A stretch of 64,000 nucleotides of DNA, from the NCBI RefSeq assembly GCF_900112205.1, contig NZ_FOKW01000001.1, positions 310,001-374,000 of the forward strand. Direction: 5' to 3'. Of the stretch, positions 1 to 64,000 are shown piece after piece. Source of the DNA: Natronobacterium haloterrestre (GTDB taxonomy: Archaea; Halobacteriota; Halobacteria; Halobacteriales; Natrialbaceae). The notes below the pieces were generated by a model that saw nothing but the letters and a program-made list of their open reading frames with translations, was not told the origin of the DNA and made no database searches. Both the position numbers and the translations under genes were made by a program. The number at the start of each line of letters is the position of its first letter. The stretch's first letter is position 1.

Positions 1-474
1 GAGCGCGTCGCTTCGATCGTGTGCGGTGACGGCGAGCTTGCCGACGTCGGCGCGCTCACAGGCCTCCGTGAGGGTCTCGACCATCGCCGCCTCGTCGGGG
101 GTCCCATCGAAGTCGTGGGCGGAGGCGACGACCGAAACCGCCGGTTCGCGCTCTCTCACCGTCTCGAGGAGGTCGTCGGCGTCGCCCAGTCGGATCGCCG
201 CGAGTTCGACGTCGATCGCCTCGACGGCCGCGAACCCGCTGGCTTCGGCCAGCGCCTTGAGCCGGGCGTCCTCGTCGTCGCTTGCCTCTCCGCCTTCCCA
301 GTCGGCGCGGTTCGTCGCCAGGATCGGCAGGTCGCCATCGTAGGCCGCGAGCGCAGCCAGCGGGTCGTCCGCGAGATCCATCCGGAACTCGAGGGCGTCG
401 GCGTGTTCGCGGGCGGCGGGCTCCTCGGCGAGGTCGGCGGTCGAGGCGGTCAGGACGAACGAGTCGAACTCCAT
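1..474 (-). CDS. aroD: 3-dehydroquinate dehydratase, type I (partial, C-terminus outside window)
   Basis: Type I dehydroquinase converts 3-dehydroquinate to 3-dehydroshikimate in the shikimate pathway through a Schiff base. The first 158 residues are visible; the gene runs off the left edge. The family active-site features are present: EFRMD near residues 29-33, the catalytic His in SAHDF (His120) and the Schiff-base Lys in VGKLAV (Lys146). The ATG at 474 gives an N-terminus of normal length (MEFDSFVLTAS). It is read in the same direction as the TFB gene upstream, about 58 nt away. Another shikimate gene, aroE, and a chorismate-using operon lie 11-16 kb further on, but they are not linked to it transcriptionally. 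Confidence 0.88.
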   Translation of the reverse strand, partial: MEFDSFVLTASTADLAEEPAAREHADALEFRMDLADDPLAALAAYDGDLPILATNRADWEGGEASDDEDARLKALAEASGFAAVEAIDVELAAIRLGDADDLLETVREREPAVSVVASAHDFDGTPDEAAMVETLTEACERADVGKLAVTAHDRSDAL

Positions 475-532
475 ACTGTCGACGTGGCCGAGGGGGAGAA
501 AAACGGTGTCGTTCCGGCGAACGTCGCGACCG

Positions 533-1519
533 TTAGGCCAGACCGAGGGTCTCCTCGGCCTCGAGGAGTTCGTGGTAGCGGTTGCGGATCGTGACCTCGG
601 AGATGTCGGCGACGTCGGAGACGGCGGCCTGGGTCGTCTTCTCGTTGGTCAGCAGTGCGGCGGCGTAGACCGCGGCGGCGGCGAGGCCGACCGGCGACTT
701 GCCGCTGTGGACGCCCTTCTCCTTGGCGTTCTGCAGAAGCGCGCGGGCGCGGTGTTCGGCCTCGTCGGAGAGGTCGAGCCCGGAGGCGAACCGCGGGACG
801 TAGCTCTCGGGGTCGGCCGGCTGGACCTCGAGGCCGAGTTCGCGGACGACGTAGCGGTACGTGCGGGCGATCTCGTTTTTCTCGACGCGGGAGACGTCGG
901 CGATCTCGTCGAGCGAGCGGGGGACGCCGGCCTGGCGGGCGGCGGCGTAGACGCAGGCGGTCGAGACGCCTTCGATGGAGCGGCCCGGCAGCAGATCCTC
1001 GTCGAGCGCGCGCCGATAGATGACGGAGGCGGTCTCGCGGACGTTGTTCGGGAGCCCCAGGGCGGAGGCCATGCGGTCGATCTCGCCGAGTGCCTGCTTC
1101 AGGTTACGCTCCTTGGAGTCGCGGGTGCGGAACCGCTCGTTCCACTTGCGCAGGCGCTGCATCTTCTCGCGCTGGCGCGACCCCAGCGAGTTCCCGTAGG
1201 CGTCCTTGTTGCGCCAGTCGATGTTCGTCGAGAGCCCCTTGTCGTGCATCGTGTTCGTCGTGGGCGCTCCCACGCGGGACTTCTCGTTCTTCTCGGCGGC
1301 GTCGAACGCGCGCCACTCGGGGCCGCGGTCGACGGAGTCCTCCTCCACGACGAGGCCACAGTCCTCACAGACGGTTTCGCCGTGTTCGTCGTCGACGACG
1401 AGGTTGCCCGCACACTCGGGACAGACCAGGTCGGTGTCTTCGTTCTCGGTCTCGGTCGTCTCCTCGGTCGTTTCGTGTTCGCTACGCCGTACTCTCGTGT
1501 TCGATTGTGCGTTGGTCAT
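533..1519 (-). CDS. tfb: Transcription initiation factor IIB (TFB)
   Basis: TFB recruits RNA polymerase to TATA-box/TBP complexes. The 328-residue protein has an acidic N-terminal tail, a zinc ribbon (Cys33, Cys36, Cys51, Cys54) and a B-reader/linker region (GPEWRAFD, then MHDKGLSTNIDWRN). Two cyclin-fold repeats follow (about residues 125-220 and 225-320). The ATG at 1519 is chosen because the extra upstream residues are not TFB-like and the second Met begins the usual acidic tail. Haloarchaea usually carry several TFB paralogues, so the promoter set served by this copy cannot be read from the sequence. The neighbour aroD is probably unrelated in function. Confidence 0.95.
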   Translation of the reverse strand: MTNAQSNTRVRRSEHETTEETTETENEDTDLVCPECAGNLVVDDEHGETVCEDCGLVVEEDSVDRGPEWRAFDAAEKNEKSRVGAPTTNTMHDKGLSTNIDWRNKDAYGNSLGSRQREKMQRLRKWNERFRTRDSKERNLKQALGEIDRMASALGLPNNVRETASVIYRRALDEDLLPGRSIEGVSTACVYAAARQAGVPRSLDEIADVSRVEKNEIARTYRYVVRELGLEVQPADPESYVPRFASGLDLSDEAEHRARALLQNAKEKGVHSGKSPVGLAAAAVYAAALLTNEKTTQAAVSDVADISEVTIRNRYHELLEAEETLGLA

Positions 1520-1749
1520 ACGATGGCAAGTGCTGTCCGGACGAACGGATCGCAAAAGCCCGGACGGATTCGTTACCTACTGCGTTCAGAGACTCGAGGT
1601 ATAACGGTTTCGGAATCGTGGTCCGACAACACTCGAAAGGCGGTAATTCGTCCGTTCTGGCATGATCTATCAAAACATTCAAGCAGGAGAAACGGGCGGC
1701 CGGAAAGCGGTGTCTCCAAATCGCCCCCGTTCGAATCGCCGGGATACGT

Positions 1750-2265
1750 ATGCACGTCGCAGTCGGGAGCACGAACCCGGTCAAGGTCGAGGCGGTCAAG
1801 CGTACCCTCGAGCGGTACGATCCGTCGGTCGAATCGGTCGCGGTCGACTCGGGCGTCCCGGAGCAGCCGTGGTCCATCGAGGAAACCGTCACCGGTGCGG
1901 AGAACCGCGCCCGAGCATCGCTGACGTCGACCGACGCCGATTACGGGATCGGACTCGAGGGCGGCGTCGCCCGCCTCGAGGGGGCTCCCGGCCTCTCGCT
2001 GATCATGTGGGCCGCCGTGACCGACGGCCGACGGACCGAACGCGGGGCCGGACCGACGTTGCGGCTTCCGGACGAAGTAGCGGACCGACTCGAGAACGGC
2101 GCCGAACTCGGCCCGGTGATGGACGACCTCCTCGGGACCGACGGCGTCGCCGAGTCTCAGGGCGCGGCAGGCGCCCTCACCGAGGGTCTGACGGATCGCA
2201 CGCGAGCGCTGAGCGAGGCCGTGGCCTGCGCCTTCGGTCCGTTCCGGTCGGGCTACTACGACTAA
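1750..2265 (+). CDS. Probable inosine/xanthosine triphosphatase (DUF84/YjjX family)
   Basis: Members of this family hydrolyse non-canonical purine nucleotides such as ITP and XTP, keeping deaminated bases out of nucleic acids. The 171-residue protein begins with the family nucleotide-binding start VGSTNPVKVEAV and contains the GIGLEGGV segment. It ends in AFGPFRSGYYD, which fits the family C-terminus, and its length is normal. The ATG at 1750 directly precedes the conserved beta-strand. It is a single gene, divergent from the TFB gene with about 230 nt between start codons. Function is assigned by family resemblance only. Confidence 0.85.
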   Translation: MHVAVGSTNPVKVEAVKRTLERYDPSVESVAVDSGVPEQPWSIEETVTGAENRARASLTSTDADYGIGLEGGVARLEGAPGLSLIMWAAVTDGRRTERGAGPTLRLPDEVADRLENGAELGPVMDDLLGTDGVAESQGAAGALTEGLTDRTRALSEAVACAFGPFRSGYYD

Positions 2266-2466
2266 TCGGCCCGACACAAGCCGGCCTTGTGCCGTGAAAC
2301 GGTTCGTCGTCCTGACTGTCGGCCGATCGTGTGCGTTAACCGGCCGTACCAACACGAGCTTTCGGTCGGAGTATTCCGCTATTACTCGGGCCCAAAATCG
2401 AAAGACAGCGGTCGGTTAACTGCACGTACCAAACCCCCTAAGGGCGTTCCCGGCATCCGTACGAGT

Positions 2467-2700
2467 ATGAGCAGTGCAATGGCCCCCGACCTCACGTCCA
2501 AACAACAGCGCATTCTCCAGTACCTCCGGGAGAACGCCGCGACGAAAACCTACTTCAAATCCCGACTCATCGGGCAGGAGCTCGGAATGACGGCCAAGGA
2601 GGTCGGCTCGAACATCACCGCGCTGCAGGAAGGCGACTACGACATCGAGATCGAAAAGTGGGGCTACTCCTCGAGCACCACCTGGAAAGTAAACGCCTAG
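2467..2700 (+). CDS. Small winged-helix protein (DUF7123-like)
   Basis: This is a 77-residue haloarchaeal protein with one predicted helix-turn-helix: SKQQRILQYLREN, then SRLIGQELGMTAKEVGSNITAL. It ends in a hydrophobic wing (WGYSSSTTWKVNA). The fold suggests DNA binding or a transcription role, but the target is unknown. The ATG at 2467 is preferred over in-frame starts further upstream because the upstream residues do not resemble protein coding sequence. The gene stands alone between a DUF84 gene and a convergent regulator. I believe this corresponds to the haloarchaeal DUF7123 family, from memory of similar sequences. Confidence 0.8.
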   Translation: MSSAMAPDLTSKQQRILQYLRENAATKTYFKSRLIGQELGMTAKEVGSNITALQEGDYDIEIEKWGYSSSTTWKVNA

Positions 2701-2892
2701 ACCCAGCGACGCCGCCGTTCGTCCCCGTTTCCGTCGTCTCTGTTACTACGCTCGCCGCTCGAGGGACGCCACGAGCGGCCCCGACGTGTCCCCGGTCGAG
2801 TCCGCTGCCGTGGCTAGCCGATCGTCTGTACGCGCTCGAAAACAACCCGTAAGATGATCTTACGTCCGCAAGCGCTGGTCGCAACCGAGTGC

Positions 2893-3531
2893 TCAGTGCC
2901 CGTCGTACTCGAGGAACCGGTCCGCGTTCTCGGCGAGACGCGTCGCCCGGTCGCCGAAGGAGTCGGCGTAGCGGACGACCAGCAACAGGACGGTTTCGGG
3001 ACGCTCGACGGCGTAGCCGTCCTCCCGGGAGAGCAGGCCCGCCTCTTCGAGTTCCCCGGCGTATTTGCTGACCGTCGGGGAGGAGACGTCGAGGGCGTCA
3101 GCGAGGGCGCCCGCCGACGCGTCGGGGTTCGAGAGTAGTTCGATCAGCATCCCTCGTGGTGTGTCCCTGCGGAGGTACCCCAGCGCCCGCTTCTCGAACT
3201 CGTCGAAGCGGCCGGCGGGGACGAACCGCTTGTAGTCGCCGTCGCTGTACCGCTCGACGGTGCTGCTCTCCTCGAGGCGGCGCAGGTGGTGCTGGGTCTC
3301 GCCGGTCCCCAGCTGGAGGTCGTCACGGATCTTCGAGAAGTGCGCACCGGGGGTCGTCGAGAGGTAGCCGGCGATCGCGTCCCGGGCAGCGCTGTCGCTT
3401 TCCCCGTCGGCGGCCGCGCGCTCGGCGAGTCCGGCGGCTCCGGCACCCGCCATCGAAGCGCTCGCTCCGAGGGCAGCGAACCGGCGGAGGGTCGCTCGCT
3501 TGTCGTCGTCGACCCCGTCGGGCGGTGTCAT
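2893..3531 (-). CDS. Two-domain winged-helix regulator with N-terminal hydrophobic segment
   Basis: The 212-residue protein has a short charged start and a hydrophobic Ala/Gly-rich stretch (about 17-38) that could be a membrane anchor or a poorly cleaved signal. Two winged-helix domains follow, near residues 48-110 (HFSKIRDDLQLGTGETQHHLRRLEE) and 120-175 (GALADALDVSSPTVSKYAGELEEAGLL). Paired domains like these occur in haloarchaeal MarR/TrmB-like regulators. It is likely a transcriptional regulator, perhaps membrane-tethered; ligand and targets are unknown. It converges with the DUF7123-like gene. The remaining 192 nt between them and the 230 nt upstream show no other gene. Confidence 0.8.
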   Translation of the reverse strand: MTPPDGVDDDKRATLRRFAALGASASMAGAGAAGLAERAAADGESDSAARDAIAGYLSTTPGAHFSKIRDDLQLGTGETQHHLRRLEESSTVERYSDGDYKRFVPAGRFDEFEKRALGYLRRDTPRGMLIELLSNPDASAGALADALDVSSPTVSKYAGELEEAGLLSREDGYAVERPETVLLLVVRYADSFGDRATRLAENADRFLEYDGH

Positions 3532-3761
3532 GTCGGTCTACCGTCCGCAAGGGGATCCGCCGTAAAACAGGTTTCGCTCCCCTTCGGTCACCGAAAGCTG
3601 AAAGTCACGGCTTCCGACGGTACGCTGGTTCGGGCGGCCGGTCAGCGATCACGATCAGTATCGGCGGGTCGAAACCGAATCCGGTTCCCCGGGGACGGCA
3701 CGGATCGGGCCTCTCGAGAACGAGACGGCGGTTCGAGGTTCGAAACGGCCTCTCGAGGTCG

Positions 3762-4910
3762 TCAGTCGTCCTGGGACTCCTCGGCGGTCGGATCGGCTCC
3801 CTGGAAGTCCTGGTCCATCTCCTCGATCACTTCCTCGGGGTCGGTGATCTTCGCCGGATCTTCGCCTTCCTTGATCGCCTGGGCTTCCTGTTCCATCGCT
3901 TCGACGTCCATCTCGGCTTCCTGATCGATCTCGCCGATGATCTCGGCGATGTCGTCCAGGCCGATCAGTTCGCGGGTCTCCTCGTCGAAGTCGAGACTCT
4001 CGAGTTGATCGCCGTCCTCCTTGACGTCGCTACCCGAGAGGTGCTTGCCGTAGCGACCGACCATCGACGTGAGTTCCTGGGGCATGACGAACGTCGTGGA
4101 CTCGCTCTGACCGATCTGCTCGAGTGTCTCCATGCCCTTGTCGATGACCGCGCGTTCGCCCATCGATTCGGCTGAGCGGGCACGCAGGACGGTCGAGATG
4201 GCGTCACCCTGCGCTTCCAGGATCTGGCTTTGCTTTTCACCCTGGGCGCGGATGATCTCGGACTGTTTGTCACCCTCGGCTTTCTCGACGGCACTGCGGC
4301 GTTCACCCTGTGCCTCGAGGATCATCGCGCGACGTTTACGCTCTGCGGAGGTCTGTTGCTCCATCGCGCGCTGGACGTCCTTCGAGGGGTTGACCTCGCG
4401 GACCTCGACGCTTTCCACTCGAATGCCCCACTCGTCGGTGGGTTCGTCGAGTTCCTGGCGGATCTTGGCGTTGATCTCCTGGCGCTTGTTGAGCGTGTCG
4501 TCGAGTTCCATGTCGCCCAGCACGGCACGCAGGGTAGTCTGGGCGAGGTTGGAGACGGCCTTCTTGTAGTCGTCGACCTCGAGGAACGCCTTCTTGGCGT
4601 CCATCACCTTGATGTAGACGACCGCGTCGGCCGTCACGGGCGAGTTGTCCCGCGTGATCGCTTCCTGCCGGGGGACGTCGAGCGTCTGTGTTCGCATGTC
4701 GAACCGGTAGGTGTTCGACACGAACGGCGGGACGAAGTTGATACCGGGCTCGAGTAGCTTCCGGTACTCACCGAAGACCGTCAGCGCACGCTTCTCGTAG
4801 GCGTCGACGATCTCGATCGCACTCAACAGGGCGGCGATCACGACCACGAGTACGAGGGCACCGACGAACAGCAGCGCACCGCCGGTTTGCATGGGGAGTG
4901 GTACGACCAT
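3762..4910 (-). CDS. SPFH/Band 7 (stomatin-like) membrane protein
   Basis: Stomatin-type proteins oligomerise on membranes and often work with an NfeD partner. This 382-residue protein has one N-terminal membrane segment (about 12-30) and an SPFH domain (about 30-200) including EKRALTVFGEYRKLLEPGINFV and NSPVTADAVVYIKV. A charged coiled coil follows (about 200-265) with the typical AEGDKQSEIIRAQGEKQSQI pattern, then a long acidic C-terminal tail. The NfeD-like gene lies 104 nt upstream on the same strand, the conserved pairing for this family. A second start seven residues in (Met7) is possible. Role in membrane quality control is inferred from the family. Confidence 0.92.
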   Translation of the reverse strand: MVVPLPMQTGGALLFVGALVLVVVIAALLSAIEIVDAYEKRALTVFGEYRKLLEPGINFVPPFVSNTYRFDMRTQTLDVPRQEAITRDNSPVTADAVVYIKVMDAKKAFLEVDDYKKAVSNLAQTTLRAVLGDMELDDTLNKRQEINAKIRQELDEPTDEWGIRVESVEVREVNPSKDVQRAMEQQTSAERKRRAMILEAQGERRSAVEKAEGDKQSEIIRAQGEKQSQILEAQGDAISTVLRARSAESMGERAVIDKGMETLEQIGQSESTTFVMPQELTSMVGRYGKHLSGSDVKEDGDQLESLDFDEETRELIGLDDIAEIIGEIDQEAEMDVEAMEQEAQAIKEGEDPAKITDPEEVIEEMDQDFQGADPTAEESQDD

Positions 4911-5014
4911 GTTCCGCTCTTACGGCGGTGAGGGGAAAAACGTTCCCTTATTTCGTCGACATATGAGGGAGAGTGACGGGCGAGGGCAACGGGGTAGCGT
5001 CGGTCCCGCGGCGC

Positions 5015-5650
5015 TCAACTCGAGTTCTCCGTTTCGAACTCCGAGGCGCGATCGGGATCCCGTTCTCGCTCCCGGGTCGGCTCCCGACTCCGCTCTCGTG
5101 TCTGGACGTCGCCGTCCCCCGAATCCGCGTTCTCGTTCTCTTCGTCGGCTCGTGCGAGCGCACGGTCGATCTCGTCTTCGCCGATCGCGCCCAGCGATTC
5201 GACCGTGAGCACGTTCCCGCCGCCCGGATCCAGCACGATGATCTCTTCGCCCTCCTTGATCGTTCCGCTGGTAGTCCGTGCGCTGTAATACGGTGCGAAA
5301 CCGCCCTCGTCGAGTTTCACTTCGCCGCCGCGGTTCGTGATGCGTTCGGTGGCGTAGCCGGTCGCACCCGCAAGCGAGTCCGAGTCGGACGTCTGGGCAG
5401 TTCCCTTCCCGCCGTAGAAGTCGAACTCGTTGTAAACGTACGCGGCGACGGCGCCGAACCCGAGCGTCAGCGCCGCCAGTACGAACAGGCTCACCGTCCC
5501 CGGGAGCGCCATGCCGATCAGGCCGGCGCCGACCAGTGCGACCCCGATCACGATGAGATGTGCGCCGGGCGAGAGGGCCTCGAGCACCATCAGTACGAGC
5601 CCCACCGACAAGAGCAAGAGCGGCACGTTCCCCAGGAAGGCCTCGAGCAT
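5015..5650 (-). CDS. NfeD-like membrane protein
   Basis: NfeD-type proteins pair with stomatin/SPFH proteins. The 211-residue protein has three hydrophobic segments (about 7-25, 30-48 and 52-74). A soluble region near residues 85-165 resembles the NfeD OB-fold (LAGATGYATERI, GTIKEGEEIIVLDPGGGNVLTVESL). A polar, Arg/Glu-rich low-complexity tail follows from about residue 170. The clear TATA-like stretch at 5675-5682 sits about 28 nt before the ATG, so this gene is probably the leaderless first cistron of an nfeD-SPFH unit. The serine-protease half found in long NfeD proteins is absent, as in short NfeD1b forms. Confidence 0.85.
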   Translation of the reverse strand: MLEAFLGNVPLLLLSVGLVLMVLEALSPGAHLIVIGVALVGAGLIGMALPGTVSLFVLAALTLGFGAVAAYVYNEFDFYGGKGTAQTSDSDSLAGATGYATERITNRGGEVKLDEGGFAPYYSARTTSGTIKEGEEIIVLDPGGGNVLTVESLGAIGEDEIDRALARADEENENADSGDGDVQTRERSREPTRERERDPDRASEFETENSS

Positions 5651-5722
5651 ACTCCATGGTAAGGGCTCTGCCCGATTAAAGGTTTACCGAGGGATGGGGA
5701 TCGAATTTAGGGCCGCTCGCGG

Positions 5723-6718
5723 TTACTCGCGGTCCGAACCGTCTACGCCGTCCGCACCGTTCGTGATCGTCGTGTGCGCGCCGATCAGCGCCCCCGCGAG
5801 ATCCAGGTCCTCGATGTGGGTCCCCTCGTCGATGATCGATCGCCGGATATCCCCGCTACGAACCGTCGCGTCTGGGAAGACCACCGCGTGATCGAGCCGG
5901 GTGTCCTCGAGGGTGACGTCCTCCATCACGTGGACGTTGTCGCCGATCGTCGCGCCCTCGACGGTCGCGGAGTCGGCGACCAGCGAGTCACCGTCTAGGT
6001 GCCAGGCGACGGCGTCGAGATAGCTCTCGGGGGTGCCGATGTCGTACCACGCGCCCTCGAACGTGTAGGCGTAGGTCGGCTCGCGGTTCTGGAGCCACTG
6101 GACGAACCAGCCGGGTTCGTCGGGGTTGTTCCCCTCCTCGAGATACGTCGGTAGCAGGGACAGCGAGTCCCGTGGGAACGCGTAGCAGGCGATCGAGACC
6201 AGCGTGCTCTTCGGATCGTCGGGTTTCTCCTGGAAGTCGACGACGCGGTCGCCCTCGAGGTCGACCAGCCCGTAGGACTTGGCCTTCTCGCGGGAGCCGA
6301 CGTCGTAGGCCGCGAGCGTCGGGGCCTCGTGCTCTTCGAAGTAGTCGAGGAAGTCCGCCACGTCGAAACTGATCAGGTTGTCCCCGGCGATCACGAGCAG
6401 ATCGTCGTCGATCCCTTCGCGGTCGATCAACTGGGCGAGCGCGCCGACGACGCCGAACTTCTCGTCCTCGTCGGTCGTCTCCTCGACCGAGAGCCGGGGT
6501 TTCTCGAACTCGCTGTCGGCCAGGTGGGCCTCGAAGTCGGCGGCGAACCGCTCGTTCGTGCTGACGTAGACCTCGTCGATCCGTTCGTCAGCCTCGAGTT
6601 CCGCGAAGATACGATCGACGACCGTCGAATCGCCGATCGGGAGGAACATCTTCGGCCGATGTTTCGTGATCGGCCACATCCGGGTCGCGTATCCGCCCGC
6701 AAGGACGACGGCCTTCAT
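5723..6718 (-). CDS. Sugar-1-phosphate nucleotidyltransferase with left-handed beta-helix
   Basis: These enzymes join a sugar-1-phosphate to a nucleoside triphosphate to make activated sugars. The 331-residue protein starts with the nucleotide-binding signature MKAVVLAGGYATRMWPITK and the lysine-containing RPKMFLPIGD. It has the GDN metal/sugar segment (VIAGDNLI) and GAWYDIGTPESY. Hexapeptide repeats from about residue 245 (ATIGDNVHVMEDVTLED) predict a C-terminal beta-helix. The ATG at 6718 begins exactly at the conserved motif; the longer in-frame extension has no similarity to anything. Substrate (glucose, GlcNAc or mannose type) cannot be decided. A 13-bp palindrome overlaps its promoter. 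Confidence 0.88.
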   Translation of the reverse strand: MKAVVLAGGYATRMWPITKHRPKMFLPIGDSTVVDRIFAELEADERIDEVYVSTNERFAADFEAHLADSEFEKPRLSVEETTDEDEKFGVVGALAQLIDREGIDDDLLVIAGDNLISFDVADFLDYFEEHEAPTLAAYDVGSREKAKSYGLVDLEGDRVVDFQEKPDDPKSTLVSIACYAFPRDSLSLLPTYLEEGNNPDEPGWFVQWLQNREPTYAYTFEGAWYDIGTPESYLDAVAWHLDGDSLVADSATVEGATIGDNVHVMEDVTLEDTRLDHAVVFPDATVRSGDIRRSIIDEGTHIEDLDLAGALIGAHTTITNGADGVDGSDRE

Positions 6719-6741
6719 GACGTCGCGTTCGATGGGGCGAT

Positions 6742-6754
6742 GTAAGTCACTTAC
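6742..6754. promoter_or_regulatory. Palindrome overlapping the nucleotidyltransferase promoter
   Basis: GTAAGT-C-ACTTAC is a perfect 13-bp palindrome centred about 30 nt before the ATG at 6718. The bottom-strand ACTTACA within it is the only TATA-like stretch at the expected distance. A protein binding here would compete with TBP, so it could be an operator. No binding factor is known; short palindromes also arise by chance. Confidence 0.35.
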
Positions 6755-6829
6755 CCTTTCGACGGGTTCACTCGAATCGCCGGACGAGCGGGCGATCCGT
6801 CGCCCATCGGGCCGTCCCGCAACCGACAG

Positions 6830-6836
6830 TATAAGT
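6830..6836 (+). promoter_or_regulatory. TATA box of the zinc-ribbon regulator at 6860
   Basis: TATAAGT is centred about 27 nt upstream of the ATG at 6860, the spacing expected for a leaderless haloarchaeal transcript. Confidence 0.6.
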
Positions 6837-6859
6837 GCCAGACCGACCTTCGCTGTCAC

Positions 6860-7147
6860 ATGCGCGAGGCCGACCGAACGACCAGGCAACGACTCGCCGA
6901 CGCGTTACGCGCCGAGCCAGCGACTCCGAGCGAACTCGCCGCCCGGTTCGACCTGACGCCCCACGCGGTGATCGGACACGTCGAACACGTCTCCCGGTCC
7001 GTCGACGGCGACGAACAACTGCTCGTCGCGCCGCCGACCTGTCGGGACTGCGAGTTCGACGACTTCGACGACCTCGTGAACCTCCCCTCCCGGTGTCCGT
7101 CCTGCAAGAGCGAATCGGTCGCGGAGCCGACGTTCACGATCGAGTGA
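6860..7147 (+). CDS. Small HTH regulator with zinc ribbon (COG3357-like)
   Basis: The 95-residue protein combines an N-terminal winged helix (TRQRLADALRAEPATPSELAARF, then DLTPHAVIGHVEHVSRS) with a C-terminal zinc-ribbon-like CxxC pair (CRDC near residue 62 and CPSC near residue 80). This arrangement is typical of a family of predicted archaeal transcriptional regulators. A TATA box 27 nt before the ATG supports the start. It is divergent from the sugar-nucleotidyltransferase gene with 141 nt between starts, so it may share a control region with it. Targets are unknown. Confidence 0.82.
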   Translation: MREADRTTRQRLADALRAEPATPSELAARFDLTPHAVIGHVEHVSRSVDGDEQLLVAPPTCRDCEFDDFDDLVNLPSRCPSCKSESVAEPTFTIE

Positions 7148-7176
7148 CGGGGGCACGGGCGGCGACCTCGAGGGGT

Positions 7177-7229
7177 CGTTCCCGCTCTCGCCGTTCCCGC
7201 TCTCGCCGTTCCCGCTCTCGCCGTTCCCG
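7177..7229. repeat. Short tandem repeat, 15-bp unit
   Basis: The unit CGTTCCCGCTCTCGC occurs three times head to tail (7177-7191, 7192-7206, 7207-7221), followed by a partial fourth copy. It lies in the 282-nt gap between two genes. No spacers are present, so it is not a CRISPR array; it looks like a replication-slippage repeat. Confidence 0.85.
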
Positions 7230-7429
7230 ACCGAGCGATCCGCCGACCCACAGGTCAACCGTCCCGACAGTCGCCGGCAATAAACTCGGGTCGTTCCGAC
7301 ACCCATATTTACTGGGCAACCGTGAAATCGGTACGAACCCTCGAGTCGAACGGGGCGTGGTGGCCTCCTCGCGGCCGCTCTCGCTGATGTCGGCCGTCGC
7401 GTGTCCGAGGGCGAGACGGGAAACTACGA

Positions 7430-7804
7430 ATGACTGCTACGTCTAACTCCGAGTTCGACTGTGCCGAGTTCGCACTGGCGCTGCTCGAGTGGCTCGACGA
7501 CCGTTCGGACGACGAGGTCCCCGCCGAAGCCGGGACCGTCGACGACGCCCTCGAGTTGCTCGCCAGCGAACGGCGGCGGCTGTTCCTCCAGGTCATGCGG
7601 ACCTACGGTGAAGCGATCACGCTCCCCGACGCGGCCGAGGAAGTCGCAGTGCGGGAGACCGGCGACGCCGTCCGCGAGCTATCGGCCGAACGCGTCGCCG
7701 ACGTCTACATCTCGCTGTACCACGATCACCTCCCGCGGCTGGTCGACGCCGGGCTACTGGACTACGACCAGGAACGGGACCTCGTTTCGCCGGCGCGGCT
7801 CTAA
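7430..7804 (+). CDS. DUF7344-type winged-helix protein
   Basis: This is a 124-residue acidic haloarchaeal protein with one domain of the DUF7344 winged-helix type. The segment DDALELLASERRRLFLQVMRTYGEAITLPDAAEEVA is followed by YISLYHDHLPRLVDAGLLDYDQERDLV, the wing and final helix. Such proteins are thought to act as small regulators in haloarchaea, but no target is visible here. It converges with the Rieske-type gene, with only 2 nt between the stop codons. A related domain appears twice in the regulator at 20493-21782. Confidence 0.8.
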   Translation: MTATSNSEFDCAEFALALLEWLDDRSDDEVPAEAGTVDDALELLASERRRLFLQVMRTYGEAITLPDAAEEVAVRETGDAVRELSAERVADVYISLYHDHLPRLVDAGLLDYDQERDLVSPARL

Positions 7805-7806
7805 GA

Positions 7807-8313
7807 TCAGAACTCGACGTTCGACCGCGACGCTAGGTCGAATTCCTCGTTCTCGTCCTCGATCGGTCCCCTGCCGACGTAGGCGTAGTCGTCGTCGGTC
7901 AGGTAGACGTCGCCCTCGGAGACGGTCACCTCGAGTTCCGCCAGCGTCGCACCCTCGCAGGGACCGTAGGTGCAGTAGCCGGAGTCGGCCTCGAAGTACG
8001 CGCCGTGGTTCTCGCAGACTATTTCGCCGTTTCGCATCGCCGCGCCCGACCCCTTGTCGAGTTTGATGTGGGTGAAGTGCTGGCAGTAGTTGAGCCAGCA
8101 GGAGACGGACGGGTCTTCGCGCGTGCGTCGGTTCCCGTCTCCGCCGTCTCCGTCTTGTGCTGCCGTCGCCTCCGTTCCGTCCCGGACGAGGATGGCCTCC
8201 TGCCGGTCGTCGCGGTTGCCGTCGCCGTCGCCACCTTCGGGTTCGACCCGAAAGACAAGCGTCGACTCGGCGGGGACCTCCTCGAGCGGGGCGATCCGTG
8301 CCTCGGTGTCCAT
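7807..8313 (-). CDS. Rieske-type 2Fe-2S protein
   Basis: The 168-residue protein carries the two Rieske cluster motifs: Cys77-x-His79 (NYCQHF) and Cys100-x-x-His103 (CENHGAYF), followed by the GPCEGATL turn. It has no membrane segment, unlike bc-complex Rieske subunits, so it is probably a soluble electron carrier or a ferredoxin component of an oxygenase system. Residues 25-70 form a Gly/Asp/Arg-rich low-complexity stretch inserted before the first motif, longer than in most small Rieske ferredoxins. No oxygenase gene is adjacent; the upstream neighbour is a divergent reductase gene. Confidence 0.82.
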   Translation of the reverse strand: MDTEARIAPLEEVPAESTLVFRVEPEGGDGDGNRDDRQEAILVRDGTEATAAQDGDGGDGNRRTREDPSVSCWLNYCQHFTHIKLDKGSGAAMRNGEIVCENHGAYFEADSGYCTYGPCEGATLAELEVTVSEGDVYLTDDDYAYVGRGPIEDENEEFDLASRSNVEF

Positions 8314-8458
8314 CGCCGCCCCGTTTCGGATCGGACCTGGTGAACGTTTCGGCTCGCGTTCGCCGCCGTGTCGCCCGTCCGGGCCGGAAGCGGAGTCGCG
8401 ATCGGCGTCGGCCGTGCGTCTGACGGAGTTTTAACTCCGCGACCCCGCAACGGAGCGT

Positions 8459-9589
8459 ATGAACTCCCTGCTCGTCTACGGGTCGTACGGCTACACCGGG
8501 CGGCTGATCGCCTCGGCGGCCGTCTCGCGGGGGTGGTCGCCGATCGTCGCGGGGCGCGATCGGCGCCGGATTCGCGACCAGGCGGAAACCCTGGGGCTGG
8601 AGTGGCGGGCGTTTTCGCTGGACGACGGTCGTGAGCGCGTCGCCGCCCTCGAGGACGTCGACGCCGTTCTCAACTGCGCGGGTCCGTTCGTCGACACCGC
8701 CGAACCGCTGGTCGAGGCCTGCCTCGAGACCGGAACGGACTACCTCGACGTCACCGGCGAGTTCTCCGTGTTCGAACGGCTCCGCCAGCGGGACCACCGC
8801 GCTCGCGAGGCCGGCGTCACGCTGCTGCCCGGCGTCGGGTTCGACGTCGTCCCCTCCGACTGTCTGGCGGCCCACCTCGCCGAGCGACTGCCGACTGCCG
8901 ACCGGGTCGCGCTCGGGATCAAAAGCGGGAGTTCGCTCTCGCGGGGAACCGCCCGGACGGCTCTCGAGGGCCTGGGCGAGGGCGGCGTGATCCGCCGGAA
9001 CGGTCGCCTCCTGCAGGTGCCGGCGGCGTACCGAACGCGCGAGATCGATTTCGGCAACGGGCCCGAACACGCGGTCACGATTCCGTTCGGCGACGTCGTC
9101 ACCGCGGCCCACGGCACGAACCTGGACTCGGTCGAGGTCTACCTCGCCGCGCCGCCCTGGACGTCGCGGGCGCTGTCGGCCCTGGATTCGATGGGCCCTC
9201 TCTGTGACACCGGCCCCGTCGAACGGCTCCTCGAGCGGGCGGTCGACGCGGCGTTCGACGGGCCCGACGAGCGCGAACTCGCGACCGACCGGGCGGTCGT
9301 CTGGGGTGAGGTCGAGGACGACGTCGGACGGCGGGCCCGCGCTCGCCTCGAGACGCCGAACCCGTACGCGCTGACCGTCGAGACGGCGCTGGCGGCGAGC
9401 GAGCGCGTCCTCGAGCCCGCGGACTGCGGCGTCGACGCCGGCTTTCGGACCCCCGCTACGGCCTTCGGGAGCGACTTCGTCCTCGAGTTCGAGGGCACCA
9501 GCCTCGAGACCCTCGAGGAACCGGACCTCGAGCGAGGGTGTCACGAGGAGTCGGAACCGGCACCCTCCCGCGTCGCGTCCGACGGCTGA
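8459..9589 (+). CDS. Saccharopine dehydrogenase-like NAD(P)-binding protein
   Basis: The 376-residue protein begins with a Rossmann motif (LLVYGSYGYTGRLIASAA). It matches the family that includes saccharopine dehydrogenase-like and trans-acting enoyl reductase proteins (LNCAGPFVDTAEPLVEACLETGTDYLDVTGE). It probably reduces or oxidises a carbonyl or enoyl substrate with NAD(P)H, but the substrate is not evident. In archaea such proteins have been suggested to act in lipid or amino-acid metabolism. It stands alone, divergent from the Rieske gene (145 nt) and convergent with the MATE transporter (2-nt gap). The ATG at 8459 directly precedes the Rossmann strand. Confidence 0.83.
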   Translation: MNSLLVYGSYGYTGRLIASAAVSRGWSPIVAGRDRRRIRDQAETLGLEWRAFSLDDGRERVAALEDVDAVLNCAGPFVDTAEPLVEACLETGTDYLDVTGEFSVFERLRQRDHRAREAGVTLLPGVGFDVVPSDCLAAHLAERLPTADRVALGIKSGSSLSRGTARTALEGLGEGGVIRRNGRLLQVPAAYRTREIDFGNGPEHAVTIPFGDVVTAAHGTNLDSVEVYLAAPPWTSRALSALDSMGPLCDTGPVERLLERAVDAAFDGPDERELATDRAVVWGEVEDDVGRRARARLETPNPYALTVETALAASERVLEPADCGVDAGFRTPATAFGSDFVLEFEGTSLETLEEPDLERGCHEESEPAPSRVASDG

Positions 9590-9591
9590 GG

Positions 9592-10974
9592 TCAGTCCTC
9601 GCCCGGCGTGGTCCCGCGTTCGTCCATCATCGACTGGGTGCGCTCGACCCAGCCGCCGCGGTAGAAGCCGACGACGACGTAGATCGTCGCCCACAGGTAG
9701 TAGACGACGATCGAGGCGTAGACGGCCGGGAGGCCGTAGCCGAGCCGGATCCCGAAGACGTACGAGACCCCAACCATCCCGAAGAACATGCCTGTGATCC
9801 TGCCGATAAAGGGCGTCGTCGTGTCGCTGCCGCTCGTGAGCGCGCCGGCCAGGACGACGTAGAGCACGGTCACGGGGGCAGCGACGGCGTAGGTCGCGGC
9901 GAAGGCGGCCGCGTACCCCCGCGTCGCCGGGTCGTCGGTGAAAAAGGAGACGAACCACTCGGCCCCGACGAAGAGGACCGCCCCGAGCGAGCCGACGGTC
10001 GCGACTCCAAGCGCCGCGGCCGCCCAGCCGTTGTACCGCGCCCCCGCCGGGTCGCCCTCGCCGAGGGTCTGCCCGACGACGATGCTCGTTCCCGTCCGGT
10101 AGCCCCGCGAGAGCGGCCCGGTGAGTTGCTGGTAGACGCGACGGCCGATCTGGTAGGCGGCGTTGACTTCCGTCCCGAAGAACAGCAGGATGGAGTTGAA
10201 CGGGAACTCGAGGACGGTCGTCACCAGCCCCTCGACGATCCGCGGGGCGCTGATCGCGAGCAGTTGGCGGGTGATCGTCCACTCGGTCGGCCGGACGAAG
10301 CCGGCGGGGGTCCAGGCCCCGTAGATGGCGGCGGACAGCGCGACCGCGGAGAAGACGTTGCCGACGGCGGTCGCGATGCCGACGCCGACGATCTCGAGGG
10401 TCGGCGCGGGACCGAGCCCGAGCCCCAGGACGACCGTCCCGACGATGTTGAGGGCGTTCGAGACGCCGTTGACGTACATCGGCGTGCGCGTGTCGCCGGC
10501 CCCCTGGATCGACCGCGCGGCCACGAGCGCGACGTGGCGCGCGGGCGTCGTCGCGAAGATGATCGCCAGGTAGAGCCCACCCATGCGGGCGACCTCGGAT
10601 TCCGCGCCGAGGACGGCGATGGCCCACCGCCCGAGACCGTAGCCGAAGATCACGAACGGGATTCCGGCGACCGCGCCGAGCAGTATCGCCTGCGTGATCG
10701 CCTCGTCCCTGTTTGCCGTCGCATCCGCGCCGGTGTCCTGGCTCGAGAGCGCGATGACGCCGCTGCCGAGCCCGAGCCCGATCCGTAGCGGCAGGCGGGC
10801 ATAGAGGTCGGCGAGCCCGACGGCTGCGACGGCTGCGGGGGAGAACAGACCGGTGACGGCGACGTCGGTCGTCCGCATCAGCGTCCGGAGGAACTGCTCG
10901 ACCATGACGGGCCAGGAGAGGTCGAGCACGCGCCGCCAGACGTCGACGAGCCGCCCTCGTTGCTCGGCGTCCAC
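9592..10974 (-). CDS. MATE family efflux transporter
   Basis: MATE proteins export organic cations and drugs in exchange for Na+ or H+. The 460-residue protein is hydrophobic throughout, consistent with 12 membrane segments in two six-helix halves. It contains family-like stretches such as LSWPVMVEQFLRTLMRTTDVAVTG near the start and AARSIQGAGDTRTPMYVNGVSNALNI in the first half. Length is normal for the family. The substrate cannot be read from the sequence. It is convergent with the upstream reductase and on the same strand as the pab genes, separated from them by 78 nt. Confidence 0.92.
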   Translation of the reverse strand: MDAEQRGRLVDVWRRVLDLSWPVMVEQFLRTLMRTTDVAVTGLFSPAAVAAVGLADLYARLPLRIGLGLGSGVIALSSQDTGADATANRDEAITQAILLGAVAGIPFVIFGYGLGRWAIAVLGAESEVARMGGLYLAIIFATTPARHVALVAARSIQGAGDTRTPMYVNGVSNALNIVGTVVLGLGLGPAPTLEIVGVGIATAVGNVFSAVALSAAIYGAWTPAGFVRPTEWTITRQLLAISAPRIVEGLVTTVLEFPFNSILLFFGTEVNAAYQIGRRVYQQLTGPLSRGYRTGTSIVVGQTLGEGDPAGARYNGWAAAALGVATVGSLGAVLFVGAEWFVSFFTDDPATRGYAAAFAATYAVAAPVTVLYVVLAGALTSGSDTTTPFIGRITGMFFGMVGVSYVFGIRLGYGLPAVYASIVVYYLWATIYVVVGFYRGGWVERTQSMMDERGTTPGED

Positions 10975-11052
10975 GACTGTCTCGTAGTCGCGCAGTCCCG
11001 GGCTTGAAGCTATGGAAGGCGGAACCCGTGGCCCGCTATCCTCCCCGTCGCG

Positions 11053-11928
11053 TCAGTCCCGGTAACAGGCGTCCTCGACGCGCTCGTCGTAGGCCCGCGA
11101 GAGCCGCTCGGTCACCGGGCCGGTGCCGATCGCGGCATCGTCGATCCGCTCGATCGGTCGCAGTTCCCACGTTCGGTTCGTCAGGAACGCCTCGTCGGCC
11201 GTGCGCACGTCCTCGAGATCGTAGCGGCCGGTCTCGACCTCGATCCCGGCCGCGTGGGCCGTCTCGAGGACGATTCCGCGGGTGATCCCCGGCAGGACGT
11301 CGCAGTCGGTCGACGGGGTCCGGAGCCTGCCGTCCCGGACGAAAAACAGGTTGCTGGTGGCCCCTTCGGCGACCGCGCCGTCGGTGTCGAACAGCAGGGC
11401 CTCGTCGGCGGCGGCCGAGAGCTCCGTCCGCGCCAGAATCCCGTTCAGGTAGTTGTGGGTCTTCGCGCCCGCGGGGACGGCCGCGTCCGGCACCGCACGC
11501 GTCTCGACGGATTCGACCGTCGCCCGCCCCTCCCAGACGGATTCGCCCTCGAGTCCGCCACGCGGGAGCGGCTTGACGTAGACCACGACCGTGGGATCGA
11601 CTTCGGGTTGGGGCGTCAGTTTGCCGGGCTGGACCCCCCGCGTGACCGAGAGGCGGACGTAGGCGTCGGCGAGATCGTTGGCCGCGAGCGTCTCGTCGAT
11701 CCGGCTACGGAGGTCGTCGGCCGAGAGGCCGTGTTCGAGCGACAGCGCCTCGCAGGTGGCCTCGAGGCGGTCGGCGTGACGCTCCCACTCGAATATCTCG
11801 CCGCCGTAGGCGCGCAGGGTCTCGAAGGCGGCGTCGCCGTAGCGAAACCCCCGATCGTCGACGCTGACGCTCGCCTCGCTCGCCGGGACGAGGTCGCCGT
11901 CGACGTGGTAGCGGTGGTCGTCGGTCAT
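11053..11928 (-). CDS. pabC: Class IV aminotransferase, probable aminodeoxychorismate lyase
   Basis: This fold-type IV PLP enzyme probably releases pyruvate from aminodeoxychorismate to give p-aminobenzoate. The 291-residue protein has the PLP lysine in AGAKTHNYLN (Lys156) and the phosphate-binding EGATSNLFFV segment. Its ATG overlaps the stop of the glutamine amidotransferase gene upstream (ATGA), so the three genes pabB-pabA-pabC form one translationally coupled operon. The position after a chorismate-using synthase favours PabC over a branched-chain or D-amino-acid aminotransferase, which share the same motifs. Confidence 0.85.
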   Translation of the reverse strand: MTDDHRYHVDGDLVPASEASVSVDDRGFRYGDAAFETLRAYGGEIFEWERHADRLEATCEALSLEHGLSADDLRSRIDETLAANDLADAYVRLSVTRGVQPGKLTPQPEVDPTVVVYVKPLPRGGLEGESVWEGRATVESVETRAVPDAAVPAGAKTHNYLNGILARTELSAAADEALLFDTDGAVAEGATSNLFFVRDGRLRTPSTDCDVLPGITRGIVLETAHAAGIEVETGRYDLEDVRTADEAFLTNRTWELRPIERIDDAAIGTGPVTERLSRAYDERVEDACYRD

Positions 11929-12734
11929 GGACTCCCCTCGCTCGTCTCGTTCGTCTCGTTCGTCTCGTTCGTCTCGCTCGTCTCGCTCGCCGCGAACCGG
12001 CAGAAGTTCTCGATCATTCGCTTGCCGACGCGAAGCGAGATGCCGTCCCCGCTGGCGGCGTCGTCGTGGCCGCGCGTGAGGATGCTCTCGGGATGGAACT
12101 GGACTCCGACGTGGGGCCGCTCGCGGTGGCGAACGGCCATCAGGACGCCGCGTTCGTCGGTCGTCCGGGCCGTCTCCTCGAGGACGGCCGGCAGGTCGTC
12201 GCGCTCGACGGCCAGCGAGTGGTAGCGCCCCACCTGGAACGTCTCGGGCAGGCCGTCGAAGATTCCCGTGCCGTCGTGGCTGACGGTCGACGGTTTCCCG
12301 TGGACGACGTCGGGCGCGTGGACGACGGGCGACCCGTTGGCCGCACACAGCGCCTGATAACCGAGACAGACGCCGAGGATGGGGTACTCGGTCTCCTCGA
12401 ACAGCGGGATCGAGATGCCTGCCTCCTGTGGCGTTCCGGGGCCGGGCGAGACCACGATCCCCGTCGGCTCGAGCTCCCGGAGGTCCGCGAGGTCGATCGC
12501 GTCGTTTCGCCGGACGACCACCTCGTCGGCGACCTCTCCGACGTACTGGACGAGGTTGTAGGCGAACGAGTCGTAGTTGTCGATCACCAGCAACCGTTTG
12601 CTGCGGTCACTCGCTGGCGCTCGTTCCCTGGCAAACCGTGGATGAAACCCCTTCCTCCCTCCCGCTGGTCGGTCGTCGGGCCGTTCGCTCGTTTCCACTC
12701 GCTCACGGTCACGGGTGCTATCGGTGTCCGTCAT
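11925..12734 (-). CDS. pabA: Glutamine amidotransferase, aminodeoxychorismate/anthranilate synthase component II
   Basis: This subunit hydrolyses glutamine and passes ammonia to the chorismate-binding partner. The class I amidotransferase triad is complete: nucleophile Cys123 in GVCLGYQ, and His214 and Glu216 in VQFHPES. The family core starts at [14 protein letters not shown] (about residue 47), so there is an unusual polar 46-residue N-terminal extension. Its start is supported by the 4-nt ATGA overlap with pabB. The C-terminus ends in a slippage-type Ser/Glu/Thr/Asn repeat encoded by 9-bp units at about 11942-11990. Whether it serves p-aminobenzoate or anthranilate synthesis is inferred from the pabC neighbour. 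Confidence 0.88.
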
Positions 12735-14479
12735 CGTAACTCACCTCCATCGCTCTCGAGGGCCATTCGGGCCCGTTCGCCCAGTGCCTCGTCGACCGCG
12801 GTGATGAGCGCCCGGGCCTTGTCGAGCGTTTCGTCGTACTCGCGGGCCGGCTCCGAGTCGTGGACGATCCCCGCGCCGACCCGGAGGTGGTACTCGTCGT
12901 CGTGGCGGACGAGCGTCCGGATCGTGATGTTCAGCGTCGCCCGGCCGTCGAAGCCGAAGATCCCGACGCTGCCGGTGTATGGGCCGCGTTGCGTCGCCTC
13001 GAGTTCGTCGATTATCTCCATCGTCCGGGGCTTCGGCGCGCCGGTGATCGTCCCGCCGGGGAAGACCGCGGCGACGGCCTCGGCCAGTCCCACGTCCGGC
13101 CGGAGCCGACCGGTCACGTTCGAGACCAGGTGCATCACCTCCGAGTAGCGGTCGATCCGCCGGTACTCCTCGACCGTCACGGAGCCGTACGCACAGACCT
13201 TCCCGAGGTCGTTTCGCTCGAGGTCGACCAGCATCGCGTGTTCGGCGCGTTCCTTCTCGTCGGAGCGGAGGTCGGCCTCGAGTTCGGCGTCCTCCCCTGG
13301 CGTTTCCCCGCGGGGGCGGGTGCCGGCGATGGGTTCGGTGCGGACGAACTCCCCTCTCCGCTCCCGCGGACGCCGTCCGCTCGCGGCTTCGCCGCCCTCG
13401 TCTTCGCGGCTCTCTCGTCCTCCGTGCCTCGCACCGCTCGAGTACGAACGGTCCGGGGCGGGCGACACCTCGCGCTCGAGCAGGAGTTCCGGGCTCGCGC
13501 TCACCAGGTCGGCCGCGCGAAACTCGAGCAGACAGGAGTAGGGCGCGGGATTGACCCGCCGGAGGGCGTCGTAGGCCGCGACGGGGTGGACCGCCGCGGG
13601 TGCGGCCAGCCGCTGGGAGACGTTCGCCTGGAAGGTGTCGCCGTCGCGGACGTATGCCTTGACTTTCCGGACCCGGTCGGCGAAAGCCTCGCGCCCGCAG
13701 TCGCTCTCGAAGGTCGCCTCGTCGGTCTCGACCGGTGGCTCGCCGACGTCAGCGTCACCCTCCTGGACGGCTCGAGCGAGCGCGAGCGCCCGCTTGCGGC
13801 CCCGTTCGTACGCCCGACGGAGTTCCTCGTCGTCGGCGGAAGCCGGTTCCGGAACGCGGGGACAGGCCGTTACACGGAGCGTGATTCCTTCGTTCTCGTC
13901 TTCTCCATTACGCTCGCCCTCGCCCTCGCTCTCGCTCTCGGTCTCGGTCTCGTCCTCGCTCTCGCCTCCGACCGGCGCTTCCCATGCCGCCAGCCGATCG
14001 TAGACGCCGACCTCGAGTCGCGGCAGGCCGCGGTCGTCGACCGCCGAATCCGGCGAGTCGAGATCCTCGAGTTCCCGGGCGACGTCGTAGGAGAGCCAGC
14101 CGACGGCCCCACAGGGGTAGGGAACGTCGCAGTCCCCGCGGACGAGTCGATCGCCCGCGAGCAGCCCCTCGAGTGCGGCGAGCGTCGGCGAATTCGCGTC
14201 CGCCGAGGTGTCCCGGCCGACTGCGTCGGGACCGACAGTCAGCCGGTCGATCGGATCGACGCCGAAGTACCCCCAGCCGGGCTGACCGCCCGTCGTCTCG
14301 AGGAACGCGCCGCCGTCGGGACCGTCGCGCGCCCGCCGATAGGCGAGGAACGGGTCCTCGACGTCGACCCGGACTTCGACCGGGACCCGGACGCGGACGG
14401 GCCCGTCGGCGGTACTCTCGTCGTCACGAACCGCCGCTCGAAACTCCTCGAGGGACGTGACGACGCGCGGATCGCTCAT
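12731..14479 (-). CDS. pabB: Chorismate-binding synthase component I (PabB/TrpE family)
   Basis: This subunit aminates chorismate. The 582-residue protein has the N-terminal TrpE/PabB domain and a chorismate-binding core from about residue 260 ([45 protein letters not shown]). Two low-complexity acidic or polar insertions (about 172-198 and 341-377) make it longer than the usual 450-500 residues. The active-site box reads PIAGT (383-387), with Ala where the E. coli PabB-type enzyme has Lys. The gene is first in the operon with pabA and pabC and overlaps pabA by 4 nt. The aminodeoxychorismate role is favoured by pabC, but anthranilate synthase activity is not excluded. Confidence 0.85.
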
Positions 14480-14626
14480 ACGGTCCGGAACGAAACGGGC
14501 GACTAATCGTCTTTCGGTCTTCGGAGTTTCCGGGCAGGATCACGCCCACTCGAGCAGTTCGGGACTGGGGACTTTCGAAGCCGGAGTCAGGAAACGGGGG
14601 CGGACATCGAGACGAAAAACTCGGGA

Positions 14627-15394
14627 TCAGCGCGCTTCGGCCCGGTCGATCCAGCCCTGGATACGCTTCTCGGAGATATCGGTCTGCTCCGCGAGGGCGG
14701 CCGCGTCGGCGTCGGCGAGGTCGGGGACGGTCTCGACGCCGGCGTCGGCGAGTCGGTCGGCGTAGGCCGGGCCGATCCCCTTGATCTCGTCGACGGGTTC
14801 GCCCGTCTCAGTCTCGGGGGCTTCCTCGTCGGGGGTCTTCTCCTCCGTCGGGGCGGCGTCCGCGTCGGTCGGTCCGGTGGCTTCGGCGGGTTCGGCGGCC
14901 GCCTCGGGTTCGTCGGTCGGTTCGGTCATCGAGCCGGTCGAACTCGAGGCGGTGGTGCCGGCCGCGGCGGGTTCGGGCTCGTCCGTGGTTTCAGTCTCGG
15001 TTTCGGGTTCAGTTTCGGGTTCAGTTTCGGGTTCAGTTTCGGTTTCGGGTTCGACCTCTTCGACCGCGGCCTCGGTCTCGTCAGCATCGGGTTCCGCCGC
15101 GTCCGCGTCTTCGTCCTCGCTTTCGTCTTCCGCTTTGGGTTCGGATGCTTCGGCCTCTTCGATGGAGACAGCCGTTTCGTCCCCGGAGTCGGCCGGCTCG
15201 TCCGCGCCGTCGATTTCTTCGGACTCGCTCGAGGTCGCGCTCGCGGGCGGCTCCGCGGGGGTCGTTCCGTTCCTGCTCGATTCCGGCCCCGACCGCTCCC
15301 GCTCGACCGTGACCCCGACGTCACGGCCGTTCTGGGGCTCCGAACTCGAGTCGTCGAGTCCCAACAACGACTTCAGCTTTTCGAGGATTGCCAT
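14627..15394 (-). CDS. Acidic low-complexity protein with C-terminal helix-hairpin-helix
   Basis: The 255-residue protein opens with a short amphipathic helix (MAILEKLKSLLGLDD). It then has about 170 residues of Glu/Thr/Pro/Asp/Ala low complexity, including (ET/EP) repeats. It ends with a helix-hairpin-helix domain (EIKGIGPAYADRLADAGVETV, then ISEKRIQGWIDRAEAR) of the type found in DUF4332 and Rad51 N-terminal domains. This suggests non-specific DNA or protein binding through the C-terminus. The start at 15394 is supported by a TATA-like AATTTAAG at about 15418-15426. A 12-bp repeat in the DNA (about 14991-15051) encodes the (ETEP) run. Function is unknown. Confidence 0.8.
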   Translation of the reverse strand: MAILEKLKSLLGLDDSSSEPQNGRDVGVTVERERSGPESSRNGTTPAEPPASATSSESEEIDGADEPADSGDETAVSIEEAEASEPKAEDESEDEDADAAEPDADETEAAVEEVEPETETEPETEPETEPETETETTDEPEPAAAGTTASSSTGSMTEPTDEPEAAAEPAEATGPTDADAAPTEEKTPDEEAPETETGEPVDEIKGIGPAYADRLADAGVETVPDLADADAAALAEQTDISEKRIQGWIDRAEAR

Positions 15395-15521
15395 TGTCAC
15401 GATATAGTTGGTTTCATCACTTAAATTCCTCTGATGCGTCAACCGAAACGACCTGTTGGACCGGCGACTCGAGGCCCGACAGCGGGAACGGCGTCCGGCC
15501 GCCGGAGACGGGAGCTCTGGG

Positions 15522-16328
15522 TCAGAGCCGGGCGCGGAGCGCCTCGTCCATCGTCGATACCGGCGCGTCCCGGCCGGTCCACAGTTCGAACGCCTCGACG
15601 CCCTGATAGAGCAACATCCGGGCACCGTCGACGGTCGTCGCGCCGGCTTCCGCCGCGTCCGAGAGCAGTCGGGTCTCGAGCGGGCGATACACGGCGTCGA
15701 GCACCGCGAGGTCGCCGTGGAGCGCCTCGGCGGGAACCGGCGTCGCGTCCTCCTCCATGCCGACGCTCGTCGCGTTGACGAGGACGTCCGCGTCGGCAAG
15801 CAGGTCCTCGAGGTCCTCGAGCCCGTGGCTGGTCGCTTCCGGAACCTCGTCCGCGAGATCGTGTGCCTTCGCCTCGGTGCGGTTGGCGATCGCGACCGTC
15901 GCCCCGGCGTCCGCCAGGCCGAACGAGATCGCGCGGCCGGCCCCGCCTGCGCCCACGACGACGGCGCGCACGCCGTCGACGGTCACGTCCCGCTCGCGGA
16001 GCGCACGGAGCGCGCCCGCGGCGTCCGTGTTGTGGCCCGTCGGCCGGTCGCCCGAGAAGTCGATGGTGTTGACCGCGCCGATCCGGTTCGCCAGTTCGTC
16101 GGCGGCCACCAGGTCGGACGCGAGGGCCTCTTCCTTGAACGGGATCGTCACGTTCAGTCCCGCGATCCCCAGCGCCGCCGCTCCATCGAGTGCGGTCTCG
16201 AGGTCGTCGGGTGCCGGTTCGAACGTGACGTAGCGAGCGTCGATCTCGAGGGCGTCGTAGGCCGCCTCGTGCATCGGCGGCGACAGTGAGTGGCCGACGG
16301 GGTTGCCGACCAGTCCGAACACGTCCAT
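15522..16328 (-). CDS. aroE: Shikimate dehydrogenase
   Basis: The enzyme reduces 3-dehydroshikimate to shikimate with NADPH. The 268-residue protein has the substrate-binding [16 protein letters not shown] near the N-terminus and the catalytic Lys65 in [10 protein letters not shown]. The catalytic Asp102 is in GHNTDAAGA, and the NADP-binding Rossmann loop is [11 protein letters not shown]. The start at 16328 ([10 protein letters not shown]) fits the family and is supported by a TATA element at 16351-16359, 27 nt upstream, so the transcript is probably leaderless. The chorismate-using pab operon lies downstream on the same strand, separated by the helix-hairpin-helix gene. Confidence 0.95.
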
Positions 16329-16350
16329 GACTACGAGTCGAGGCCGGGGG

Positions 16351-16359
16351 AGTATAAAT
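16351..16359 (-). promoter_or_regulatory. TATA box of aroE
   Basis: On the bottom strand ATTTATACT is centred about 27 nt before the aroE ATG, matching a leaderless haloarchaeal promoter. It lies in the 34-nt gap behind the zinc-ribbon gene. Confidence 0.55.
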
Positions 16360-16362
16360 CGG

Positions 16363-16770
16363 TCAGGATCGGTCGTCGCGTTCGGGGTCGGGCTCGGGAT
16401 CGGGCCCGGGTTCGCGCTCGGGCCCGCCGTCCGGGCGGTCCTCGTGGTCCCCACGGTCGGGTTCGGGTTCGGGTCCGGGTTCGGGTTCTCGCTCCGAGTC
16501 GCCGTCTTCCTCGATCGTCTCGTCCCCTGGAGCGTCGGACCCGTCCTCCCGGCTTCCGGTCGGTTGGCCCTCCACGCTCTCGTCCGTGTCGCTCGAGGCG
16601 GTCACGAACTCGTAGGTGGCGATCTCGGTCGCCTCGCAGACGCGGCACCGATCGACCGGCTCGTCGAACTTCGACCCGCAGTGTCGACACTCCCGGAGCA
16701 CGCCGTCGTCCGCGTCGTCGGACCGTTGCAGGAATCCCGGGAGGAGGTCTCCGAGCGCCATATCGGTCAC
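16363..16770 (-). CDS. Zinc-ribbon protein with acidic Pro/Glu tail
   Basis: The 135-residue protein has one four-cysteine zinc ribbon near residues 28-45 ([18 protein letters not shown]), preceded by [10 protein letters not shown]. About 75 residues of Pro/Glu/Asp/Gly low complexity follow, with alternating PE pairs. Similar small haloarchaeal proteins with a single ribbon exist, but their function is unknown. The start may be Met4 (position 16761) instead. It is in the same direction as the Lrp-TrkA-C gene upstream (82 nt) and aroE downstream (34 nt). Confidence 0.7.
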
Positions 16771-16852
16771 CCGTTCACTCCCCTTGTCGGTGTCGGTCCT
16801 GCAGTCGGTCGTCCACTGGTGCGCCTGCTATCGATGGTCCTGGCATGATCGA

Positions 16853-17653
16853 TCACCGCCTCTCGATACCGCTCGTCCGGGCGTCGTTCTCCCCGGAACC
16901 GTCGAACCCTCGCAGGGTCGGTTCGTCGCTCTCGCTGGGCGAGAACACCGTCACGACGTCGTTCGGTTGGATCTCTGTGTCGCCGTGGGGCGTGATGACG
17001 GCGTCGTCGCGTTCGATCGCGACGACGAGCGTGTCGTCGTCGACGATGTCGTTCTCGGCGGCCTCCTCGAGGGTTCGGCCCGCGATGGGGGCGTCCTCCT
17101 GGACGGTCACCTCGACGACCTCGGCCCCGCCGGTGAGGCTGATGTAGTCGGCCAGCGGTTCCCGGCGACGGCCGTCCGCGGGGCCGTACGGCGCGTACGG
17201 GAAGTCGTGCTCGTTCTGGAGGAGGAACTCGTCCTCGATCTCGACCCCCAGGCGCTCGAGTTCGCGGCCGACGCGTCGCAGGTCCGTGGTGTCGGTGCCG
17301 ACGGCGAGGACGTGCAGGTTTATTCGGCCGCCCATCAGCTCCCGTACGTTGATGATGCCCGGGATCGTCCCGATCTTCCGGGCGACACCTTCCACCTCTC
17401 CGAAGGGAGCGTGGCACATAAACAGGTTCATCAGCGAGCCGTCGGCGTGTTCGAAGTCGACGGTCGCGTGGTAGCCCTCGATGATGCCGTGGTCCTCGAG
17501 TTGTGCGATCCGGTTGCGGATCGTCGCCCCGGAGACGCTGACCTCCTCCGCGATCGCCGGCGCCGACGTGTTCCTGGCGTCGGCCATCAGTGCGTGGATG
17601 ATCCGGCGGTCGATCTCGTCGAGCCGATAACCACTCCCGTTGCCGTCGCCCAT
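16853..17653 (-). CDS. Lrp/AsnC regulator fused to a TrkA-C (RCK-C) domain
   Basis: The 266-residue protein has an Lrp/AsnC winged helix at about 10-60 (DEIDRRIIHALMADARNTSA, VSGATIRNRIAQLEDHGIIEGY). A Lrp-type ligand domain follows at about 66-150. The C-terminal TrkA-C domain lies at about 170-245 (VTVQEDAPIAGRTLEEA, then DAVITPHGDTEIQPNDVVTVFSP). RCK-C domains bind ligands in potassium-channel regulators, so the fusion suggests transcriptional control by such a ligand. It is divergent from trkA, with a 492-nt gap. A TATA box about 27 nt upstream indicates leaderless transcription, and inverted 7-bp repeats flank that box. Confidence 0.88.
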   Translation of the reverse strand: MGDGNGSGYRLDEIDRRIIHALMADARNTSAPAIAEEVSVSGATIRNRIAQLEDHGIIEGYHATVDFEHADGSLMNLFMCHAPFGEVEGVARKIGTIPGIINVRELMGGRINLHVLAVGTDTTDLRRVGRELERLGVEIEDEFLLQNEHDFPYAPYGPADGRRREPLADYISLTGGAEVVEVTVQEDAPIAGRTLEEAAENDIVDDDTLVVAIERDDAVITPHGDTEIQPNDVVTVFSPSESDEPTLRGFDGSGENDARTSGIERR

Positions 17654-18145
17654 AGGGACCGTTGTGTGATTACGGAATATATACCCCGTGCATTTTTCTC
17701 CCGCGTAATCATCGCCGCGAATATTTTCGTATCGAAAGAATTCCGGAGTGATCGGTCGCCGTTAGACGTCTGTAGAACCGAGCAGGGAGCGTCTCGAGCA
17801 CGCTAGATGCTCGAGATGGATCGGTCAAGCGGCCGTTGACCGCGGGCTCACCCGGGTCGGTTGCGGTCGCGGCCTCGGGAACGATACGATGACACGGGGT
17901 GGCAAGCACGGGCGAGCCCGGGCGAGCACGGGCGGGGGATGGCTGGGACATCCGTGCACGGATTTTATGTGCGGGACGGGGGTACAGAGGGTATGTTACG
18001 ACGGGGACCGTGCACCCTGTGGTCGTCGGACGGCCGTTCTCGAGCGCGAGGACGAACACAGGAACGAACCGAGAGAGGATCGAGGCCGATCCACGATTCG
18101 CCCTCCGATCGGCCCACTCGAGACCGTACGGCTGCTCGCTAACCC
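17654..18145. other. 492-nt divergent intergenic region between the Lrp-TrkA-C gene and trkA
   Basis: The left end holds the leaderless promoter and inverted repeat of the Lrp-TrkA-C gene. Around 17899-17937 there is a G/C-rich run of near-repeats of GGCGAGCACGGG. Open frames across the rest have no recognisable protein features, so I see no gene here. No clear TATA box stands 27 nt before trkA. Confidence 0.6.
17668..17710. promoter_or_regulatory. Inverted repeat around the TATA box of the Lrp-TrkA-C gene
   Basis: GATTACG (17668-17674) and CGTAATC (17704-17710) are perfect inverted copies separated by 29 nt. The TATA stretch AATATATA (17676-17683), centred about 27 nt before the start codon at 17653, lies just inside the first arm. 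The arrangement fits an autoregulatory operator bound by a multimeric Lrp protein, which is inference. Confidence 0.45.
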
Positions 18146-19480
18146 ATGCATATCGTCGTCATCGGGGCCGGCGAAGTCGGCCGCGAAATCGCCGCCAACC
18201 TCCAGGCGTCCCACGACGTCGTCGTGGTCGACAGCGATCCCGACGTGATCGAGGACCTGACCTACTCGCAGGACGTGCTCGCGATCAGGGGTGACGGTAC
18301 CGAACTCGGCACGCTCCGCCAGGCCGACGTCGAACGCGCGGACCTCGTCATCGCCTGTACCGACGACGACGAGGCCAACATCGTCGTCTGTGGCGCGACC
18401 AGGACACTCAGCGACGCGTTCACGATCTGTCGGGTCCGCCGACGGGGTCTGCTCGAGACCTGGGAGGGCTCGCAGGGAGCGTTCGGCGTCGATTTCATGG
18501 TGTGTACCGACCTCCTGACGGCCCAGACGATCTACCAGATATCGGGGCTGCCGGCGGCTCAGGACGTCGATATGTTCGCGGGCGGGCTCGTTCGCATGGG
18601 CGAGTTCGAGATCGGCCCGGAGAGCCCGGTGGCCGGCCAAACCGTCGAGGAAGCCGACCGGTACGACTCGCTGACCTTCGCCGTGGTCTTCCGGGGTGAA
18701 GACATGATCATCGCGACCGGCGAGACGGAGATACGGGCCGGGGACCGGGTCGTCGTCCTCGGGAGCCCCGATTCCGTGCGCTCGTTCGCCGACGACATCG
18801 TCACCCCCGACAGGGACGAAACCGAGGAGGTCGTTATCGTGGGTGGCAGCGAGGTCGGTTTCCAGGTCGCCCGCGAGTTCGAGGAGAACGGCTATCGGCC
18901 GCGACTGATCGAGCAGGACCGCGACCGCGCCCGCGAGATCGCCGAGGCGCTGCCCAGAACGGTGGTGATGGAGAACGACGCGACCGATGCGGAGTTTCTC
19001 GAGCGCGAATACGTCGACGAGGCCGATCTCGTAGTTGCCACGCTCGACAGCGACGAGAAGAACCTGCTCGTCTCGTTGCTGGCCCAACGCATCGGCGTCG
19101 AGCGGACCGTGGCGGTCATCGAGAACACCGAGTACGTCGATCTCTTCGAGACCGTCGGCGTCGACGTCGCGGTCAACCCTCGCGAGGAAACCGCCGAGGA
19201 GATCGTCCGCTTTACTCGCGCCGATCACACCGAAAAAGTCGCCATGCTCGAGCACGACCGCGCCGAAGTCATCGAGATCGAGATCAGCGAGGACAGCCCA
19301 CTCGCCGGCCGCGAGATCGCCGACGCGACGGCCGACTTCCCGGACGGGATCGTCATCGGAGCCATCTCCCGGCAGGGCGACCTCATCACGCCCCGCGGCG
19401 AGACGGTCGTTCGTCCGGACGATCACGTCGTCCTTTTCGTCGACGCGGTCGTCCTCGACGACGTGATCGACCTCGTCTGA
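18146..19480 (+). CDS. trkA: Trk potassium uptake regulator TrkA
   Basis: TrkA binds NAD(H) or nucleotides and gates the TrkH potassium channel from the cytoplasm. The 444-residue protein has the double arrangement RCK_N (about 1-120, VIGAGEVGREIAANLQ), RCK_C (about 138-218), RCK_N (about 226-345, VIVGGSEVGFQVAREF) and RCK_C (about 360-444). No trkH channel gene is adjacent; the partner must lie elsewhere. The divergent neighbour encodes an Lrp regulator carrying the same kind of RCK_C domain, which suggests a shared control locus for potassium. The downstream gene is a cation exchanger in the same direction (58 nt). Confidence 0.93.
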   Translation: MHIVVIGAGEVGREIAANLQASHDVVVVDSDPDVIEDLTYSQDVLAIRGDGTELGTLRQADVERADLVIACTDDDEANIVVCGATRTLSDAFTICRVRRRGLLETWEGSQGAFGVDFMVCTDLLTAQTIYQISGLPAAQDVDMFAGGLVRMGEFEIGPESPVAGQTVEEADRYDSLTFAVVFRGEDMIIATGETEIRAGDRVVVLGSPDSVRSFADDIVTPDRDETEEVVIVGGSEVGFQVAREFEENGYRPRLIEQDRDRAREIAEALPRTVVMENDATDAEFLEREYVDEADLVVATLDSDEKNLLVSLLAQRIGVERTVAVIENTEYVDLFETVGVDVAVNPREETAEEIVRFTRADHTEKVAMLEHDRAEVIEIEISEDSPLAGREIADATADFPDGIVIGAISRQGDLITPRGETVVRPDDHVVLFVDAVVLDDVIDLV

Positions 19481-19538
19481 CGCGACGGGTCTCGTTTCGT
19501 TTCGGATCCCTTTTGAATCGGTCTCGAATACCTCCGCT

Positions 19539-20483
19539 ATGCTCTCCGGAGTTGGACTCTTCGTCGTTCTCCTGCTCGCAGGCGTGGTCGCTCTCTATGC
19601 GGGCGCTGAACTGCTCGTGGCTGGGGCCGGACGGCTCGCGCTCGGGATCGGCCTCCGTGCGGCGACCGTCGGCGTCACGGTGATCGCGTTCGCGACGACC
19701 GCCCCGGAACTGTTCGTCTCGGTGATCGGCGCGCTCGAGGTCTCGACCGATATCGGCCTGGGTGCGATCCTCGGATCGAACGTCGCGAACATCGGACTCG
19801 TGCTCGGGGTCTCGGCGCTCATCAAGCCACTCTCGGTCGGCGAGACCGTCATGCGCCGCCACGTGCCGTTCATGGTGCTCGCCGCCATCCTGCTGGTGAT
19901 CGTCGGCGCGAACGGGGAGATCAGCCGCCTCGAGGGGGCGGTGTTCCTGCTCGTGTTGGCGGCGTTTACCGCGTACCTGCTGTACTACGCGAACGCCGAT
20001 CCGGCTCCGGAACTCGACGACCCGGGTGCCGGCGACGGGATCGCGGTCAAAGACGTCGCGCTCGTCCTCGCCGGGCTGGTCGCGCTCGTGCTCGGCTCGC
20101 GATGGCTCGTCTCGGGCGGGACCGGACTGCTGTCGGCGCTTGGCTTCTCGGATCTGTTCATCGGGCTGACGGTACTGGCGCTTGGGACGTCGCTGCCGGA
20201 ACTGGCCGCCTCGGTCGTCGGGGCCGTTCGCGGACAGACGGAGTTCGCCATCGGCAACGTCGTCGGCTCGAACATCTACAACGTCCTCGCGGTCCTTGGA
20301 ATCGTCGCGGTGATCACGCCGATCGATATCTCGTCGAGTACGCTCCGCTTCGAACTGCCGGTGCTCGTCGCGTTTACGGTCTTGCTCGTGGGGATGATGG
20401 GATACGGCCGCCGGCTCACGCGACTCGACGGGGTCGGACTCGTGGCAGGCTACGCGGCGTTCGTCTACTTCCTCCTGCCCTGA
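19539..20483 (+). CDS. Na+/Ca2+ (K+) exchanger, CaCA family
   Basis: CaCA antiporters move calcium out in exchange for sodium, sometimes with potassium. The 314-residue protein has about ten membrane segments and both alpha repeats. The first is GVTVIAFATTAPELFVSV with GAILGSNVANIG; the second is GLTVLALGTSLPELAASV with AIGNVVGSNIYNV. The acidic residues in APEL/LPEL and the Asn in GSN are the expected ion-binding positions. It lies 58 nt after trkA in the same direction and may be cotranscribed, giving a small cation-homeostasis group. Ion specificity is inferred from the family. Confidence 0.92.
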   Translation: MLSGVGLFVVLLLAGVVALYAGAELLVAGAGRLALGIGLRAATVGVTVIAFATTAPELFVSVIGALEVSTDIGLGAILGSNVANIGLVLGVSALIKPLSVGETVMRRHVPFMVLAAILLVIVGANGEISRLEGAVFLLVLAAFTAYLLYYANADPAPELDDPGAGDGIAVKDVALVLAGLVALVLGSRWLVSGGTGLLSALGFSDLFIGLTVLALGTSLPELAASVVGAVRGQTEFAIGNVVGSNIYNVLAVLGIVAVITPIDISSSTLRFELPVLVAFTVLLVGMMGYGRRLTRLDGVGLVAGYAAFVYFLLP

Positions 20484-20492
20484 TCGGTCGAC

Positions 20493-21782
20493 TCACAGCG
20501 GGAGCGGTGTCGTTCCCTCGTCTCCAGTCTCCATTCCGTCGTCGCAGTGGTTCTCGGCCAGGCGATCGAGTCGCGGTCCGAGGTGTTCGCGCAACAGCGC
20601 TACCAGCGGATCGTCCCCGCCGGTCCCGGTGATCGCCATCGTCCGCGGCTCGGCGGTCGCGTCTACCCCCCGATCCGCGACCGACACCAGCATGGCGCGT
20701 TCGCGGTCGGCGAACACCAGCCGTCCGTGGCCGACCCGGTCGGTCGGGAAGTTCAACCAGTCGAGCCGCGGCTCGCAGACGATCGCCCCCGGGACCGCCG
20801 CGCGAACCGTCTCGCGGACCTGCTCCGAGCGGGAGCCGACGTAGACGTCGACCCCGCGGTCGACGGCCGCGCGCCACCGCTCGAGGTATCGCCCGCGGAG
20901 CATCCCGTCGTCGGGTACCGTCACGACGAGTTCTTCGGTCGCGTCGTCGGCGAGTTCGTAGCCGTGTTCGACGACGTTTTCGGCCCCCTGGATCGTCCAG
21001 CAGGGCGTCGCACGGTCGTCGGAGGCGACGCACCCGCGATCCTCGCTCGCGTCTCGCCGTCGCTCGTGCTCCTCGCGTGCGTCGAGGTGCCCGAGCCGAT
21101 CGGGTATCGCGCCCAGCGGGCTCTCGGCGACCCAGTCGGCGCGCCACAGATCGGCGTCGGTCGCGATCGCGGCCGTCCCGTCCGCGCGGTCGTACGCGAC
21201 GAGGTCGTGTTCGCCCAGCGCTGGCAGGTCGGCGTGGACGAGATCGGTCGCGATGGCCGAGCACTCGTCGCTCGAGACGTCGACGAGCCGACGGTCCCCC
21301 TCCCGGGCCGCGACCATCGCCGCGAGATCCTGGACCGGCACGGCCCCGCGTCGGGTCGCAAGGACCTCACAGATCGTCCGTCGGCGGGGCGGGGCGAGCA
21401 CCTCGAGTGTCCCGTCGAGTCGGTCAGCCTCGAGCGATCCGTCGCCATCGAGAAGCGTACGGATCCAGGGCGTCTCGAACAGCGGGTGGTCCGTCCGCGA
21501 CAGGGTTCTCTCCCCGCCGCTGGACCCCCGGACGACGACTCCGGCGTCGGCGAGCATGGGCGCGTGGACGTGGATGAGCGACACCCGAACGCGGGAACAC
21601 TGCTCGTCGGCGACGATCTGCTGGCCCCGCTCGCGGGTCGCGATCTCGGTTGCGAGCGTCGACAGCGCGACCCCGTCGGCTTCGCGGTCGAGAAGGACCT
21701 CGAGGAGCCGACGACGGCGGGCGTCGGCGAGGATCTCGAAGGCGGTGGTCGTCGGGCTGTCGGGTTCGGGGGGCGAACTCAT
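20493..21782 (-). CDS. Regulator with two DUF7344-type winged helices and a C-terminal sensor-like domain
   Basis: The 429-residue protein has two tandem domains of the DUF7344 type, about residues 12-95 (AFEILADARRRRLLEVLLDRE ... LIHVHAPMLADAGVV) and 122-205 (TLEVLAPPRRRTICEVLATR ... DLVHADLPALGEHDLV). From about residue 270 there is a domain with VVTVPDDGMLRGRYLERWRAAVDRGVDVYVG and a recurring strand pattern. That part resembles the effector half of TrmB-like or PLD-fold regulators; this assignment is tentative. It is probably a transcriptional regulator. It converges with the exchanger gene (9-nt gap) and lies downstream of the Bat-like gene on the same strand. Confidence 0.72.
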   Translation of the reverse strand: MSSPPEPDSPTTTAFEILADARRRRLLEVLLDREADGVALSTLATEIATRERGQQIVADEQCSRVRVSLIHVHAPMLADAGVVVRGSSGGERTLSRTDHPLFETPWIRTLLDGDGSLEADRLDGTLEVLAPPRRRTICEVLATRRGAVPVQDLAAMVAAREGDRRLVDVSSDECSAIATDLVHADLPALGEHDLVAYDRADGTAAIATDADLWRADWVAESPLGAIPDRLGHLDAREEHERRRDASEDRGCVASDDRATPCWTIQGAENVVEHGYELADDATEELVVTVPDDGMLRGRYLERWRAAVDRGVDVYVGSRSEQVRETVRAAVPGAIVCEPRLDWLNFPTDRVGHGRLVFADRERAMLVSVADRGVDATAEPRTMAITGTGGDDPLVALLREHLGPRLDRLAENHCDDGMETGDEGTTPLPL

Positions 21783-21963
21783 TGGACGATACAGCCGACG
21801 AATGCGGGTAAGGAGTGTACCAGCGTTGTCTGGTACGAAGGGGTAATATTCGGCCGTGTTCGCACGGATCGGCTGTTTCGGGGGCCAGGACGGCGGTATT
21901 CGCTTCGAAACGGCTGTCAGGTCCGGATGGGGGTCGAAGTCAAGGTCAGGGCCAGGGTCAGGG

Positions 21964-24573
21964 TCAGGGCCTCCCCTCGAGGTACACCGTCAATAGCTTC
22001 TCAAGGGCAACCCGGAGGTGCTGGTGGAACGTCTGGCGGGCGATCCCGAGCTGGTCCGCGAGGTCACCCGCGTCGCTGCGGCGTCGCGGCCACTCGAAGT
22101 AGCCACCGTAGTAGGCGGCCTCGAGGGCGGTCCGCTGCCGGTCGGTCAGGAGTTCCTCGACCTCCCGCCGGAAGTCGCCGCGGGTCCGGACCGGCTGGTC
22201 GACGGTGTGTTTCGAGACCAGGGTCGCGTCGGGGTAAACCGACGTCACTGCATCGACGAGTTCGCGGACGTTCGCGTCGGGACTGACCTGGACGAGATCG
22301 GTGGAGACGCCGTGATCGACGACTTTCGAGCGGATACGGCCGCCGTACTCCGCGAAGAGCCCGGCGATCGGCTCTTCGGCGACGACGAACTCCCAGTGGC
22401 TCTCCGTCCCGTCGATGTCGATCCGCCGGACGTCCCGGATCGAGGGATGGTCCGTCGCTGCCTCGCGGAGCCGCTCCGGATCGGCGTCGGCGGCGGTGAC
22501 GTAGTAAACGAACACCTCGTCGGTCAGCGGGAGGACGTGATCGAGCGTGAGCCGACAGTCCGCCCGCTCGGAGAGATCGACGCAGACGTCCCCCCGGTCC
22601 GTCGACTCGAACTCGAGTTCGACGACGGTATCCATGTAGAGGAGTCGCCGGAGCGTCATCGCGTCGATCGCGTGGCCGACGGTGGCGCCGAACTCCTCGA
22701 GCACGCCGAGTTCGCGATCGGAGAACGGCGTCGGTTCGACGGCCGCGACCAGGAGGACGCCGAGTTCGCGGTCGCTCGCGACGAGCGGGACCACCGCGAC
22801 CGCGCCGTAGCCGCGTTCGCGGGCGTCGGTACGCCAGGCCTCGATCTCGCTCTCGGCGAGGGACGCGTACCCGTAGACGCGGCGCTCCTCGAGGGGCGAC
22901 CCGCCGGCTGCGTCGGCGGGCGGCGCGACGAACGAGGACAGGACGTCCTCCAGGTCGATCGACGCTGTCCCCGTCCCGACGCCGGCGCCCGCGGCGGCTT
23001 CGAGGCTCGGAAGTTCGCGGACCGACCCCGTCCGGCCGATCGCGGCGAACCGGACGGGGTCGGCCGCCGCGAACCGTTCGACGACGGCGGCCTCGATCTC
23101 CTCGCGGCTCTCGGCGTCGACGATCTCCTCGTCGACCGCGCCAAGGACCTCGTTCAGTTCATCGAGTCGCTCGAGTTCCCGTTCGCGGGCCTTCCGGTCG
23201 CTGACGTCCCGACCGACGCCGGTGAAGCCGAGCACCCTCCCCTCGTCGTCGGTGATCCGGGCGCTGTTGAACTCGTAGGGAATCCGCTCGCCGGCGTTCG
23301 TCAGCAGGTCGGCCTCCGCGGTGACGTGTTCCGCCTCCTCGAGGACGCGTTCGATCGCCGCGTCGATCCGTTCCCGGTCCTCCGGGGCGACGAACTCGAG
23401 GGGATCCATCTCGGCCAGTTCCGCCTCGGAGTAGCCCGTCACCTCCGGCACGCGGTCGTTCCATCGGATGTAATCCCGGGTCGCGTCGAACGCGTAGACG
23501 ATGTCCGGCTGGGCCGCGAAGACGCTCTCGAGGAACGCTTGCTCCTCCCGTAGCTCCCGCTCGCGAGCGTTCCGCTCGCTGACGTCCCGACCGACGCCGG
23601 TGCAACCGAGTACGGTACCCTGGTCGTCGGTGATCCGGGCGCTGTTGAACTCGTAGGGGATCCGCTCGCCGTCGTCCGTCAGGAGGTGTCCCTCCGCGGT
23701 AACCCGGTCGCCCTCCTCGAGGACGCGTTCGATCGCCGCCCCGATCCGCATCCGGTCACCGGGCGCGACGAACGTCACCGGCTCCGCTCCGGACAGTTCG
23801 TCGGCGTCGTAGCCGGTGACGTCCTCGAACCGGTCGTTCCAGTCCCTGAGTTGTCCGTCGGCGTCGCAGGCGTAGAGGATGTCTGGCTGGGCGTCGAGTA
23901 CGCTCTCGGTGAAGGCCTTCTCGGCGCGCAGTTCCTGCTGGCGTTCGTGGTCGTCGGTTCGGTCGTGGACGAACCAGCCGTACCCGAGTATCCTACCGTG
24001 GTCCGGGGGGCCCTCCCCTCCGTCTCCGTCGCCCTCGTCGGCCTCGTTATCGGGTTTCTTTTCCTCGTGCTCGTTCTCGTCTTCGTCTTCGTCCTCGTCA
24101 CCTTCGTCACCTTCGTCACCCTCGTTCGCCTCGCTTCCGTCTTCGCCCTCGAGCGCGTCGACTCCGAAATCACCGTCCCCGATCGGGACGAGCACCTCCC
24201 TGGCCCAGAACCGGCCCCCGTCGCTCCGGACGCGCCAGCCGACGTCTTCGGCTCGCCCCTCCGTCCGCGCGCGCTCGAGGAGCCGTTCCGGTTGGCCCGC
24301 CTCCCGGTCCCCGTCCGTGAAGAGACCCCGGTAGTGGGTGCCGATGATCTCCTCCTCGTCGTACCCCGTGATTCGTCCCACGGCCTCGTTCCAGGTAGCG
24401 ACACGGCCGCCGGCGTCGAGCAACGCGGCCGCGTAGTCGTCGACGACTGCAGTTACGTCGCGAACGTCGATCGTTACGTCTGTTAGCGCGCCGTTCCCCT
24501 CACCAACGTGCCCCCCTTCGTCGGGCGGGTCGCCTCGGTCCGTGTCGGTCATTCGGTCTGGTGTCGTGCCCAT
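21964..24573 (-). CDS. Bat-like multi-sensor regulator (three PAS, GAF, HTH-10)
   Basis: The 869-residue cytoplasmic protein has PAS domains at about 43-150, 222-335 and 347-460. A GAF-like domain follows at about 490-640. The C-terminal bacterio-opsin-activator domain with HTH-10 ends at RQRTALEAAYYGGYFEWPRRRSDAGDLA and GIARQTFHQHLRVALEKL. A very acidic Asp/Glu linker (about 150-190) separates PAS1 from PAS2. There is no kinase domain, so it probably senses a signal directly and regulates transcription. PAS2 and PAS3 are recent duplicates. The stop codon sits at the edge of a short AGGGTC-type repeat (about 21943-21970). Met8 is an alternative start. Confidence 0.88.
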   Translation of the reverse strand: MGTTPDRMTDTDRGDPPDEGGHVGEGNGALTDVTIDVRDVTAVVDDYAAALLDAGGRVATWNEAVGRITGYDEEEIIGTHYRGLFTDGDREAGQPERLLERARTEGRAEDVGWRVRSDGGRFWAREVLVPIGDGDFGVDALEGEDGSEANEGDEGDEGDEDEDEDENEHEEKKPDNEADEGDGDGGEGPPDHGRILGYGWFVHDRTDDHERQQELRAEKAFTESVLDAQPDILYACDADGQLRDWNDRFEDVTGYDADELSGAEPVTFVAPGDRMRIGAAIERVLEEGDRVTAEGHLLTDDGERIPYEFNSARITDDQGTVLGCTGVGRDVSERNARERELREEQAFLESVFAAQPDIVYAFDATRDYIRWNDRVPEVTGYSEAELAEMDPLEFVAPEDRERIDAAIERVLEEAEHVTAEADLLTNAGERIPYEFNSARITDDEGRVLGFTGVGRDVSDRKARERELERLDELNEVLGAVDEEIVDAESREEIEAAVVERFAAADPVRFAAIGRTGSVRELPSLEAAAGAGVGTGTASIDLEDVLSSFVAPPADAAGGSPLEERRVYGYASLAESEIEAWRTDARERGYGAVAVVPLVASDRELGVLLVAAVEPTPFSDRELGVLEEFGATVGHAIDAMTLRRLLYMDTVVELEFESTDRGDVCVDLSERADCRLTLDHVLPLTDEVFVYYVTAADADPERLREAATDHPSIRDVRRIDIDGTESHWEFVVAEEPIAGLFAEYGGRIRSKVVDHGVSTDLVQVSPDANVRELVDAVTSVYPDATLVSKHTVDQPVRTRGDFRREVEELLTDRQRTALEAAYYGGYFEWPRRRSDAGDLADQLGIARQTFHQHLRVALEKLLTVYLEGRP

Positions 24574-24682
24574 TGTTGACTACACACACTCACGAAAAGG
24601 CGTGGGTGGCTTTCGCAACGTGCAGGGAAGCGGTGTCGACGGAAGCGGGCGACTTAACGGGGCCCGGCCCCCGACGACGAGT

Positions 24683-26035
24683 ATGAGCGAGTTGGCGATC
24701 GTCGAGAGCCGCGCCGACCGCGCGTCGGTTCACATCTGCGACCACCTGCGGGACTTCGCGGACTGGGAGGTCCGTGAGGACGAGGCCCGCCCCGACGCCG
24801 AGGGCGGCGGCGAATACTACCGCGCCGAAGGGGCCGAACTGCGTTCGTTCGAGGAGTTCCACCTCGAGCTCGAGCGCCCCGTCGAGGCCTTCGACTGCGA
24901 CCCCGATCTGCTCGTCTTCGCCTCGCGTCACTCGGGGGACACGGGGCCGCTGTTGACCGGCCACTTCACCGGGAACTTCGGCCCGGCCGAGTTCGGCGGC
25001 GAGGACCGTGCGGTCGCCGCGGCAGCGCCGAACGCACTCGCCCGCCTGCTCGAGGCGTTCGACGAACACGCCCCCGAGGGGTACGAGGTAGGCATGGAGT
25101 GTACCCACCACGGTCCGACCGACGTGGGCTGTCCCTCGTTGTTCGCGGAACTGGGCAGCGACGACGAGCAGTGGGACGACCCAGCGGGAGCCGCGGCCGT
25201 CGCCCGCGCGATCCTCGAGTTGCGCGGCGTCTCCCAGCGGCGCGACCGGACGGTCGTCGGCTTCGGCGGCAACCACTACGCCCCCCGGTTCGAGCGGATC
25301 GTCCGGGAGACGCCGTGGGCGGTCGGTCACGTCGCCTCCGAGTGGGCCCTCGAGGCGCTTGGCCATCCGGACACGGACGCCAACCGCGACGTCCTCGCGG
25401 CCGCCTTCGAGGCGAGCGACGCCGACCTCGCCCTGATCGACGGCGAGTGGCCCGTCCTCGAGGAGACGATCGCGGACCTGGGCTACCGCGTCGTCAGCGA
25501 GACCTGGCTCCGCGAGGTCAGGGACCGGCCGCTCGAGGTGGTCGACGCGGTCGAGTCGCGGTTGGGGCGGATCGACGACGGCGTCCGCTTCGGGGACCGG
25601 ATCGCCGAGTCCGTCGCCGTCGTCGACCTGCCCGGCGACCTCGTCGACGCCGCGGAGGGGATCGATCCCGACCGGGTGCGGGAGGCCGTCGCCGCGGACG
25701 CCGTCGCCTTCACGACCGAAAACGGCGGGAGTCGCGTGGGATCCCGGGTTGCCGTTCCGGCCGACGACGCGGACGGCGGCGAGAACCGCCGCGACGCGAT
25801 CGTCGAGGAACTGGCGACGATCCTCGAGGCGAAGTACGACAGCGTCGCGGTGACCGACGAGGCCGTCGTCGCCGAGCGGACCGCCTTCGATCCGGCACTG
25901 GCTGCCGAGGCCGGCGTCCCGGAGGGACCGAAGTTCGGCGCGCTCGCGAACGGCGAGGCGGTCACCGTCGACGGCGAACGTATCACTCCCGAAACCGTTC
26001 GGAGCCGTCAGACCGATCGGTTCCGGATCGAATAG
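24683..26035 (+). CDS. dtdA: D-aminoacyl-tRNA deacylase DtdA (archaeal/plant type)
   Basis: DtdA cleaves D-amino acids from mischarged tRNA. The 450-residue protein contains the family stretches ESRADRASVHICDHL, LLVFASRHSGDTGPLLTGHFTGNFG, MECTHHGPTDVGCPSLFAELGS and VVGFGGNHYAPRFE. The His residues in these are the metal-binding candidates. The start at ATG 24683 (MSELAIVES) matches the family; the longer in-frame extension upstream does not look coding. It is followed by ftsZ1 in the same direction after 155 nt. A C-terminal extension after about residue 290 is present, as in other halophile versions. Confidence 0.92.
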   Translation: MSELAIVESRADRASVHICDHLRDFADWEVREDEARPDAEGGGEYYRAEGAELRSFEEFHLELERPVEAFDCDPDLLVFASRHSGDTGPLLTGHFTGNFGPAEFGGEDRAVAAAAPNALARLLEAFDEHAPEGYEVGMECTHHGPTDVGCPSLFAELGSDDEQWDDPAGAAAVARAILELRGVSQRRDRTVVGFGGNHYAPRFERIVRETPWAVGHVASEWALEALGHPDTDANRDVLAAAFEASDADLALIDGEWPVLEETIADLGYRVVSETWLREVRDRPLEVVDAVESRLGRIDDGVRFGDRIAESVAVVDLPGDLVDAAEGIDPDRVREAVAADAVAFTTENGGSRVGSRVAVPADDADGGENRRDAIVEELATILEAKYDSVAVTDEAVVAERTAFDPALAAEAGVPEGPKFGALANGEAVTVDGERITPETVRSRQTDRFRIE

Positions 26036-26190
26036 ATAACAGGAGCAACAGTAATATCGGCTTACCCCATTACGAGTGGCTCCCCCAGGATATCTAGCTG
26101 TGGACAGGTAACGAGACGGTAATTTGTCTGACGGACGTCCGACGTGTAGGGGAAAGGTAATTATGCTCCATACTTTAGAAGGTCCCAAGA

Positions 26191-27396
26191 ATGGACTCAC
26201 TCATCGACGACGCCATCGACGAGGCCGAGGAGGGGGAGGGCGGACAGGCCGATCCCCCTGCCGACGCATCGCAGGAGGGCGACTCGTCGTCGGCCGACGA
26301 GAGCCAGGGTCGGGAGACCGGAACGATGACCGACGACGAACTCCAGGACGTTCTCGAGGACCTCCAGACCGACATCACGGTCGTCGGCTGCGGCGGCGCC
26401 GGCGGGAACACGATCAACCGGATGCACGAGGAGGGCATCCACGGCGCGAAACTCGTCGCCGCCAACACCGACGTCCAGCACCTCGTAGAGATCGAGGCCG
26501 ACACCAAGATCCTGATGGGCGAGGAGAAGACCGGCGGCCGCGGCGCCGGGTCGCTCCCGCAGGTCGGCGAGGAGGCCGCCCTCGAGAGCCAGGGCGACAT
26601 CTACGACGCCATCGACGGCTCCGACATGGTCTTCGTCACGGCCGGACTCGGCGGCGGCACCGGGACCGGGTCCGCGCCCGTCGTCGCGAAGGCTGCCCGC
26701 GAGGCCGGCGCGCTGACGATCGCGATCGTCACGACGCCTTTCACCGCCGAGGGTGAGGTCCGCCGTACCAACGCCGAAGCCGGCCTCGAGCGGCTGCGCG
26801 ACGTCTCCGACACCGTGATCGTCGTGCCCAACGACCGCCTGCTCGACTCCGTCGGCAAACTCCCCGTTCGCCAGGCGTTCAAGGTCTCCGACGAGGTCCT
26901 GATGCGCTCGGTCAAGGGCATCACGGAACTCATCACGAAGCCGGGGCTCGTGAACCTCGACTTCGCCGACGTCCGCACCGTCATGGAACGGGGCGGCGTC
27001 GCCATGATCGGGCTGGGCGAGGCCGACTCCGAGGCCAAAGCCGAGGACTCCGTGAAGACCGCCCTCCGATCGCCGCTGCTGGACGTCGACATCTCCGGCG
27101 CGAACTCCGCGCTGGTCAACGTCACCGGCGGCAACGACATGTCCATCGAGGAGGCCGAAGGCGTCGTCGAGGAGATCTACGACCGGATCGACCCCGACGC
27201 CCGCATCATCTGGGGGACCTCGATCGACGAGACCCTCGAGGGCAGCATGCGCACGATGATCGTCGTCACGGGCGTCCAGTCGCCCCAGATCTACGGTCAG
27301 CCCGACGGGGAGTCGGTCCAGCCGGAGATGGGCGGCGCAGGCGGTGCCGGCGCTGCAGGTGCCGGCGGCACCGACGACATCGACTTCGTCGACTGA
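26191..27396 (+). CDS. ftsZ1: Cell division GTPase FtsZ, FtsZ1 type
   Basis: FtsZ polymerises with GTP to form the division ring; haloarchaea carry two, FtsZ1 and FtsZ2. The 401-residue protein has a long acidic N-terminal extension (1-60), the nucleotide-binding [14 protein letters not shown] and the tubulin signature [10 protein letters not shown] (about 154-163). The synergy region includes [17 protein letters not shown]. The start [15 protein letters not shown] and a C-terminus ending in a Gly/Ala-rich tail plus DDIDFVD resemble the FtsZ1 subgroup as I remember it. A small CGGACGTCCG palindrome at 26134-26143 precedes the gene. Confidence 0.93.
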
Positions 27397-27457
27397 TTCT
27401 CTCCACGACGGCCCCGTCCTCGAGCCGTCGTCCGCGACCCGTTACCGACAGCCGGCG

Positions 27458-28108
27458 TCATCGATTCTCCTCGAGTCCGGTCGCTCGAGCGGCGGATTCC
27501 CGGGTCGCCGCGGGAGCGACGTCGATCTTTCCCGCGAGATAGCCGAGACTGCCGACCAGCAGGGCCGTACCGATCGGCAACAGCCACGGCAGCGTCGCCA
27601 GGAGCGCGCCGCTCACCTGGATCCCGAGCGCGAGGGCGATCGCGGGCGCACAACAGACCGACCCCGAGAGCAGGGCGGGGACGGCAGCCGCGAGGCCGGC
27701 GCCGGCACCCTTCTTCGCTCCGCCGGCGCTCCCGTCGATCCCGCAGGCCGCCGGCCGAACGACCGCGAGGGAGGCGAGCGCGAGGTTGAGCCCCACCAGC
27801 CCCGCGAGCGCCGCGCCGATCGCGACGTCGATCGGCGAGACCAGCACCGTCCCGTAGCCGAACTCGAGCAGCGCGACCGGTTCGAACGAGATCGGACCCC
27901 GACGCTCGAGCGCGCGGGCGAACGGGTCGTCGACGAGCAGCCAGCCGGTGCCGGCATCGGGGCGGATCGCCAGCAGGTCGGTGACCCACAGGTACGCCAG
28001 CAGGTAACCGACCCCGACGACGGCCACGACGGCGCGGGCGTCCCGGCGGGCGAGGGCGAACCGGCAGGCGTCGACGGTCGCCGTCACCCGGGCGCGGCGG
28101 TCAGTCAT
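27458..28108 (-). CDS. Membrane protein with Cys-Cys motif in a transmembrane helix
   Basis: The 216-residue protein has about five membrane segments (near 26-48, 85-118, 137-155, 158-175 and 178-195). A CysCys pair with Pro (SVCCAPAIALALG) sits near the start of one helix, and there is a lone Cys just before a Gly/Ala-rich loop. The motif recalls metal-handling membrane proteins such as MerT, but similarity is too weak to assign a function. Its ATG overlaps the end of the DUF3179 lipoprotein gene by 8 nt, so the two are cotranscribed and may work together at the membrane. Confidence 0.72.
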   Translation of the reverse strand: MTDRRARVTATVDACRFALARRDARAVVAVVGVGYLLAYLWVTDLLAIRPDAGTGWLLVDDPFARALERRGPISFEPVALLEFGYGTVLVSPIDVAIGAALAGLVGLNLALASLAVVRPAACGIDGSAGGAKKGAGAGLAAAVPALLSGSVCCAPAIALALGIQVSGALLATLPWLLPIGTALLVGSLGYLAGKIDVAPAATRESAARATGLEENR

Positions 28109-29249
28109 GGGCGTGGACGCTCGTCGACGGATAGAACCCCGCCCAGGCGAACCACATCGCGTCGTAGGCGTAGACCGACTCGAGCGGGAGGTCGGCGGGG
28201 TCGCGTCGTTCGCCGTCCGGATCGATCACGGCTCCGGCGTCGGCGTCGTACCCGTACTCCGTCGCGTCGTCGACGCGGTAGAGGTGGCCGACGTCGAACG
28301 TCGGATCGTAGGTCGCGAGGTAGTCGTCCTCGCGTCCGTCGCCGCCGATCCCGTAGACGCCATGCTCCTGGAGGGCCTCGAGCGAGACCGCCAGCGGGCC
28401 GTCGTCGGGCCGACTGCAGAGGAACGGCCGTTTGGGCGGGTAGCGGTCGTCGGCGGTCAGCGGGGCGAACGTCCAGTCGGTGTCCTCGGCGTAGTAGCCG
28501 CTCGGCGGGTTGTACGCGCCGTAGGGGTCGTTCCCGTAGTCCCGGACGTAGTCCTGGTCGCTGGCGAGCACGACCGAGTCGGGGTAGGCCTCGGTCCAGC
28601 GTTCCCACGTCGTCCAGCGGACGGGAAACTCGACCAGCGACGCGGCCTCGAGCGGCCCCTCCATCGCCGTCGCGAGCATCTGGGGCCAGTAGCTCTCCTC
28701 GGCCCGGTCGTACATGACGAGGTTGCTGTTGAGCAGGTGGCCGGAGACGCCGAACTCGACGTCGCCGCGCTCGAACCCCATCGCGGTCCCGGTCAGCGGG
28801 CAGTACGTGACGGCGACCGGTTCGCCGCCGATCTCGTCGTTGACGATCTCGTGGTGGACGAGAACCGACTGGGGGTAGGCCTTCGCCTCGCCGTTCCTGA
28901 CGACGCCGAAGACGGGGTCGCCGGGGAGGCGATCGACGCTCTCGTCGACCGGTTCGAACGCGGGGTCGTCGATCGACGGGATCCCGTCGCGGGGGACGAC
29001 CTCCCTGACCGTCGCCTCGCGCAGTGTCTCGAGGGAGTACTCGACGGGCAACTGCTCGTCCGCCGTCGGAACCTGGGACGCCTCGAGTGCGGCGTCGTCC
29101 GGCGAGGCGGTCATCCCGTCGGGGGTGGCCTCGGTCCCGCTCGCGCCCTCGTCGTATGGGCCCGACCGGCCGGGCCCGGATCCGCCGAGACAGCCGGCGA
29201 GGCCGACCGCCGCGAGCGCGAGGACGCTTCGCCGCGAACGTCGTGTCAT
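28101..29249 (-). CDS. DUF3179 domain lipoprotein
   Basis: The 382-residue protein starts with a twin-arginine-like signal and lipobox (RRSRRSVLALAAVGLAGC, Cys20), so it is probably exported and anchored to the membrane. Most of the rest matches DUF3179 (FGVVRNGEAKAYPQSVLVHHEIVND, VTYCPLTGTAMGF, LLNSNLVMYDR, YWPQMLATAMEGP). The conserved Cys in TYCPLTG and nearby aromatic residues are characteristic. The domain's function is unknown. The start at 29249 is fixed by the signal peptide. It overlaps the downstream CysCys membrane protein gene, a pairing that suggests joint action outside the cytoplasmic membrane. Confidence 0.88.
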   Translation of the reverse strand: MTRRSRRSVLALAAVGLAGCLGGSGPGRSGPYDEGASGTEATPDGMTASPDDAALEASQVPTADEQLPVEYSLETLREATVREVVPRDGIPSIDDPAFEPVDESVDRLPGDPVFGVVRNGEAKAYPQSVLVHHEIVNDEIGGEPVAVTYCPLTGTAMGFERGDVEFGVSGHLLNSNLVMYDRAEESYWPQMLATAMEGPLEAASLVEFPVRWTTWERWTEAYPDSVVLASDQDYVRDYGNDPYGAYNPPSGYYAEDTDWTFAPLTADDRYPPKRPFLCSRPDDGPLAVSLEALQEHGVYGIGGDGREDDYLATYDPTFDVGHLYRVDDATEYGYDADAGAVIDPDGERRDPADLPLESVYAYDAMWFAWAGFYPSTSVHAHD

Positions 29250-29426
29250 GCGTGCCCGTAGGGCACCAGCGGTCAACGCGGTGTCGTGGCCGTGTACGCG
29301 CGATGCACGACCGACGAGCGGTCGATCGAGGCGGGGTCGAGACGAGAAGAACCAGTCATACGGATTCACCGGCGCAACCGCGATCCGGGCGGCGGTTGCG
29401 CCGGAACTGACGGACAGTAACCCGTA

Positions 29427-29762
29427 TCAGTCGTCGGCCGCAGCGTGGCCGTCCGCACCCTCGGCGTCGATTTCGCTCTCGATGCTCGGCGGGTACTTCC
29501 CGCGCTCGAGTTTCAGGTCGGACTGGGGCCGGGCCATACAGGTCAGCGCGTACTCCTCGGCCTCCTCCTCGGTGAGTCCCCGGGCCGCGGGCTGGGTGAC
29601 CTCGCCCTCGACGATCTCGGCCGAACAGGCCAGACACATCCCAACGCGACAGGAGTACTCCTGGGCGATCCCCTCCTCGAGACACCGGCTGAGGATCGTC
29701 TCCTTGTCCGAACAGGTGATCGTCTCTCCCGTCCCGACAAACTCGACGGTGTATTCGGTCAT
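29427..29762 (-). CDS. 2Fe-2S ferredoxin, plant type
   Basis: This small electron carrier of 111 residues has the plant-type cluster motif Cys38-x4-Cys43-x2-Cys46 and Cys75 (YSCRVGMCLAC ... LTCMARP). It is shorter than the haloarchaeal halophilic ferredoxins, which carry an acidic N-terminal insert, so it is probably a distinct ferredoxin. The ATG at 29762 (MTEYTVEF) is chosen over one nine codons upstream because the family begins there. A perfect GGGTAC/GTACCC hairpin lies just upstream of the start. It is divergent from the geranylgeranyl reductase, a flavoprotein that needs an electron donor; partnership is plausible but not shown. Confidence 0.9.
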   Translation of the reverse strand: MTEYTVEFVGTGETITCSDKETILSRCLEEGIAQEYSCRVGMCLACSAEIVEGEVTQPAARGLTEEEAEEYALTCMARPQSDLKLERGKYPPSIESEIDAEGADGHAAADD

Positions 29763-29768
29763 GCACGT

Positions 29769-29784
29769 GGGTACGAAAGTACCC
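29769..29784. promoter_or_regulatory. GGGTAC-GAAA-GTACCC inverted repeat before the ferredoxin start
   Basis: A perfect 6-bp stem with a GAAA/TTTC loop lies 7-22 nt before the ferredoxin ATG. The likely TATA stretch is AATAAAG at about 29795-29801 on the bottom strand, so the repeat would span the transcription start. It could be an operator or a 5'-end hairpin. Confidence 0.35.
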
Positions 29785-29874
29785 TTCAAAACTCTTTATT
29801 CCGATTCTGTCGAGTTAGCAACGACGAAATTCCCACATAAAACGTTTTCTTACCGCGGTGTTCACACTGTCGGT

Positions 29875-31284
29875 ATGAGTACGCAGGATCAGTCGGCTGC
29901 CGGTACGGCGACACGGACTCACTCCCCGGACGTCGTCGTCGTCGGCGCCGGTACAGCAGGGTGTTACGCCGCAGCGACGGTCGCACGGGAAGGGTACGAC
30001 GTAGTGATCCTCGAGCGCAAAAGCGAGGAGGAGGCGGGCCACATCGCCTGCGGGGACGCCCTGAAGGGCGCGAGCGACTTCCCCGAGTCGATCCCCAAGT
30101 CGAAACTCGAGCCCGCGATCACCAACACGGAGGTCGACCACGGCCGCTTCGAGATCCCCCAGGAGGACACCGTCCTCGAGATCCCGGTCCCCGGCGAACT
30201 CGCGGTCATCGACCGCTGGGAGTACGGCAAGCGCATCATCGAGGGCGCGCGTGAAGCGGGCGCGGAACTGCATTACGACACCGTCGTCCAGACGGTCGTC
30301 CAGGAGGGCGAAACGGGTCGGGTCACCGGCGTCGAAGGGATACACGCCGGCGAACCGGTCAGCTACGAGGCCGACGTCGTCATCGACGCCGCGGGCTCGC
30401 TGTCGGTCCTGCAGGACGAGGTCGACTTCTCGGCGTCGACGTTCGACACCAACGTCGACTACACCCACTTCTGTTCGGCCTACCGCGAGATCGTCCGCGT
30501 CGACGAGCCAGTCGAGTGGTCCGACGCGCTCGTGTTCAAGCCGACCGAGCGCGCGGCCGGCTACCTCTGGTACTTCCCACGGACCGAGACCGAGATCAAC
30601 GCCGGGCTGGGCTTCCAGATGACCGAAGAGCCCATGAAGCTCGTCGACGACCTCAAGCGGGACCTCGAGACTCGCGAGGAGTTCGACGGGGCCGACGTCG
30701 AGGACAAACTCGGCGCTGCCCTCCCGACCCGCCGCCCGTACGACTCGGCGGTCCACCCCGGCTACATGGCCGTCGGCGACGCCGCTGGCCACGTCAATCC
30801 CACCACGGGCGGCGGCATCGCCGGCGCGGCCTACGCGGGCAAGTACGCCGCCGAGCAGGCGATCGAGGGCCTCGAGACCGGCGACTTCAGCGAGGAGACG
30901 TTCTGGGAGTACAACGAACTCGTGATGGATCACTTCGGGGCCCGCTACGCCGCGCTGGACGTCTACAACATCCTCTCGACGGCCGTCGACGTCGACGACC
31001 TGATGGGGCTGCTCGCGGCGATGCCGGGCGACAAGCTCGCCGAGGCGCTCTATTCGGGTAGTACGGACATCGGCATGAAGCTCAAACTCGAGGCCCTGCT
31101 CAAGAGCCGCGGCCACTGGGGAACGATCTGGAACCTCTATCAAACGAAACGCCGCGCCGACGACCTGCTTGCCCACTACGAGGACTACCCCTCGAGCCCG
31201 GACGAACTCGAGGCCTGGCAGGAACGCCGCGACGAACTGATGGACGCGGTCTACGAGACGACCGGCGCGGATCCGAAGTACTGA
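29875..31284 (+). CDS. Geranylgeranyl reductase family flavoprotein
   Basis: Members saturate the isoprenoid chains of archaeal membrane lipids (digeranylgeranylglycerophospholipid reductase). The 469-residue protein has the FAD-binding VVVGAGTAGCYAAATVA (about 21-37), followed by the Glu of the ERKS strand end. Family segments are HIACGDALKG, VIDAAGSLSVL and VGDAAGHVNPTTGGGIAGAAYAG. The ATG at 29875 is preferred because the long in-frame extension upstream crosses the divergent ferredoxin gene. Halophiles have several paralogues, some acting on quinones, so the exact substrate is uncertain. The 2Fe-2S ferredoxin encoded divergently could supply electrons. Confidence 0.9.
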   Translation: MSTQDQSAAGTATRTHSPDVVVVGAGTAGCYAAATVAREGYDVVILERKSEEEAGHIACGDALKGASDFPESIPKSKLEPAITNTEVDHGRFEIPQEDTVLEIPVPGELAVIDRWEYGKRIIEGAREAGAELHYDTVVQTVVQEGETGRVTGVEGIHAGEPVSYEADVVIDAAGSLSVLQDEVDFSASTFDTNVDYTHFCSAYREIVRVDEPVEWSDALVFKPTERAAGYLWYFPRTETEINAGLGFQMTEEPMKLVDDLKRDLETREEFDGADVEDKLGAALPTRRPYDSAVHPGYMAVGDAAGHVNPTTGGGIAGAAYAGKYAAEQAIEGLETGDFSEETFWEYNELVMDHFGARYAALDVYNILSTAVDVDDLMGLLAAMPGDKLAEALYSGSTDIGMKLKLEALLKSRGHWGTIWNLYQTKRRADDLLAHYEDYPSSPDELEAWQERRDELMDAVYETTGADPKY

Positions 31285-31602
31285 AACCAAACTGTTGCGC
31301 TGTCTTTCGTACCTCGCAGGATCGGAGATTCCGCTTGGCTTTGCCAGAAAACTACTCCTCTCCGTTCCAGGCGGTCATAGAGCGCCTTCCACATCAGTCG
31401 TCGGCCCGCTCGCTCACCGACTCACGGCCTCCGGTCGTTCGTCTTCCCGCGGCGCTACGCACCGCGCTTTCGTTCGCTCGCGGTCGTTATCGGGCAACTA
31501 CCTGCCTTTCCCCGAGTTGCGGCGACCGTCCATCCTGGCTCCGATTTTCGAATTCATGGAATACATGGAAAGTCGTGTTCAGCCATCAGGAATCCGGATG
31601 GA
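31285..31602. repeat. Dispersed intergenic repeat, copy A, between convergent genes
   Basis: No gene is visible in these 318 nt. The part at about 31351-31530 resembles 42289-42410: both contain a TCCGTTCCAGGC block, then CCACATC(A/G)GTCGTCGGCC and CGCTCGC. Further matches are GCTCGCGGTCG and an ending CTGCC(T/C)TTCCCCG(A/G)GT(T/C)GCG. Copy A has about 50 nt of extra sequence in the middle. Both copies lie between the ends of convergent genes. The origin (decayed mobile element, 3'-end element or structured RNA) is open. Confidence 0.6.
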
Positions 31603-32829
31603 TCAGATGCGATCCCGAAGCCGTTCGACGCGCTTCTCGGTCGGCGGATGCGTCCCGAAGATCCGACGCGCGACGAACCGCCGGGTCCGGTCGAAAAACC
31701 GGTGTTCATCCCACGGTGGTGGGACGATCGCGAACGCCGCCGTCGAGCGAGGGTGGCGAAAGTCACTCGAGGGACTCGTCTCGAGGTCGCGATCCAGCGT
31801 CTCGAGGGCGCTCGCGAGTGCCGCGGGGTCGCCAGTGATCGCGACGGCCCCACGGTCGGCGACGTACTCTCGATAGCGGCTGACGACTGCGACGGACCAG
31901 CGGACGATTCCGACGACGAACCCAGCTAGCAGTGCCACGAACGGGTGATAGTCGTAGCGTTCGAGGATCGCAGTCGCGGAGGCTGCGGGCATCGACAACG
32001 CAGTCACCACGGCCGCGTCCCGATTCGTGACGTGGGCGAGTTCGTGTGCGAGGACGGCATCCAGTTCCCGGTCGTCGACGGCCTCGAGCAGCCCCCGCGA
32101 GACGACGAGCGTCGAACTCTCCGGCCGGTAGCCGACGGTCGCCGCGGTCGGCGTCGCTGTGACTCCGAGGCGGACGGTCGGCGAGGGCAGGTCAGCCTGT
32201 CTGGCGAGTCGATCGACGCGCCCCTGGACGGCTGCCCGACGTCGTTCGACCTCCTCATCGGGCCGTTCGAGGACGCGAACGGACTCCGATACGTCGCGAA
32301 GCGCGGCAGCGTCGTCGGTCCACTCACGATGGACGAGCCAGACGAGATGCGCGAGCGCACCGAGGACGCCGACGGTGGCCGCCGCGTACAACGGATCGAT
32401 CATCGACCGCCACGCGATCCGTTCTGCGAGGCCGAATCCGACGAACGTCCCGACGACCAGCCCGCCGAGCAGGGCAAGGGTTCGTGGCCAGTTCGCGAGT
32501 ACCCTCGCGGACAGCAGCGATTCGCCGACGGCTTCGACGGTGTCGGCCATCCCGTCGTGTGACAGTCGATCCGACAGCGTCCGTGCAGGGTAGAGCCGCC
32601 GGACGACCACTGCGAGGAGGTACCAGCAGACGAACAGCCCGGTCAATAGCACCGAGAGGACGAACAGCAACGAGAGAAACTCCTCGAGGGACGCCAGCAC
32701 GATCAACGCGAGCAATGCCACGGTGACGACTTCGAACGCAAGGACGACGAACTGCCCAAGCGCGACGAGGGTCGCGGCGACCGCCAGCCGAAGCCAGAGT
32801 CCCAGTTGAAGTCGCGTCGGACGGATCAC
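31603..32829 (-). CDS. M48 family (HtpX-like) membrane metalloprotease
   Basis: M48 proteases degrade misfolded membrane proteins. With the start used here the protein is 408 residues. It has about four N-terminal membrane segments before the zinc-binding HELAH motif (about residues 262-266), the RYREYVADRGAV segment bearing the third ligand, and the terminal THPPTEKRVERL. I chose the GTG at 32829 because the frame upstream, opening with TTG at 32934, encodes a polar, unconserved stretch; that longer form (443 residues) cannot be excluded. It is longer than the HtpX at 45466 owing to extra N-terminal helices. It lies downstream of an M20 amidohydrolase gene on the same strand. Confidence 0.85.
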   Translation of the reverse strand: MIRPTRLQLGLWLRLAVAATLVALGQFVVLAFEVVTVALLALIVLASLEEFLSLLFVLSVLLTGLFVCWYLLAVVVRRLYPARTLSDRLSHDGMADTVEAVGESLLSARVLANWPRTLALLGGLVVGTFVGFGLAERIAWRSMIDPLYAAATVGVLGALAHLVWLVHREWTDDAAALRDVSESVRVLERPDEEVERRRAAVQGRVDRLARQADLPSPTVRLGVTATPTAATVGYRPESSTLVVSRGLLEAVDDRELDAVLAHELAHVTNRDAAVVTALSMPAASATAILERYDYHPFVALLAGFVVGIVRWSVAVVSRYREYVADRGAVAITGDPAALASALETLDRDLETSPSSDFRHPRSTAAFAIVPPPWDEHRFFDRTRRFVARRIFGTHPPTEKRVERLRDRI

Positions 32830-32961
32830 GAGGGTGCCACCTCGAGTACGAACACCGCCAGCGAAGGGCGGGAGACCATCGACGTGGGGGAGGGAAGACG
32901 CACTCTCGAATGTTCGTTTCGACAGGATTTCCAAGAAGATTACGAGTCCCGACTCGTGTTG

Positions 32962-34242
32962 TCAGGGTCGCTCTTCGGCGACCCGCTCGATCGCTCCCGC
33001 GAGCGTCTCCACGCCGTGACCGATGCTCTCCTCGTCGACGTCGAACGTCGCGGTGTGGTGGCCGCCGGGGTGATCCGTCCCGACGCCGACGTAACATGCC
33101 TTCCCGCCGTTTTGCTGGACCTCACGCATCAGGAACGTGGCGTCCTCGCTGCCGCCGAGTTCGTCGCGCTCGAGGATACGCTCGACGCCCTCGACGTCGC
33201 CGGCGGCGTCCGCGACGAGCGTCGCGAGTGCCTCGTCGCTCGTGGCGCTCGGGGCCTGCGCGCCGAGTTCGACCTCGACCTCGCAGTCGTGCATCTCCGC
33301 GGCCGACCTGATCACGCGTTCGGCGTTGTCGGCCATGTACTCCATCAGTTCGGTCGTCTCGCCGCGGACCTCGGCGAGGATCCGCGCGGACTCGGGGATC
33401 ACGTTGGCCGCGCTCCCGCCCTCGACCCTGCCCGCGTTGATCCGCGTCGGGCCGTCGCTGTTACGCGGGATCGCATAGAGGTTCTGGACCGCCGTCGCCA
33501 TCGCCTGAACGGCGTTGCGCCCCTGCTCGGGGTGGCCGCCCGCGTGGGCCGGCTCCCCGGAGAACTCGGCCTCGAGGTGCGAGACGGCGAGGAAGCCGTC
33601 GATGGCGGCGACGATTTCGCCGGTCGGGTGGTCGAGCCCGATGTGGGCCGCCAGCAGGTAGTCGACGTCCGCGATGTGTTCGCTCTTGGCCATCGACTTG
33701 CCGCCGCCGATGACCTCCTCGGCGGGCTGGAAGAACACCTTCAGCGTGCCCTCGAAGTCGCTGTCGACGATCTCCTCGAGGACGCCGACGCCGATCGTCG
33801 CGTGCGCGTCGTGGCCGCAGGCGTGCATCGCGCCTTCGTGTTCCGAGCGGAAGCCCTCGGCCGCGGGCGCGTGGTCGGCGTCCTCGCTCTCGGCGCGGGG
33901 GAGGCCGTCGATGTCCACCCGGAGACCGACTGTCGGGCCGTCTCCCTTCTCGAGCACCGCGACCGCGCCCGTGTAGCCGCCCTCGAGGGACTCGAGGACG
34001 CCTTCGTCGACGCCCGTCTCCCGTGCGCGCTCGAGGGCGTGGGTGAGTTCGGCGTCGTCGGGGACGGCCAGGCGGTGATCGGTCGCGATGGCGTCGGGGC
34101 CGACGTGGAGTTCGGCGAGGTCGTCGCCGAACCGCGACTCGAGTTCCTCGACGATGCGTGCGGTCGTGTAGAACTCGCGCCAGGCGGGTTCGGGTCGACG
34201 GTGCAAGTCGCGGCGAAGTTCGACCAGGTCGTCCGCGGTCAT
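32962..34242 (-). CDS. M20-family amidohydrolase
   Basis: These zinc enzymes remove acyl groups from amino acids or related amides. The 426-residue protein has metal-ligand segments HACGHDAH, FFQPAEEV and HIGLDHPTG, plus the dimerisation-domain segment AHAGGHPEQGRNAV. A C-terminal GTDHPGGHHTATF supplies the last ligand. It is close to the AbgB/hippurate hydrolase/indole-acetyl-amino-acid hydrolase branch, so p-aminobenzoyl-glutamate or acylated amino acids are possible substrates. The ATG at 34242 (MTADDLVELRRDLHRRPE) is three codons inside the longest frame and matches the family start. An M48 protease gene follows. Confidence 0.9.
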   Translation of the reverse strand: MTADDLVELRRDLHRRPEPAWREFYTTARIVEELESRFGDDLAELHVGPDAIATDHRLAVPDDAELTHALERARETGVDEGVLESLEGGYTGAVAVLEKGDGPTVGLRVDIDGLPRAESEDADHAPAAEGFRSEHEGAMHACGHDAHATIGVGVLEEIVDSDFEGTLKVFFQPAEEVIGGGKSMAKSEHIADVDYLLAAHIGLDHPTGEIVAAIDGFLAVSHLEAEFSGEPAHAGGHPEQGRNAVQAMATAVQNLYAIPRNSDGPTRINAGRVEGGSAANVIPESARILAEVRGETTELMEYMADNAERVIRSAAEMHDCEVEVELGAQAPSATSDEALATLVADAAGDVEGVERILERDELGGSEDATFLMREVQQNGGKACYVGVGTDHPGGHHTATFDVDEESIGHGVETLAGAIERVAEERP

Positions 34243-34347
34243 ATCCCCCACTGGGCAGCGGCGCTAAAAAGTGCTATCGAAGGCGGAACCTCGGTCGGGT
34301 ACGTCACGGCGGAGGGGCGGACGAAGAGAACAGAACCTGCGCTCGCG

Positions 34348-34683
34348 TCAGTTCCCGCGGCCGGCGCCGTGGATCTGTTCGACTTCGGCTTCGATGTGGA
34401 CGGAGTCCGGGAAGTCCTGTTCGGCGATGTTGCGCGCGAGGTTGTCGTGGCCGTGAATCTCGAGTTCACGGGTGAAGACCGTGTAGTTCCAGGAGGAGAA
34501 GTGCCGATCGTCGTCGGCGTGGAGCCGGCAGTGCTGTGGGACCGAGATGTCCGTCGGGGGGTGGGAGTGTGGCCCTTTCAGTTCCGCACCTTTCCGTTCG
34601 GCGGTCGTTTTGATGTCGTCGACGATACCCTCGAGGGCGGCCCGGTCGCCGCTTTGCAGCGTGAGGCGGGTGACGAAGGTCAT
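34348..34683 (-). CDS. uS10-family ribosomal-protein-like protein
   Basis: The 111-residue protein matches the uS10/mL48 family (MTFVTRLTLQSGDRAALEGIVDDI, then GAELKGPHSHPPTDISVPQH, and HGHDNLARNIAEQDFPDSVHIEAEVEQI). Ribosomal uS10 of haloarchaea is normally about 102 residues and encoded beside EF-1alpha; here no translation genes are adjacent. It is therefore likely an additional paralogue whose role, ribosomal or not, is unknown. Start at ATG 34683. The 246-nt gap on its upstream side contains G/A-rich near-repeats (about 34739-34790) and no gene. Confidence 0.82.
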   Translation of the reverse strand: MTFVTRLTLQSGDRAALEGIVDDIKTTAERKGAELKGPHSHPPTDISVPQHCRLHADDDRHFSSWNYTVFTRELEIHGHDNLARNIAEQDFPDSVHIEAEVEQIHGAGRGN

Positions 34684-34929
34684 GGCTGAGTTACGACACA
34701 GTCGACGGCCAGCGCGTAAAAACTTGCTGAGATGGGGCGGTCGGAACTCGGGACTCGAGACTCGGAACCCGGAACTCGGGGCTCGAGACCAACGCCTCCG
34801 GGCGTGGAATCGAACGCTCGTCACGCGCCGCCGCCGTCGGACCGACGATCCGGTACTGTCGTCGCGCGCGGGTGTTCGTTTAACGAACAGTCCGATATTC
34901 TCTTAACGTCGCGCCTAGTACTTCGGTTA

Positions 34930-35364
34930 ATGGCAGTCGAAGCTACGAGCGCAGGCGCGATCCTCTTCCGCGACACGCGGGGCCGGCGCGAGTATCTTCT
35001 ACTCAAGAGCCGCCCAGGCGACTGGGAGTTTCCCAAGGGCGGTGTCGAAGGAGATGAAGAGCTACAGCAGACGGCGATCCGCGAAGTAAAGGAAGAGGCA
35101 GGTATCGAACAGTTCCGGCTCCTCGACGGCTTTCGCGAGGACTACGACTACGTCTTCGAGGCGAACGGCAAGACCATCCACAAGACCGTTCACCTCTTCA
35201 TCGCGAAGTCGTTCGAGGCCAGCGCGGAACTGTCCAACGAACATCGCGACCTGCAGTGGCGCGATTACGAACAGGCCGTAAACACCGTCACGCAGGACGG
35301 TCCACGCGAGATCCTCGAGCAGGCCCACGAGTTCCTCGACGAGCGGGAGGACGAGGAGGAGTAG
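34930..35364 (+). CDS. Nudix hydrolase, probable bis(5'-nucleosyl)-tetraphosphatase
   Basis: Nudix hydrolases cleave nucleoside diphosphates linked to other groups. The 144-residue protein has a complete Nudix box (Gly37, Glu43, Arg51-Glu52, Glu55-Glu56, Gly58; G-x5-E-x7-REVKEEAGI). Its sequence (FPKGGVEGDEELQQTAIREV, RLLDGFREDYDYVF) is like that of Ap4A hydrolases, which remove alarmone dinucleotides. The ATG at 34930 gives a family-length protein. The upstream TATTCTCTTAAC stretch (about 34892-34905) is a promoter candidate. It stands alone. Confidence 0.9.
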   Translation: MAVEATSAGAILFRDTRGRREYLLLKSRPGDWEFPKGGVEGDEELQQTAIREVKEEAGIEQFRLLDGFREDYDYVFEANGKTIHKTVHLFIAKSFEASAELSNEHRDLQWRDYEQAVNTVTQDGPREILEQAHEFLDEREDEEE

Positions 35365-35566
35365 AAGGCGAACCGGGATTTCTCCCTCCGTCGAGCGCCG
35401 AGGCGTCGGCCGCTCTCGAGGACCGCGTTCGGTTCGATGCGGGTCGAACCCCACAGTCCCGACCCCGACGATCTCGTTTCCCCTCTTTTCGACCGGTATC
35501 CGGGGCCGCCCGTCCGTCGTCGGTTCGATCGGGCAGGTTTTTCTCCGTCGGCGAGTACGGCCCACC

Positions 35567-36634
35567 GTGGACGGGACGGACGCGTACGACGCCGAGTTCG
35601 GCTTCGAACTGCGGACCTGCAGGTGGGCCGAGCGCGAGTGGCCGCCCGGGTCCAGCGACGACACTCCGGTGATCGTCGCCCGCCAACTGGGTACCGAGCG
35701 GCGGCGCTGGGACACCATCGTCCTCGAGTGCGACCCCGACGCCCTCCGGAAGCGCGCCAGGTTCGGCCGGAAGCGCCTCGATAGCGATCTCCTCCACGTC
35801 GTCCGGAACGCGCCGGCGGAGTGGACCTACTACCGCGATGCCCTCCCCCACCCCGGCTACCCGTGGCGGTACGTCCGCGAAGCGATCCACCGCGCGGACG
35901 ACCGGGGCATCCTCGAGACCCGCAAGGACGGGAACCGCATCCAGGTCCGGCGGAAGTGGCCCTATCCCGACTGGTGCGAGCGGATCGTCGCCGTCGAGAA
36001 CAAACCCGACCTCGATCGGTCGGCAGCCCGGCGACTCCGGCCGCAACTCGAGTTCGACGTGGCGATTGCGCTGGCCGACGAGGTCTGGGTCGCGACCCGA
36101 CGGACGGGCGAACGGGTCGAGCCGATCCTGCTCGAGGACCTGCCGGTCGAGGCGGGCGTCCTCGCGTTCGACCCCGATACGCTGTCGGCCGACGTGGCCT
36201 GGCACCCCCGAACGCTGGCGGTCGCGGAGCCCGGAACGCGGATCCTCGAGCGGCCGGATTCCGCCGGCGGGCGGGACGGGTCAGCGGCCCGGTTCGAGTA
36301 CGCCGACCTCGAGTGGAAGCACGAGCGGCGACTCGCGATCGCCGAACGGGCCTACGAGCGGGGCTGGCGCTCGTTCGTCGACACGATGCGGCCGGACTGC
36401 CGACAGTTCCGGCTTCGGGAGGTCGACGGCCAGTTGCTCCCCTACTGCGACGCGAAAGACCGGCAGCCGACCGCCGCCGAGTGTTCGGGTTCCTGTTCGT
36501 CCTACGAACCGGAGCCGCCCGCGTGGCGCACGAAGGGGTGGCCGATCGAGGGGGGTCCCGGAAAACGGTTCAAAGCGTTGCTCGCGGATCGCCGTCGGCG
36601 ACGGCGGCCCGGACTCGAGTCGCCCGGAGAGTGA
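35567..36634 (+). CDS. Haloarchaeal conserved protein (DUF5787-like)
   Basis: The 355-residue protein has no catalytic motif I recognise. It starts at GTG 35567 (MDGTDAYDAEFGFELRTCRWAERE). Features include ERRRWDTIVLECDPDALRKRARFG, VENKPDLDRSAARRLRPQLEFDVAIALADEVWVAT, and a Cys cluster near the C-terminus (CRQF, PYCDAKDRQPTAAECSGSCSSY) that could bind metal. The VEN(K)PDL segment in a strand-rich context recalls nuclease folds, but that is speculation. I believe it belongs to a haloarchaeal DUF5787 family. It stands between a Nudix gene and a convergent GNAT gene. The 202-nt gap before it holds nothing evident. Confidence 0.75.
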   Translation: MDGTDAYDAEFGFELRTCRWAEREWPPGSSDDTPVIVARQLGTERRRWDTIVLECDPDALRKRARFGRKRLDSDLLHVVRNAPAEWTYYRDALPHPGYPWRYVREAIHRADDRGILETRKDGNRIQVRRKWPYPDWCERIVAVENKPDLDRSAARRLRPQLEFDVAIALADEVWVATRRTGERVEPILLEDLPVEAGVLAFDPDTLSADVAWHPRTLAVAEPGTRILERPDSAGGRDGSAARFEYADLEWKHERRLAIAERAYERGWRSFVDTMRPDCRQFRLREVDGQLLPYCDAKDRQPTAAECSGSCSSYEPEPPAWRTKGWPIEGGPGKRFKALLADRRRRRRPGLESPGE

Positions 36635-36684
36635 GGTGCCCGGAGCGCGCTCGGACGCGGAATCGGTACCGAGGTCCGACGGTC

Positions 36685-37287
36685 CTATTCGTCGGCTCTC
36701 GCTCGCCGAAACTCCTCCCGTGTCACGGTATACCGGTGGTGATCGGCGATCCTGTCGCCGATCGGCGTCCAGTTTCGCAGTCGGCCGTCGTACTGTCCGC
36801 CGGCGGACTCGACGAACTTCTCTATCGCCCGTTCGGATCGTTTGTTTCCGTCCTCGTAACCGATCGCCACGGTCTCGAGACCGAGCCGGTCGAACGCCAG
36901 TTCGGTCATGGCCGTCGCACAGTCGCCCGCGTACCCGTTCCCCCAGTAGGGCTTGCCAAGGATGAACCCGATCCGCCCCGTGTGTCGGTTCCACTCCGGA
37001 AACAACCCGGTGTATCCCGCGAGTTCGTCGTCCGCGTAGACGGCGTACTGGGCACTTTCGCGGTCGTCCCACTCGGCTTCCGCGTCCGTCAGCTGGTCGT
37101 GAACCTCCTTCACCGTCGCGTACGGCTCTTGCGGGACGTACTCGAACACGTCGGCGACGTCTTCGCGGGCCTCCCTGAAGAGGTCGTACAGCTCGGTGAC
37201 GTTCACGCGATCGCGACAGAACCGCTCGAGGACGAGCGAATCGGTCTCGAGTAATTCAGGAAACACACCGGTTTTGTATATCGACAT
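36685..37287 (-). CDS. GNAT N-acetyltransferase (RimJ/RimL-like)
   Basis: The 200-residue protein has the RimJ/RimL type of GNAT fold. It starts LETDSLVLERF, then FEYVPQEPYATVKEVHDQL, AGYTGLFPEWNRHTGRIGFILGKPYWGNGYAGDC (acetyl-CoA site) and LGLETVAIGYEDGNKRSERAIEKF. Such enzymes acetylate protein N-termini, antibiotics or small molecules; the substrate is unknown. The ATG at 37287 gives MSIYKTGVFPELLETD. It lies 94 nt downstream of the prolyl-tRNA synthetase-like gene on the same strand, so the two may be cotranscribed. Confidence 0.87.
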   Translation of the reverse strand: MSIYKTGVFPELLETDSLVLERFCRDRVNVTELYDLFREAREDVADVFEYVPQEPYATVKEVHDQLTDAEAEWDDRESAQYAVYADDELAGYTGLFPEWNRHTGRIGFILGKPYWGNGYAGDCATAMTELAFDRLGLETVAIGYEDGNKRSERAIEKFVESAGGQYDGRLRNWTPIGDRIADHHRYTVTREEFRRARADE

Positions 37288-37381
37288 GATATAAATAATT
37301 GAGTGCGGAGGGGGTCTGTGCCAGAACGAGCGAACGGACTCGAGGCCAACGACGCCCGACTGTGACCGCCAGTTCGGTCGG

Positions 37382-38671
37382 TTACCCGATGATTTCGGGT
37401 ACCTCCTCGAGGGACACGTACCGGGTCGTCCCGTCGCGGGCCTCGAGTTCGACCTCGCCGGTCTCCCGGTAGTGGTTCCCGAGGATCGCTTTCTCGGGGA
37501 TTCCGAGCAGGTCGCTCTCGGCGAACCGCTCGCCGATCGTCCGCTCGGGGTCGTCGAACAGGAGCGTCTCGGCCGTCCCGCAGCGCTCGTGGAGGCGATC
37601 GGCCGCCTCGCGCAGGTCCGCGTCGCCGTATTCGAGGGGGATCACGGCGAGGCGATAGGGTGCGATTTCGGGAGAGGCGACGTCCCCGTCCTCGAGCGCC
37701 GTGGACGAGTCGGGCCAGCGACAGCCGTTCTCGTCGGCGTACTGCTCGAGGAGGGCGTGCAGGAGCCGTTCGACGCCGATGCCGTAGCTCCCCATGAGGA
37801 CGTGGCGCTGCCCGCCGCCGGCGGTGTCGATCGTCAGTCCCATGGGTTCGGCGTAACGCCTGCCGAGCTGGAAGACGTGGCCGACTTCGATCCCCTCGCC
37901 GGCCGCGAGCCGGCCGCCGCACTCGGGGCAGTCGTCGCCGGCCGCGAGGTCGGCGCGGGGCGACTCGTCGGTCACGCCGAACCGACAGTCCGTCGCGGTA
38001 CAGCGCCGGACAGCGACCGTCCCCGAGCCGGTTTCGGTCATTGCGACGAACTCCTCGGAGTTCGTCCCGCCCATGACGCCGTCGTCCGCCGCCGCGACGA
38101 CGAACTCGAGACCGAGCGACTCGAAGATACGGACGTAGGTCTCCCGGACCCGGTCGTAGCACTCCCGGAGGGAGTCGTCGGTCGCGTGGAAGCTGTAGGC
38201 GTCTTTCATCGTGAACTCCTTCGTCCGCAGGAGGCCGTTGCGGGCGTGGTCGTCGCGGTGTTTCCGCTCGATCTGGTACACCAGCAGGGGCAGGTCGTCG
38301 TAGGAACGGACGACGCCGTCGACGAGGTGGACCGCGCCCTCCTCGTGGGAGGGAGCCAGACAGAGGCGCTTGCCGTCGCGGTTCTCGAGCGTGAACATCT
38401 CGCCCTCGAAGCTCTCCCAGCGACCGCTTCGCTGCCAGATGCCGGCGTCGTTCAGCGAGGGGAGGCTGATCCGTCGGCCGCCTGCGGCGTCCATCTCGCG
38501 CTCGAGCAGGGCGACGAGGTTCTCCCGGACGCGCTGGCCGGTGGGCGTGAAGCCGTAGCGCCCGCTGCCGAACTGTCGGACGAGGCCGGCCCGTGCCGTG
38601 AGCGCGACGGTCTCGTTTTCGTGGCCGTTGGTCTCCCGGCTGGTGAAAAGCAGGGACTGGCTACGCCGCAC
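37382..38671 (-). CDS. Bacterial-type prolyl-tRNA synthetase lacking the INS domain
   Basis: The protein (429 residues from the GTG at 38671, MRRSQSLLF) carries the class II ProRS features of the bacterial type. They are motif 1 around GRYGFTPTGQRVRENLVALL, motif 2 in YQIERKHRDDHARNGLLRTKEF with MKDAYSFH, and MGGTNSEEF. The CPECGG ... GIEVGHVFQLGRRYAEPMG segment and motif 3 GSYGIGVERL follow, then an anticodon-binding domain (RLAVIPLEYGD). The editing INS domain, normally about 180 residues between motifs 2 and 3, is missing, as in alphaproteobacterial enzymes. Archaea use a different ProRS type, so this is probably an acquired extra copy. A GTG three codons earlier is an alternative start. 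Confidence 0.85.
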   Translation of the reverse strand: MRRSQSLLFTSRETNGHENETVALTARAGLVRQFGSGRYGFTPTGQRVRENLVALLEREMDAAGGRRISLPSLNDAGIWQRSGRWESFEGEMFTLENRDGKRLCLAPSHEEGAVHLVDGVVRSYDDLPLLVYQIERKHRDDHARNGLLRTKEFTMKDAYSFHATDDSLRECYDRVRETYVRIFESLGLEFVVAAADDGVMGGTNSEEFVAMTETGSGTVAVRRCTATDCRFGVTDESPRADLAAGDDCPECGGRLAAGEGIEVGHVFQLGRRYAEPMGLTIDTAGGGQRHVLMGSYGIGVERLLHALLEQYADENGCRWPDSSTALEDGDVASPEIAPYRLAVIPLEYGDADLREAADRLHERCGTAETLLFDDPERTIGERFAESDLLGIPEKAILGNHYRETGEVELEARDGTTRYVSLEEVPEIIG

Positions 38672-39011
38672 TGCGATCACCCCCGTCGACGCGGCCGTCG
38701 GCGTCGAACCTTCCGTGTCCAGTCTCCTTGCGAGCGTGACGATCCGCGTCTACACCACCGTCGCCGTAACGTCGGCTACGACCCGTCACGGACAGCGTAC
38801 GAACGACGCGAAGAGAAGCAGTACGACTCTCGGTACTATCGCGGAACCCAGCCGCGGGCCACACCGGACCCGCGGTTGCCAGGTCGCGTTCGTCGGAACA
38901 TGCGACCGAAACGTCGGCGACCTAATATAAGTAAATGTTGAAGACTGTCGCCGAGGACAGATTTCTCGAAACTACAATAAGTGAAAAAACACGTCTTTGT
39001 TCGATACACGG
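38672..39011. other. 340-nt intergenic region without a recognisable gene
   Basis: It separates the divergent ProRS-like gene and the small membrane protein gene. The left two thirds hold G/C-rich sequence with no protein-like frame. The right end is AT-rich (AATATAAGTAAATG near 38932 and ACAATAAGTGAAAAAAC at 38974-38990). The second AT-rich stretch lies about 27 nt before the ATG at 39012 and is the likely promoter. Confidence 0.55.
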
Positions 39012-39458
39012 ATGGATCGAAACTGGCTCCACTTCGGCCTGCTCGTGGTCGGTCTCGCGGCGCTCTTGCTCGCGATCTTCGCTGGATTCACCGCCGTCGC
39101 ACACGAGGTCACCCACGAGCGCTCGGCCGCGGACCTCGAGTCGGTCTCGGATTCGGTCGACCGGTACGGCGTCGTCGAGTACGACGAGTTGACCGCCGAC
39201 GAGCGGCGGATGGTCGACGACCTGCGAGGCGAGCGCGACCGGTACGTCATCTCGGATGGTGACCAGCAGGCGACGAGGATCGGCGACGGCTACGTCGTCT
39301 CACAAGGGGACGAGTACCACGTGATCGAGCGCAACACGACAGTCAGGTGGACGAGCACGGGCGGACTCGCTGCGATCGCGCTGGCGGTCGTCGGCGTGGC
39401 GCTGGTCGTCGAGGCGATTCGCCGCCATCATTTCCCGAACCGCGGCCCCTTCGGGTGA
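39012..39458 (+). CDS. Small membrane protein with two transmembrane segments
   Basis: The 148-residue protein has an N-terminal membrane segment (about 6-32, HFGLLVVGLAALLLAIFAGF) and a polar loop of about 85 residues. A second membrane segment (about 112-132) precedes a basic tail (RRHHFPNRG). The loop is probably outside the cell, following the positive-inside rule. No family is recognised. The ATG at 39012 is preferred over a TTG five codons upstream because of the promoter position. It converges with the DUF5797-like gene (23-nt gap). Confidence 0.75.
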   Translation: MDRNWLHFGLLVVGLAALLLAIFAGFTAVAHEVTHERSAADLESVSDSVDRYGVVEYDELTADERRMVDDLRGERDRYVISDGDQQATRIGDGYVVSQGDEYHVIERNTTVRWTSTGGLAAIALAVVGVALVVEAIRRHHFPNRGPFG

Positions 39459-39481
39459 TCGATGTCTCCGCCGGACGCCGA

Positions 39482-39991
39482 TCACTGGGAAACGTCGACC
39501 TCGAGGTCCTCGCGCTCGACCGCCAGCCGGAACGTGGGGACGGTCCGGTACTCGACCTCGACGACGTCCTTGCGCCGGAGGCTCTGCAGTCCGGAGCGGA
39601 CGGCTTCGGCCTCGAGGTCGTCGCCGTAGTCGTAGGCGTCCCGCAAGGAATGCAGCACCGAGACGACGCTCTCGGAGCGTTCGTCCGGGCCCGCCAGCAC
39701 GTCGACGATCCGGGCCTGGAGCTCCGGGACGCGGATCCGAGACGGCGCGCCCTCGCTGTCGGGATCGCTCTCGATGCCGGGTTCGACGTCGACGAGGTCG
39801 GCGGCCTCGGCCGTCGCGCGGATCAGGCTGTTGTCGTCGCGAAAGTAGTAGTCGCCGAGTTCGTTCTCGAGGTACTGGTGGACCTCGCTGCCGCTTTCCA
39901 TCCCCCACCGGTCCTGGAGTTCGGAGTTTTTCGTCGGCTGTAGTTCCACCACGTCGGCGAGCCGCTCGGTGGCCTCGTCCGAAAGCGTCAT
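39482..39991 (-). CDS. Haloarchaeal winged-helix protein (DUF5797-like)
   Basis: The 169-residue protein begins MTLSDEATERLADVVELQPTKN and has a winged-helix region (ELQDRWGMESGSEVHQYLENELGDYYFRDDNSLIRAT). A second helical part follows (RIVDVLAGPDERSESVVSVLHSL). This pattern is conserved in haloarchaea, I believe as DUF5797. It probably binds DNA or RNA, with unknown role. The start at 39991 is fixed by the family-like N-terminus; the long in-frame extension upstream is not protein-like. It lies between a small membrane protein and an MFS transporter read in the same direction. Confidence 0.82.
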   Translation of the reverse strand: MTLSDEATERLADVVELQPTKNSELQDRWGMESGSEVHQYLENELGDYYFRDDNSLIRATAEAADLVDVEPGIESDPDSEGAPSRIRVPELQARIVDVLAGPDERSESVVSVLHSLRDAYDYGDDLEAEAVRSGLQSLRRKDVVEVEYRTVPTFRLAVEREDLEVDVSQ

Positions 39992-40091
39992 CGTCGAAGG
40001 GTATGGGGATCCGGTACTTTTGCGTTGCGTCCCATCGCTCGTTGCGGTCCGTTCTCCCGATCGCCCGACTCGCCGGCGGGGATCGAGACCG

Positions 40092-41384
40092 TCAGTCGCC
40101 GCCGACGACCGGCACCGGTGCCGTCGTCTCGAGCGTCTCCTCGACCTGGGTGTAGACGAGGATCGCGCCCAGCGTCGCGAGGGCGGTCCCGAAGACGAAC
40201 GGGACCGCGAAGCCGTACTGTACCAGCGCGCCCGACGACAGCGGTCCGAGGGCGATCCCGAACCCGAACGCCATGGTGAGCACGGAGAGTTTCGAGCCGG
40301 ACTCGCCCTTCCCGGCGAGGTCACCGGCGAGGGCCAGCGACGGCGCGAACACCATCGCGCCCGCGATCCCCTGGAGGAGTCGCGCGACGAACATCGTCTC
40401 GGAGGTCGTCACGAACCCCTGGACGAGGGTCGCGGGGATCAACAGCACCATCCCGCCGACGATGAACGGCCGTCGCCCGTAGTGGTCACAGGCGCGCCCG
40501 ATCGGCGTCTGCAGGAGGATCTGGGCGACGACGAACGCCGCGAACTGCAGGCCGAACCAGGTCGCGCCCTGCTCGAGGCGGGCGTTGATCTGGGGCTGGA
40601 TCGTCGCGAACAGCGCGATCGCGGTCGCCATGAACAGCGAGGCGACGCCGAGCGTGAAGATCGGATCGAGCAGGTTCGATCCCGACCGGTCGAAGACGTC
40701 GATCGAGAGGTCCGCGCCGGCGTTGGCCTCGGTCGACTCCGGATCCGTGATCAACGCCGTCACCATCAGATAGCTGACGGCGGCCGCGACGGTGGCGACG
40801 TAGAACGCGGCGTCGTAGCCGGTGATCGTCGTCCTGCCCAACGCGTAGGGGCCGAGGTTGACCACCGTCCCGGCGGCGACCGGGCCCGCCCCGAACCCGA
40901 TCAGCCGGAAGGTGTTGTAGACGCCCATGTTCCCGCCGCGTTCGTCCGTCGTCGCGAGTTCGTTGACCAGCGCGACCGACGCGGGGATGATGAAGGCGAC
41001 GCTGACGCCCTGCAGCCCCCGGATGACGACCAGTTCGACGTAGGACCGCGCGAAGACGTAGGTGAGGTTCGTGACGGCGAGCCCACCCAGTCCGATCAGG
41101 ATGAACAGCTTCCGGCGGCCGTAGCGATCCGAGAGCCGCCCCGTCAGCGGCTGGAAGGTGCTGTTGAGAAAACCGAACAGCGAGAGGATGATCCCGATGA
41201 TCATCGACTCCCCCAGGCCGAAGGTCGCGCCGCCGACGATATCGCTGCCGACGTACAGCGGGATGACGACGATCAAAAACGAGTTCCCGATTCCGTCGGC
41301 CATCCGCGCGAACGCGAGCGCGAGCACTCGCCGGTCGACGGCGAACGGCGCGAGGAGTTTCTCGAGGAGAGTCCGTACTGGCAC
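40092..41384 (-). CDS. MFS transporter
   Basis: The 430-residue protein has twelve predicted membrane segments and MFS signatures. The loop 2-3 motif appears as GRLSDRYGRRKLFILIGL (about 84-101), and a similar motif in the second half reads GRACDHYGRRPFIVGG. The presence of both copies suggests a drug/H+ antiporter-like exporter rather than a sugar transporter. The substrate is unknown. It is not closely linked to other transport genes; the DUF5797-like gene follows after 100 nt. Confidence 0.92.
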   Translation of the reverse strand: MPVRTLLEKLLAPFAVDRRVLALAFARMADGIGNSFLIVVIPLYVGSDIVGGATFGLGESMIIGIILSLFGFLNSTFQPLTGRLSDRYGRRKLFILIGLGGLAVTNLTYVFARSYVELVVIRGLQGVSVAFIIPASVALVNELATTDERGGNMGVYNTFRLIGFGAGPVAAGTVVNLGPYALGRTTITGYDAAFYVATVAAAVSYLMVTALITDPESTEANAGADLSIDVFDRSGSNLLDPIFTLGVASLFMATAIALFATIQPQINARLEQGATWFGLQFAAFVVAQILLQTPIGRACDHYGRRPFIVGGMVLLIPATLVQGFVTTSETMFVARLLQGIAGAMVFAPSLALAGDLAGKGESGSKLSVLTMAFGFGIALGPLSSGALVQYGFAVPFVFGTALATLGAILVYTQVEETLETTAPVPVVGGD

Positions 41385-41518
41385 TCGTCGTTACCCACGG
41401 TCGGCGACGCCGTTATAGTTTCGAATCGAAAGTACTTGCGAGCGGACTGTCGTCTCCGTCCGGACAGTCCGTCCGATCGCAAACGAGTTACAAGCCGTCC
41501 GACGTCGTAGCCGGGGGT

Positions 41519-41776
41519 ATGGGTCGCGAAGTGAAACTCGGCCGAGTGGAATCGACGCTCGAGGAACTCGACTACCCGGCGACGAGGGCGGAGGCCGCGG
41601 CGGAACTCGAGGACGTGACGGTCCTGCTGGCCGACGGGGAACGGAACCTCGGTTCGCTCGTCGAGGACGTCCAGAGCAACCGGTTCGAGTCGGCGGCGGA
41701 TCTCGAGGCAGAGTTGCACAACGCCCTGCCCCGAGAGGCGGTCGGCGAGCCGTACCAGTCGGAGGGCGAAGGCTAA
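41519..41776 (+). CDS. Small haloarchaeal protein (DUF5789-like)
   Basis: The 85-residue acidic protein begins MGREVKLGRVESTLEELDYPATRAEAAAELEDVTVLLADG, followed by NLGSLVEDVQSNRFESAADLEAELHNALP. This looks like the haloarchaeal family I know as DUF5789, related to small proteins with a helical DUF2795-type fold. Function is unknown. It starts at ATG 41519 with AT-rich sequence (GTTACAAG) about 30 nt upstream, and precedes the TFS gene in the same direction by 116 nt. Confidence 0.8.
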   Translation: MGREVKLGRVESTLEELDYPATRAEAAAELEDVTVLLADGERNLGSLVEDVQSNRFESAADLEAELHNALPREAVGEPYQSEGEG

Positions 41777-41892
41777 CCGGCCGGTCGGGTCGCCCGAAAC
41801 GAGGGTGCGTCGGCGACTCGAGAGGCCCTCGAGGGAGGGTGAGACGGTAAACGCGTTCCTTAAGTCGCTCGACCGACGTAGCCCGGACAACG

Positions 41893-42201
41893 ATGGAATT
41901 CTGCGACGAATGCGGTTCGATGATGAAAGCCGACGACGGGCTCTGGAAGTGCGGGAGTTGCGGCTACACGGAGCCGAAAGGCGACGCCGACGAGTATATC
42001 GTCACGGACAGCCAGGAAGCCAGCGAGATCATCGAGTCCTCCGGGGAGACCTCGCTGCCAGAAACCGACGCCCACTGTCCCGAGTGTGGTCACGACCGCG
42101 CGTACTGGTACATGAAACAGATCCGCGCGGCCGACGAGTCCGAGACCCGCTTCTTCATCTGCTCCGAGTGCGAGCACAAGTGGCGCGAGGACGACAACTA
42201 A
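41893..42201 (+). CDS. tfs: Transcription elongation factor S (TFS)
   Basis: TFS enters the RNA polymerase secondary channel and stimulates cleavage of backtracked RNA. The 102-residue protein has an N-terminal zinc ribbon (Cys4, Cys7, Cys20, Cys23) and a C-terminal TFIIS-type ribbon (Cys62, Cys65, Cys90, Cys93). The catalytic acidic pair Asp81-Glu82 lies in RAADESETRFF. Length is normal. A TATA-like CCTTAAGT at 41858-41865 lies about 30 nt before the ATG. Immediately after its stop codon begins a 78-nt inverted repeat. Confidence 0.95.
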   Translation: MEFCDECGSMMKADDGLWKCGSCGYTEPKGDADEYIVTDSQEASEIIESSGETSLPETDAHCPECGHDRAYWYMKQIRAADESETRFFICSECEHKWREDDN

Positions 42202-42279
42202 CGACCTTTTACGCTGCGGTCTGTCGCGCTGACGGCAGCGTTGCTGCCGTCCAGCGCGACGTCCCTCGGTAAAAGGTCG
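42202..42279. repeat. 78-nt inverted repeat (cruciform/long hairpin) directly after TFS
   Basis: The outer arms CGACCTTTTAC (42202-42212) and GTAAAAGGTCG (42269-42279) are perfect 11-nt inverted copies. Inside, GTCGCGCTG (42223-42231) pairs with CAGCGCGAC (42252-42260). ACGGCAGC (42232-42239) pairs with GCTGCCGT (42243-42250), leaving a three-base loop and one bulged C. The structure begins one base after the TFS stop codon. It could act in 3'-end formation or be the end of a decayed element. Confidence 0.75.
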
Positions 42280-42518
42280 ATCAAAAGCACTCCTCCCTCC
42301 GTTCCAGGCCCCAAGCGGCCCGCCACATCGGTCGTCGGCCCGCTCGCAGCCGATGGCTGCTCGCGGTCGGTTACGGGACGATGGCCTGCCCTTCCCCGGG
42401 TCGCGGACGCCTCGCAATGCTCGGGGTCCGCTCCCGGCCACGTCGCGAGGATCCGTACTGGCTTCCTACACCGCTGTCGGTACTCCTTTCGGGCGTCGAT
42501 AACGGAACGGAAGGAGAG
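42280..42518. repeat. Dispersed intergenic repeat, copy B
   Basis: About 42289-42410 matches the repeat at 31351-31530 in several blocks (TCCGTTCCAGGC, CCACATCGGTCGTCGGCC, GCTCGCGGTCGG, CTGCCCTTCCCCGGGTCGCG). The rest, up to the trmI stop, has no gene. It includes an inverted GCCGATGGC-like patch and lies between the convergent ends of tfs and trmI. Confidence 0.6.
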
Positions 42519-43325
42519 TTACTCGTTGCGAGCTATCGTCAGATACCCCGTGTGACCCACGGGTGCCGTCGACGGCCTCGAGCCGCGGTCGTCGAACTGC
42601 ATCTCGCGCTGGATCGTCTCGCGGGTGCGGACGTTCGCGAGATCGGCCTCTCGAGCGGCCTCGACGACCTCGCGGGTCGACTCGATGAAGGGGCTGTAGA
42701 CCGCGACGAAGCCGCCCTCGACCAGCAGGTCGGGTGCGTGGGCCACGACGTCGGCCGCGTCGCCCGTATCGAGCGTGAGGACGTCGAACGACGAGGGCTC
42801 AAGGGCCTCGAGTTCCTCGCGGAGGTCGCCGGTCCGGACGTCGACCTCGTCGGCGACGCCGCCCAGTTCCATGTTCTCGCGGGCGACGTCGGCGAACTCC
42901 GGATCCCGCTCGTAGGTGACGACTTCGGCCCCTGCACGGGCCATCGAGGCCGCGAGGACGCCCGTCCCGGTGCCGGCGTCGAGCACGCGGTCGCCCCGTG
43001 AAATCCCGGTCTCGCCGATCACCAGTCCGACGTCGCGGGGCACCATCGGCGCACCGGTGCGCTCGAAGTGGTGGAACAGGTCCGGGCCGCGCAGGCGTCG
43101 GACCTGGAACTCCTCGTCGAGGTGAGTCTCGAGCGTCTGGCCGGGTTCGACGTCTTCGGGGACCTCGAGGACGCCGAGGTCGGTGCCCATCTCCTCGCCG
43201 GGCTGGACGAGGAACTCGCGGTCGCCGCGGACGAGCAGGACGGGGTTGCGGTCGTCGCCGTGGTCGGTGCCGCAAGCGCCGTCGCTTTCGATATCCGTGT
43301 CCGTATCGGGCTCGTTTCCGGTCAC
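42519..43325 (-). CDS. trmI: tRNA (adenine-N1)-methyltransferase TrmI
   Basis: TrmI methylates N1 of adenine 57/58 in archaeal tRNA. The 268-residue protein has a TrmI-type N-terminal domain (about 26-80) and an S-adenosylmethionine-binding Rossmann fold. That fold contains VLDAGTGTGVLAASMARAGAEVVTYERD (about 114-141), VRTGDLRE and FDVLTLDTGDAADVV. The first 25 residues are acidic and unconserved. It is followed closely by no gene on its strand, but NAC lies 6 nt upstream of its start, so NAC and trmI are probably cotranscribed in that order. Confidence 0.92.
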   Translation of the reverse strand: MTGNEPDTDTDIESDGACGTDHGDDRNPVLLVRGDREFLVQPGEEMGTDLGVLEVPEDVEPGQTLETHLDEEFQVRRLRGPDLFHHFERTGAPMVPRDVGLVIGETGISRGDRVLDAGTGTGVLAASMARAGAEVVTYERDPEFADVARENMELGGVADEVDVRTGDLREELEALEPSSFDVLTLDTGDAADVVAHAPDLLVEGGFVAVYSPFIESTREVVEAAREADLANVRTRETIQREMQFDDRGSRPSTAPVGHTGYLTIARNE

Positions 43326-43330
43326 GTCGG

Positions 43331-43723
43331 CTACTCGAGGTCCTCGACGGCCGCGGCGAGGTCGCCGTCGTTGGCGTCCAGGGCCTCACGGGCCTCGTCC
43401 TCGCCCACGCCGGCGCGGGTGGCGACGAGATCGACGTCCTCGTCGGGGATGGCCGAGCCGTCGTCGTCGGTCCCGGCGTCGTCGGCGCTGCCGGCACTGC
43501 CGGCCTCGACCTCTTCGGGCGAGCCGATGATCTGGTAGGTCTCCTGGCCCCGGGCGTCCATCTTCGTAACCTCGGCGTCGTCGAAGACGAGGTCGTACTC
43601 GCCCGTGCGGATGATGACCTCTTCGGCGTCGATGTCCTCGACGTCGATCCCCATCTGTTCCATCATCTGTTCCATCTTGCGCGGATTGAGTCCGCCGCCG
43701 CCTCCTCCGAACATACCCGACAC
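43331..43723 (-). CDS. nac: Nascent polypeptide-associated complex protein (NAC)
   Basis: Archaeal NAC binds nascent chains at the ribosome exit. The 130-residue protein has a Gly-rich start and the NAC segment [36 protein letters not shown]. The strand [17 protein letters not shown] follows, then an acidic linker. A C-terminal UBA domain spans about 93-130 ([33 protein letters not shown]). It matches the family in length and order. The trmI gene begins 6 nt after its stop, so the two form an operon linking protein quality control with tRNA modification, a common archaeal neighbourhood. Confidence 0.95.
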
Positions 43724-43864
43724 GTCGCCACCCGCGACCTTTTACTTTGTCGTTCCACCCGCAGCGAGCGGCCACCTGGACGTCGCCGTCGCTCGAGCAA
43801 CAGCGTCGAACGCATCGGTCCCCCGTTACTCTCCAAAATGGTTCGACGCCGGGGGAGGCCGTCG

Positions 43865-44365
43865 TCAGTCGTCGGCCGGTGCGCCCTCGCGGACGTTGAC
43901 CGCCATCCCCGTCTCGAAATCCGCGATCGCGTCCGCGTCCAGTTCGGCGCGGCCGACCGCGAGCAGTTCGCCGCGCTCGTGGACGACGAGCACCTCGTCG
44001 CCCGGCCGGATCTCCGACCCCGCCTCGAGGACGAACTTCGCGAAGACGTTCTTTTCCTCGCGGACGAACGGTTCGCTCTCGTCGTCGACGACGACGCGGT
44101 ACGCGGGATACTCGAGGGCGGCCGCGAGTCGACGGCCGCCCTCGAGGCCGAGCGTGAACCGGCCGTCGGTGCCGAAGGAGGCGATCCGGCCGTTTTCGGC
44201 GTGGATCTGCTGTGGTCGGCCCGAAGAGGTTCGTTTGATCGTCAGCGACTCCGACTCGGACTCCGCGGGCGGGAACATCGCCTCGCCCGCGCCCGCGCCG
44301 AACTGGTAGTCGGCGATCGTCCGGAGCGTCGACGGTCCCGCCGACCCGTCTGCTGGCTCGCTCAT
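43865..44365 (-). CDS. PUA-domain RNA-binding protein
   Basis: The 166-residue protein has an N-terminal part (LRTIADYQFGAGAGEAMFP) and a C-terminal PUA domain of about residues 90-160 (YRVVVDDESEPFVREEKNVFAKFV, IRPGDEVLVVHERGELLAVGRAEL). It resembles the PUA portion associated with archaeal tRNA-guanine transglycosylase and small PUA proteins. It probably binds structured RNA such as tRNA. It lies 141 nt upstream of NAC/trmI on the same strand, in a translation-related neighbourhood. Confidence 0.85.
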   Translation of the reverse strand: MSEPADGSAGPSTLRTIADYQFGAGAGEAMFPPAESESESLTIKRTSSGRPQQIHAENGRIASFGTDGRFTLGLEGGRRLAAALEYPAYRVVVDDESEPFVREEKNVFAKFVLEAGSEIRPGDEVLVVHERGELLAVGRAELDADAIADFETGMAVNVREGAPADD

Positions 44366-44482
44366 CGCCCCGAGTTCGACCCTCGACGGAGAAAACCCTT
44401 CGCTTGCCGTCGGGCGCTCGCCGGGCCGAAAGGGAAACGAGGCGAAAAGAACCGCTTCATTTCGCCCGGACGAATCAGGAAC

Positions 44483-44490
44483 GTTATATA
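44483..44490 (+). promoter_or_regulatory. TATA box of the small membrane protein at 44515
   Basis: TTATATAG is centred about 28 nt upstream of the ATG at 44515, the leaderless spacing. It is one of the clearest promoters in the window. Confidence 0.65.
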
Positions 44491-44514
44491 GGTCGACCCG
44501 CTATCCAGACGTGA

Positions 44515-44697
44515 ATGGATCTGACGCAGGTCGCGCTCGGCACGGGGCTGCTCGCGGTGAGCACCCTGACGTTCGTCGGGCCGGCGGCGCTCGAGTCACA
44601 CGTCGTCTACGCCCTGACCGCGATCGCCCTCGTGGTGGGTGCCGGAGCGCTACTCGTGAATCTGGCGCGGGAAGCCACGGTGGCCGGCTCGAGGTAG
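44515..44697 (+). CDS. Small two-helix membrane protein
   Basis: The 60-residue protein consists almost wholly of two membrane segments (about 5-26, QVALGTGLLAVSTLTFVG, and 30-50, VVYALTAIALVVGAGALLV), followed by a short polar tail (REATVAGSR). The strong TATA box 28 nt before the ATG supports it as a real, leaderless gene. No function is evident. The following 133 nt hold only GGACTC-type short repeats (about 44751-44800) before the convergent LabA-like gene. Confidence 0.72.
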   Translation: MDLTQVALGTGLLAVSTLTFVGPAALESHVVYALTAIALVVGAGALLVNLAREATVAGSR

Positions 44698-44830
44698 CGG
44701 CAGGCGACCACGACGGGCGAGAGGGTCGCCGACTTGGACGTTCTCGACGGACTGTTCGGACTCGGACTCGTACTAGGACTCGCACTCGTACCCGTATCCG
44801 CACCTCTCTCGACTCGCCACCGGGTGCCGA

Positions 44831-45328
44831 TCAGAGCAGGAACGTCTCGTGGCGTTCGCCAAGATCGAGAAAGGCGTCGGCCTCCGCGATCAGTTCCTCG
44901 GCGGTCGAGGACTCGAAGGCCATCACTTCGACGCGGACGCCCTCGTGGCGCAGGTGTGAGCAGAGCCGCGAGAAGTCCCCGTCGCCCGTACAGAGGACGA
45001 CCGTATCGACGTGGTTCGCGAGGGTCACTGCGTCGAGGCTCATCCCGACGTCCCAGTCGGCCTTCTTCGACCCGTCCGAGAACGTCTTGATGTCCTTGAT
45101 CTTCGTCTCGAAGCCGATGTCGACCAGCGCGTCGAAGAAACTCTCCTCCTCGGGCGCGTCGGCGCGGATGACGTACGCGATCGCGCGGGTCAGCTGTCGG
45201 TCCTGGACGGCCTTCTCGAGCAGTGCCGAGTAGTCGATGTTCCGGCTGTGAAGGCTCTGTGCGGTGTGATAGAGGTTTTGGGCGTCGACGAGCACGGCGA
45301 CGCGCTGGTCCTGATGGATTTCGGTCAC
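44831..45328 (-). CDS. NYN domain protein, LabA/DUF88-like
   Basis: LabA-like proteins have a PIN-type nuclease fold. The 165-residue protein starts at GTG 45328 (MTEIHQDQRVAVLVDAQNLYHTAQ). It has the acidic active-site candidates in VDAQNL (Asp16), KKADWDVGMSLDAV and CTGDGDFSRL. A TATA stretch (TTTTTAC on the bottom strand, about 45352-45357) is 27 nt before this GTG, which supports it over an ATG 26 codons upstream. The target RNA is unknown. A conserved haloarchaeal gene; its neighbours are a small membrane protein and HtpX. Confidence 0.88.
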   Translation of the reverse strand: MTEIHQDQRVAVLVDAQNLYHTAQSLHSRNIDYSALLEKAVQDRQLTRAIAYVIRADAPEEESFFDALVDIGFETKIKDIKTFSDGSKKADWDVGMSLDAVTLANHVDTVVLCTGDGDFSRLCSHLRHEGVRVEVMAFESSTAEELIAEADAFLDLGERHETFLL

Positions 45329-45351
45329 AGCTAGGAGTGTGACGTGGTACC

Positions 45352-45358
45352 GTAAAAA
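45352..45358 (-). promoter_or_regulatory. TATA box deciding the GTG start of the LabA-like gene
   Basis: ATTTTTA on the bottom strand is centred about 27 nt before the GTG at 45328 and inside the longer alternative frame. The longer form would therefore not be fully transcribed from it. Confidence 0.5.
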
Positions 45359-45465
45359 TCGCGTCGATCGTGACGGTTTCTGTGATCGTGGCTCGAACGT
45401 GACCACGACCGCAACGAGCGGCGAGAAGGACGACCGGAGACGGGCCGGGGCCGAGTCGAACCCGG

Positions 45466-46290
45466 TTAGCTCCGGAGCTTCTCGATGCGCTTTTCGGTCG
45501 GCGGGTGGGTCGCGAACACCGTCTGGAGCAGTCCGCGCTCGGAGTTGAAGATACAGAGCGCGGCCGTGCTGTCGTCGATGGTCGATTCGCGGTTCTCGGC
45601 TCCCTTCGAGATTTTCTCGAGCGCTCGAGCGAGCGGATCGCCGCTGCCGATGTACTGTCGGGCGTCGTCGTCGGCGACGTACTCGCGGTACCGCGAGATC
45701 GCCATCACCAGCACCGTGACGAGCATCTGGGCGAACATCGAGAGGATCCAGCCGACGATGAAGCCGCCGGGGTTGTCGTCACCGGCGAACACGTAGACGA
45801 AGTACACGGCGTAGCCGACCATCATCCCGATGGAACTGCCGACCGTCATCATCAGCACGTCCCGGTTCTTGATGTGGGCCAGTTCGTGAGCGATGACGCC
45901 CTCGAGTTCGTCGCGGTCGAGCAGGCGGATGAGTTCCTCGCTGACGACGACGACGCCGTTACCTTTGCGGCCGGTGGCGAAGGCGTTGGGGACGCCCATC
46001 TTCTGGACCATTAGCTTGGGCTTGTCGATGCCCATGTCACGGCTCAGCGACTCCGTCATCCGGTGGATATCGGCGTACTGGCCGCTTTCGGGCATCTCTT
46101 CGGCCCCTCTGGTCGCGGCCCAGGTACCGATCTTGTACTGGATGAACGGGAACGTGACCAGAAGCAGGAGGACGATCGGCCAGGCACCCGTACCGAGCAT
46201 CGTCAGCCCGACGAGCCCGACGAACAGGTACAGCGCCGCCAGGATCGAGCCGACGACGAACATCCGTACTTTCAGTCCGAAGTCTGTCAT
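45466..46290 (-). CDS. htpX: Protease HtpX homologue (M48)
   Basis: HtpX is a membrane zinc protease for misfolded membrane proteins. The 274-residue protein has two N-terminal membrane segments (about 8-32 and 36-52) and NAFATGRKGNGVVVVSEELI. The zinc motif HELAH lies at about 135-139. Two further segments and RYREYVADDDAR, carrying the third ligand, follow, with the end FATHPPTEKRIEKLRS. The ATG at 46290 is supported by a TATA box (TTATACA on the bottom strand, 46314-46320), 27 nt away. It is a paralogue of the longer M48 protease at 31603-32829. Confidence 0.94.
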   Translation of the reverse strand: MTDFGLKVRMFVVGSILAALYLFVGLVGLTMLGTGAWPIVLLLLVTFPFIQYKIGTWAATRGAEEMPESGQYADIHRMTESLSRDMGIDKPKLMVQKMGVPNAFATGRKGNGVVVVSEELIRLLDRDELEGVIAHELAHIKNRDVLMMTVGSSIGMMVGYAVYFVYVFAGDDNPGGFIVGWILSMFAQMLVTVLVMAISRYREYVADDDARQYIGSGDPLARALEKISKGAENRESTIDDSTAALCIFNSERGLLQTVFATHPPTEKRIEKLRS

Positions 46291-46702
46291 AGGCGTTCGT
46301 AAGCAATCACGATGTATAAGCTTCGCGGGATATACCGCCCGACGGCTCGGCGTGATATCCCGGTCGATCCGCGCGCCGTTCCGGCAGCACCTGTCAGGGA
46401 TCGGTCCAGTTCCGGCAGTGAACTGTCGTCCCGGGCCGACCGTCTCGAGGCCAAAACGGCAGGTAACGTAATCCATAAGTCCGTTCCCCTCGCGCTAACG
46501 CGTATGCTACGCTCCGCTCGGGTTGCAGGTTACGCTGCCGGAAGCGGAGCGTGTGCGGTTGCCGTTCCTTTTGCTAAACCTGTCAAAAAACGCGTCTGAA
46601 GGGTGCTCGAGGCGAGCGTAGCGACCTCGTCTCGGGCGCAGTTCAGGTGCGGACCGGATCGAACCGATCGACCACTGACCGACAGCCACGACACACTGGA
46701 TC
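46291..46702. other. 412-nt intergenic region upstream of dapA
   Basis: The left end holds the htpX promoter. A second promoter-like element, CATAAGT (46474-46480), points toward dapA. No AT-rich box lies 27 nt before the dapA ATG, so the lysine operon probably has a long 5' leader. A hairpin at 46509-46552 and a 31-codon open frame (46504-46599) lie in this leader. Beyond that, 46600-46702 shows nothing distinctive. Confidence 0.5.
46509..46552 (+). promoter_or_regulatory. Hairpin in the putative dapA leader
   Basis: ACGCTCCGCT (46509-46518) and AGCGGAGCGT (46543-46552) are perfect 10-nt inverted copies with a 24-nt loop. The stem lies inside a 31-codon frame starting at ATG 46504, itself about 27 nt after CATAAGT. 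The frame ends in a run containing three AAA lysine codons before TGA. An attenuator-like role for lysine genes is speculative. Confidence 0.35.
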
Positions 46703-47641
46703 ATGACACACGACATCGACCTTTCGGGCGTCTTCCCGGCAATGTGTACGCCCTTCGACGAGAACGAGCGCATCGACTTCGAAACCCTTCGCGAGGACGC
46801 ACGGCGACTCGAGGCCGCGGGCGTCGACGGGTTAGTCCCCGTCGGCTCCACGGGGGAGTCGGCGACGCTGTCCCACGACGAACACGTCGAGGTCGTCGAG
46901 GCGGTCGTCGACGCCGTCGACGACGTCCCCGTCATCGCGGGATCGGGTTCGAACAACACCCCAGAGGCACTGGAACTCTCCGAGCGATCGGCCGAGGTCG
47001 GCGCGGACGGCCTGTTGCTGATCTCGCCGTACTACAACAAGCCCGAACAGCGCGGCCTGATCGAACACTACGAGACGATTGCCGACGCCATCGACCTCCC
47101 CCAGATCGTCTACAACGTCCCCTCGCGGACGGGCCGCTCCATCGAACCCGACACGGCGGTCGAACTCGCCGCCCACGAGAACATCGCGGGCTACAAGGCC
47201 GCGAGCGGCGACCTCGGGCAGATCGGCGAGATCGCAGAGCGGACCCGCGACGAGGAGTTCGCGGTGCTGTCGGGCGACGACGCGCTCACGCTGCCGACCA
47301 TCTCCGTCGGCGGCACCGGCACCATCAGCGTCGCGGCGAACGTCGAACCCGAGCGCACCTGCGCGATGGTCGGCGCGGCCCTGGACGGCGACTACGCCCG
47401 CGCCCGCGAGATTCACCACGAACTCGGGCCGCTGTTCCGCGCACTGTTCGTCGAGACCAATCCGATCCCGGTCAAGGAAGCCATGGAAATCCGCGGCTAT
47501 GGGCCCGCGAGACTGCGCTCGCCGCTCTCGCGGCTCTCGGAGGAGTACCGTGCGGACCTCGAGTCGGTGCTCGCCGACCTCGAGGAGGGAGAGACCGAGT
47601 CGACTGCGGTCGCGAACGGCGGCCGGGAGGCCGATCGATGA
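46703..47641 (+). CDS. dapA: 4-hydroxy-tetrahydrodipicolinate synthase
   Basis: DapA condenses pyruvate with aspartate semialdehyde, the first step of lysine synthesis by the diaminopimelate route. The 312-residue protein has the substrate loop GSTGES, the catalytic Tyr137 in YNVPSRTG and the Schiff-base Lys165 in IAGYKAASGD. The start at ATG 46703 gives a normal N-terminus. The last codons overlap dapB (ATGA), indicating an operon with translational coupling. The upstream leader shows a hairpin that might regulate the operon. Confidence 0.96.
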   Translation: MTHDIDLSGVFPAMCTPFDENERIDFETLREDARRLEAAGVDGLVPVGSTGESATLSHDEHVEVVEAVVDAVDDVPVIAGSGSNNTPEALELSERSAEVGADGLLLISPYYNKPEQRGLIEHYETIADAIDLPQIVYNVPSRTGRSIEPDTAVELAAHENIAGYKAASGDLGQIGEIAERTRDEEFAVLSGDDALTLPTISVGGTGTISVAANVEPERTCAMVGAALDGDYARAREIHHELGPLFRALFVETNPIPVKEAMEIRGYGPARLRSPLSRLSEEYRADLESVLADLEEGETESTAVANGGREADR

Positions 47642-48411
47642 CCGTCGCGGTCGGCGTCACCGGTGCGACCGGCCGGATGGGCCGGGAGGTCGTCGCCGCC
47701 GCCCGCGAACGCGCGGACTGCGAGGTCGCGTTCGCGGTCAACCGCGAACCCGACGGGGGGACCGTCGAGGGGGTCGCGGTCGAACCGGCCGCGGAGTTCG
47801 ACGCCCTGCTCGGCGAGCACGAGCCCGACGCCGTCGTCGACTTTACGGGGCCCGACTCCGCGCTCGAGTACGCCCACGCCTGCGTCGAGGCCGACGCGGA
47901 GGTCGCCTTCGTGACGGGAACGACGGGGTTCGACGACGCGGCGTTCGCCGACCTCGAGGCCGCGAGCGAGTCGATCCCACTGTTGCACGCGCCGAACTTC
48001 GCCCGCGGGGTCCAGGCGCTGGTCAACGTCGTCGGGCAGGCGGTGCGGAACCTGCCCGGCTACGACGTGGAACTCGTCGAGACCCACCACAACGGCAAGC
48101 GCGACGCCCCCAGCGGCACGGCGAACCGGCTCCTCGAGGAGATCGAGGCGAACGGCGACTTCGCGGGGAGGAACCACGGCCGCGAGGGCGAGGAGCCACG
48201 CGAGGAAGGCGAGATCGGCGTCCACGCCCTGCGTGCGGGCGACGTCACGGGCGAACACGAGGTCGTCCTCGCGGGCAACGACGAGGAGGTACGGCTGACC
48301 CACCGCGCCGAGGACCGCGGCGTCTTCGCCGCGGGCGCGGTCGACGCGGCAGTCTGGATCGCAGGACGAAAGGCGGGACGGTACGACTTTGCGGACGTGA
48401 TCGACGAATGA
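47638..48411 (+). CDS. dapB: 4-hydroxy-tetrahydrodipicolinate reductase
   Basis: DapB reduces the DapA product with NAD(P)H. The 257-residue protein has the dinucleotide-binding VGVTGATGRMGREVV at the N-terminus, FVTGTTGF, and the active-site stretch ETHHNGKRDAPSGTA with the catalytic His-His and Lys. Both ends overlap neighbours by 4 nt (ATGA), with dapA before and dapD after. Length is normal. Confidence 0.96.
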   Translation: MTVAVGVTGATGRMGREVVAAARERADCEVAFAVNREPDGGTVEGVAVEPAAEFDALLGEHEPDAVVDFTGPDSALEYAHACVEADAEVAFVTGTTGFDDAAFADLEAASESIPLLHAPNFARGVQALVNVVGQAVRNLPGYDVELVETHHNGKRDAPSGTANRLLEEIEANGDFAGRNHGREGEEPREEGEIGVHALRAGDVTGEHEVVLAGNDEEVRLTHRAEDRGVFAAGAVDAAVWIAGRKAGRYDFADVIDE

Positions 48412-49289
48412 GTGCACTCGAGAACGAAATCGCAGACCTGTGGACACGGTACGACAACGGAGACGTCACGGCGGAAACGGCCGACGAGGATGTCTCCGCT
48501 ACCCTCGAGGCGTTCCTCGAGGCCCTCGAGGCCGGCGAGGTCCGCGCCGCCGAGAAACGCGACAGCGCCGAGCAGCGCTCGGCTGGCTCCCGGACGTCGT
48601 CCGGGAACGGCGAGTGGGAGGTAAACGAGTGGGTCAAGCGGGGCATCCTGCTGAACTTCGGCCTGCGGGAGAACCGGGCGTTCGAGTACGGCGGCGTCGA
48701 TCACTACGACGTGCTCCCGCTGCGCGAGACGGGCGACCTCGGCGACCGCGGCACCCGGAACACGCCCGACGGGACGACGATCCGTCGGGGCGCGTACCTC
48801 GGCTCGGACTGTATCATGATGAGCCCGAGTTTCGTCAACATCGGCGCGTACGTCGGCGACGGAACGCTCGTCGACTCCTGTGATACCGTCGGATCGTGCG
48901 CACAGATCGGCGAGGACGTCAAACTCGGCGCGAACACCCTCATCGGGGGGGTACTGGAGCCGGTCGAGAGCGCACCCGTGATCGTCGAGGACGGCGTCTC
49001 CCTGGGCGCGGGCTGTCGGGTCACAAGCGGGTTCGTCGTCGGGGAGAACAGCGTCGTCGGCGAGAACACCCTCCTCACGCCCCGGATCCCGGTGTACGAT
49101 CTCGTCGAGGAAGAGGTGCTGTACGGGGAACTGCCGCCGGAACGGCGCGCGTTCACCCGGTTCGTCGAGTCCTCGGTCAGCGACCACGACCTCTTCGACG
49201 GCGGCGCGTACAAGCCCGCCGTCGTCGCGACGGACCTCGAGACGGAGACGCTCGAGGCGACCGAGCGCGAGGACACGCTCCGGGAGTAG
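48408..49289 (+). CDS. dapD: 2,3,4,5-tetrahydropyridine-2,6-dicarboxylate N-succinyltransferase
   Basis: DapD transfers a succinyl group onto tetrahydrodipicolinate, choosing the succinylase branch of lysine synthesis. The 293-residue protein has an N-terminal helical part (ENEIADLWTRYDNGDVTAET) and a left-handed beta-helix. The helix region includes IRRGAYLGSDCIMMSPSFVNIGAYVGDGTLVD, GSCAQIGEDVKLG and GVLEPVESAPVIVEDGVSLGAGC. An acidic or polar insert lies near residues 55-65. It overlaps dapB by 4 nt and is the last gene of the first dap block; a sensor-like gene follows after 69 nt. Confidence 0.95.
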   Translation: MSALENEIADLWTRYDNGDVTAETADEDVSATLEAFLEALEAGEVRAAEKRDSAEQRSAGSRTSSGNGEWEVNEWVKRGILLNFGLRENRAFEYGGVDHYDVLPLRETGDLGDRGTRNTPDGTTIRRGAYLGSDCIMMSPSFVNIGAYVGDGTLVDSCDTVGSCAQIGEDVKLGANTLIGGVLEPVESAPVIVEDGVSLGAGCRVTSGFVVGENSVVGENTLLTPRIPVYDLVEEEVLYGELPPERRAFTRFVESSVSDHDLFDGGAYKPAVVATDLETETLEATEREDTLRE

Positions 49290-49358
49290 CACCGGTTCGC
49301 CCTCGCCCCGTACTCCCGCGTCCCAAAACCAATTACCACGGAGACGTCTAATCGAACC

Positions 49359-50798
49359 GTGATACAGGGACGGAACGCGCCCGACAGTGACGACGAGACG
49401 CCAACCCCAGCGGCGCTCCGCGCTGATTTCGCAGATCGCGAGCTACCGCGCCACCTGGCGCTGTTTTACGACGGCCAGGACGAGCAACTGGCGGCGGCGA
49501 CGGCGTTCGTCGATTACGCCCTCCAGTCGGGTCACCGGTGTGTCTACCTGTACGACGACAACGTCGAATCTCGGATCGAGACGGCGCTACGGGCGATAGG
49601 GATCGACGTCGAGGACCGGATCGAGGCCGGCGACCTCTGGATCGAGGACGCGTCGGAGCGCTATCTCGAGAACGGGTTCGATCCCGATCGAATGATCGAC
49701 ACGCTCGAGCGGGCCTGCGAGGCGGCCGTCGACGACGGATACGAGGGACTCTTCGTCGCGGGCGAGAATAGCTGGTGTTTCCATACCGAGGAGACGTTCG
49801 ACCACGTCCTGGAATTCGAGGCGCAGTTCGACACGACCTGTCCCGAACTCCCGGTGACGGCGCTCTGTCAGTACGACCTCGCGCGGTTCGGCGAGGAGTC
49901 GATCGCGAAGGCGCTGTGGACTCACGAGCGGATCATCTACCGGAACACGATCTGCGAGAACCCCTACTACGTCCCGCCGGAACGGTACCGCTCGCAGCCG
50001 AAGCCGGAGTTGAACGCCAGACTCATGCTCGAACAGACCTACGACCTCTCCCGGACCCGGCAGGTGGTCGAGAACCGCGAGCAACGGTTGACGGTCGTCA
50101 ACCGCGTGTTACGGCACAATATCCGCAACGACCTCAACACCGCCCTGGGGATGCTCGAGACCCTCGCCGACGACGAGCGACTCGAGCCGACCGAACGCGA
50201 GTGGGTCGAGGCGGCCCTCGACTCGACGCGGCAGGTCGTGGAGATCGCCGACAAGGCACGGTACGTCCAGCGAACCGTCGAGGAACCACGGATCCAGCCG
50301 CTGTCGCTCGCCGACGTCGTCGATCGGGCGCGCGAACGGGTCGCCGACGAACACGACCGGACGAGCCCTGACTCGTCCGATCGGCCACTGATCGAGGTCA
50401 GCGGCCCGGTCGACCAGACGATACTGACCGACCCCTCCCTCGAGGCGGCGCTCGCCGAGTTGTTCTCGCTCGCGGTCTCCGGCCAGGGAACGGGGCCGGT
50501 TCGCCTCGCGGTCGGTCTCCCATCCGAGCGGGTCGTCGAACTCGCGCTCGTGAGCGAGACGCGGATGCTCGAGCCGGCCGATCGGCGCGCCCTCGAACTG
50601 GGCGAGGAGACCCCGCTCGAGCACGGCAGCGGGCTCGGGATCTGGCTGATCAAGTGGGTCGTCGAGAACTCCCACGGGACCCTGTCGTTCCCCGAGGCGG
50701 AGGACCGGCGGCTCGCGATCGAACTCCCGCGGTTGCCCCCCGATCAGGTGGGCGAGTGGGAGAGCGACGACGGCCCGGCCTCCGGCCGGAAGGCGTGA
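49359..50798 (+). CDS. MEDS-domain sensor protein with degenerate histidine kinase module
   Basis: The 479-residue cytoplasmic protein starts at GTG 49359. It has a MEDS domain at about 28-195 (HLALFYDGQDEQLAAATAFVDYAL, GDLWIEDASERYL), a family of methanogen/methylotroph sensors with RecA-like fold. A histidine-kinase dimerisation segment with the H-box VLRHNIRNDLNTAL lies near residue 245. The ATPase part has a recognisable GSGLGIWLIKWVV G-box, but the N-box Asn and the DxGxG box are not visible. It may therefore lack ATP-dependent kinase activity. It interrupts the lysine genes. Confidence 0.82.
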   Translation: MIQGRNAPDSDDETPTPAALRADFADRELPRHLALFYDGQDEQLAAATAFVDYALQSGHRCVYLYDDNVESRIETALRAIGIDVEDRIEAGDLWIEDASERYLENGFDPDRMIDTLERACEAAVDDGYEGLFVAGENSWCFHTEETFDHVLEFEAQFDTTCPELPVTALCQYDLARFGEESIAKALWTHERIIYRNTICENPYYVPPERYRSQPKPELNARLMLEQTYDLSRTRQVVENREQRLTVVNRVLRHNIRNDLNTALGMLETLADDERLEPTEREWVEAALDSTRQVVEIADKARYVQRTVEEPRIQPLSLADVVDRARERVADEHDRTSPDSSDRPLIEVSGPVDQTILTDPSLEAALAELFSLAVSGQGTGPVRLAVGLPSERVVELALVSETRMLEPADRRALELGEETPLEHGSGLGIWLIKWVVENSHGTLSFPEAEDRRLAIELPRLPPDQVGEWESDDGPASGRKA

Positions 50799-50872
50799 GC
50801 CCGGGGCCGCTCGAGTCCCAGCGCGCTCGGACGTCTGCCGGTGTCGTACCGGAACCGGCTCGAGGCGACGCC

Positions 50873-51067
50873 TTAGTACCCGCTCACCGCGTCGAAACAC
50901 CGGCCGCAGTACGTGTCGTCGTCGGTCGCCGCGTCGGGACCCGTTCGGGTGGTCTCCCGGATCCGTGCCGGAGAAACGTGTCTGAGAGCGCCGCAGGCCG
51001 TGGACTGCCCGTTGGACCGTGCGGGTTTGTGGATCGTTTTCGTCGATTCGTTGAGAACGACTCGCAT
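50873..51067 (-). CDS. Small Cys-containing protein, possible zinc binder
   Basis: The 64-residue protein begins MRVVLNESTKTIHKPARSNG and contains one CG pair (ACGALRHV) and a C-terminal CGRC (YCGRCFDAVSGY). This arrangement could form a zinc ribbon. Similar small proteins are conserved in haloarchaea as far as I recall, but function is unknown. A TATA box (ATTATA on the bottom strand, 51091-51096) about 26 nt before the ATG supports a leaderless gene. It is read against the surrounding lysine genes. Confidence 0.65.
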   Translation of the reverse strand: MRVVLNESTKTIHKPARSNGQSTACGALRHVSPARIRETTRTGPDAATDDDTYCGRCFDAVSGY

Positions 51068-51090
51068 ACTACTGGCACTCGAGCGATCGG

Positions 51091-51096
51091 TATAAT
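51091..51096 (-). promoter_or_regulatory. TATA box of the small Cys protein
   Basis: ATTATA on the bottom strand, centred about 26 nt before the ATG at 51067, fits leaderless transcription and supports the reality of this small gene. Confidence 0.55.
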
Positions 51097-51274
51097 GATC
51101 GTCCGTGATAGTGCTACGACGCCGACCGGGACAGTCTCTCGCGACGGTACGACGGAAACCGGGCGGCCCGGTCGGTAGCGATCGGGACAGTCTCGATCGT
51201 AGAGACGAGTCGACGACGGTCATCTTTTCGATATCACCCGGATCCCTCTTCCGTCCGACACGCCAACGTCGTGT

Positions 51275-52039
51275 ATGCAGCTCCCACCGATCGGGCTCGG
51301 GACCATGGGAATCGAGGCCCCCGAGACGATCGCGACCGCCCTCGAGGTCGGCTACAGACACCTCGACACCGCACAGATCTACGGGAACGAGGGCGTCGTC
51401 GGCGACGGCCTCGCCCGGAGCGACGTTTCGCGCGAGAAGGTCCAGGTCGCGACGAAGGTCTGGGCCGACAGCCTCGAGCCAGACGCCGTCCGTCGAACGA
51501 CCGAGGAGAGCCTCGAGCGACTGGGCCTCGAGTCGGTCGACCTGCTGTACGTTCACCGACCGATCGAGACCTACGACCCGGAGCGGACGCTGCCCGCGTT
51601 CGACGCCCTCTCCGACGCAGGGGTCGTCGACGGAATCGGACTGAGTAACTTCTCCCGCGAGGAACTCGAGACCGCCCGTGGGGTTCTCGACGCGCCGATC
51701 GCGGCCCACCAGGTCGAGTACCACCCGCTCTTCCAGCCGGAGAACCTCCTCGAGCACGCCCGCGAGCACGGCTATCCGCTCGTTGCGTACTCGCCGCTGG
51801 CGAACGGCCGCGCCGGGGAGATCGAGGCGGTCGTCGCCGTCGCCGAGAAACACGACGTCACGCCCGAGGCCGTCTGTCTCGCCTGGCTCGCCGCGAAGGA
51901 CGGGGTCGTCCCGATCCCGAAAGCCAGCAGCCGCGGGCACCTGACGGCGAACCTCGAGGCCCGGGCGATCGACCTCGAACCGGCCGACGTCGAGCGGATC
52001 GACGGCATCGAGCGGACCGAAGAGCTGTTTCCCGAGTAG
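51275..52039 (+). CDS. Aldo/keto reductase
   Basis: Aldo/keto reductases reduce aldehydes and ketones with NADPH. The 254-residue protein has the complete catalytic tetrad Asp31, Tyr36 (GYRHLDTAQIYGNE), Lys61 (VATKVW) and His94 (LLYVHRP). The cofactor region VPIPKASSRGHLTANLEA lies near the C-terminus. It is short for the family but complete. It is followed by lysA after 65 nt on the same strand. A role in lysine metabolism is possible from position but not supported by motif. Confidence 0.93.
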   Translation: MQLPPIGLGTMGIEAPETIATALEVGYRHLDTAQIYGNEGVVGDGLARSDVSREKVQVATKVWADSLEPDAVRRTTEESLERLGLESVDLLYVHRPIETYDPERTLPAFDALSDAGVVDGIGLSNFSREELETARGVLDAPIAAHQVEYHPLFQPENLLEHAREHGYPLVAYSPLANGRAGEIEAVVAVAEKHDVTPEAVCLAWLAAKDGVVPIPKASSRGHLTANLEARAIDLEPADVERIDGIERTEELFPE

Positions 52040-52104
52040 CCGGTTTCGGCGGGTTTCGACCCGAACCCAAACCCTTGAATCCTCGCGGTCGCTTGGAGGG
52101 AGTA

Positions 52105-53346
52105 ATGACCGACCTCGCGGATTCGCCGGCCGTTCGCCGGCTCTCGGACTGGAACCGCTCGCGGCTCGAGTCGCTGGCCGACGACCACGAGACGCCGCTG
52201 TACGTGATGGACCTCGACCGAGTGAAGGAAAACTACGCGCGGTTCTCGGCCGCGTTCCCCGACGCCCACGTCATGTACGCCGCCAAGGCCCACACGGGGA
52301 AGGCCGTCCTCGAGGCCGTCCTCGAGGTCGGCGGCACGATCGAGTGTGCCGCGTGGGGCGAACTACAGCGAGCGATCGACGCGGGCGCGGACCCGAACGA
52401 ACTGCAGTACACCGCCGTGAATCCGCCGGATCGCGACCTCGACTACGCCGCCGAACTCGGTGCCGACAACCCCGGCCTGACGGTCACGATCGGCGCGACC
52501 GACACCCTCGAGCGCCTCGAAGAGCGGGGGTACGACGGCCGGATCGCGATCCGGATCAACCCCGGGATCGGGACGGGCCACCACGAGAAGGTCGCCACCG
52601 GCGCGGACGCGAAGTTCGGGATTCCCTACGAGCGCGTGCCCGAGGTCGCCGACCGCGTTCGCGAGGCGTTCGACGGCGACCTCGTCGGCATCCACGCCCA
52701 CGCCGGCAGCGGCGTCCTCACCGACGACCTCGAGGATCACTGCCGCGCGATCGAACGCGTCGGCGAGATGGCCCGCCGCGTGGGGGACGAGGACCTCGAG
52801 TTCGTCGACGTCGGCGGCGGCTACGGCGTCCCCTACCGGGAGGACGAGGAGCCGCTGGACCTCGAGCGGACCGCGGAGATGGTTCGGGACGCTGTCGGCG
52901 ACCTCGAGGCGCAACTGAAACTCGAGCCCGGCCGCTACATCGTCGCCGACGCGGGGCTGATCCTCACCGAGGTCAACACGATCAAGGAAGCCCCCGACAC
53001 GACCGTCGTCGGCGTCGACGCCAGCCTCTCGACGCTGATCCGGCCCGCGATGTTCGGCTCCTATCATCCCATGCTGAACGTCAGCGCGCCCGACCGCGAG
53101 ACGCTCGAGGCGACCGTCGGCGGCCCGGTCTGTACCAGCGCGGACGTCTTCGCCCACGACAGACCGATCGCCCGGCCCGAACGCGGCGACGTCCTCGCGA
53201 TCGGCAACGCGGGGTCGTACGGCTACGAACTGGCCAACCAGTTCCACTCCCAGCCCCGGCCGGCCGAAATCGCGCTCGAGGACGGCGAGGCCCGCGTCGC
53301 GCGACGGCGCGAGACGCTCGCGGACGTGACCCGGCTGGAGCAGTGA
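52105..53346 (+). CDS. lysA: Diaminopimelate decarboxylase
   Basis: LysA removes carbon dioxide from meso-diaminopimelate to give lysine, using PLP. The 413-residue protein has the PLP lysine in MYAAKAHTGKAV (Lys61) and the HAHAGSGV and GGGYGVPY phosphate-binding loops. ELEPGR-type KLEPGRYIV and the Cys-containing GPVCTSADVF follow. The ATG at 52105 (MTDLADSPAVRRL) is preferred to one ten codons upstream. Its stop overlaps the dapE ATG by one base (TGATG). The epimerase dapF, often found near lysA in haloarchaea, is not here. Confidence 0.95.
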   Translation: MTDLADSPAVRRLSDWNRSRLESLADDHETPLYVMDLDRVKENYARFSAAFPDAHVMYAAKAHTGKAVLEAVLEVGGTIECAAWGELQRAIDAGADPNELQYTAVNPPDRDLDYAAELGADNPGLTVTIGATDTLERLEERGYDGRIAIRINPGIGTGHHEKVATGADAKFGIPYERVPEVADRVREAFDGDLVGIHAHAGSGVLTDDLEDHCRAIERVGEMARRVGDEDLEFVDVGGGYGVPYREDEEPLDLERTAEMVRDAVGDLEAQLKLEPGRYIVADAGLILTEVNTIKEAPDTTVVGVDASLSTLIRPAMFGSYHPMLNVSAPDRETLEATVGGPVCTSADVFAHDRPIARPERGDVLAIGNAGSYGYELANQFHSQPRPAEIALEDGEARVARRRETLADVTRLEQ

Positions 53347-54434
53347 TGTTCGACCTCGAGTCGTTCCACGCCGACGCGGTCGCGACCCCTTCCCACGAGA
53401 ACGTCGCGGCGATGCGAGAGCTGTTGTGCGAGACGCTCGAGGAGGCTGGCCTCGAGCCCGAGGTCGACGATTTGGGGAACACCCTCGCGACTCGGGGTGG
53501 AGGCGAGGACGGGGACGGCCCGCACCTCGTCCTGAACACCCACATCGACACCGTCGCGCCCCACGTCCCCCACGAACGCGACGGCGACGTCGTTCGCGGG
53601 CGCGGGGCCTGTGACGCGAAAGGGCCGCTCGCGGCCCTGCTCGCCGCGTTCCTTCGAGTCGAGCCCACGGCTGGCAAACTGACCCTCGCGATCACGCCCG
53701 ACGAGGAGACGCTGATGACCGGCGCTGCCGGGTTGCAAGAGCGGCTCTCGGCGGACGGCTATGTCGTCGGCGAACCCACCGATCTCGACGTCTGTATCGC
53801 CGCCCGCGGCCAGTGCGAGGGCACGATCACGATCGAAGGCGAGAGCGGCCACGCGGCGAAAGTTCCCGCCGATCGGAATCCGGTCTTCGGCCTCGAGTCC
53901 GTCCTCGAGGCGCTGCGCGCGTACGACGAGGCGGCCGGGCCCGGCGAGGACGACGTGCTCGGCGAGCCGAAACTGACGCCGACCGTCCTCGAGGGGGGCG
54001 AGGCCCCGAACCGCGTTCCCGGCTCCTGTCGGGTGACGTTCGACCGGCGCAGCGTGCCGCCGGAGACCGCCGACTCGTTCGCCGCGGATCTGGAGGCGTT
54101 CCTCGAGGAGCGGGTCGCCGCCGGCGGAGGGCTCGAGGTTTCCGTCGACCTGATCCGTCCCGACACGCCGTTCCCGAAAGCGTTCGTCACGGACGCCGAC
54201 GAGCGGCTGGTACGGACGCTGCGGGACGCGAGCGGCGGCGACGTACGCCCGTTCGGCGCGGCGACCGAGGCCGGCTTCTTCGCCGCGGACGCGCCGACTG
54301 TCGTCTTCGGCCCCGGTGTCCTCGCCGACGACGAGGGCGGCGTCGCCCACGCCGGGCGGGAGTACGTCCGGCTTTCGGACGTGGAAGCGGCGGCGGACAC
54401 GCTCGAGGCGGCGCTCACGGCGTTGCTCGAGTGA
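53346..54434 (+). CDS. dapE: Succinyl-diaminopimelate desuccinylase (M20 family)
   Basis: DapE removes succinate from N-succinyl-diaminopimelate. The 362-residue zinc hydrolase has metal ligands His66 and Asp68 (LNTHIDTV), the GACDAKGPLAALL loop and catalytic Glu in TPDEE. It also has the dimerisation-domain segment GESGHAAKVPADRNPV. Sequence alone does not separate DapE from acetyl-lysine or acetylornithine deacetylases; the one-base overlap with lysA makes DapE the best call. It ends the second lysine gene block and converges with purB. Confidence 0.9.
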   Translation: MFDLESFHADAVATPSHENVAAMRELLCETLEEAGLEPEVDDLGNTLATRGGGEDGDGPHLVLNTHIDTVAPHVPHERDGDVVRGRGACDAKGPLAALLAAFLRVEPTAGKLTLAITPDEETLMTGAAGLQERLSADGYVVGEPTDLDVCIAARGQCEGTITIEGESGHAAKVPADRNPVFGLESVLEALRAYDEAAGPGEDDVLGEPKLTPTVLEGGEAPNRVPGSCRVTFDRRSVPPETADSFAADLEAFLEERVAAGGGLEVSVDLIRPDTPFPKAFVTDADERLVRTLRDASGGDVRPFGAATEAGFFAADAPTVVFGPGVLADDEGGVAHAGREYVRLSDVEAAADTLEAALTALLE

Positions 54435-54461
54435 GGGGACTCGTCGATCGATCGACGCGGG

Positions 54462-55847
54462 CTACTCGAGATCGTCGACCAGTTCGTCGGCAACGCCCGT
54501 GTACCCGGCGGGCGTCAACTCGCGCAGTTCCTCGCGGACCGACTCCTCGACCTCGAGGTCGTCGAACAGGTCGCGGAAGTCCTCGAGGGTGACGTCTTTC
54601 CCGCGGGTCAGGTCCTTGACCTGCTCGTAGGCATCTTCCTGCCCTTCACGCCGGAGAATCGTCTGGACGGCCTCGCCGATGATCTCGGGCGTCGACTCGA
54701 GTTCCTCGCGCATCACCCGTTCGTTCGGGACGACCTTCGAGAGGCCGGCCGCCGTTTTGGTGTAGCCGATCAGGCAGTGTGCGAACGCGGCCCCGATGTT
54801 GCGCTTGACCGTCGAGTCCGAGAGGTCCCGCTGGAGCCGCGAAGTCGTAACGTAGTCGGCGAGGAACCCCAGATCGGCGTTGGCCTTCGAGAGGTTCCCC
54901 TCGCTGTTCTCGAAGTCGATCGGGTTGACCTTGTGGGGCATCGTCGACGACCCGGTCTCGCCCTCGACGGCCTCCTGGCCGAGGTAGCGGTCGGAGACGT
55001 AGAGCCACATGTCCAGGTCGAGGTCGAGCAACACGTCGTTCGCGCTCCGGAACGCGTCGAACAGCGCCGCGAGGTCGTCGCAGGGGTTGACCTGGGTCGT
55101 GAGGGGTTCGAACGCGAGGCCGAGGTCGGTGACGAACTCCTCGGCGAACGACTGCCAGTCGACCTCGGGGTAGGCCGCGTGGTGGGCGGCGTACGTGCCG
55201 GACGCACCGCCGAGTTTGCCCCGGAGGTCCTCGGCCGCGGCGTGGATCCGTCCCGTCGCGCGGCCGAGTCGGGCGGCGTAAACGGCCATCTCCTTGCCGA
55301 AGGTGGTCGGCGTCGCGGGCTGGCCGTGCGTGCGGGCGAGCATCGGGAGGTCGCGGTAGTCGCGGGCCATTCCCGCGAGCGCGTCCCGGACCTCGTACAG
55401 TTGCGGGAGCAGGACCTCCGAGACGGCGTCGCGGACGAGCAGCCGGTGGGCGAGGTTGTTGACGTCCTCGCTGGTCAGCCCGAAGTGGATCCACGCGGAG
55501 GCGTCGCTGTCCTCGGGGAGGCGATGACGGACGAAGTACTCGACCGCCTTGACGTCGTGGTTCGTCGCCTCGAACCCGGCGTACCCTTCGGTCTCGAGGG
55601 TCTTGATCAGCCGCGCGTCCTCCTCGGCGAAGTGCTTGTAGAGCCCGCGGAGGTGTTCGCGCTCCTCGAGGTCGAGTTCCAGCGGCGTCGCTTCGAGGTC
55701 GGCCAGCGCGATCAGGTACTCGACCTCGACGCGGACCCGGGCGCGCATGAGCGCGGCCTCGCTCGCGTACGGCGACAGCGGTGCGGTCCGGCCACTGTAT
55801 CGGCCGTCGAGCGGCGAGACGGCGTACAGTGCGTCTGTGTCGGTCAT
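54462..55847 (-). CDS. purB: Adenylosuccinate lyase
   Basis: PurB acts twice in purine synthesis, on SAICAR and on adenylosuccinate. The 461-residue protein has the fumarase/ASL superfamily signature GETGSSTMPHKVNPIDFEN (about residue 280), THGQPATPTTFGKEM with the catalytic His, and HFGLTSEDVNN. The ATG at 55847 (MTDTDALYAVSPLDGRY) matches the family; Met three codons upstream is possible. It is divergent from the purN-purH fusion gene, with 176 nt between starts, a natural shared control region for purine genes. Confidence 0.96.
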   Translation of the reverse strand: MTDTDALYAVSPLDGRYSGRTAPLSPYASEAALMRARVRVEVEYLIALADLEATPLELDLEEREHLRGLYKHFAEEDARLIKTLETEGYAGFEATNHDVKAVEYFVRHRLPEDSDASAWIHFGLTSEDVNNLAHRLLVRDAVSEVLLPQLYEVRDALAGMARDYRDLPMLARTHGQPATPTTFGKEMAVYAARLGRATGRIHAAAEDLRGKLGGASGTYAAHHAAYPEVDWQSFAEEFVTDLGLAFEPLTTQVNPCDDLAALFDAFRSANDVLLDLDLDMWLYVSDRYLGQEAVEGETGSSTMPHKVNPIDFENSEGNLSKANADLGFLADYVTTSRLQRDLSDSTVKRNIGAAFAHCLIGYTKTAAGLSKVVPNERVMREELESTPEIIGEAVQTILRREGQEDAYEQVKDLTRGKDVTLEDFRDLFDDLEVEESVREELRELTPAGYTGVADELVDDLE

Positions 55848-56023
55848 TGTCCGCATCTTTCCAGCGCGGTGCAAAAGGGTATCGAAACGGAGACTCGAGT
55901 AAACCACGGGCGTGTATATCTCGGATGAGTTGTAGTTCGATACTGGCTTATCTATGCACATATGTGGATATCAGCGGACGAGAGACCGCAACGGCTTTGC
56001 CACTCGCGGGCGGGACTGCGAAC

Positions 56024-57652
56024 ATGATGCGAATCGCCGGGATGGCCGGCAACCGAGGGCGCAACCTGTTGAACATCGCCGACAGACAGCCTGGTGGTGC
56101 CGAACTCGCCGTCGTACTCACGAACGACCCGGCCGCGCCGGTCCTCGAGGCCGCGGCCGAGCGCGGAATCCCGACCGAGGTCGTGCCGCTCGAGGACGGG
56201 ATGGACCGCCGCGACCACGAGCGGGCCGTCAACGAGGCGCTGTCGGAGTACGAGTTCGACCTGGTCTGTCTCGACGGCTACATGCGGATCCTCTCGGATA
56301 CCTTCCTCGAGGCCCAGCCGACGACGCTGAACGTCCATCCGTCCCTGCTGCCCGCGTTCCCCGGGACCGACGCCTGGGGCGACGCCCTCGAGGCGGACGT
56401 ATCCGTGACGGGCTGTACGGTCCACGTAGTAACCGACGCGACCGACGAGGACGGCGAGGTCCTCGAGAGCGAGGTCGACGCCGGCCCGATCGTCACCCAG
56501 GAGCCGATCCCGGTCTACGAGGGCGACGACGCCGAGTCGCTCAAGGAACGAGTCCTCTACGAGGGCGAGTTCCGGGCCTACCCGCGTGCGGTGAAGTGGT
56601 TCGCCGAGGGGGCAGTCGACGTGGACGAAGACGCCGGCGAGGTGACGGTCGACACGGACCTCCCGGGCGAGGACGGCGGACTCCCGTCGCGGCGGGTCGT
56701 CTCGAGCGACCGCGTCGACACGCTCCGGTACGGCGAGAACCCCCACCAGGACGCCGCCGTCTACGCCGACTACACCTGCGACGAGGCCTCGGTGGTCCAC
56801 GCCGACCAGCTCAACGAGGGCGCGAAGGCACTCTCGTACAACAACTACAACGACGCCGACGGCGCGCTGAACCTCATCAAGGAGTTCGACGAGCCAGCGG
56901 CGGCGGTTATCAAGCACACCAATCCGGCGGGCTGTGCGACCGCGGACACGCTCGCCGAGGCCTACGAGAAGGCCCTCTCGACGGACCCGATGAGCGCCTT
57001 CGGCGGCATCGTCTCGCTGAACCGGGAGTGTGACGCCGCAACCGCCGAACTGGTCGTCGACTCGTTCAAGGAGGTCGTCGTCGCGCCCGGTTACACCGAC
57101 GGCGCGCTCGAGATCCTCCGTGAGAAGGAGAACCTCCGTGTTCTCGACGTCGGCGAACTGGGCGACGAGCCCTCCGAACGCTTCACGGAGAAACCGCTGG
57201 TCGGCGGCCGCCTCGTCCAGGAGCGCGACCGCCAGTCGATCTCGGTCGACGACCTCGAGGTCGTCACGGAACGGGAACCGACCGACGAGGAACTCGAGTC
57301 GATGGTGTTCGCCTGGCAGACGCTGAAACACGTCAAGTCGAACGGTATCCTCTTCGCCGACGGTACCGAGACGGTCGGCGTCGGGATGGGGCAGGTGTCC
57401 CGCGTCGACGCCGTCCGCCTCGCGGCGATGAAGGCCGACGAGCACGCCGAGGGCAAGGACGCCGAGGGGGCCGTGATGGCCTCGGACGCCTTCTTCCCGT
57501 TCCCGGACGGCATCGAGGAGGCCGCCGAAGCGGGTATCGAGGCCGTGATCCAGCCCGGCGGCTCGGTCAACGACGAGGACGTGATCGAGGCTGCGGACGA
57601 ACACGGGATGGCGATGGCGTTTACGGGCCAGCGGTCGTTCCGGCACGACTGA
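56024..57652 (+). CDS. purH: PurN-PurH fusion: GAR formyltransferase plus AICAR formyltransferase
   Basis: The 542-residue protein joins two folate-dependent purine enzymes. The N-terminal 190 residues match GAR transformylase, with Asn103 and His105 in NVHPSLLPAF and the Asp of DAGPIV (Asp152). From about residue 225 the AICAR transformylase part of PurH follows (RYGENPHQDAAVYAD, KHTNPAGCATADTL, SAFGGIVSLNREC, QPGGSVNDEDVI). The N-terminal IMP cyclohydrolase domain of bacterial PurH is absent, so another enzyme such as PurO must close the ring. The start at 56024 or 56027 fits the PurN N-terminus. Divergent purB is the neighbour. Confidence 0.93.
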   Translation: MMRIAGMAGNRGRNLLNIADRQPGGAELAVVLTNDPAAPVLEAAAERGIPTEVVPLEDGMDRRDHERAVNEALSEYEFDLVCLDGYMRILSDTFLEAQPTTLNVHPSLLPAFPGTDAWGDALEADVSVTGCTVHVVTDATDEDGEVLESEVDAGPIVTQEPIPVYEGDDAESLKERVLYEGEFRAYPRAVKWFAEGAVDVDEDAGEVTVDTDLPGEDGGLPSRRVVSSDRVDTLRYGENPHQDAAVYADYTCDEASVVHADQLNEGAKALSYNNYNDADGALNLIKEFDEPAAAVIKHTNPAGCATADTLAEAYEKALSTDPMSAFGGIVSLNRECDAATAELVVDSFKEVVVAPGYTDGALEILREKENLRVLDVGELGDEPSERFTEKPLVGGRLVQERDRQSISVDDLEVVTEREPTDEELESMVFAWQTLKHVKSNGILFADGTETVGVGMGQVSRVDAVRLAAMKADEHAEGKDAEGAVMASDAFFPFPDGIEEAAEAGIEAVIQPGGSVNDEDVIEAADEHGMAMAFTGQRSFRHD

Positions 57653-57740
57653 TTGCCACCGTTTCGCCGATCGGTCACCCGTGTCCTCGTTCGGGACACG
57701 GGATAGGGGGACGCGACGATCGACACGGATCCGCGGCCGC

Positions 57741-58109
57741 CTATCGGCCCTCGAGTCCGGCTTCCGACAGGCCTTCGATCAGCACCCGCCCCAGCCGAAC
57801 GAGCAGGTGACTGACGACGTAGTAGAACCCGAGCAGCGTCGCCACGACCGCGGCCTGCTCGAGTCCGGGAACGGCAAAGAGGACGCCGAGTCCGATCGGT
57901 TCGAGCAACACGGTCCTGAGGAACGCGACCGGCGCGTAGACGAGCAGCCGGAACAGGAACTCGAACGCCGGGAGGATTCCGTACGGGAGCGCGACCGGCT
58001 GTCGGAAGGAAACGACCGCGAGCACCGTCGGGAGCGCCGCGAGGACGCCGAAGACGGCGAGAACGGGACGGGATCGAATCCCTTCGGCGATTGGCTCGAG
58101 TCGTTCCAT
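57741..58109 (-). CDS. Small membrane protein
   Basis: The 122-residue protein begins MERLEPIAEGIRSRP and has about three membrane segments (near 17-37, 47-66 and 76-102), ending in a short polar tail. No family is recognised. A TATA-like GATTTATC on the bottom strand (58131-58138) about 26 nt before the ATG supports the start and a leaderless transcript; longer in-frame extensions upstream overlap the divergent GDPD gene. It converges with the purN-purH gene. Confidence 0.75.
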   Translation of the reverse strand: MERLEPIAEGIRSRPVLAVFGVLAALPTVLAVVSFRQPVALPYGILPAFEFLFRLLVYAPVAFLRTVLLEPIGLGVLFAVPGLEQAAVVATLLGFYYVVSHLLVRLGRVLIEGLSEAGLEGR

Positions 58110-58227
58110 GCCTCCACTTGGATATTTGACGATAAATCGGTTCCGACTCGCGTCCCCGAGGACGGTCTTTCCCTCCAGCCGGATACCAGAAGAAAGTTGA
58201 TATACGCACGGACGGTAGAAAACGCGT

Positions 58228-59085
58228 ATGAGTCGCCCATCCTCGAGTTCTTCCTCCTCCACCCTTTCCCCCTCCCTGTCCTCCCGTTCGCTCTCCAGAC
58301 GGCAACTCCTGGCGGGCACGGGAGCGGGCCTCTCCGCCCTCGCGGCGTGGGGGCTGTCGCCGCTGATTACCGGCGGGTCGGTCGCGACCGATCGCCCGGC
58401 GATCGTCGGCCACCGCGGCGCGGAGGGACTCGCGCCGCCCAACACGGCGGCCGCGATCCGCCGGGCGCTCGAGGTCGGCGTCGACGGGATCGAACTGGAC
58501 GTCCGACGGACCGCCGACGGCGAACTGCTCCTGTTTCACGATCCCGTCCTCGACTGGGACTCGACCGGCCAGGGATGGGTCGGGAACACCGACTGGGACG
58601 AGATTCGCGGCGCGACGATCGACGGCGAACCGCTGATCAGGCTCCCCCGCGCGCTCGAGACGATCGCGGACGCGAACGACGACGTTGCCCTCTACCTCGA
58701 ACTCAAGGAGACGGGGTACACCGACGCGGTCCTCGAGGAGGTCGCCGCCTACGGCCTACTGGACCGCCTGACGATCATCGCCTTCGACGAGGAAGCCCTC
58801 GAGACGGCCCGGGAGGCGGGCGTTCCGATCGGCCTGATCGGCTCGGTTCCGGGCCCCTGGCTCGCGGACGCTGCCGCGTCCTGCGGTGCGGACGCGGCGT
58901 TCACTCACTACGCGCCCCACGGCGTGTCGAACTACGTCTCGGCGGCCAGAGAGGCCGGACTCACCGCGGGCGTCTGGAAACTCGTCGACACGAAGGCGAC
59001 GATCCGGGACGTTCTCGAGATCGACCACGACGTGCTGGTGACCAACCGTCCGGACTACGCGTTCGAGGTCGTCAACGAGGGGTGA
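58228..59085 (+). CDS. Glycerophosphodiester phosphodiesterase, Tat-exported
   Basis: GDPD enzymes release glycerol phosphate from lipid-derived diesters. The 285-residue protein starts with a Ser-rich stretch and a twin-arginine signal (SLSRRQLLAGTGAGLSALAAWGL). The catalytic set follows: His62-Arg63 (GHRGAEG), Glu89 and Asp91 (GIELDV), and His104 (FHDPVL). Near the end are DVLVTNRPDYAFEVV, also typical. The signal suggests action outside the cell membrane. It is divergent from the small membrane protein and upstream of the SIMPL lipoprotein gene in the same direction. Confidence 0.92.
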   Translation: MSRPSSSSSSSTLSPSLSSRSLSRRQLLAGTGAGLSALAAWGLSPLITGGSVATDRPAIVGHRGAEGLAPPNTAAAIRRALEVGVDGIELDVRRTADGELLLFHDPVLDWDSTGQGWVGNTDWDEIRGATIDGEPLIRLPRALETIADANDDVALYLELKETGYTDAVLEEVAAYGLLDRLTIIAFDEEALETAREAGVPIGLIGSVPGPWLADAAASCGADAAFTHYAPHGVSNYVSAAREAGLTAGVWKLVDTKATIRDVLEIDHDVLVTNRPDYAFEVVNEG

Positions 59086-59155
59086 ACCGCCCGGTCCAGG
59101 TCGACGGTCGGTACTCATCTCGAGGTAAAAGAGCCGTTTCAGCTAGCCGAGTGGG

Positions 59156-59162
59156 TTTTTAG
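59156..59162 (+). promoter_or_regulatory. TATA box of the SIMPL lipoprotein gene
   Basis: TTTTTAG is centred about 28 nt before the ATG at 59187. It rules against the GTG eight codons upstream as the start, since that would lie at the promoter itself. Confidence 0.55.
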
Positions 59163-59186
59163 GTGGGGTGTGACGGTCTAGGTACG

Positions 59187-59993
59187 ATGACGGAGACGAA
59201 TTCGACCCAGAACTCGGACTCGGGCACGGAACCGAACCGACGCCGCTTCCTCGCGGCTGCCGGCGTCGGCGCAGCGGCATCGATGGCCGGTTGCCTCGGG
59301 GACGCTCTCGGGTCGACGACGAACGCGAGTACCGGCGAATCCAGCGGCACGGAGGAAGACGATCGGACGATCACTGTCGGCGCGACGGGCGAAGTCGAGG
59401 CCGATCCCGACGAGGCAACCGTCGACGTCGGCGTCGAGGCGCGCGGCGAGTCCGCGGAGGCCGTCGCCGCGGAACTGGCGTCGGGGGCCGACGAACTGCG
59501 GGCGACGTTCGACGAACTCGGCATCCCTGACGACAACGTCGAGGAGCGCCGGTACCGGATTTCGCCGGTTCGCAGACGGGAGGACGACACGACGGAGATC
59601 CGCGGCGTCCACTCCTTCGAGGTGACGATCGACGACGTCGATCGGGTCGGCGACGTCATCGACGCCGTCGCCGAGGGCGGGGCCGACGACATCGGCCGCG
59701 TGAACTTCACGCTGGGGGACGAAACCCGCGCCGAACTCCGGAAGGACGCACTCGACGAGGCGCTTGCCAACGCCGACGAGGAGGCCGCCCACGTCGCCGA
59801 CAACCGGGACGTCGAACTCGAGGGGACGACGTCCGTTGCGACCGACGACGTCCGCGTCAGGACGACCAGTTACGCCACCGGCTACGAGTCGGCGGCCGAC
59901 GATGCGGGGGGCGCGCCGCGAACGGATATCGACGCCGATCCGGTCACCGTAACCGCCAGCGTCACCGTCGAGTACGCGTTCTCGGAGCGCTAG
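59187..59993 (+). CDS. SIMPL (DUF541) domain lipoprotein
   Basis: The 268-residue protein has a twin-arginine/lipobox signal (RRRFLAAAGVGAAASMAGC, lipid-attachment Cys36) and an acidic spacer. A SIMPL/DUF541 domain then spans about 60-265 (ITVGATGEVEADPDEATVDVGVEA, RRYRISPVRR, VTIDDVDRVGDVIDAVAEGGADDIGRVNFTL). The domain is found in exported bacterial and archaeal proteins of unclear function, sometimes linked to oxidative stress. It stands alone, in the same direction as the upstream GDPD gene and the downstream binding-protein gene, but with its own promoter. Confidence 0.88.
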   Translation: MTETNSTQNSDSGTEPNRRRFLAAAGVGAAASMAGCLGDALGSTTNASTGESSGTEEDDRTITVGATGEVEADPDEATVDVGVEARGESAEAVAAELASGADELRATFDELGIPDDNVEERRYRISPVRRREDDTTEIRGVHSFEVTIDDVDRVGDVIDAVAEGGADDIGRVNFTLGDETRAELRKDALDEALANADEEAAHVADNRDVELEGTTSVATDDVRVRTTSYATGYESAADDAGGAPRTDIDADPVTVTASVTVEYAFSER

Positions 59994-60105
59994 TCCGGCC
60001 GTTGGCGCCCGTACAGGTACGTTCCCGTAGTCGTGCCCTCTCGAGGCGGTGGAGACGGGAGGGCCGACTCCTCTCCCGCCCTTTTCGGCCGGCCTAAATC
60101 GATCT

Positions 60106-60116
60106 GTTTTTAAATT
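60106..60116 (+). promoter_or_regulatory. TATA box of the iron-box operon
   Basis: TTTTTAAATTA is centred about 26 nt before the ATG at 60137, so the transcript would begin at or next to the start codon. The DtxR-like palindrome follows immediately. Confidence 0.6.
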
Positions 60117-60117
60117 A

Positions 60118-60131
60118 TTAGGCAAGCCTAA
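60118..60131. promoter_or_regulatory. DtxR/IdeR-like iron box
   Basis: TTAGGC-AA-GCCTAA is a perfect 14-bp palindrome with the TTAGG/CCTAA arms typical of DtxR/SirR/IdeR metal-dependent repressor sites. It sits between the TATA box and the start codon of the binding-protein gene, an ideal place to block transcription. GCCTAAATCG occurs again at 60091-60100, a possible second half-site. Repression by iron is inferred. Confidence 0.6.
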
Positions 60132-60136
60132 ATCGT

Positions 60137-61333
60137 ATGGCAGTACATCGAGCGATCGATTCGAGTCGACGGCGGTTCGTCACTGCGGGGGTAACGGTCG
60201 GGAGCGCAGCCCTGGCAGGCTGTCTCGGGGGTTCGTCCGACGGAACTGACGACGAAGCGAACGGGGAAACGGGGGGCGACCAGTCCCACGGGGCGGCGCT
60301 CGCTCCGGTCGGTGACGTGGAGTTCGATTCCGTCCCGGAAGACGCCTTCGTCGCTTTCCCACAGTACGCCGACATGGCCGTCGCGCTCGGCCACGGCGAT
60401 GCGGTGAACGCGCTGTTCTCCACGGAAATGGCCGGCACGACGATGGACAAGTACTACCACCACCTCGAGGGGGTCTCGTTCGACTGGGAGGGGCTTCCCG
60501 ACCCGCTCGAGGGCGGACTCACCAAGGAGATGCTCTACGACCTCGACAGCGACGTCCACTTCCTCGATCCGTCGTACCCGGTCAAACACGACGACGACTG
60601 GACCACGGACGACGTCGACGAAATCGCGTCGACGCTGGGGCCCTGGCTCGGCAACTTCCACAGCGGCGTCCACAGCGAGCCCGCACCGGCCTACGCCGAC
60701 GGGTACGAGTATTACACCCTCTGGGAAGTCTTCGAGCGGGTCGCGGCGGTTTTCCGCGAACGCGAGCGGTTCGAGGCGCTCGAGGCCGTTCACGCCGACC
60801 TGCGGGACCGAATCGAGTCGGACCTGCCGCCGAAAAGCGAGCGCCCGACCGCGGCGCGGGTCACCCTCGGCGACGGCCAGTTCTTCACCTACCACCTCAA
60901 CGCGCCCGGCTACTGGCAGGCCGACACCCGACCCCTCGCCGCCCGCGACGCGCTCGCGGACTACGACTGGTCGGGCGACTGGGGGACGGTCGACTACGAG
61001 ACGATGCTCGAGGCCGACCCGGACGTCGTGCTTCACCTCTGGGGGATCACCTCCCGGTACTCGATCGAGGACGTCCGCGAGCGGCTCGCCGACCATCCCG
61101 TCGGGAGCGACCTCGAGGCGGTGCGAAACGATCGAGTCGTCGCCGGGGGGATGCGCTACCAGGGACCGATCATGAACCTCTTCCAGACCGAGATGACGGC
61201 CAAACAGCTCTATCCGGACCGGTTCGGCGAGTGGCCCGGTTACGAGCCAGGTCAGCCGTACCCCGACATCCCGAGCGACGAACAGCTGTTCGACCGCGAG
61301 CGGGTCGCAGCGATCGTCCGCGGGGAGGACTAG
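60137..61333 (+). CDS. ABC transporter substrate-binding lipoprotein, likely iron/siderophore type
   Basis: The 398-residue protein has a Tat/lipobox signal (SRRRFVTAGVTVGSAALAGCLGG, Cys29). It is followed by a two-lobe periplasmic-binding fold of the FecB/TroA class (VEFDSVPEDAFVAFPQYADMAVALGHGDAVNALF, MLEADPDVVLHLWGI). It would capture an iron complex outside the cell and hand it to a permease; no permease or ATPase gene is in the window. The DtxR-like box over its promoter supports iron control. The downstream flavoprotein gene begins 1 nt after its stop, so they form one operon. Confidence 0.87.
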   Translation: MAVHRAIDSSRRRFVTAGVTVGSAALAGCLGGSSDGTDDEANGETGGDQSHGAALAPVGDVEFDSVPEDAFVAFPQYADMAVALGHGDAVNALFSTEMAGTTMDKYYHHLEGVSFDWEGLPDPLEGGLTKEMLYDLDSDVHFLDPSYPVKHDDDWTTDDVDEIASTLGPWLGNFHSGVHSEPAPAYADGYEYYTLWEVFERVAAVFRERERFEALEAVHADLRDRIESDLPPKSERPTAARVTLGDGQFFTYHLNAPGYWQADTRPLAARDALADYDWSGDWGTVDYETMLEADPDVVLHLWGITSRYSIEDVRERLADHPVGSDLEAVRNDRVVAGGMRYQGPIMNLFQTEMTAKQLYPDRFGEWPGYEPGQPYPDIPSDEQLFDRERVAAIVRGED

Positions 61334-61334
61334 G

Positions 61335-62309
61335 ATGGGCGAGAGCGACTGGAGGGAATTTCGTGCGAGTGGTGCTACTGAAACCGACGTCGCCACCGAC
61401 GTCGACGTCGACGTCGCCATCGTCGGCGGCGGACCCGCCGGCTGCTCGGCGGGCGTCTTCACCGCCCGGTACGGACTCGAGACGACGATCTTCGACCGGG
61501 GTCCCTCGTCGCTGCGCCGCTGTGCCTCGCTCGAGAACTACCTCGGGTTCCCCTGCGGGATCGACGTCGAGACGTTCCTCGAACTCGCACAGGACCACGC
61601 CGAGCGGGCAGGCTGTCGGCTCCGGGAGGATCACGTCGAATCCGTCGTCGCACTCGAGGCCGGTGGAGACCGCGGCTTCCGGCTCGAACTCCAGGAGGCC
61701 GACCCCATCACGGCGCGGTTCGTCGTCGCCGCGACGAAGTACGACGGCGAGTACCTCCGTGGCCTCGACGACGAGACGGCGATGTTCGTCACGGAGGCGG
61801 ACGGCGACGACGACCGCTTCGACCGTGACTACCCCGACGACGACGGCACCACCTCCGTCGACGGCCTCTACGTCGCCGGTCCGCTGGCCGGCTGTGGCGA
61901 CCAGGCGATCGTCGCGGCCGGACACGGCGCGACAGCCGCTCGCACCCTGATCCGCGAACTTCGGGAAGAGGCCGGGCTCTGGGGCAAGTACGCCGGTCGC
62001 TACGACTGGCGTCGCCGGATGCAGAACCGCCGCGAGGAGTGGGCCGACCCCGAGCGGTGGGTCGAGGTCTTCGAGGAGCGCGTGCCCGAGAACCACGATG
62101 CGGCTCCCCTCCACCGGCTCGCGGAGACGTACGCCGAGGAGTACGACGGCACCTACCTCGAGGAAGCGGTCGCCACGCAGCGTGCCGAACGCGGGCAGCG
62201 TCGACTCGCCGCGGCGCTCGAGGACGAGATCGTTCTCGACGCGGTCGACGACGACGCGATCCTCGACCGAGCGGCTGCGCTCGCCGAGGACGGATCGTCG
62301 GGCGGCTAA
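61335..62309 (+). CDS. Single-domain FAD-dependent oxidoreductase, thioredoxin-reductase-like
   Basis: The 324-residue protein has an FAD-binding Rossmann motif VDVAIVGGGPAGCSAGVFTARYGLETTIFDR (about 26-56) and the second FAD segment SVDGLYVAGPLAGCGDQAIVAAGHGATAA. The separate NADPH domain and CxxC disulfide of true thioredoxin reductases are missing, and a long helical C-terminal part replaces them. Its position right after an iron-binding lipoprotein gene suggests reduction of a ferric complex to release iron inside the cell, a hypothesis from context only. The ATG at 61335 is one base after the preceding stop. Confidence 0.82.
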   Translation: MGESDWREFRASGATETDVATDVDVDVAIVGGGPAGCSAGVFTARYGLETTIFDRGPSSLRRCASLENYLGFPCGIDVETFLELAQDHAERAGCRLREDHVESVVALEAGGDRGFRLELQEADPITARFVVAATKYDGEYLRGLDDETAMFVTEADGDDDRFDRDYPDDDGTTSVDGLYVAGPLAGCGDQAIVAAGHGATAARTLIRELREEAGLWGKYAGRYDWRRRMQNRREEWADPERWVEVFEERVPENHDAAPLHRLAETYAEEYDGTYLEEAVATQRAERGQRRLAAALEDEIVLDAVDDDAILDRAAALAEDGSSGG

Positions 62310-62424
62310 CCGCCCGACCGCGGAAACGAGAGGAAGGGCGTCTCGTACGGTTCACTGTACGTCGGATTCGGCACAACCGCCGCCCGGATCGCGGTCGCGC
62401 CGATAAATCGTTACAGCATCCGTC

Positions 62425-63501
62425 TCAATCGTCGGCGGGAACGGCCCGCTGTGCTCGCTCGTCGGCCATCGCGAGCACGTCGTCGAAGAAGTCGAGGGTG
62501 TCCTCCGGGCCGGGGTTGGCCTCGGGGTGGTACTGGCGGGTGATGATGTCGTGGTCGATCCCGTCCAGTCCCTCCGGCGTGTCGTCGTTGACGTTGATCT
62601 GGGTGACCTCGAGGTGGTCGCCCGGCTCGTCGACGGTGTAACCGTGGTTCTGCGTGGTCATCACGACCTGGCCGGACTCGAGGTCGAGGACGGGCTGGTT
62701 GACGCCGCGGTGGCCGAAGTCCATCTTCTCGGTGGTCCCGCCCAGGGCCTCGGCGACGATCTGCTGGCCGAGACAGATCCCGGCGACGGGCGTCTCGGCG
62801 ACGAACTCCTGGACGAGATCGATCGCCGCCCCGTAGTTGGCCGGGTCGCCCGGTCCGTTCGAGATGAACAGGACGTCCGGATCGACGGCCTCGACGTCCG
62901 CGGGGGTCGCGTCGTAGGGGAGGACGTGTACCTCGGCGTCGCGGGCCAGAAGTGAGTCGACGATCGACCCCTTCGCGCCGCAGTCGACGAGGGCGACGGT
63001 TTCGCCGTCGTTGCCCTCGCCGCGGACGACCGGCTCGTCGACGCTGACCTGCGAGCCGATGTCGGTGTGTTCGCTCATCCCCTTGCACTGCTCGAGTTGC
63101 TCGAGGGCGTCTTTCTCGGTGACGTCGTCGCCGACGGCGATGCCGCATTTCATCGCACCCTCGTCGCGGATGTCCGTGACGACGTCGCGGGTGTCGAGGT
63201 GGTCGACCGCCGGAACGCCCTCCTCGGCGAGCCAGTCGGCGACGTCCTCGGTAAGTTCCTTCGCGAGCACCGCACGCGGATGGACGCGGTCGTCCTCGAA
63301 CCGCTCTTCTCGGACGCCGTAGTTGCCGATCAGCGGGTACGAGAAGGTAAGCACCTGCTCCTCGTAGGAGGGGTCGGTCAGGCTCTCCTCGTATCCCGTA
63401 TACGCCGTCGTGAAGACCAGTTCGCCGCGAGCGGTTCCCGGAGCGCGACCACGTCCCTCGATTACGTGGCCACCCTCCAGCGCAACGTAGGCTTCCGTCA
63501 T
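62425..63501 (-). CDS. carA: Carbamoyl-phosphate synthase small subunit
   Basis: CarA hydrolyses glutamine and feeds ammonia to CarB for arginine and pyrimidine synthesis. The 358-residue protein has the small-subunit N-terminal domain (LEGGHVIEGRGRAPGTARGELVF, TFSYPLIGNYG). A class I amidotransferase half follows, with Cys243 (AGICLGQQ) and His325/Glu327 (QYHPEANPG). The ATG at 63501 lies 28 nt after TATA element CTTATTATG (bottom strand, 63525-63533), so it is leaderless. carB is not adjacent downstream within the window. A divergent Lrp gene lies 102 nt away. Confidence 0.96.
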   Translation of the reverse strand: MTEAYVALEGGHVIEGRGRAPGTARGELVFTTAYTGYEESLTDPSYEEQVLTFSYPLIGNYGVREERFEDDRVHPRAVLAKELTEDVADWLAEEGVPAVDHLDTRDVVTDIRDEGAMKCGIAVGDDVTEKDALEQLEQCKGMSEHTDIGSQVSVDEPVVRGEGNDGETVALVDCGAKGSIVDSLLARDAEVHVLPYDATPADVEAVDPDVLFISNGPGDPANYGAAIDLVQEFVAETPVAGICLGQQIVAEALGGTTEKMDFGHRGVNQPVLDLESGQVVMTTQNHGYTVDEPGDHLEVTQINVNDDTPEGLDGIDHDIITRQYHPEANPGPEDTLDFFDDVLAMADERAQRAVPADD

Positions 63502-63507
63502 TACGAA
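63501..63507. promoter_or_regulatory. TTACGAA half-site at the carA start
   Basis: TTACGAA overlaps the first base of the carA ATG. It is identical to the arm of the palindrome at 63553-63567. It may be a second contact for the divergent Lrp protein. Confidence 0.3.
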
Positions 63508-63524
63508 CTACGTATCGAACCTAC

Positions 63525-63533
63525 CATAATAAG
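63525..63533 (-). promoter_or_regulatory. TATA box of carA
   Basis: CTTATTATG on the bottom strand is centred about 28 nt before the carA ATG, giving a leaderless transcript. Confidence 0.6.
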
Positions 63534-63552
63534 TGTTGTCTTCGAAGCTCAG

Positions 63553-63567
63553 TTACGAAATTCGTAA
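63553..63567. promoter_or_regulatory. TTACGAA-A-TTCGTAA palindrome, candidate Lrp operator
   Basis: A perfect 15-bp palindrome lies between the TATA boxes of carA (63525-63533) and the lrp gene (about 63571-63578). It is AT-rich and sits just upstream of the lrp TATA, as expected for an Lrp/AsnC operator controlling both genes. Binding is inferred. Confidence 0.5.
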
Positions 63568-63603
63568 TCGGTAAGTATCCCGTCCGCATACGTACGGATC
63601 TCC

Positions 63604-64000
63604 ATGGACGATCTGGACCGACAGATCCTCGACATTCTCCGGCGAGACGCCCGTACACCCTACACAGAGATCGCAGACGAGATCGGCACCAGCGAGGGGA
63701 CCGTCCGCAACCGCGTCGAACGGATGATGGACGACGGGGTCATCGAACGATTCACCATCTCGACTCGCACCGGCAACGTCCAGGCGATGCTCGAGATCAG
63801 CGTTGCCGTCGACGTCGACACGAACGCCGTCTCCGAACGCATGGCCGAGTGGGAGGAGGTCGACCTCGTCTGGATGGTCTCCGGCGAACAGGATATCGTC
63901 CTGGTCGTCGACGCCGCGGACACTCGCGGTGTCAACGACCTCATCACCAAGGCTCGCGACCAGGAGGAGGTCGTCAGCACGAAAACGCGGCTGATCCTCG
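63604..64000 (+). CDS. Lrp/AsnC family regulator (partial, C-terminus outside window)
   Basis: The visible 132 residues comprise an Lrp/AsnC winged helix (DLDRQILDILRRDARTPYTEIADEIGTSEGTVRNRVERMMDDGVI). The ligand/oligomerisation domain follows (VQAMLEISVAVDVDTNAVSERMAEWEEVDLVWMVSGEQDIVLVV). Only a few C-terminal residues are likely missing, since family members are about 140-150 residues long. The ATG at 63604 lies about 29 nt after GTAAGTAT, suggesting a leaderless transcript. It is divergent from carA, and a palindrome lies between them. A role in amino-acid-responsive control of carA is inferred from position. Confidence 0.9.
   Translation, partial: MDDLDRQILDILRRDARTPYTEIADEIGTSEGTVRNRVERMMDDGVIERFTISTRTGNVQAMLEISVAVDVDTNAVSERMAEWEEVDLVWMVSGEQDIVLVVDAADTRGVNDLITKARDQEEVVSTKTRLIL

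Follow-up and report, generated by a model that had tools for sequence, protein, structure and literature searches.

Why a haloarchaeon should carry a prolyl-tRNA synthetase (ProRS) of the bacterial type, and what this enzyme does in the cell, are the questions raised by a gene of Natronobacterium haloterrestre that we named proS2. It lies in the stretch of 64,000 nucleotides analysed here (the window):

37382..38671, minus strand: proS2, auxiliary INS-less P-type ProRS of 429 aa, with 14 Pro codons, none of them CCG or CCA

The open reading frame is complete, running from a GTG at 38671 to a stop codon that ends at 37382, as had been predicted. An alternative frame of 432 aa starts at 38680, but this start would fall within the Shine-Dalgarno (SD) sequence, whereas the GTG at 38671 sits after an extended SD, so the longer frame is disfavoured. 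Profile searches showed that the protein passes the curated cut-off of TIGR00409 for bacterial-type ProRS (349 against 306.7 bits) and stays far below that of TIGR00408 for the archaeal/E-type (83 against 437 bits), in agreement with the bacterial subtype assigned by the original prediction. It scored below the cut-offs of both NF006625 (P-type with INS; 383.9 against 558 bits) and NF008979 (the INS-less alphaproteobacterial kind; 322 against 550 bits). Pfam found both the catalytic core and the anticodon domain. Between GGxxxEF and IEVG, nearly all members of the haloarchaeal family have a gap of 40-54 residues (one has 70), most bacterial enzymes with INS have 190-196, and the INS-less alphaproteobacterial ones have 68. 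This indicates that the INS domain of about 180 aa is absent from the window's enzyme, as the first reading of the gene had it. The AF2 model (pLDDT 84, pTM 0.85) had P-type ProRS as its best PDB matches, and its comparison with 2i4n, the INS-less ProRS of R. palustris, gave TM 0.80/0.78.

In a ProRS tree, all 43 haloarchaeal rows formed one branch (100/100), and the INS-less alphaproteobacterial ProRS joined the proteobacterial INS-bearing enzymes (95/97) apart from the haloarchaeal clade; the bacterial sampling of this tree is thin (20 rows), its branches are long, and mitochondrial rows were left out. The kinship with alphaproteobacterial INS-less forms suggested by the original prediction is thus contradicted. 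The haloarchaeal enzymes resemble the R. palustris protein (2i4l) in having a P-type fold without the full INS (TM about 0.8), but they are not sisters of the alphaproteobacterial enzymes, which have the longer gap given above and keep the RPR motif. Because the INS-less enzymes form separate clades, the lack of INS in the haloarchaeal one is probably independent, whether the domain was lost or had never been there. The tree and the profiles support an acquisition of proS2 from outside the archaeal-type ProRS lineage, so that the idea of a transferred enzyme stands. Haloarchaea have likewise gained a bacterial-type LeuRS (PMC3436685), from which the ProRS differs in being mostly auxiliary and in carrying a leader.

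The motif-2 loop, RPR in the sampled bacteria, reads H[A/P]R and is one residue shorter in 40 of the 43 haloarchaeal members. P-type ProRS cannot read the acceptor stem without the first Arg of RPR (PMC12152171), and the change fits an adaptation to C72 of archaeal tRNA-Pro. Motif 2 itself reads RDD instead of RDE in the family. The TxE motif (APSHEE) has become SxE in 40 of 43 members, comprising all 35 that bear the leader described below and 5 leaderless ones, and is kept as TxE in the sole-copy enzymes and in L056. A cysteine quartet (C-x4-C ... C-x2-C), possibly a metal knuckle, is present in 39 of 43 members, in the window protein at about residues 226-253, where INS would sit. In Haladaptatus halobius (L054), the auxiliary gene seems to be out of frame near its N-terminus, perhaps marking a decaying copy.

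The bacterial-type gene was found in 36 of 391 genomes and 16 of 86 genera of a sample of the class Halobacteria, with one gene per carrier genome (the match in G345 is split), and in none outside Halobacteria in a 393-genome sample of the phylum, which overlaps the class sample. The enzyme had been predicted to be an extra one, and a search of the window's genome for a second, archaeal-type proS did find a single copy at C15:625845-627323, 277 kb from proS2. An archaeal ProRS is also present in 33 of the 35 other carriers. It is missing from only 3 of 382 class genomes, namely G339, an 88%-complete assembly, and the two Halodesulfurarchaeum genomes G001 and G007, both 99% complete, in which the bacterial-type enzyme is the sole ProRS. 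The tRNA-Pro(UGG) of G007 is of the ordinary archaeal kind (G1:C72, A73), and so are the two host tRNA-Pro found in the window's genome. Since Halodesulfurarchaeum has no ProRS other than a member of the haloarchaeal P-type clade, this clade probably charges archaeal tRNA-Pro. Housekeeping capacity is thereby shown for the members of G001 and G007 themselves, and we infer it for the window's own enzyme.

No neighbouring gene is conserved across genera at proS2, so the adjacent GNAT gene pointed out earlier has no role. No viral carriage of the bacterial-type ProRS gene was found in IMG/VR, and plasmid matches were all below 60% identity, those listed being bacterial ProRS. Elsewhere in the window's genome, 13 tRNA genes of varied specificity lie within about 6 kb (G000:C17:13.5-19.5 kb; locus L106, 1582-7506), including its second tRNA-Pro(UGG); this array resembles the tRNA clusters of viruses or plasmids.

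Most of the functional information lies in two features absent from the original prediction, a leader upstream of proS2 and a purge of Pro codons within it. The elements of the window's leader region are as follows:

38922..38931, minus strand: TATA-like box, about 25-30 nt upstream of the ATG of the upstream open reading frame (uORF)
38836..38901, minus strand: leader uORF encoding MFRRTRPGNRGSGVARGWVPR*, an in-frame ATG- or GTG-started frame in 35/35 leaders
38852..38875, minus strand: 9-bp hairpin CCGCGGGUC[CGGUGU]GGCCCGCGG inside the uORF, 97.3% of cells paired, with covariation
38842..38847, minus strand: invariant GTTCCG, the Val-Pro codons, identical in 35/35 leaders
38815..38821, minus strand: CTGCTTC, a putative pyrimidine-rich element just 3' of the uORF
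38675..38684, minus strand: extended Shine-Dalgarno GGGGGTGATC preceding the GTG start

The leader is conserved in 33 of the 36 carriers, being absent from both Halodesulfurarchaeum genomes and from G117. Strong matches to its covariance model (E <1e-6) were limited to these 33 carriers and two further genomes, G180 (L236, around 7918) and G003 (L237, around 11449), where an intact leader stands before what is left of a decayed auxiliary proS. Across leaders the uORF is 18-28 codons long, and its frame starts with ATG in 33/35, compared with an ATG-started ORF in 2/35 for each of the other frames. An AT-rich box lies at a similar distance upstream in most leaders; the spacing of the TATA-like box suggests a leaderless start, so that the uORF probably sits at the very 5' end of the transcript. 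For the hairpin, three pairs have changed on both sides, the covariation score of 0.285 (0.189 in shuffled alignments) was reached by 0 of 500 shuffles, and slid controls were only 31-45% paired. The residues of the uORF peptide vary (Gly/Glu, Arg/His/Pro) where the variation preserves the hairpin pairs.

GTTCCG stands at a constant distance from the hairpin in 35/35 leaders, the block from hairpin to CCG being gapless. Elsewhere in these genes GTT makes up about 7% of Val codons and CCG 3% of Pro codons. Every uORF (35/35) has CCG at the control site, and the remaining 8 Pro codons of the uORFs are CCC or CCT, with a single CCA; we propose the CCG of GTTCCG as the candidate sensor codon. By raw count, 31 of the 35 leaders have a putative CTGnTTY or TTCT element between +17 and +33 relative to GTTCCG. 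An SD precedes 32 of 35 leader-bearing genes and 1 of 8 leaderless ones, as expected for a second cistron; in Haloferax volcanii, SD motifs in 5'-UTRs are unnecessary, and a role in re-initiation within operons has been discussed (PMC3986360). Near the gene, no Rfam cis-regulatory RNA, T-box included, matched above the gathering threshold, and a T-box-like reading of the leader was rejected, such a structure being neither conserved nor matched in Rfam. A stem sequestering the SD (upstream of the SD paired with the first codons) was likewise rejected (mean 5.77, against 5.68 for mismatched partners; 85/300 as high).

The 458 Pro codons of the leader-bearing genes comprise 411 CCC, 27 CCT, 14 CCG and 6 CCA. 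CCG and CCA together thus account for 20/458 (4.4%), compared with 62% of 4182 Pro codons in flanking genes, where CCG makes up 54% and CCC 35%. Their share is at most 8% in 30 of 35 leader-bearing genes, 26 of which have none, and in 0 of 183 flanking genes, these being the ones with at least 10 Pro codons, chosen by length and acidic composition and not by annotation. The Jensen-Shannon shift in codon usage was 0.312 for Pro, 0.044 for Ser and at most 0.007 for all others. The Ser codons of leader-bearing genes move from TCG (0.40 to 0.21) to AGC (0.25 to 0.44). Most leaderless copies show no such purge: in aggregate, CCG and CCA reach 55% in leaderless auxiliary copies and 56% in sole copies; CCG alone reaches 37% and 51% in these two groups and 38% in the archaeal ProRS of the window's genome. 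Exceptions occur on both sides: L049, L131 and L142 have a leader and keep 3-5 CCG/CCA codons, and the leaderless L040 is nearly clean, with one CCA among 12 Pro codons. The established theory of selective charging, which has support in E. coli, holds that charge is lost to different degrees among isoacceptors and that the codons used for control are of the sensitive kind; the pattern of leader and gene is what this theory predicts for attenuators (PMC1183508).

Taking these results together, we favour, as a fairly probable reading, that proS2 is an auxiliary, inducible P-type ProRS adapted to archaeal tRNA-Pro and switched by ribosome stalling at the leader CCG. With slightly less assurance, we lean towards regarding the locus as a conserved attenuation-type sensor of archaea, in which a uORF with one control codon (CCG) would read the charging of Pro isoacceptors and turn on a codon-purged backup synthetase. 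The sequence shows the enzyme identity, the second ProRS, the uORF, the hairpin, the fixed hairpin-to-CCG spacing, the codon purge and the SD, and from these the following course may be drawn. The transcript would begin at or near the short uORF. When Pro-tRNA reading CCG/CCA is short, the archaeal ProRS being inhibited or starved, the ribosome would stall once the invariant CCG occupies its A site; given the size of a ribosome footprint, it would cover roughly the hairpin's 3' arm, which lies immediately upstream, so that the hairpin stays open and the main gene is expressed. The proS2 mRNA, with almost only CCC and CCU for proline, would still be translatable with tRNA-Pro(GGG). With ample Pro-tRNA, the ribosome would run through, the hairpin would form as the off state and expression would be low. 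The output step may be early termination, mRNA decay or control of translation. In nature, the system may respond to a compound that inhibits the archaeal ProRS, or simply to stress in proline supply or tRNA charging. One option for the effect of the hairpin would be archaeal termination with FttA, which acts at U-rich sites and which a coupled ribosome may keep out (PMC8116511). No clear terminator was found in the leader region, nor any downstream pairing partner for the 5' arm, the loop or the GUUCCG block, and that of the 3' arm was marginal (5/60).

At the sequence level, all leaders have what an attenuator calls for, an ORF that contains a codon for the enzyme's own amino acid (frame 35/35, CCG 35/35). 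Each leader has only one control codon, whereas bacterial attenuators usually carry several, and GTT is as invariant as CCG; both points speak against the stalling model, and the latter makes an arrest of the nascent peptide at Val-Pro possible. The nascent RGSGxARGWVP would then sense a small molecule, such as an antibiotic targeting the ribosome or ProRS, and arrest would switch on proS2 for resistance, whatever the charging state of Pro-tRNA. The fixed Val-Pro (35/35) and an A-x-G-x-V-P frame common to both leader groups are in keeping with this, but the residues upstream shift so as to keep the hairpin paired (G/E, R/H/P), Trp is replaced by Arg or His, and the avoidance of CCG/CCA in proS2 is left unexplained; we consider such a switch unlikely. 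We give still less credence to the leader acting as a protein- or tRNA-binding RNA with an incidental uORF, for instance a mimic of the tRNA-Pro anticodon arm (CGCGG-CUGGGUU-CCGCG) by which ProRS regulates itself. The window's sequence can indeed form a 5-bp arm and a 7-nt loop with GGG at the anticodon position, yet in the alignment this arm is paired in 86% of cells with no two-sided changes, GGG is lost in Halobacterium-type leaders, and a binding RNA would account neither for the frame conserved in 35/35 leaders nor for the codon purge.

Other alternatives concern the enzyme itself. The original prediction had allowed for charging of a special tRNA or action outside translation, and the SxE and RDD changes could be taken as signs of such a function, as a ProRSx-like or non-translational adenylating enzyme. 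However, the catalytic and anticodon domains are complete, and an RDD-bearing member is the sole ProRS in Halodesulfurarchaeum, which makes this idea improbable. Inhibitor resistance, the remaining suggestion of the original prediction, may be a role of the enzyme. The haloarchaeal enzyme resembles Streptomyces ProRSx in being an extra P-type ProRS, but ProRSx has its own tRNA-ProA (PMC9437257), and a partial search recognised no tRNA with an altered anticodon of this kind among those listed for the window's genome, a possibly incomplete list from which tRNA-Pro(CGG) is absent. There is very little likelihood that proS2 is an ordinary redundant transferred synthetase whose leader and codon bias stem from mobile origin or drift: patchy presence and decayed copies would suit this, but the strong deviation concerns Pro codons only, the others matching the host, and the leader has been kept across many genera with covariation.

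Induction by stalling at the leader CCG, the reading we prefer, has parallels among the auxiliary, leader-controlled synthetases known in bacteria. Vecchione and Sello (2010, cited in PMC4787780) reportedly described that Streptomyces trpRS1, an auxiliary indolmycin-resistant TrpRS, is under ribosome-mediated attenuation. Both systems have an auxiliary synthetase beside a housekeeping one and a leader uORF with codons for the same amino acid, Trp in the Streptomyces case; proS2 differs in belonging to an archaeon and to proline, in its single CCG, in the hairpin inside the uORF, in the strong codon purge of the structural gene and in having no identified terminator. Control analogous to that of trpRS1 would be the best explanation of the proS2 leader. 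According to a paper of 2021 on transcription in archaea (PMC8448881), these organisms have no known mechanism of attenuation or antitermination, and we found no archaeal counter-example among the hits listed in searches of open-licence papers.

The conserved leader at haloarchaeal proS2 and the accompanying codon purge are new here. As a candidate for attenuation in archaea, the locus is concrete, conserved widely and easy to test. Leaderless relatives, decayed copies and a genus in which the enzyme has become the one ProRS serve as built-in controls, and the codon purge offers a strong natural illustration, from outside bacteria, of selective charging.
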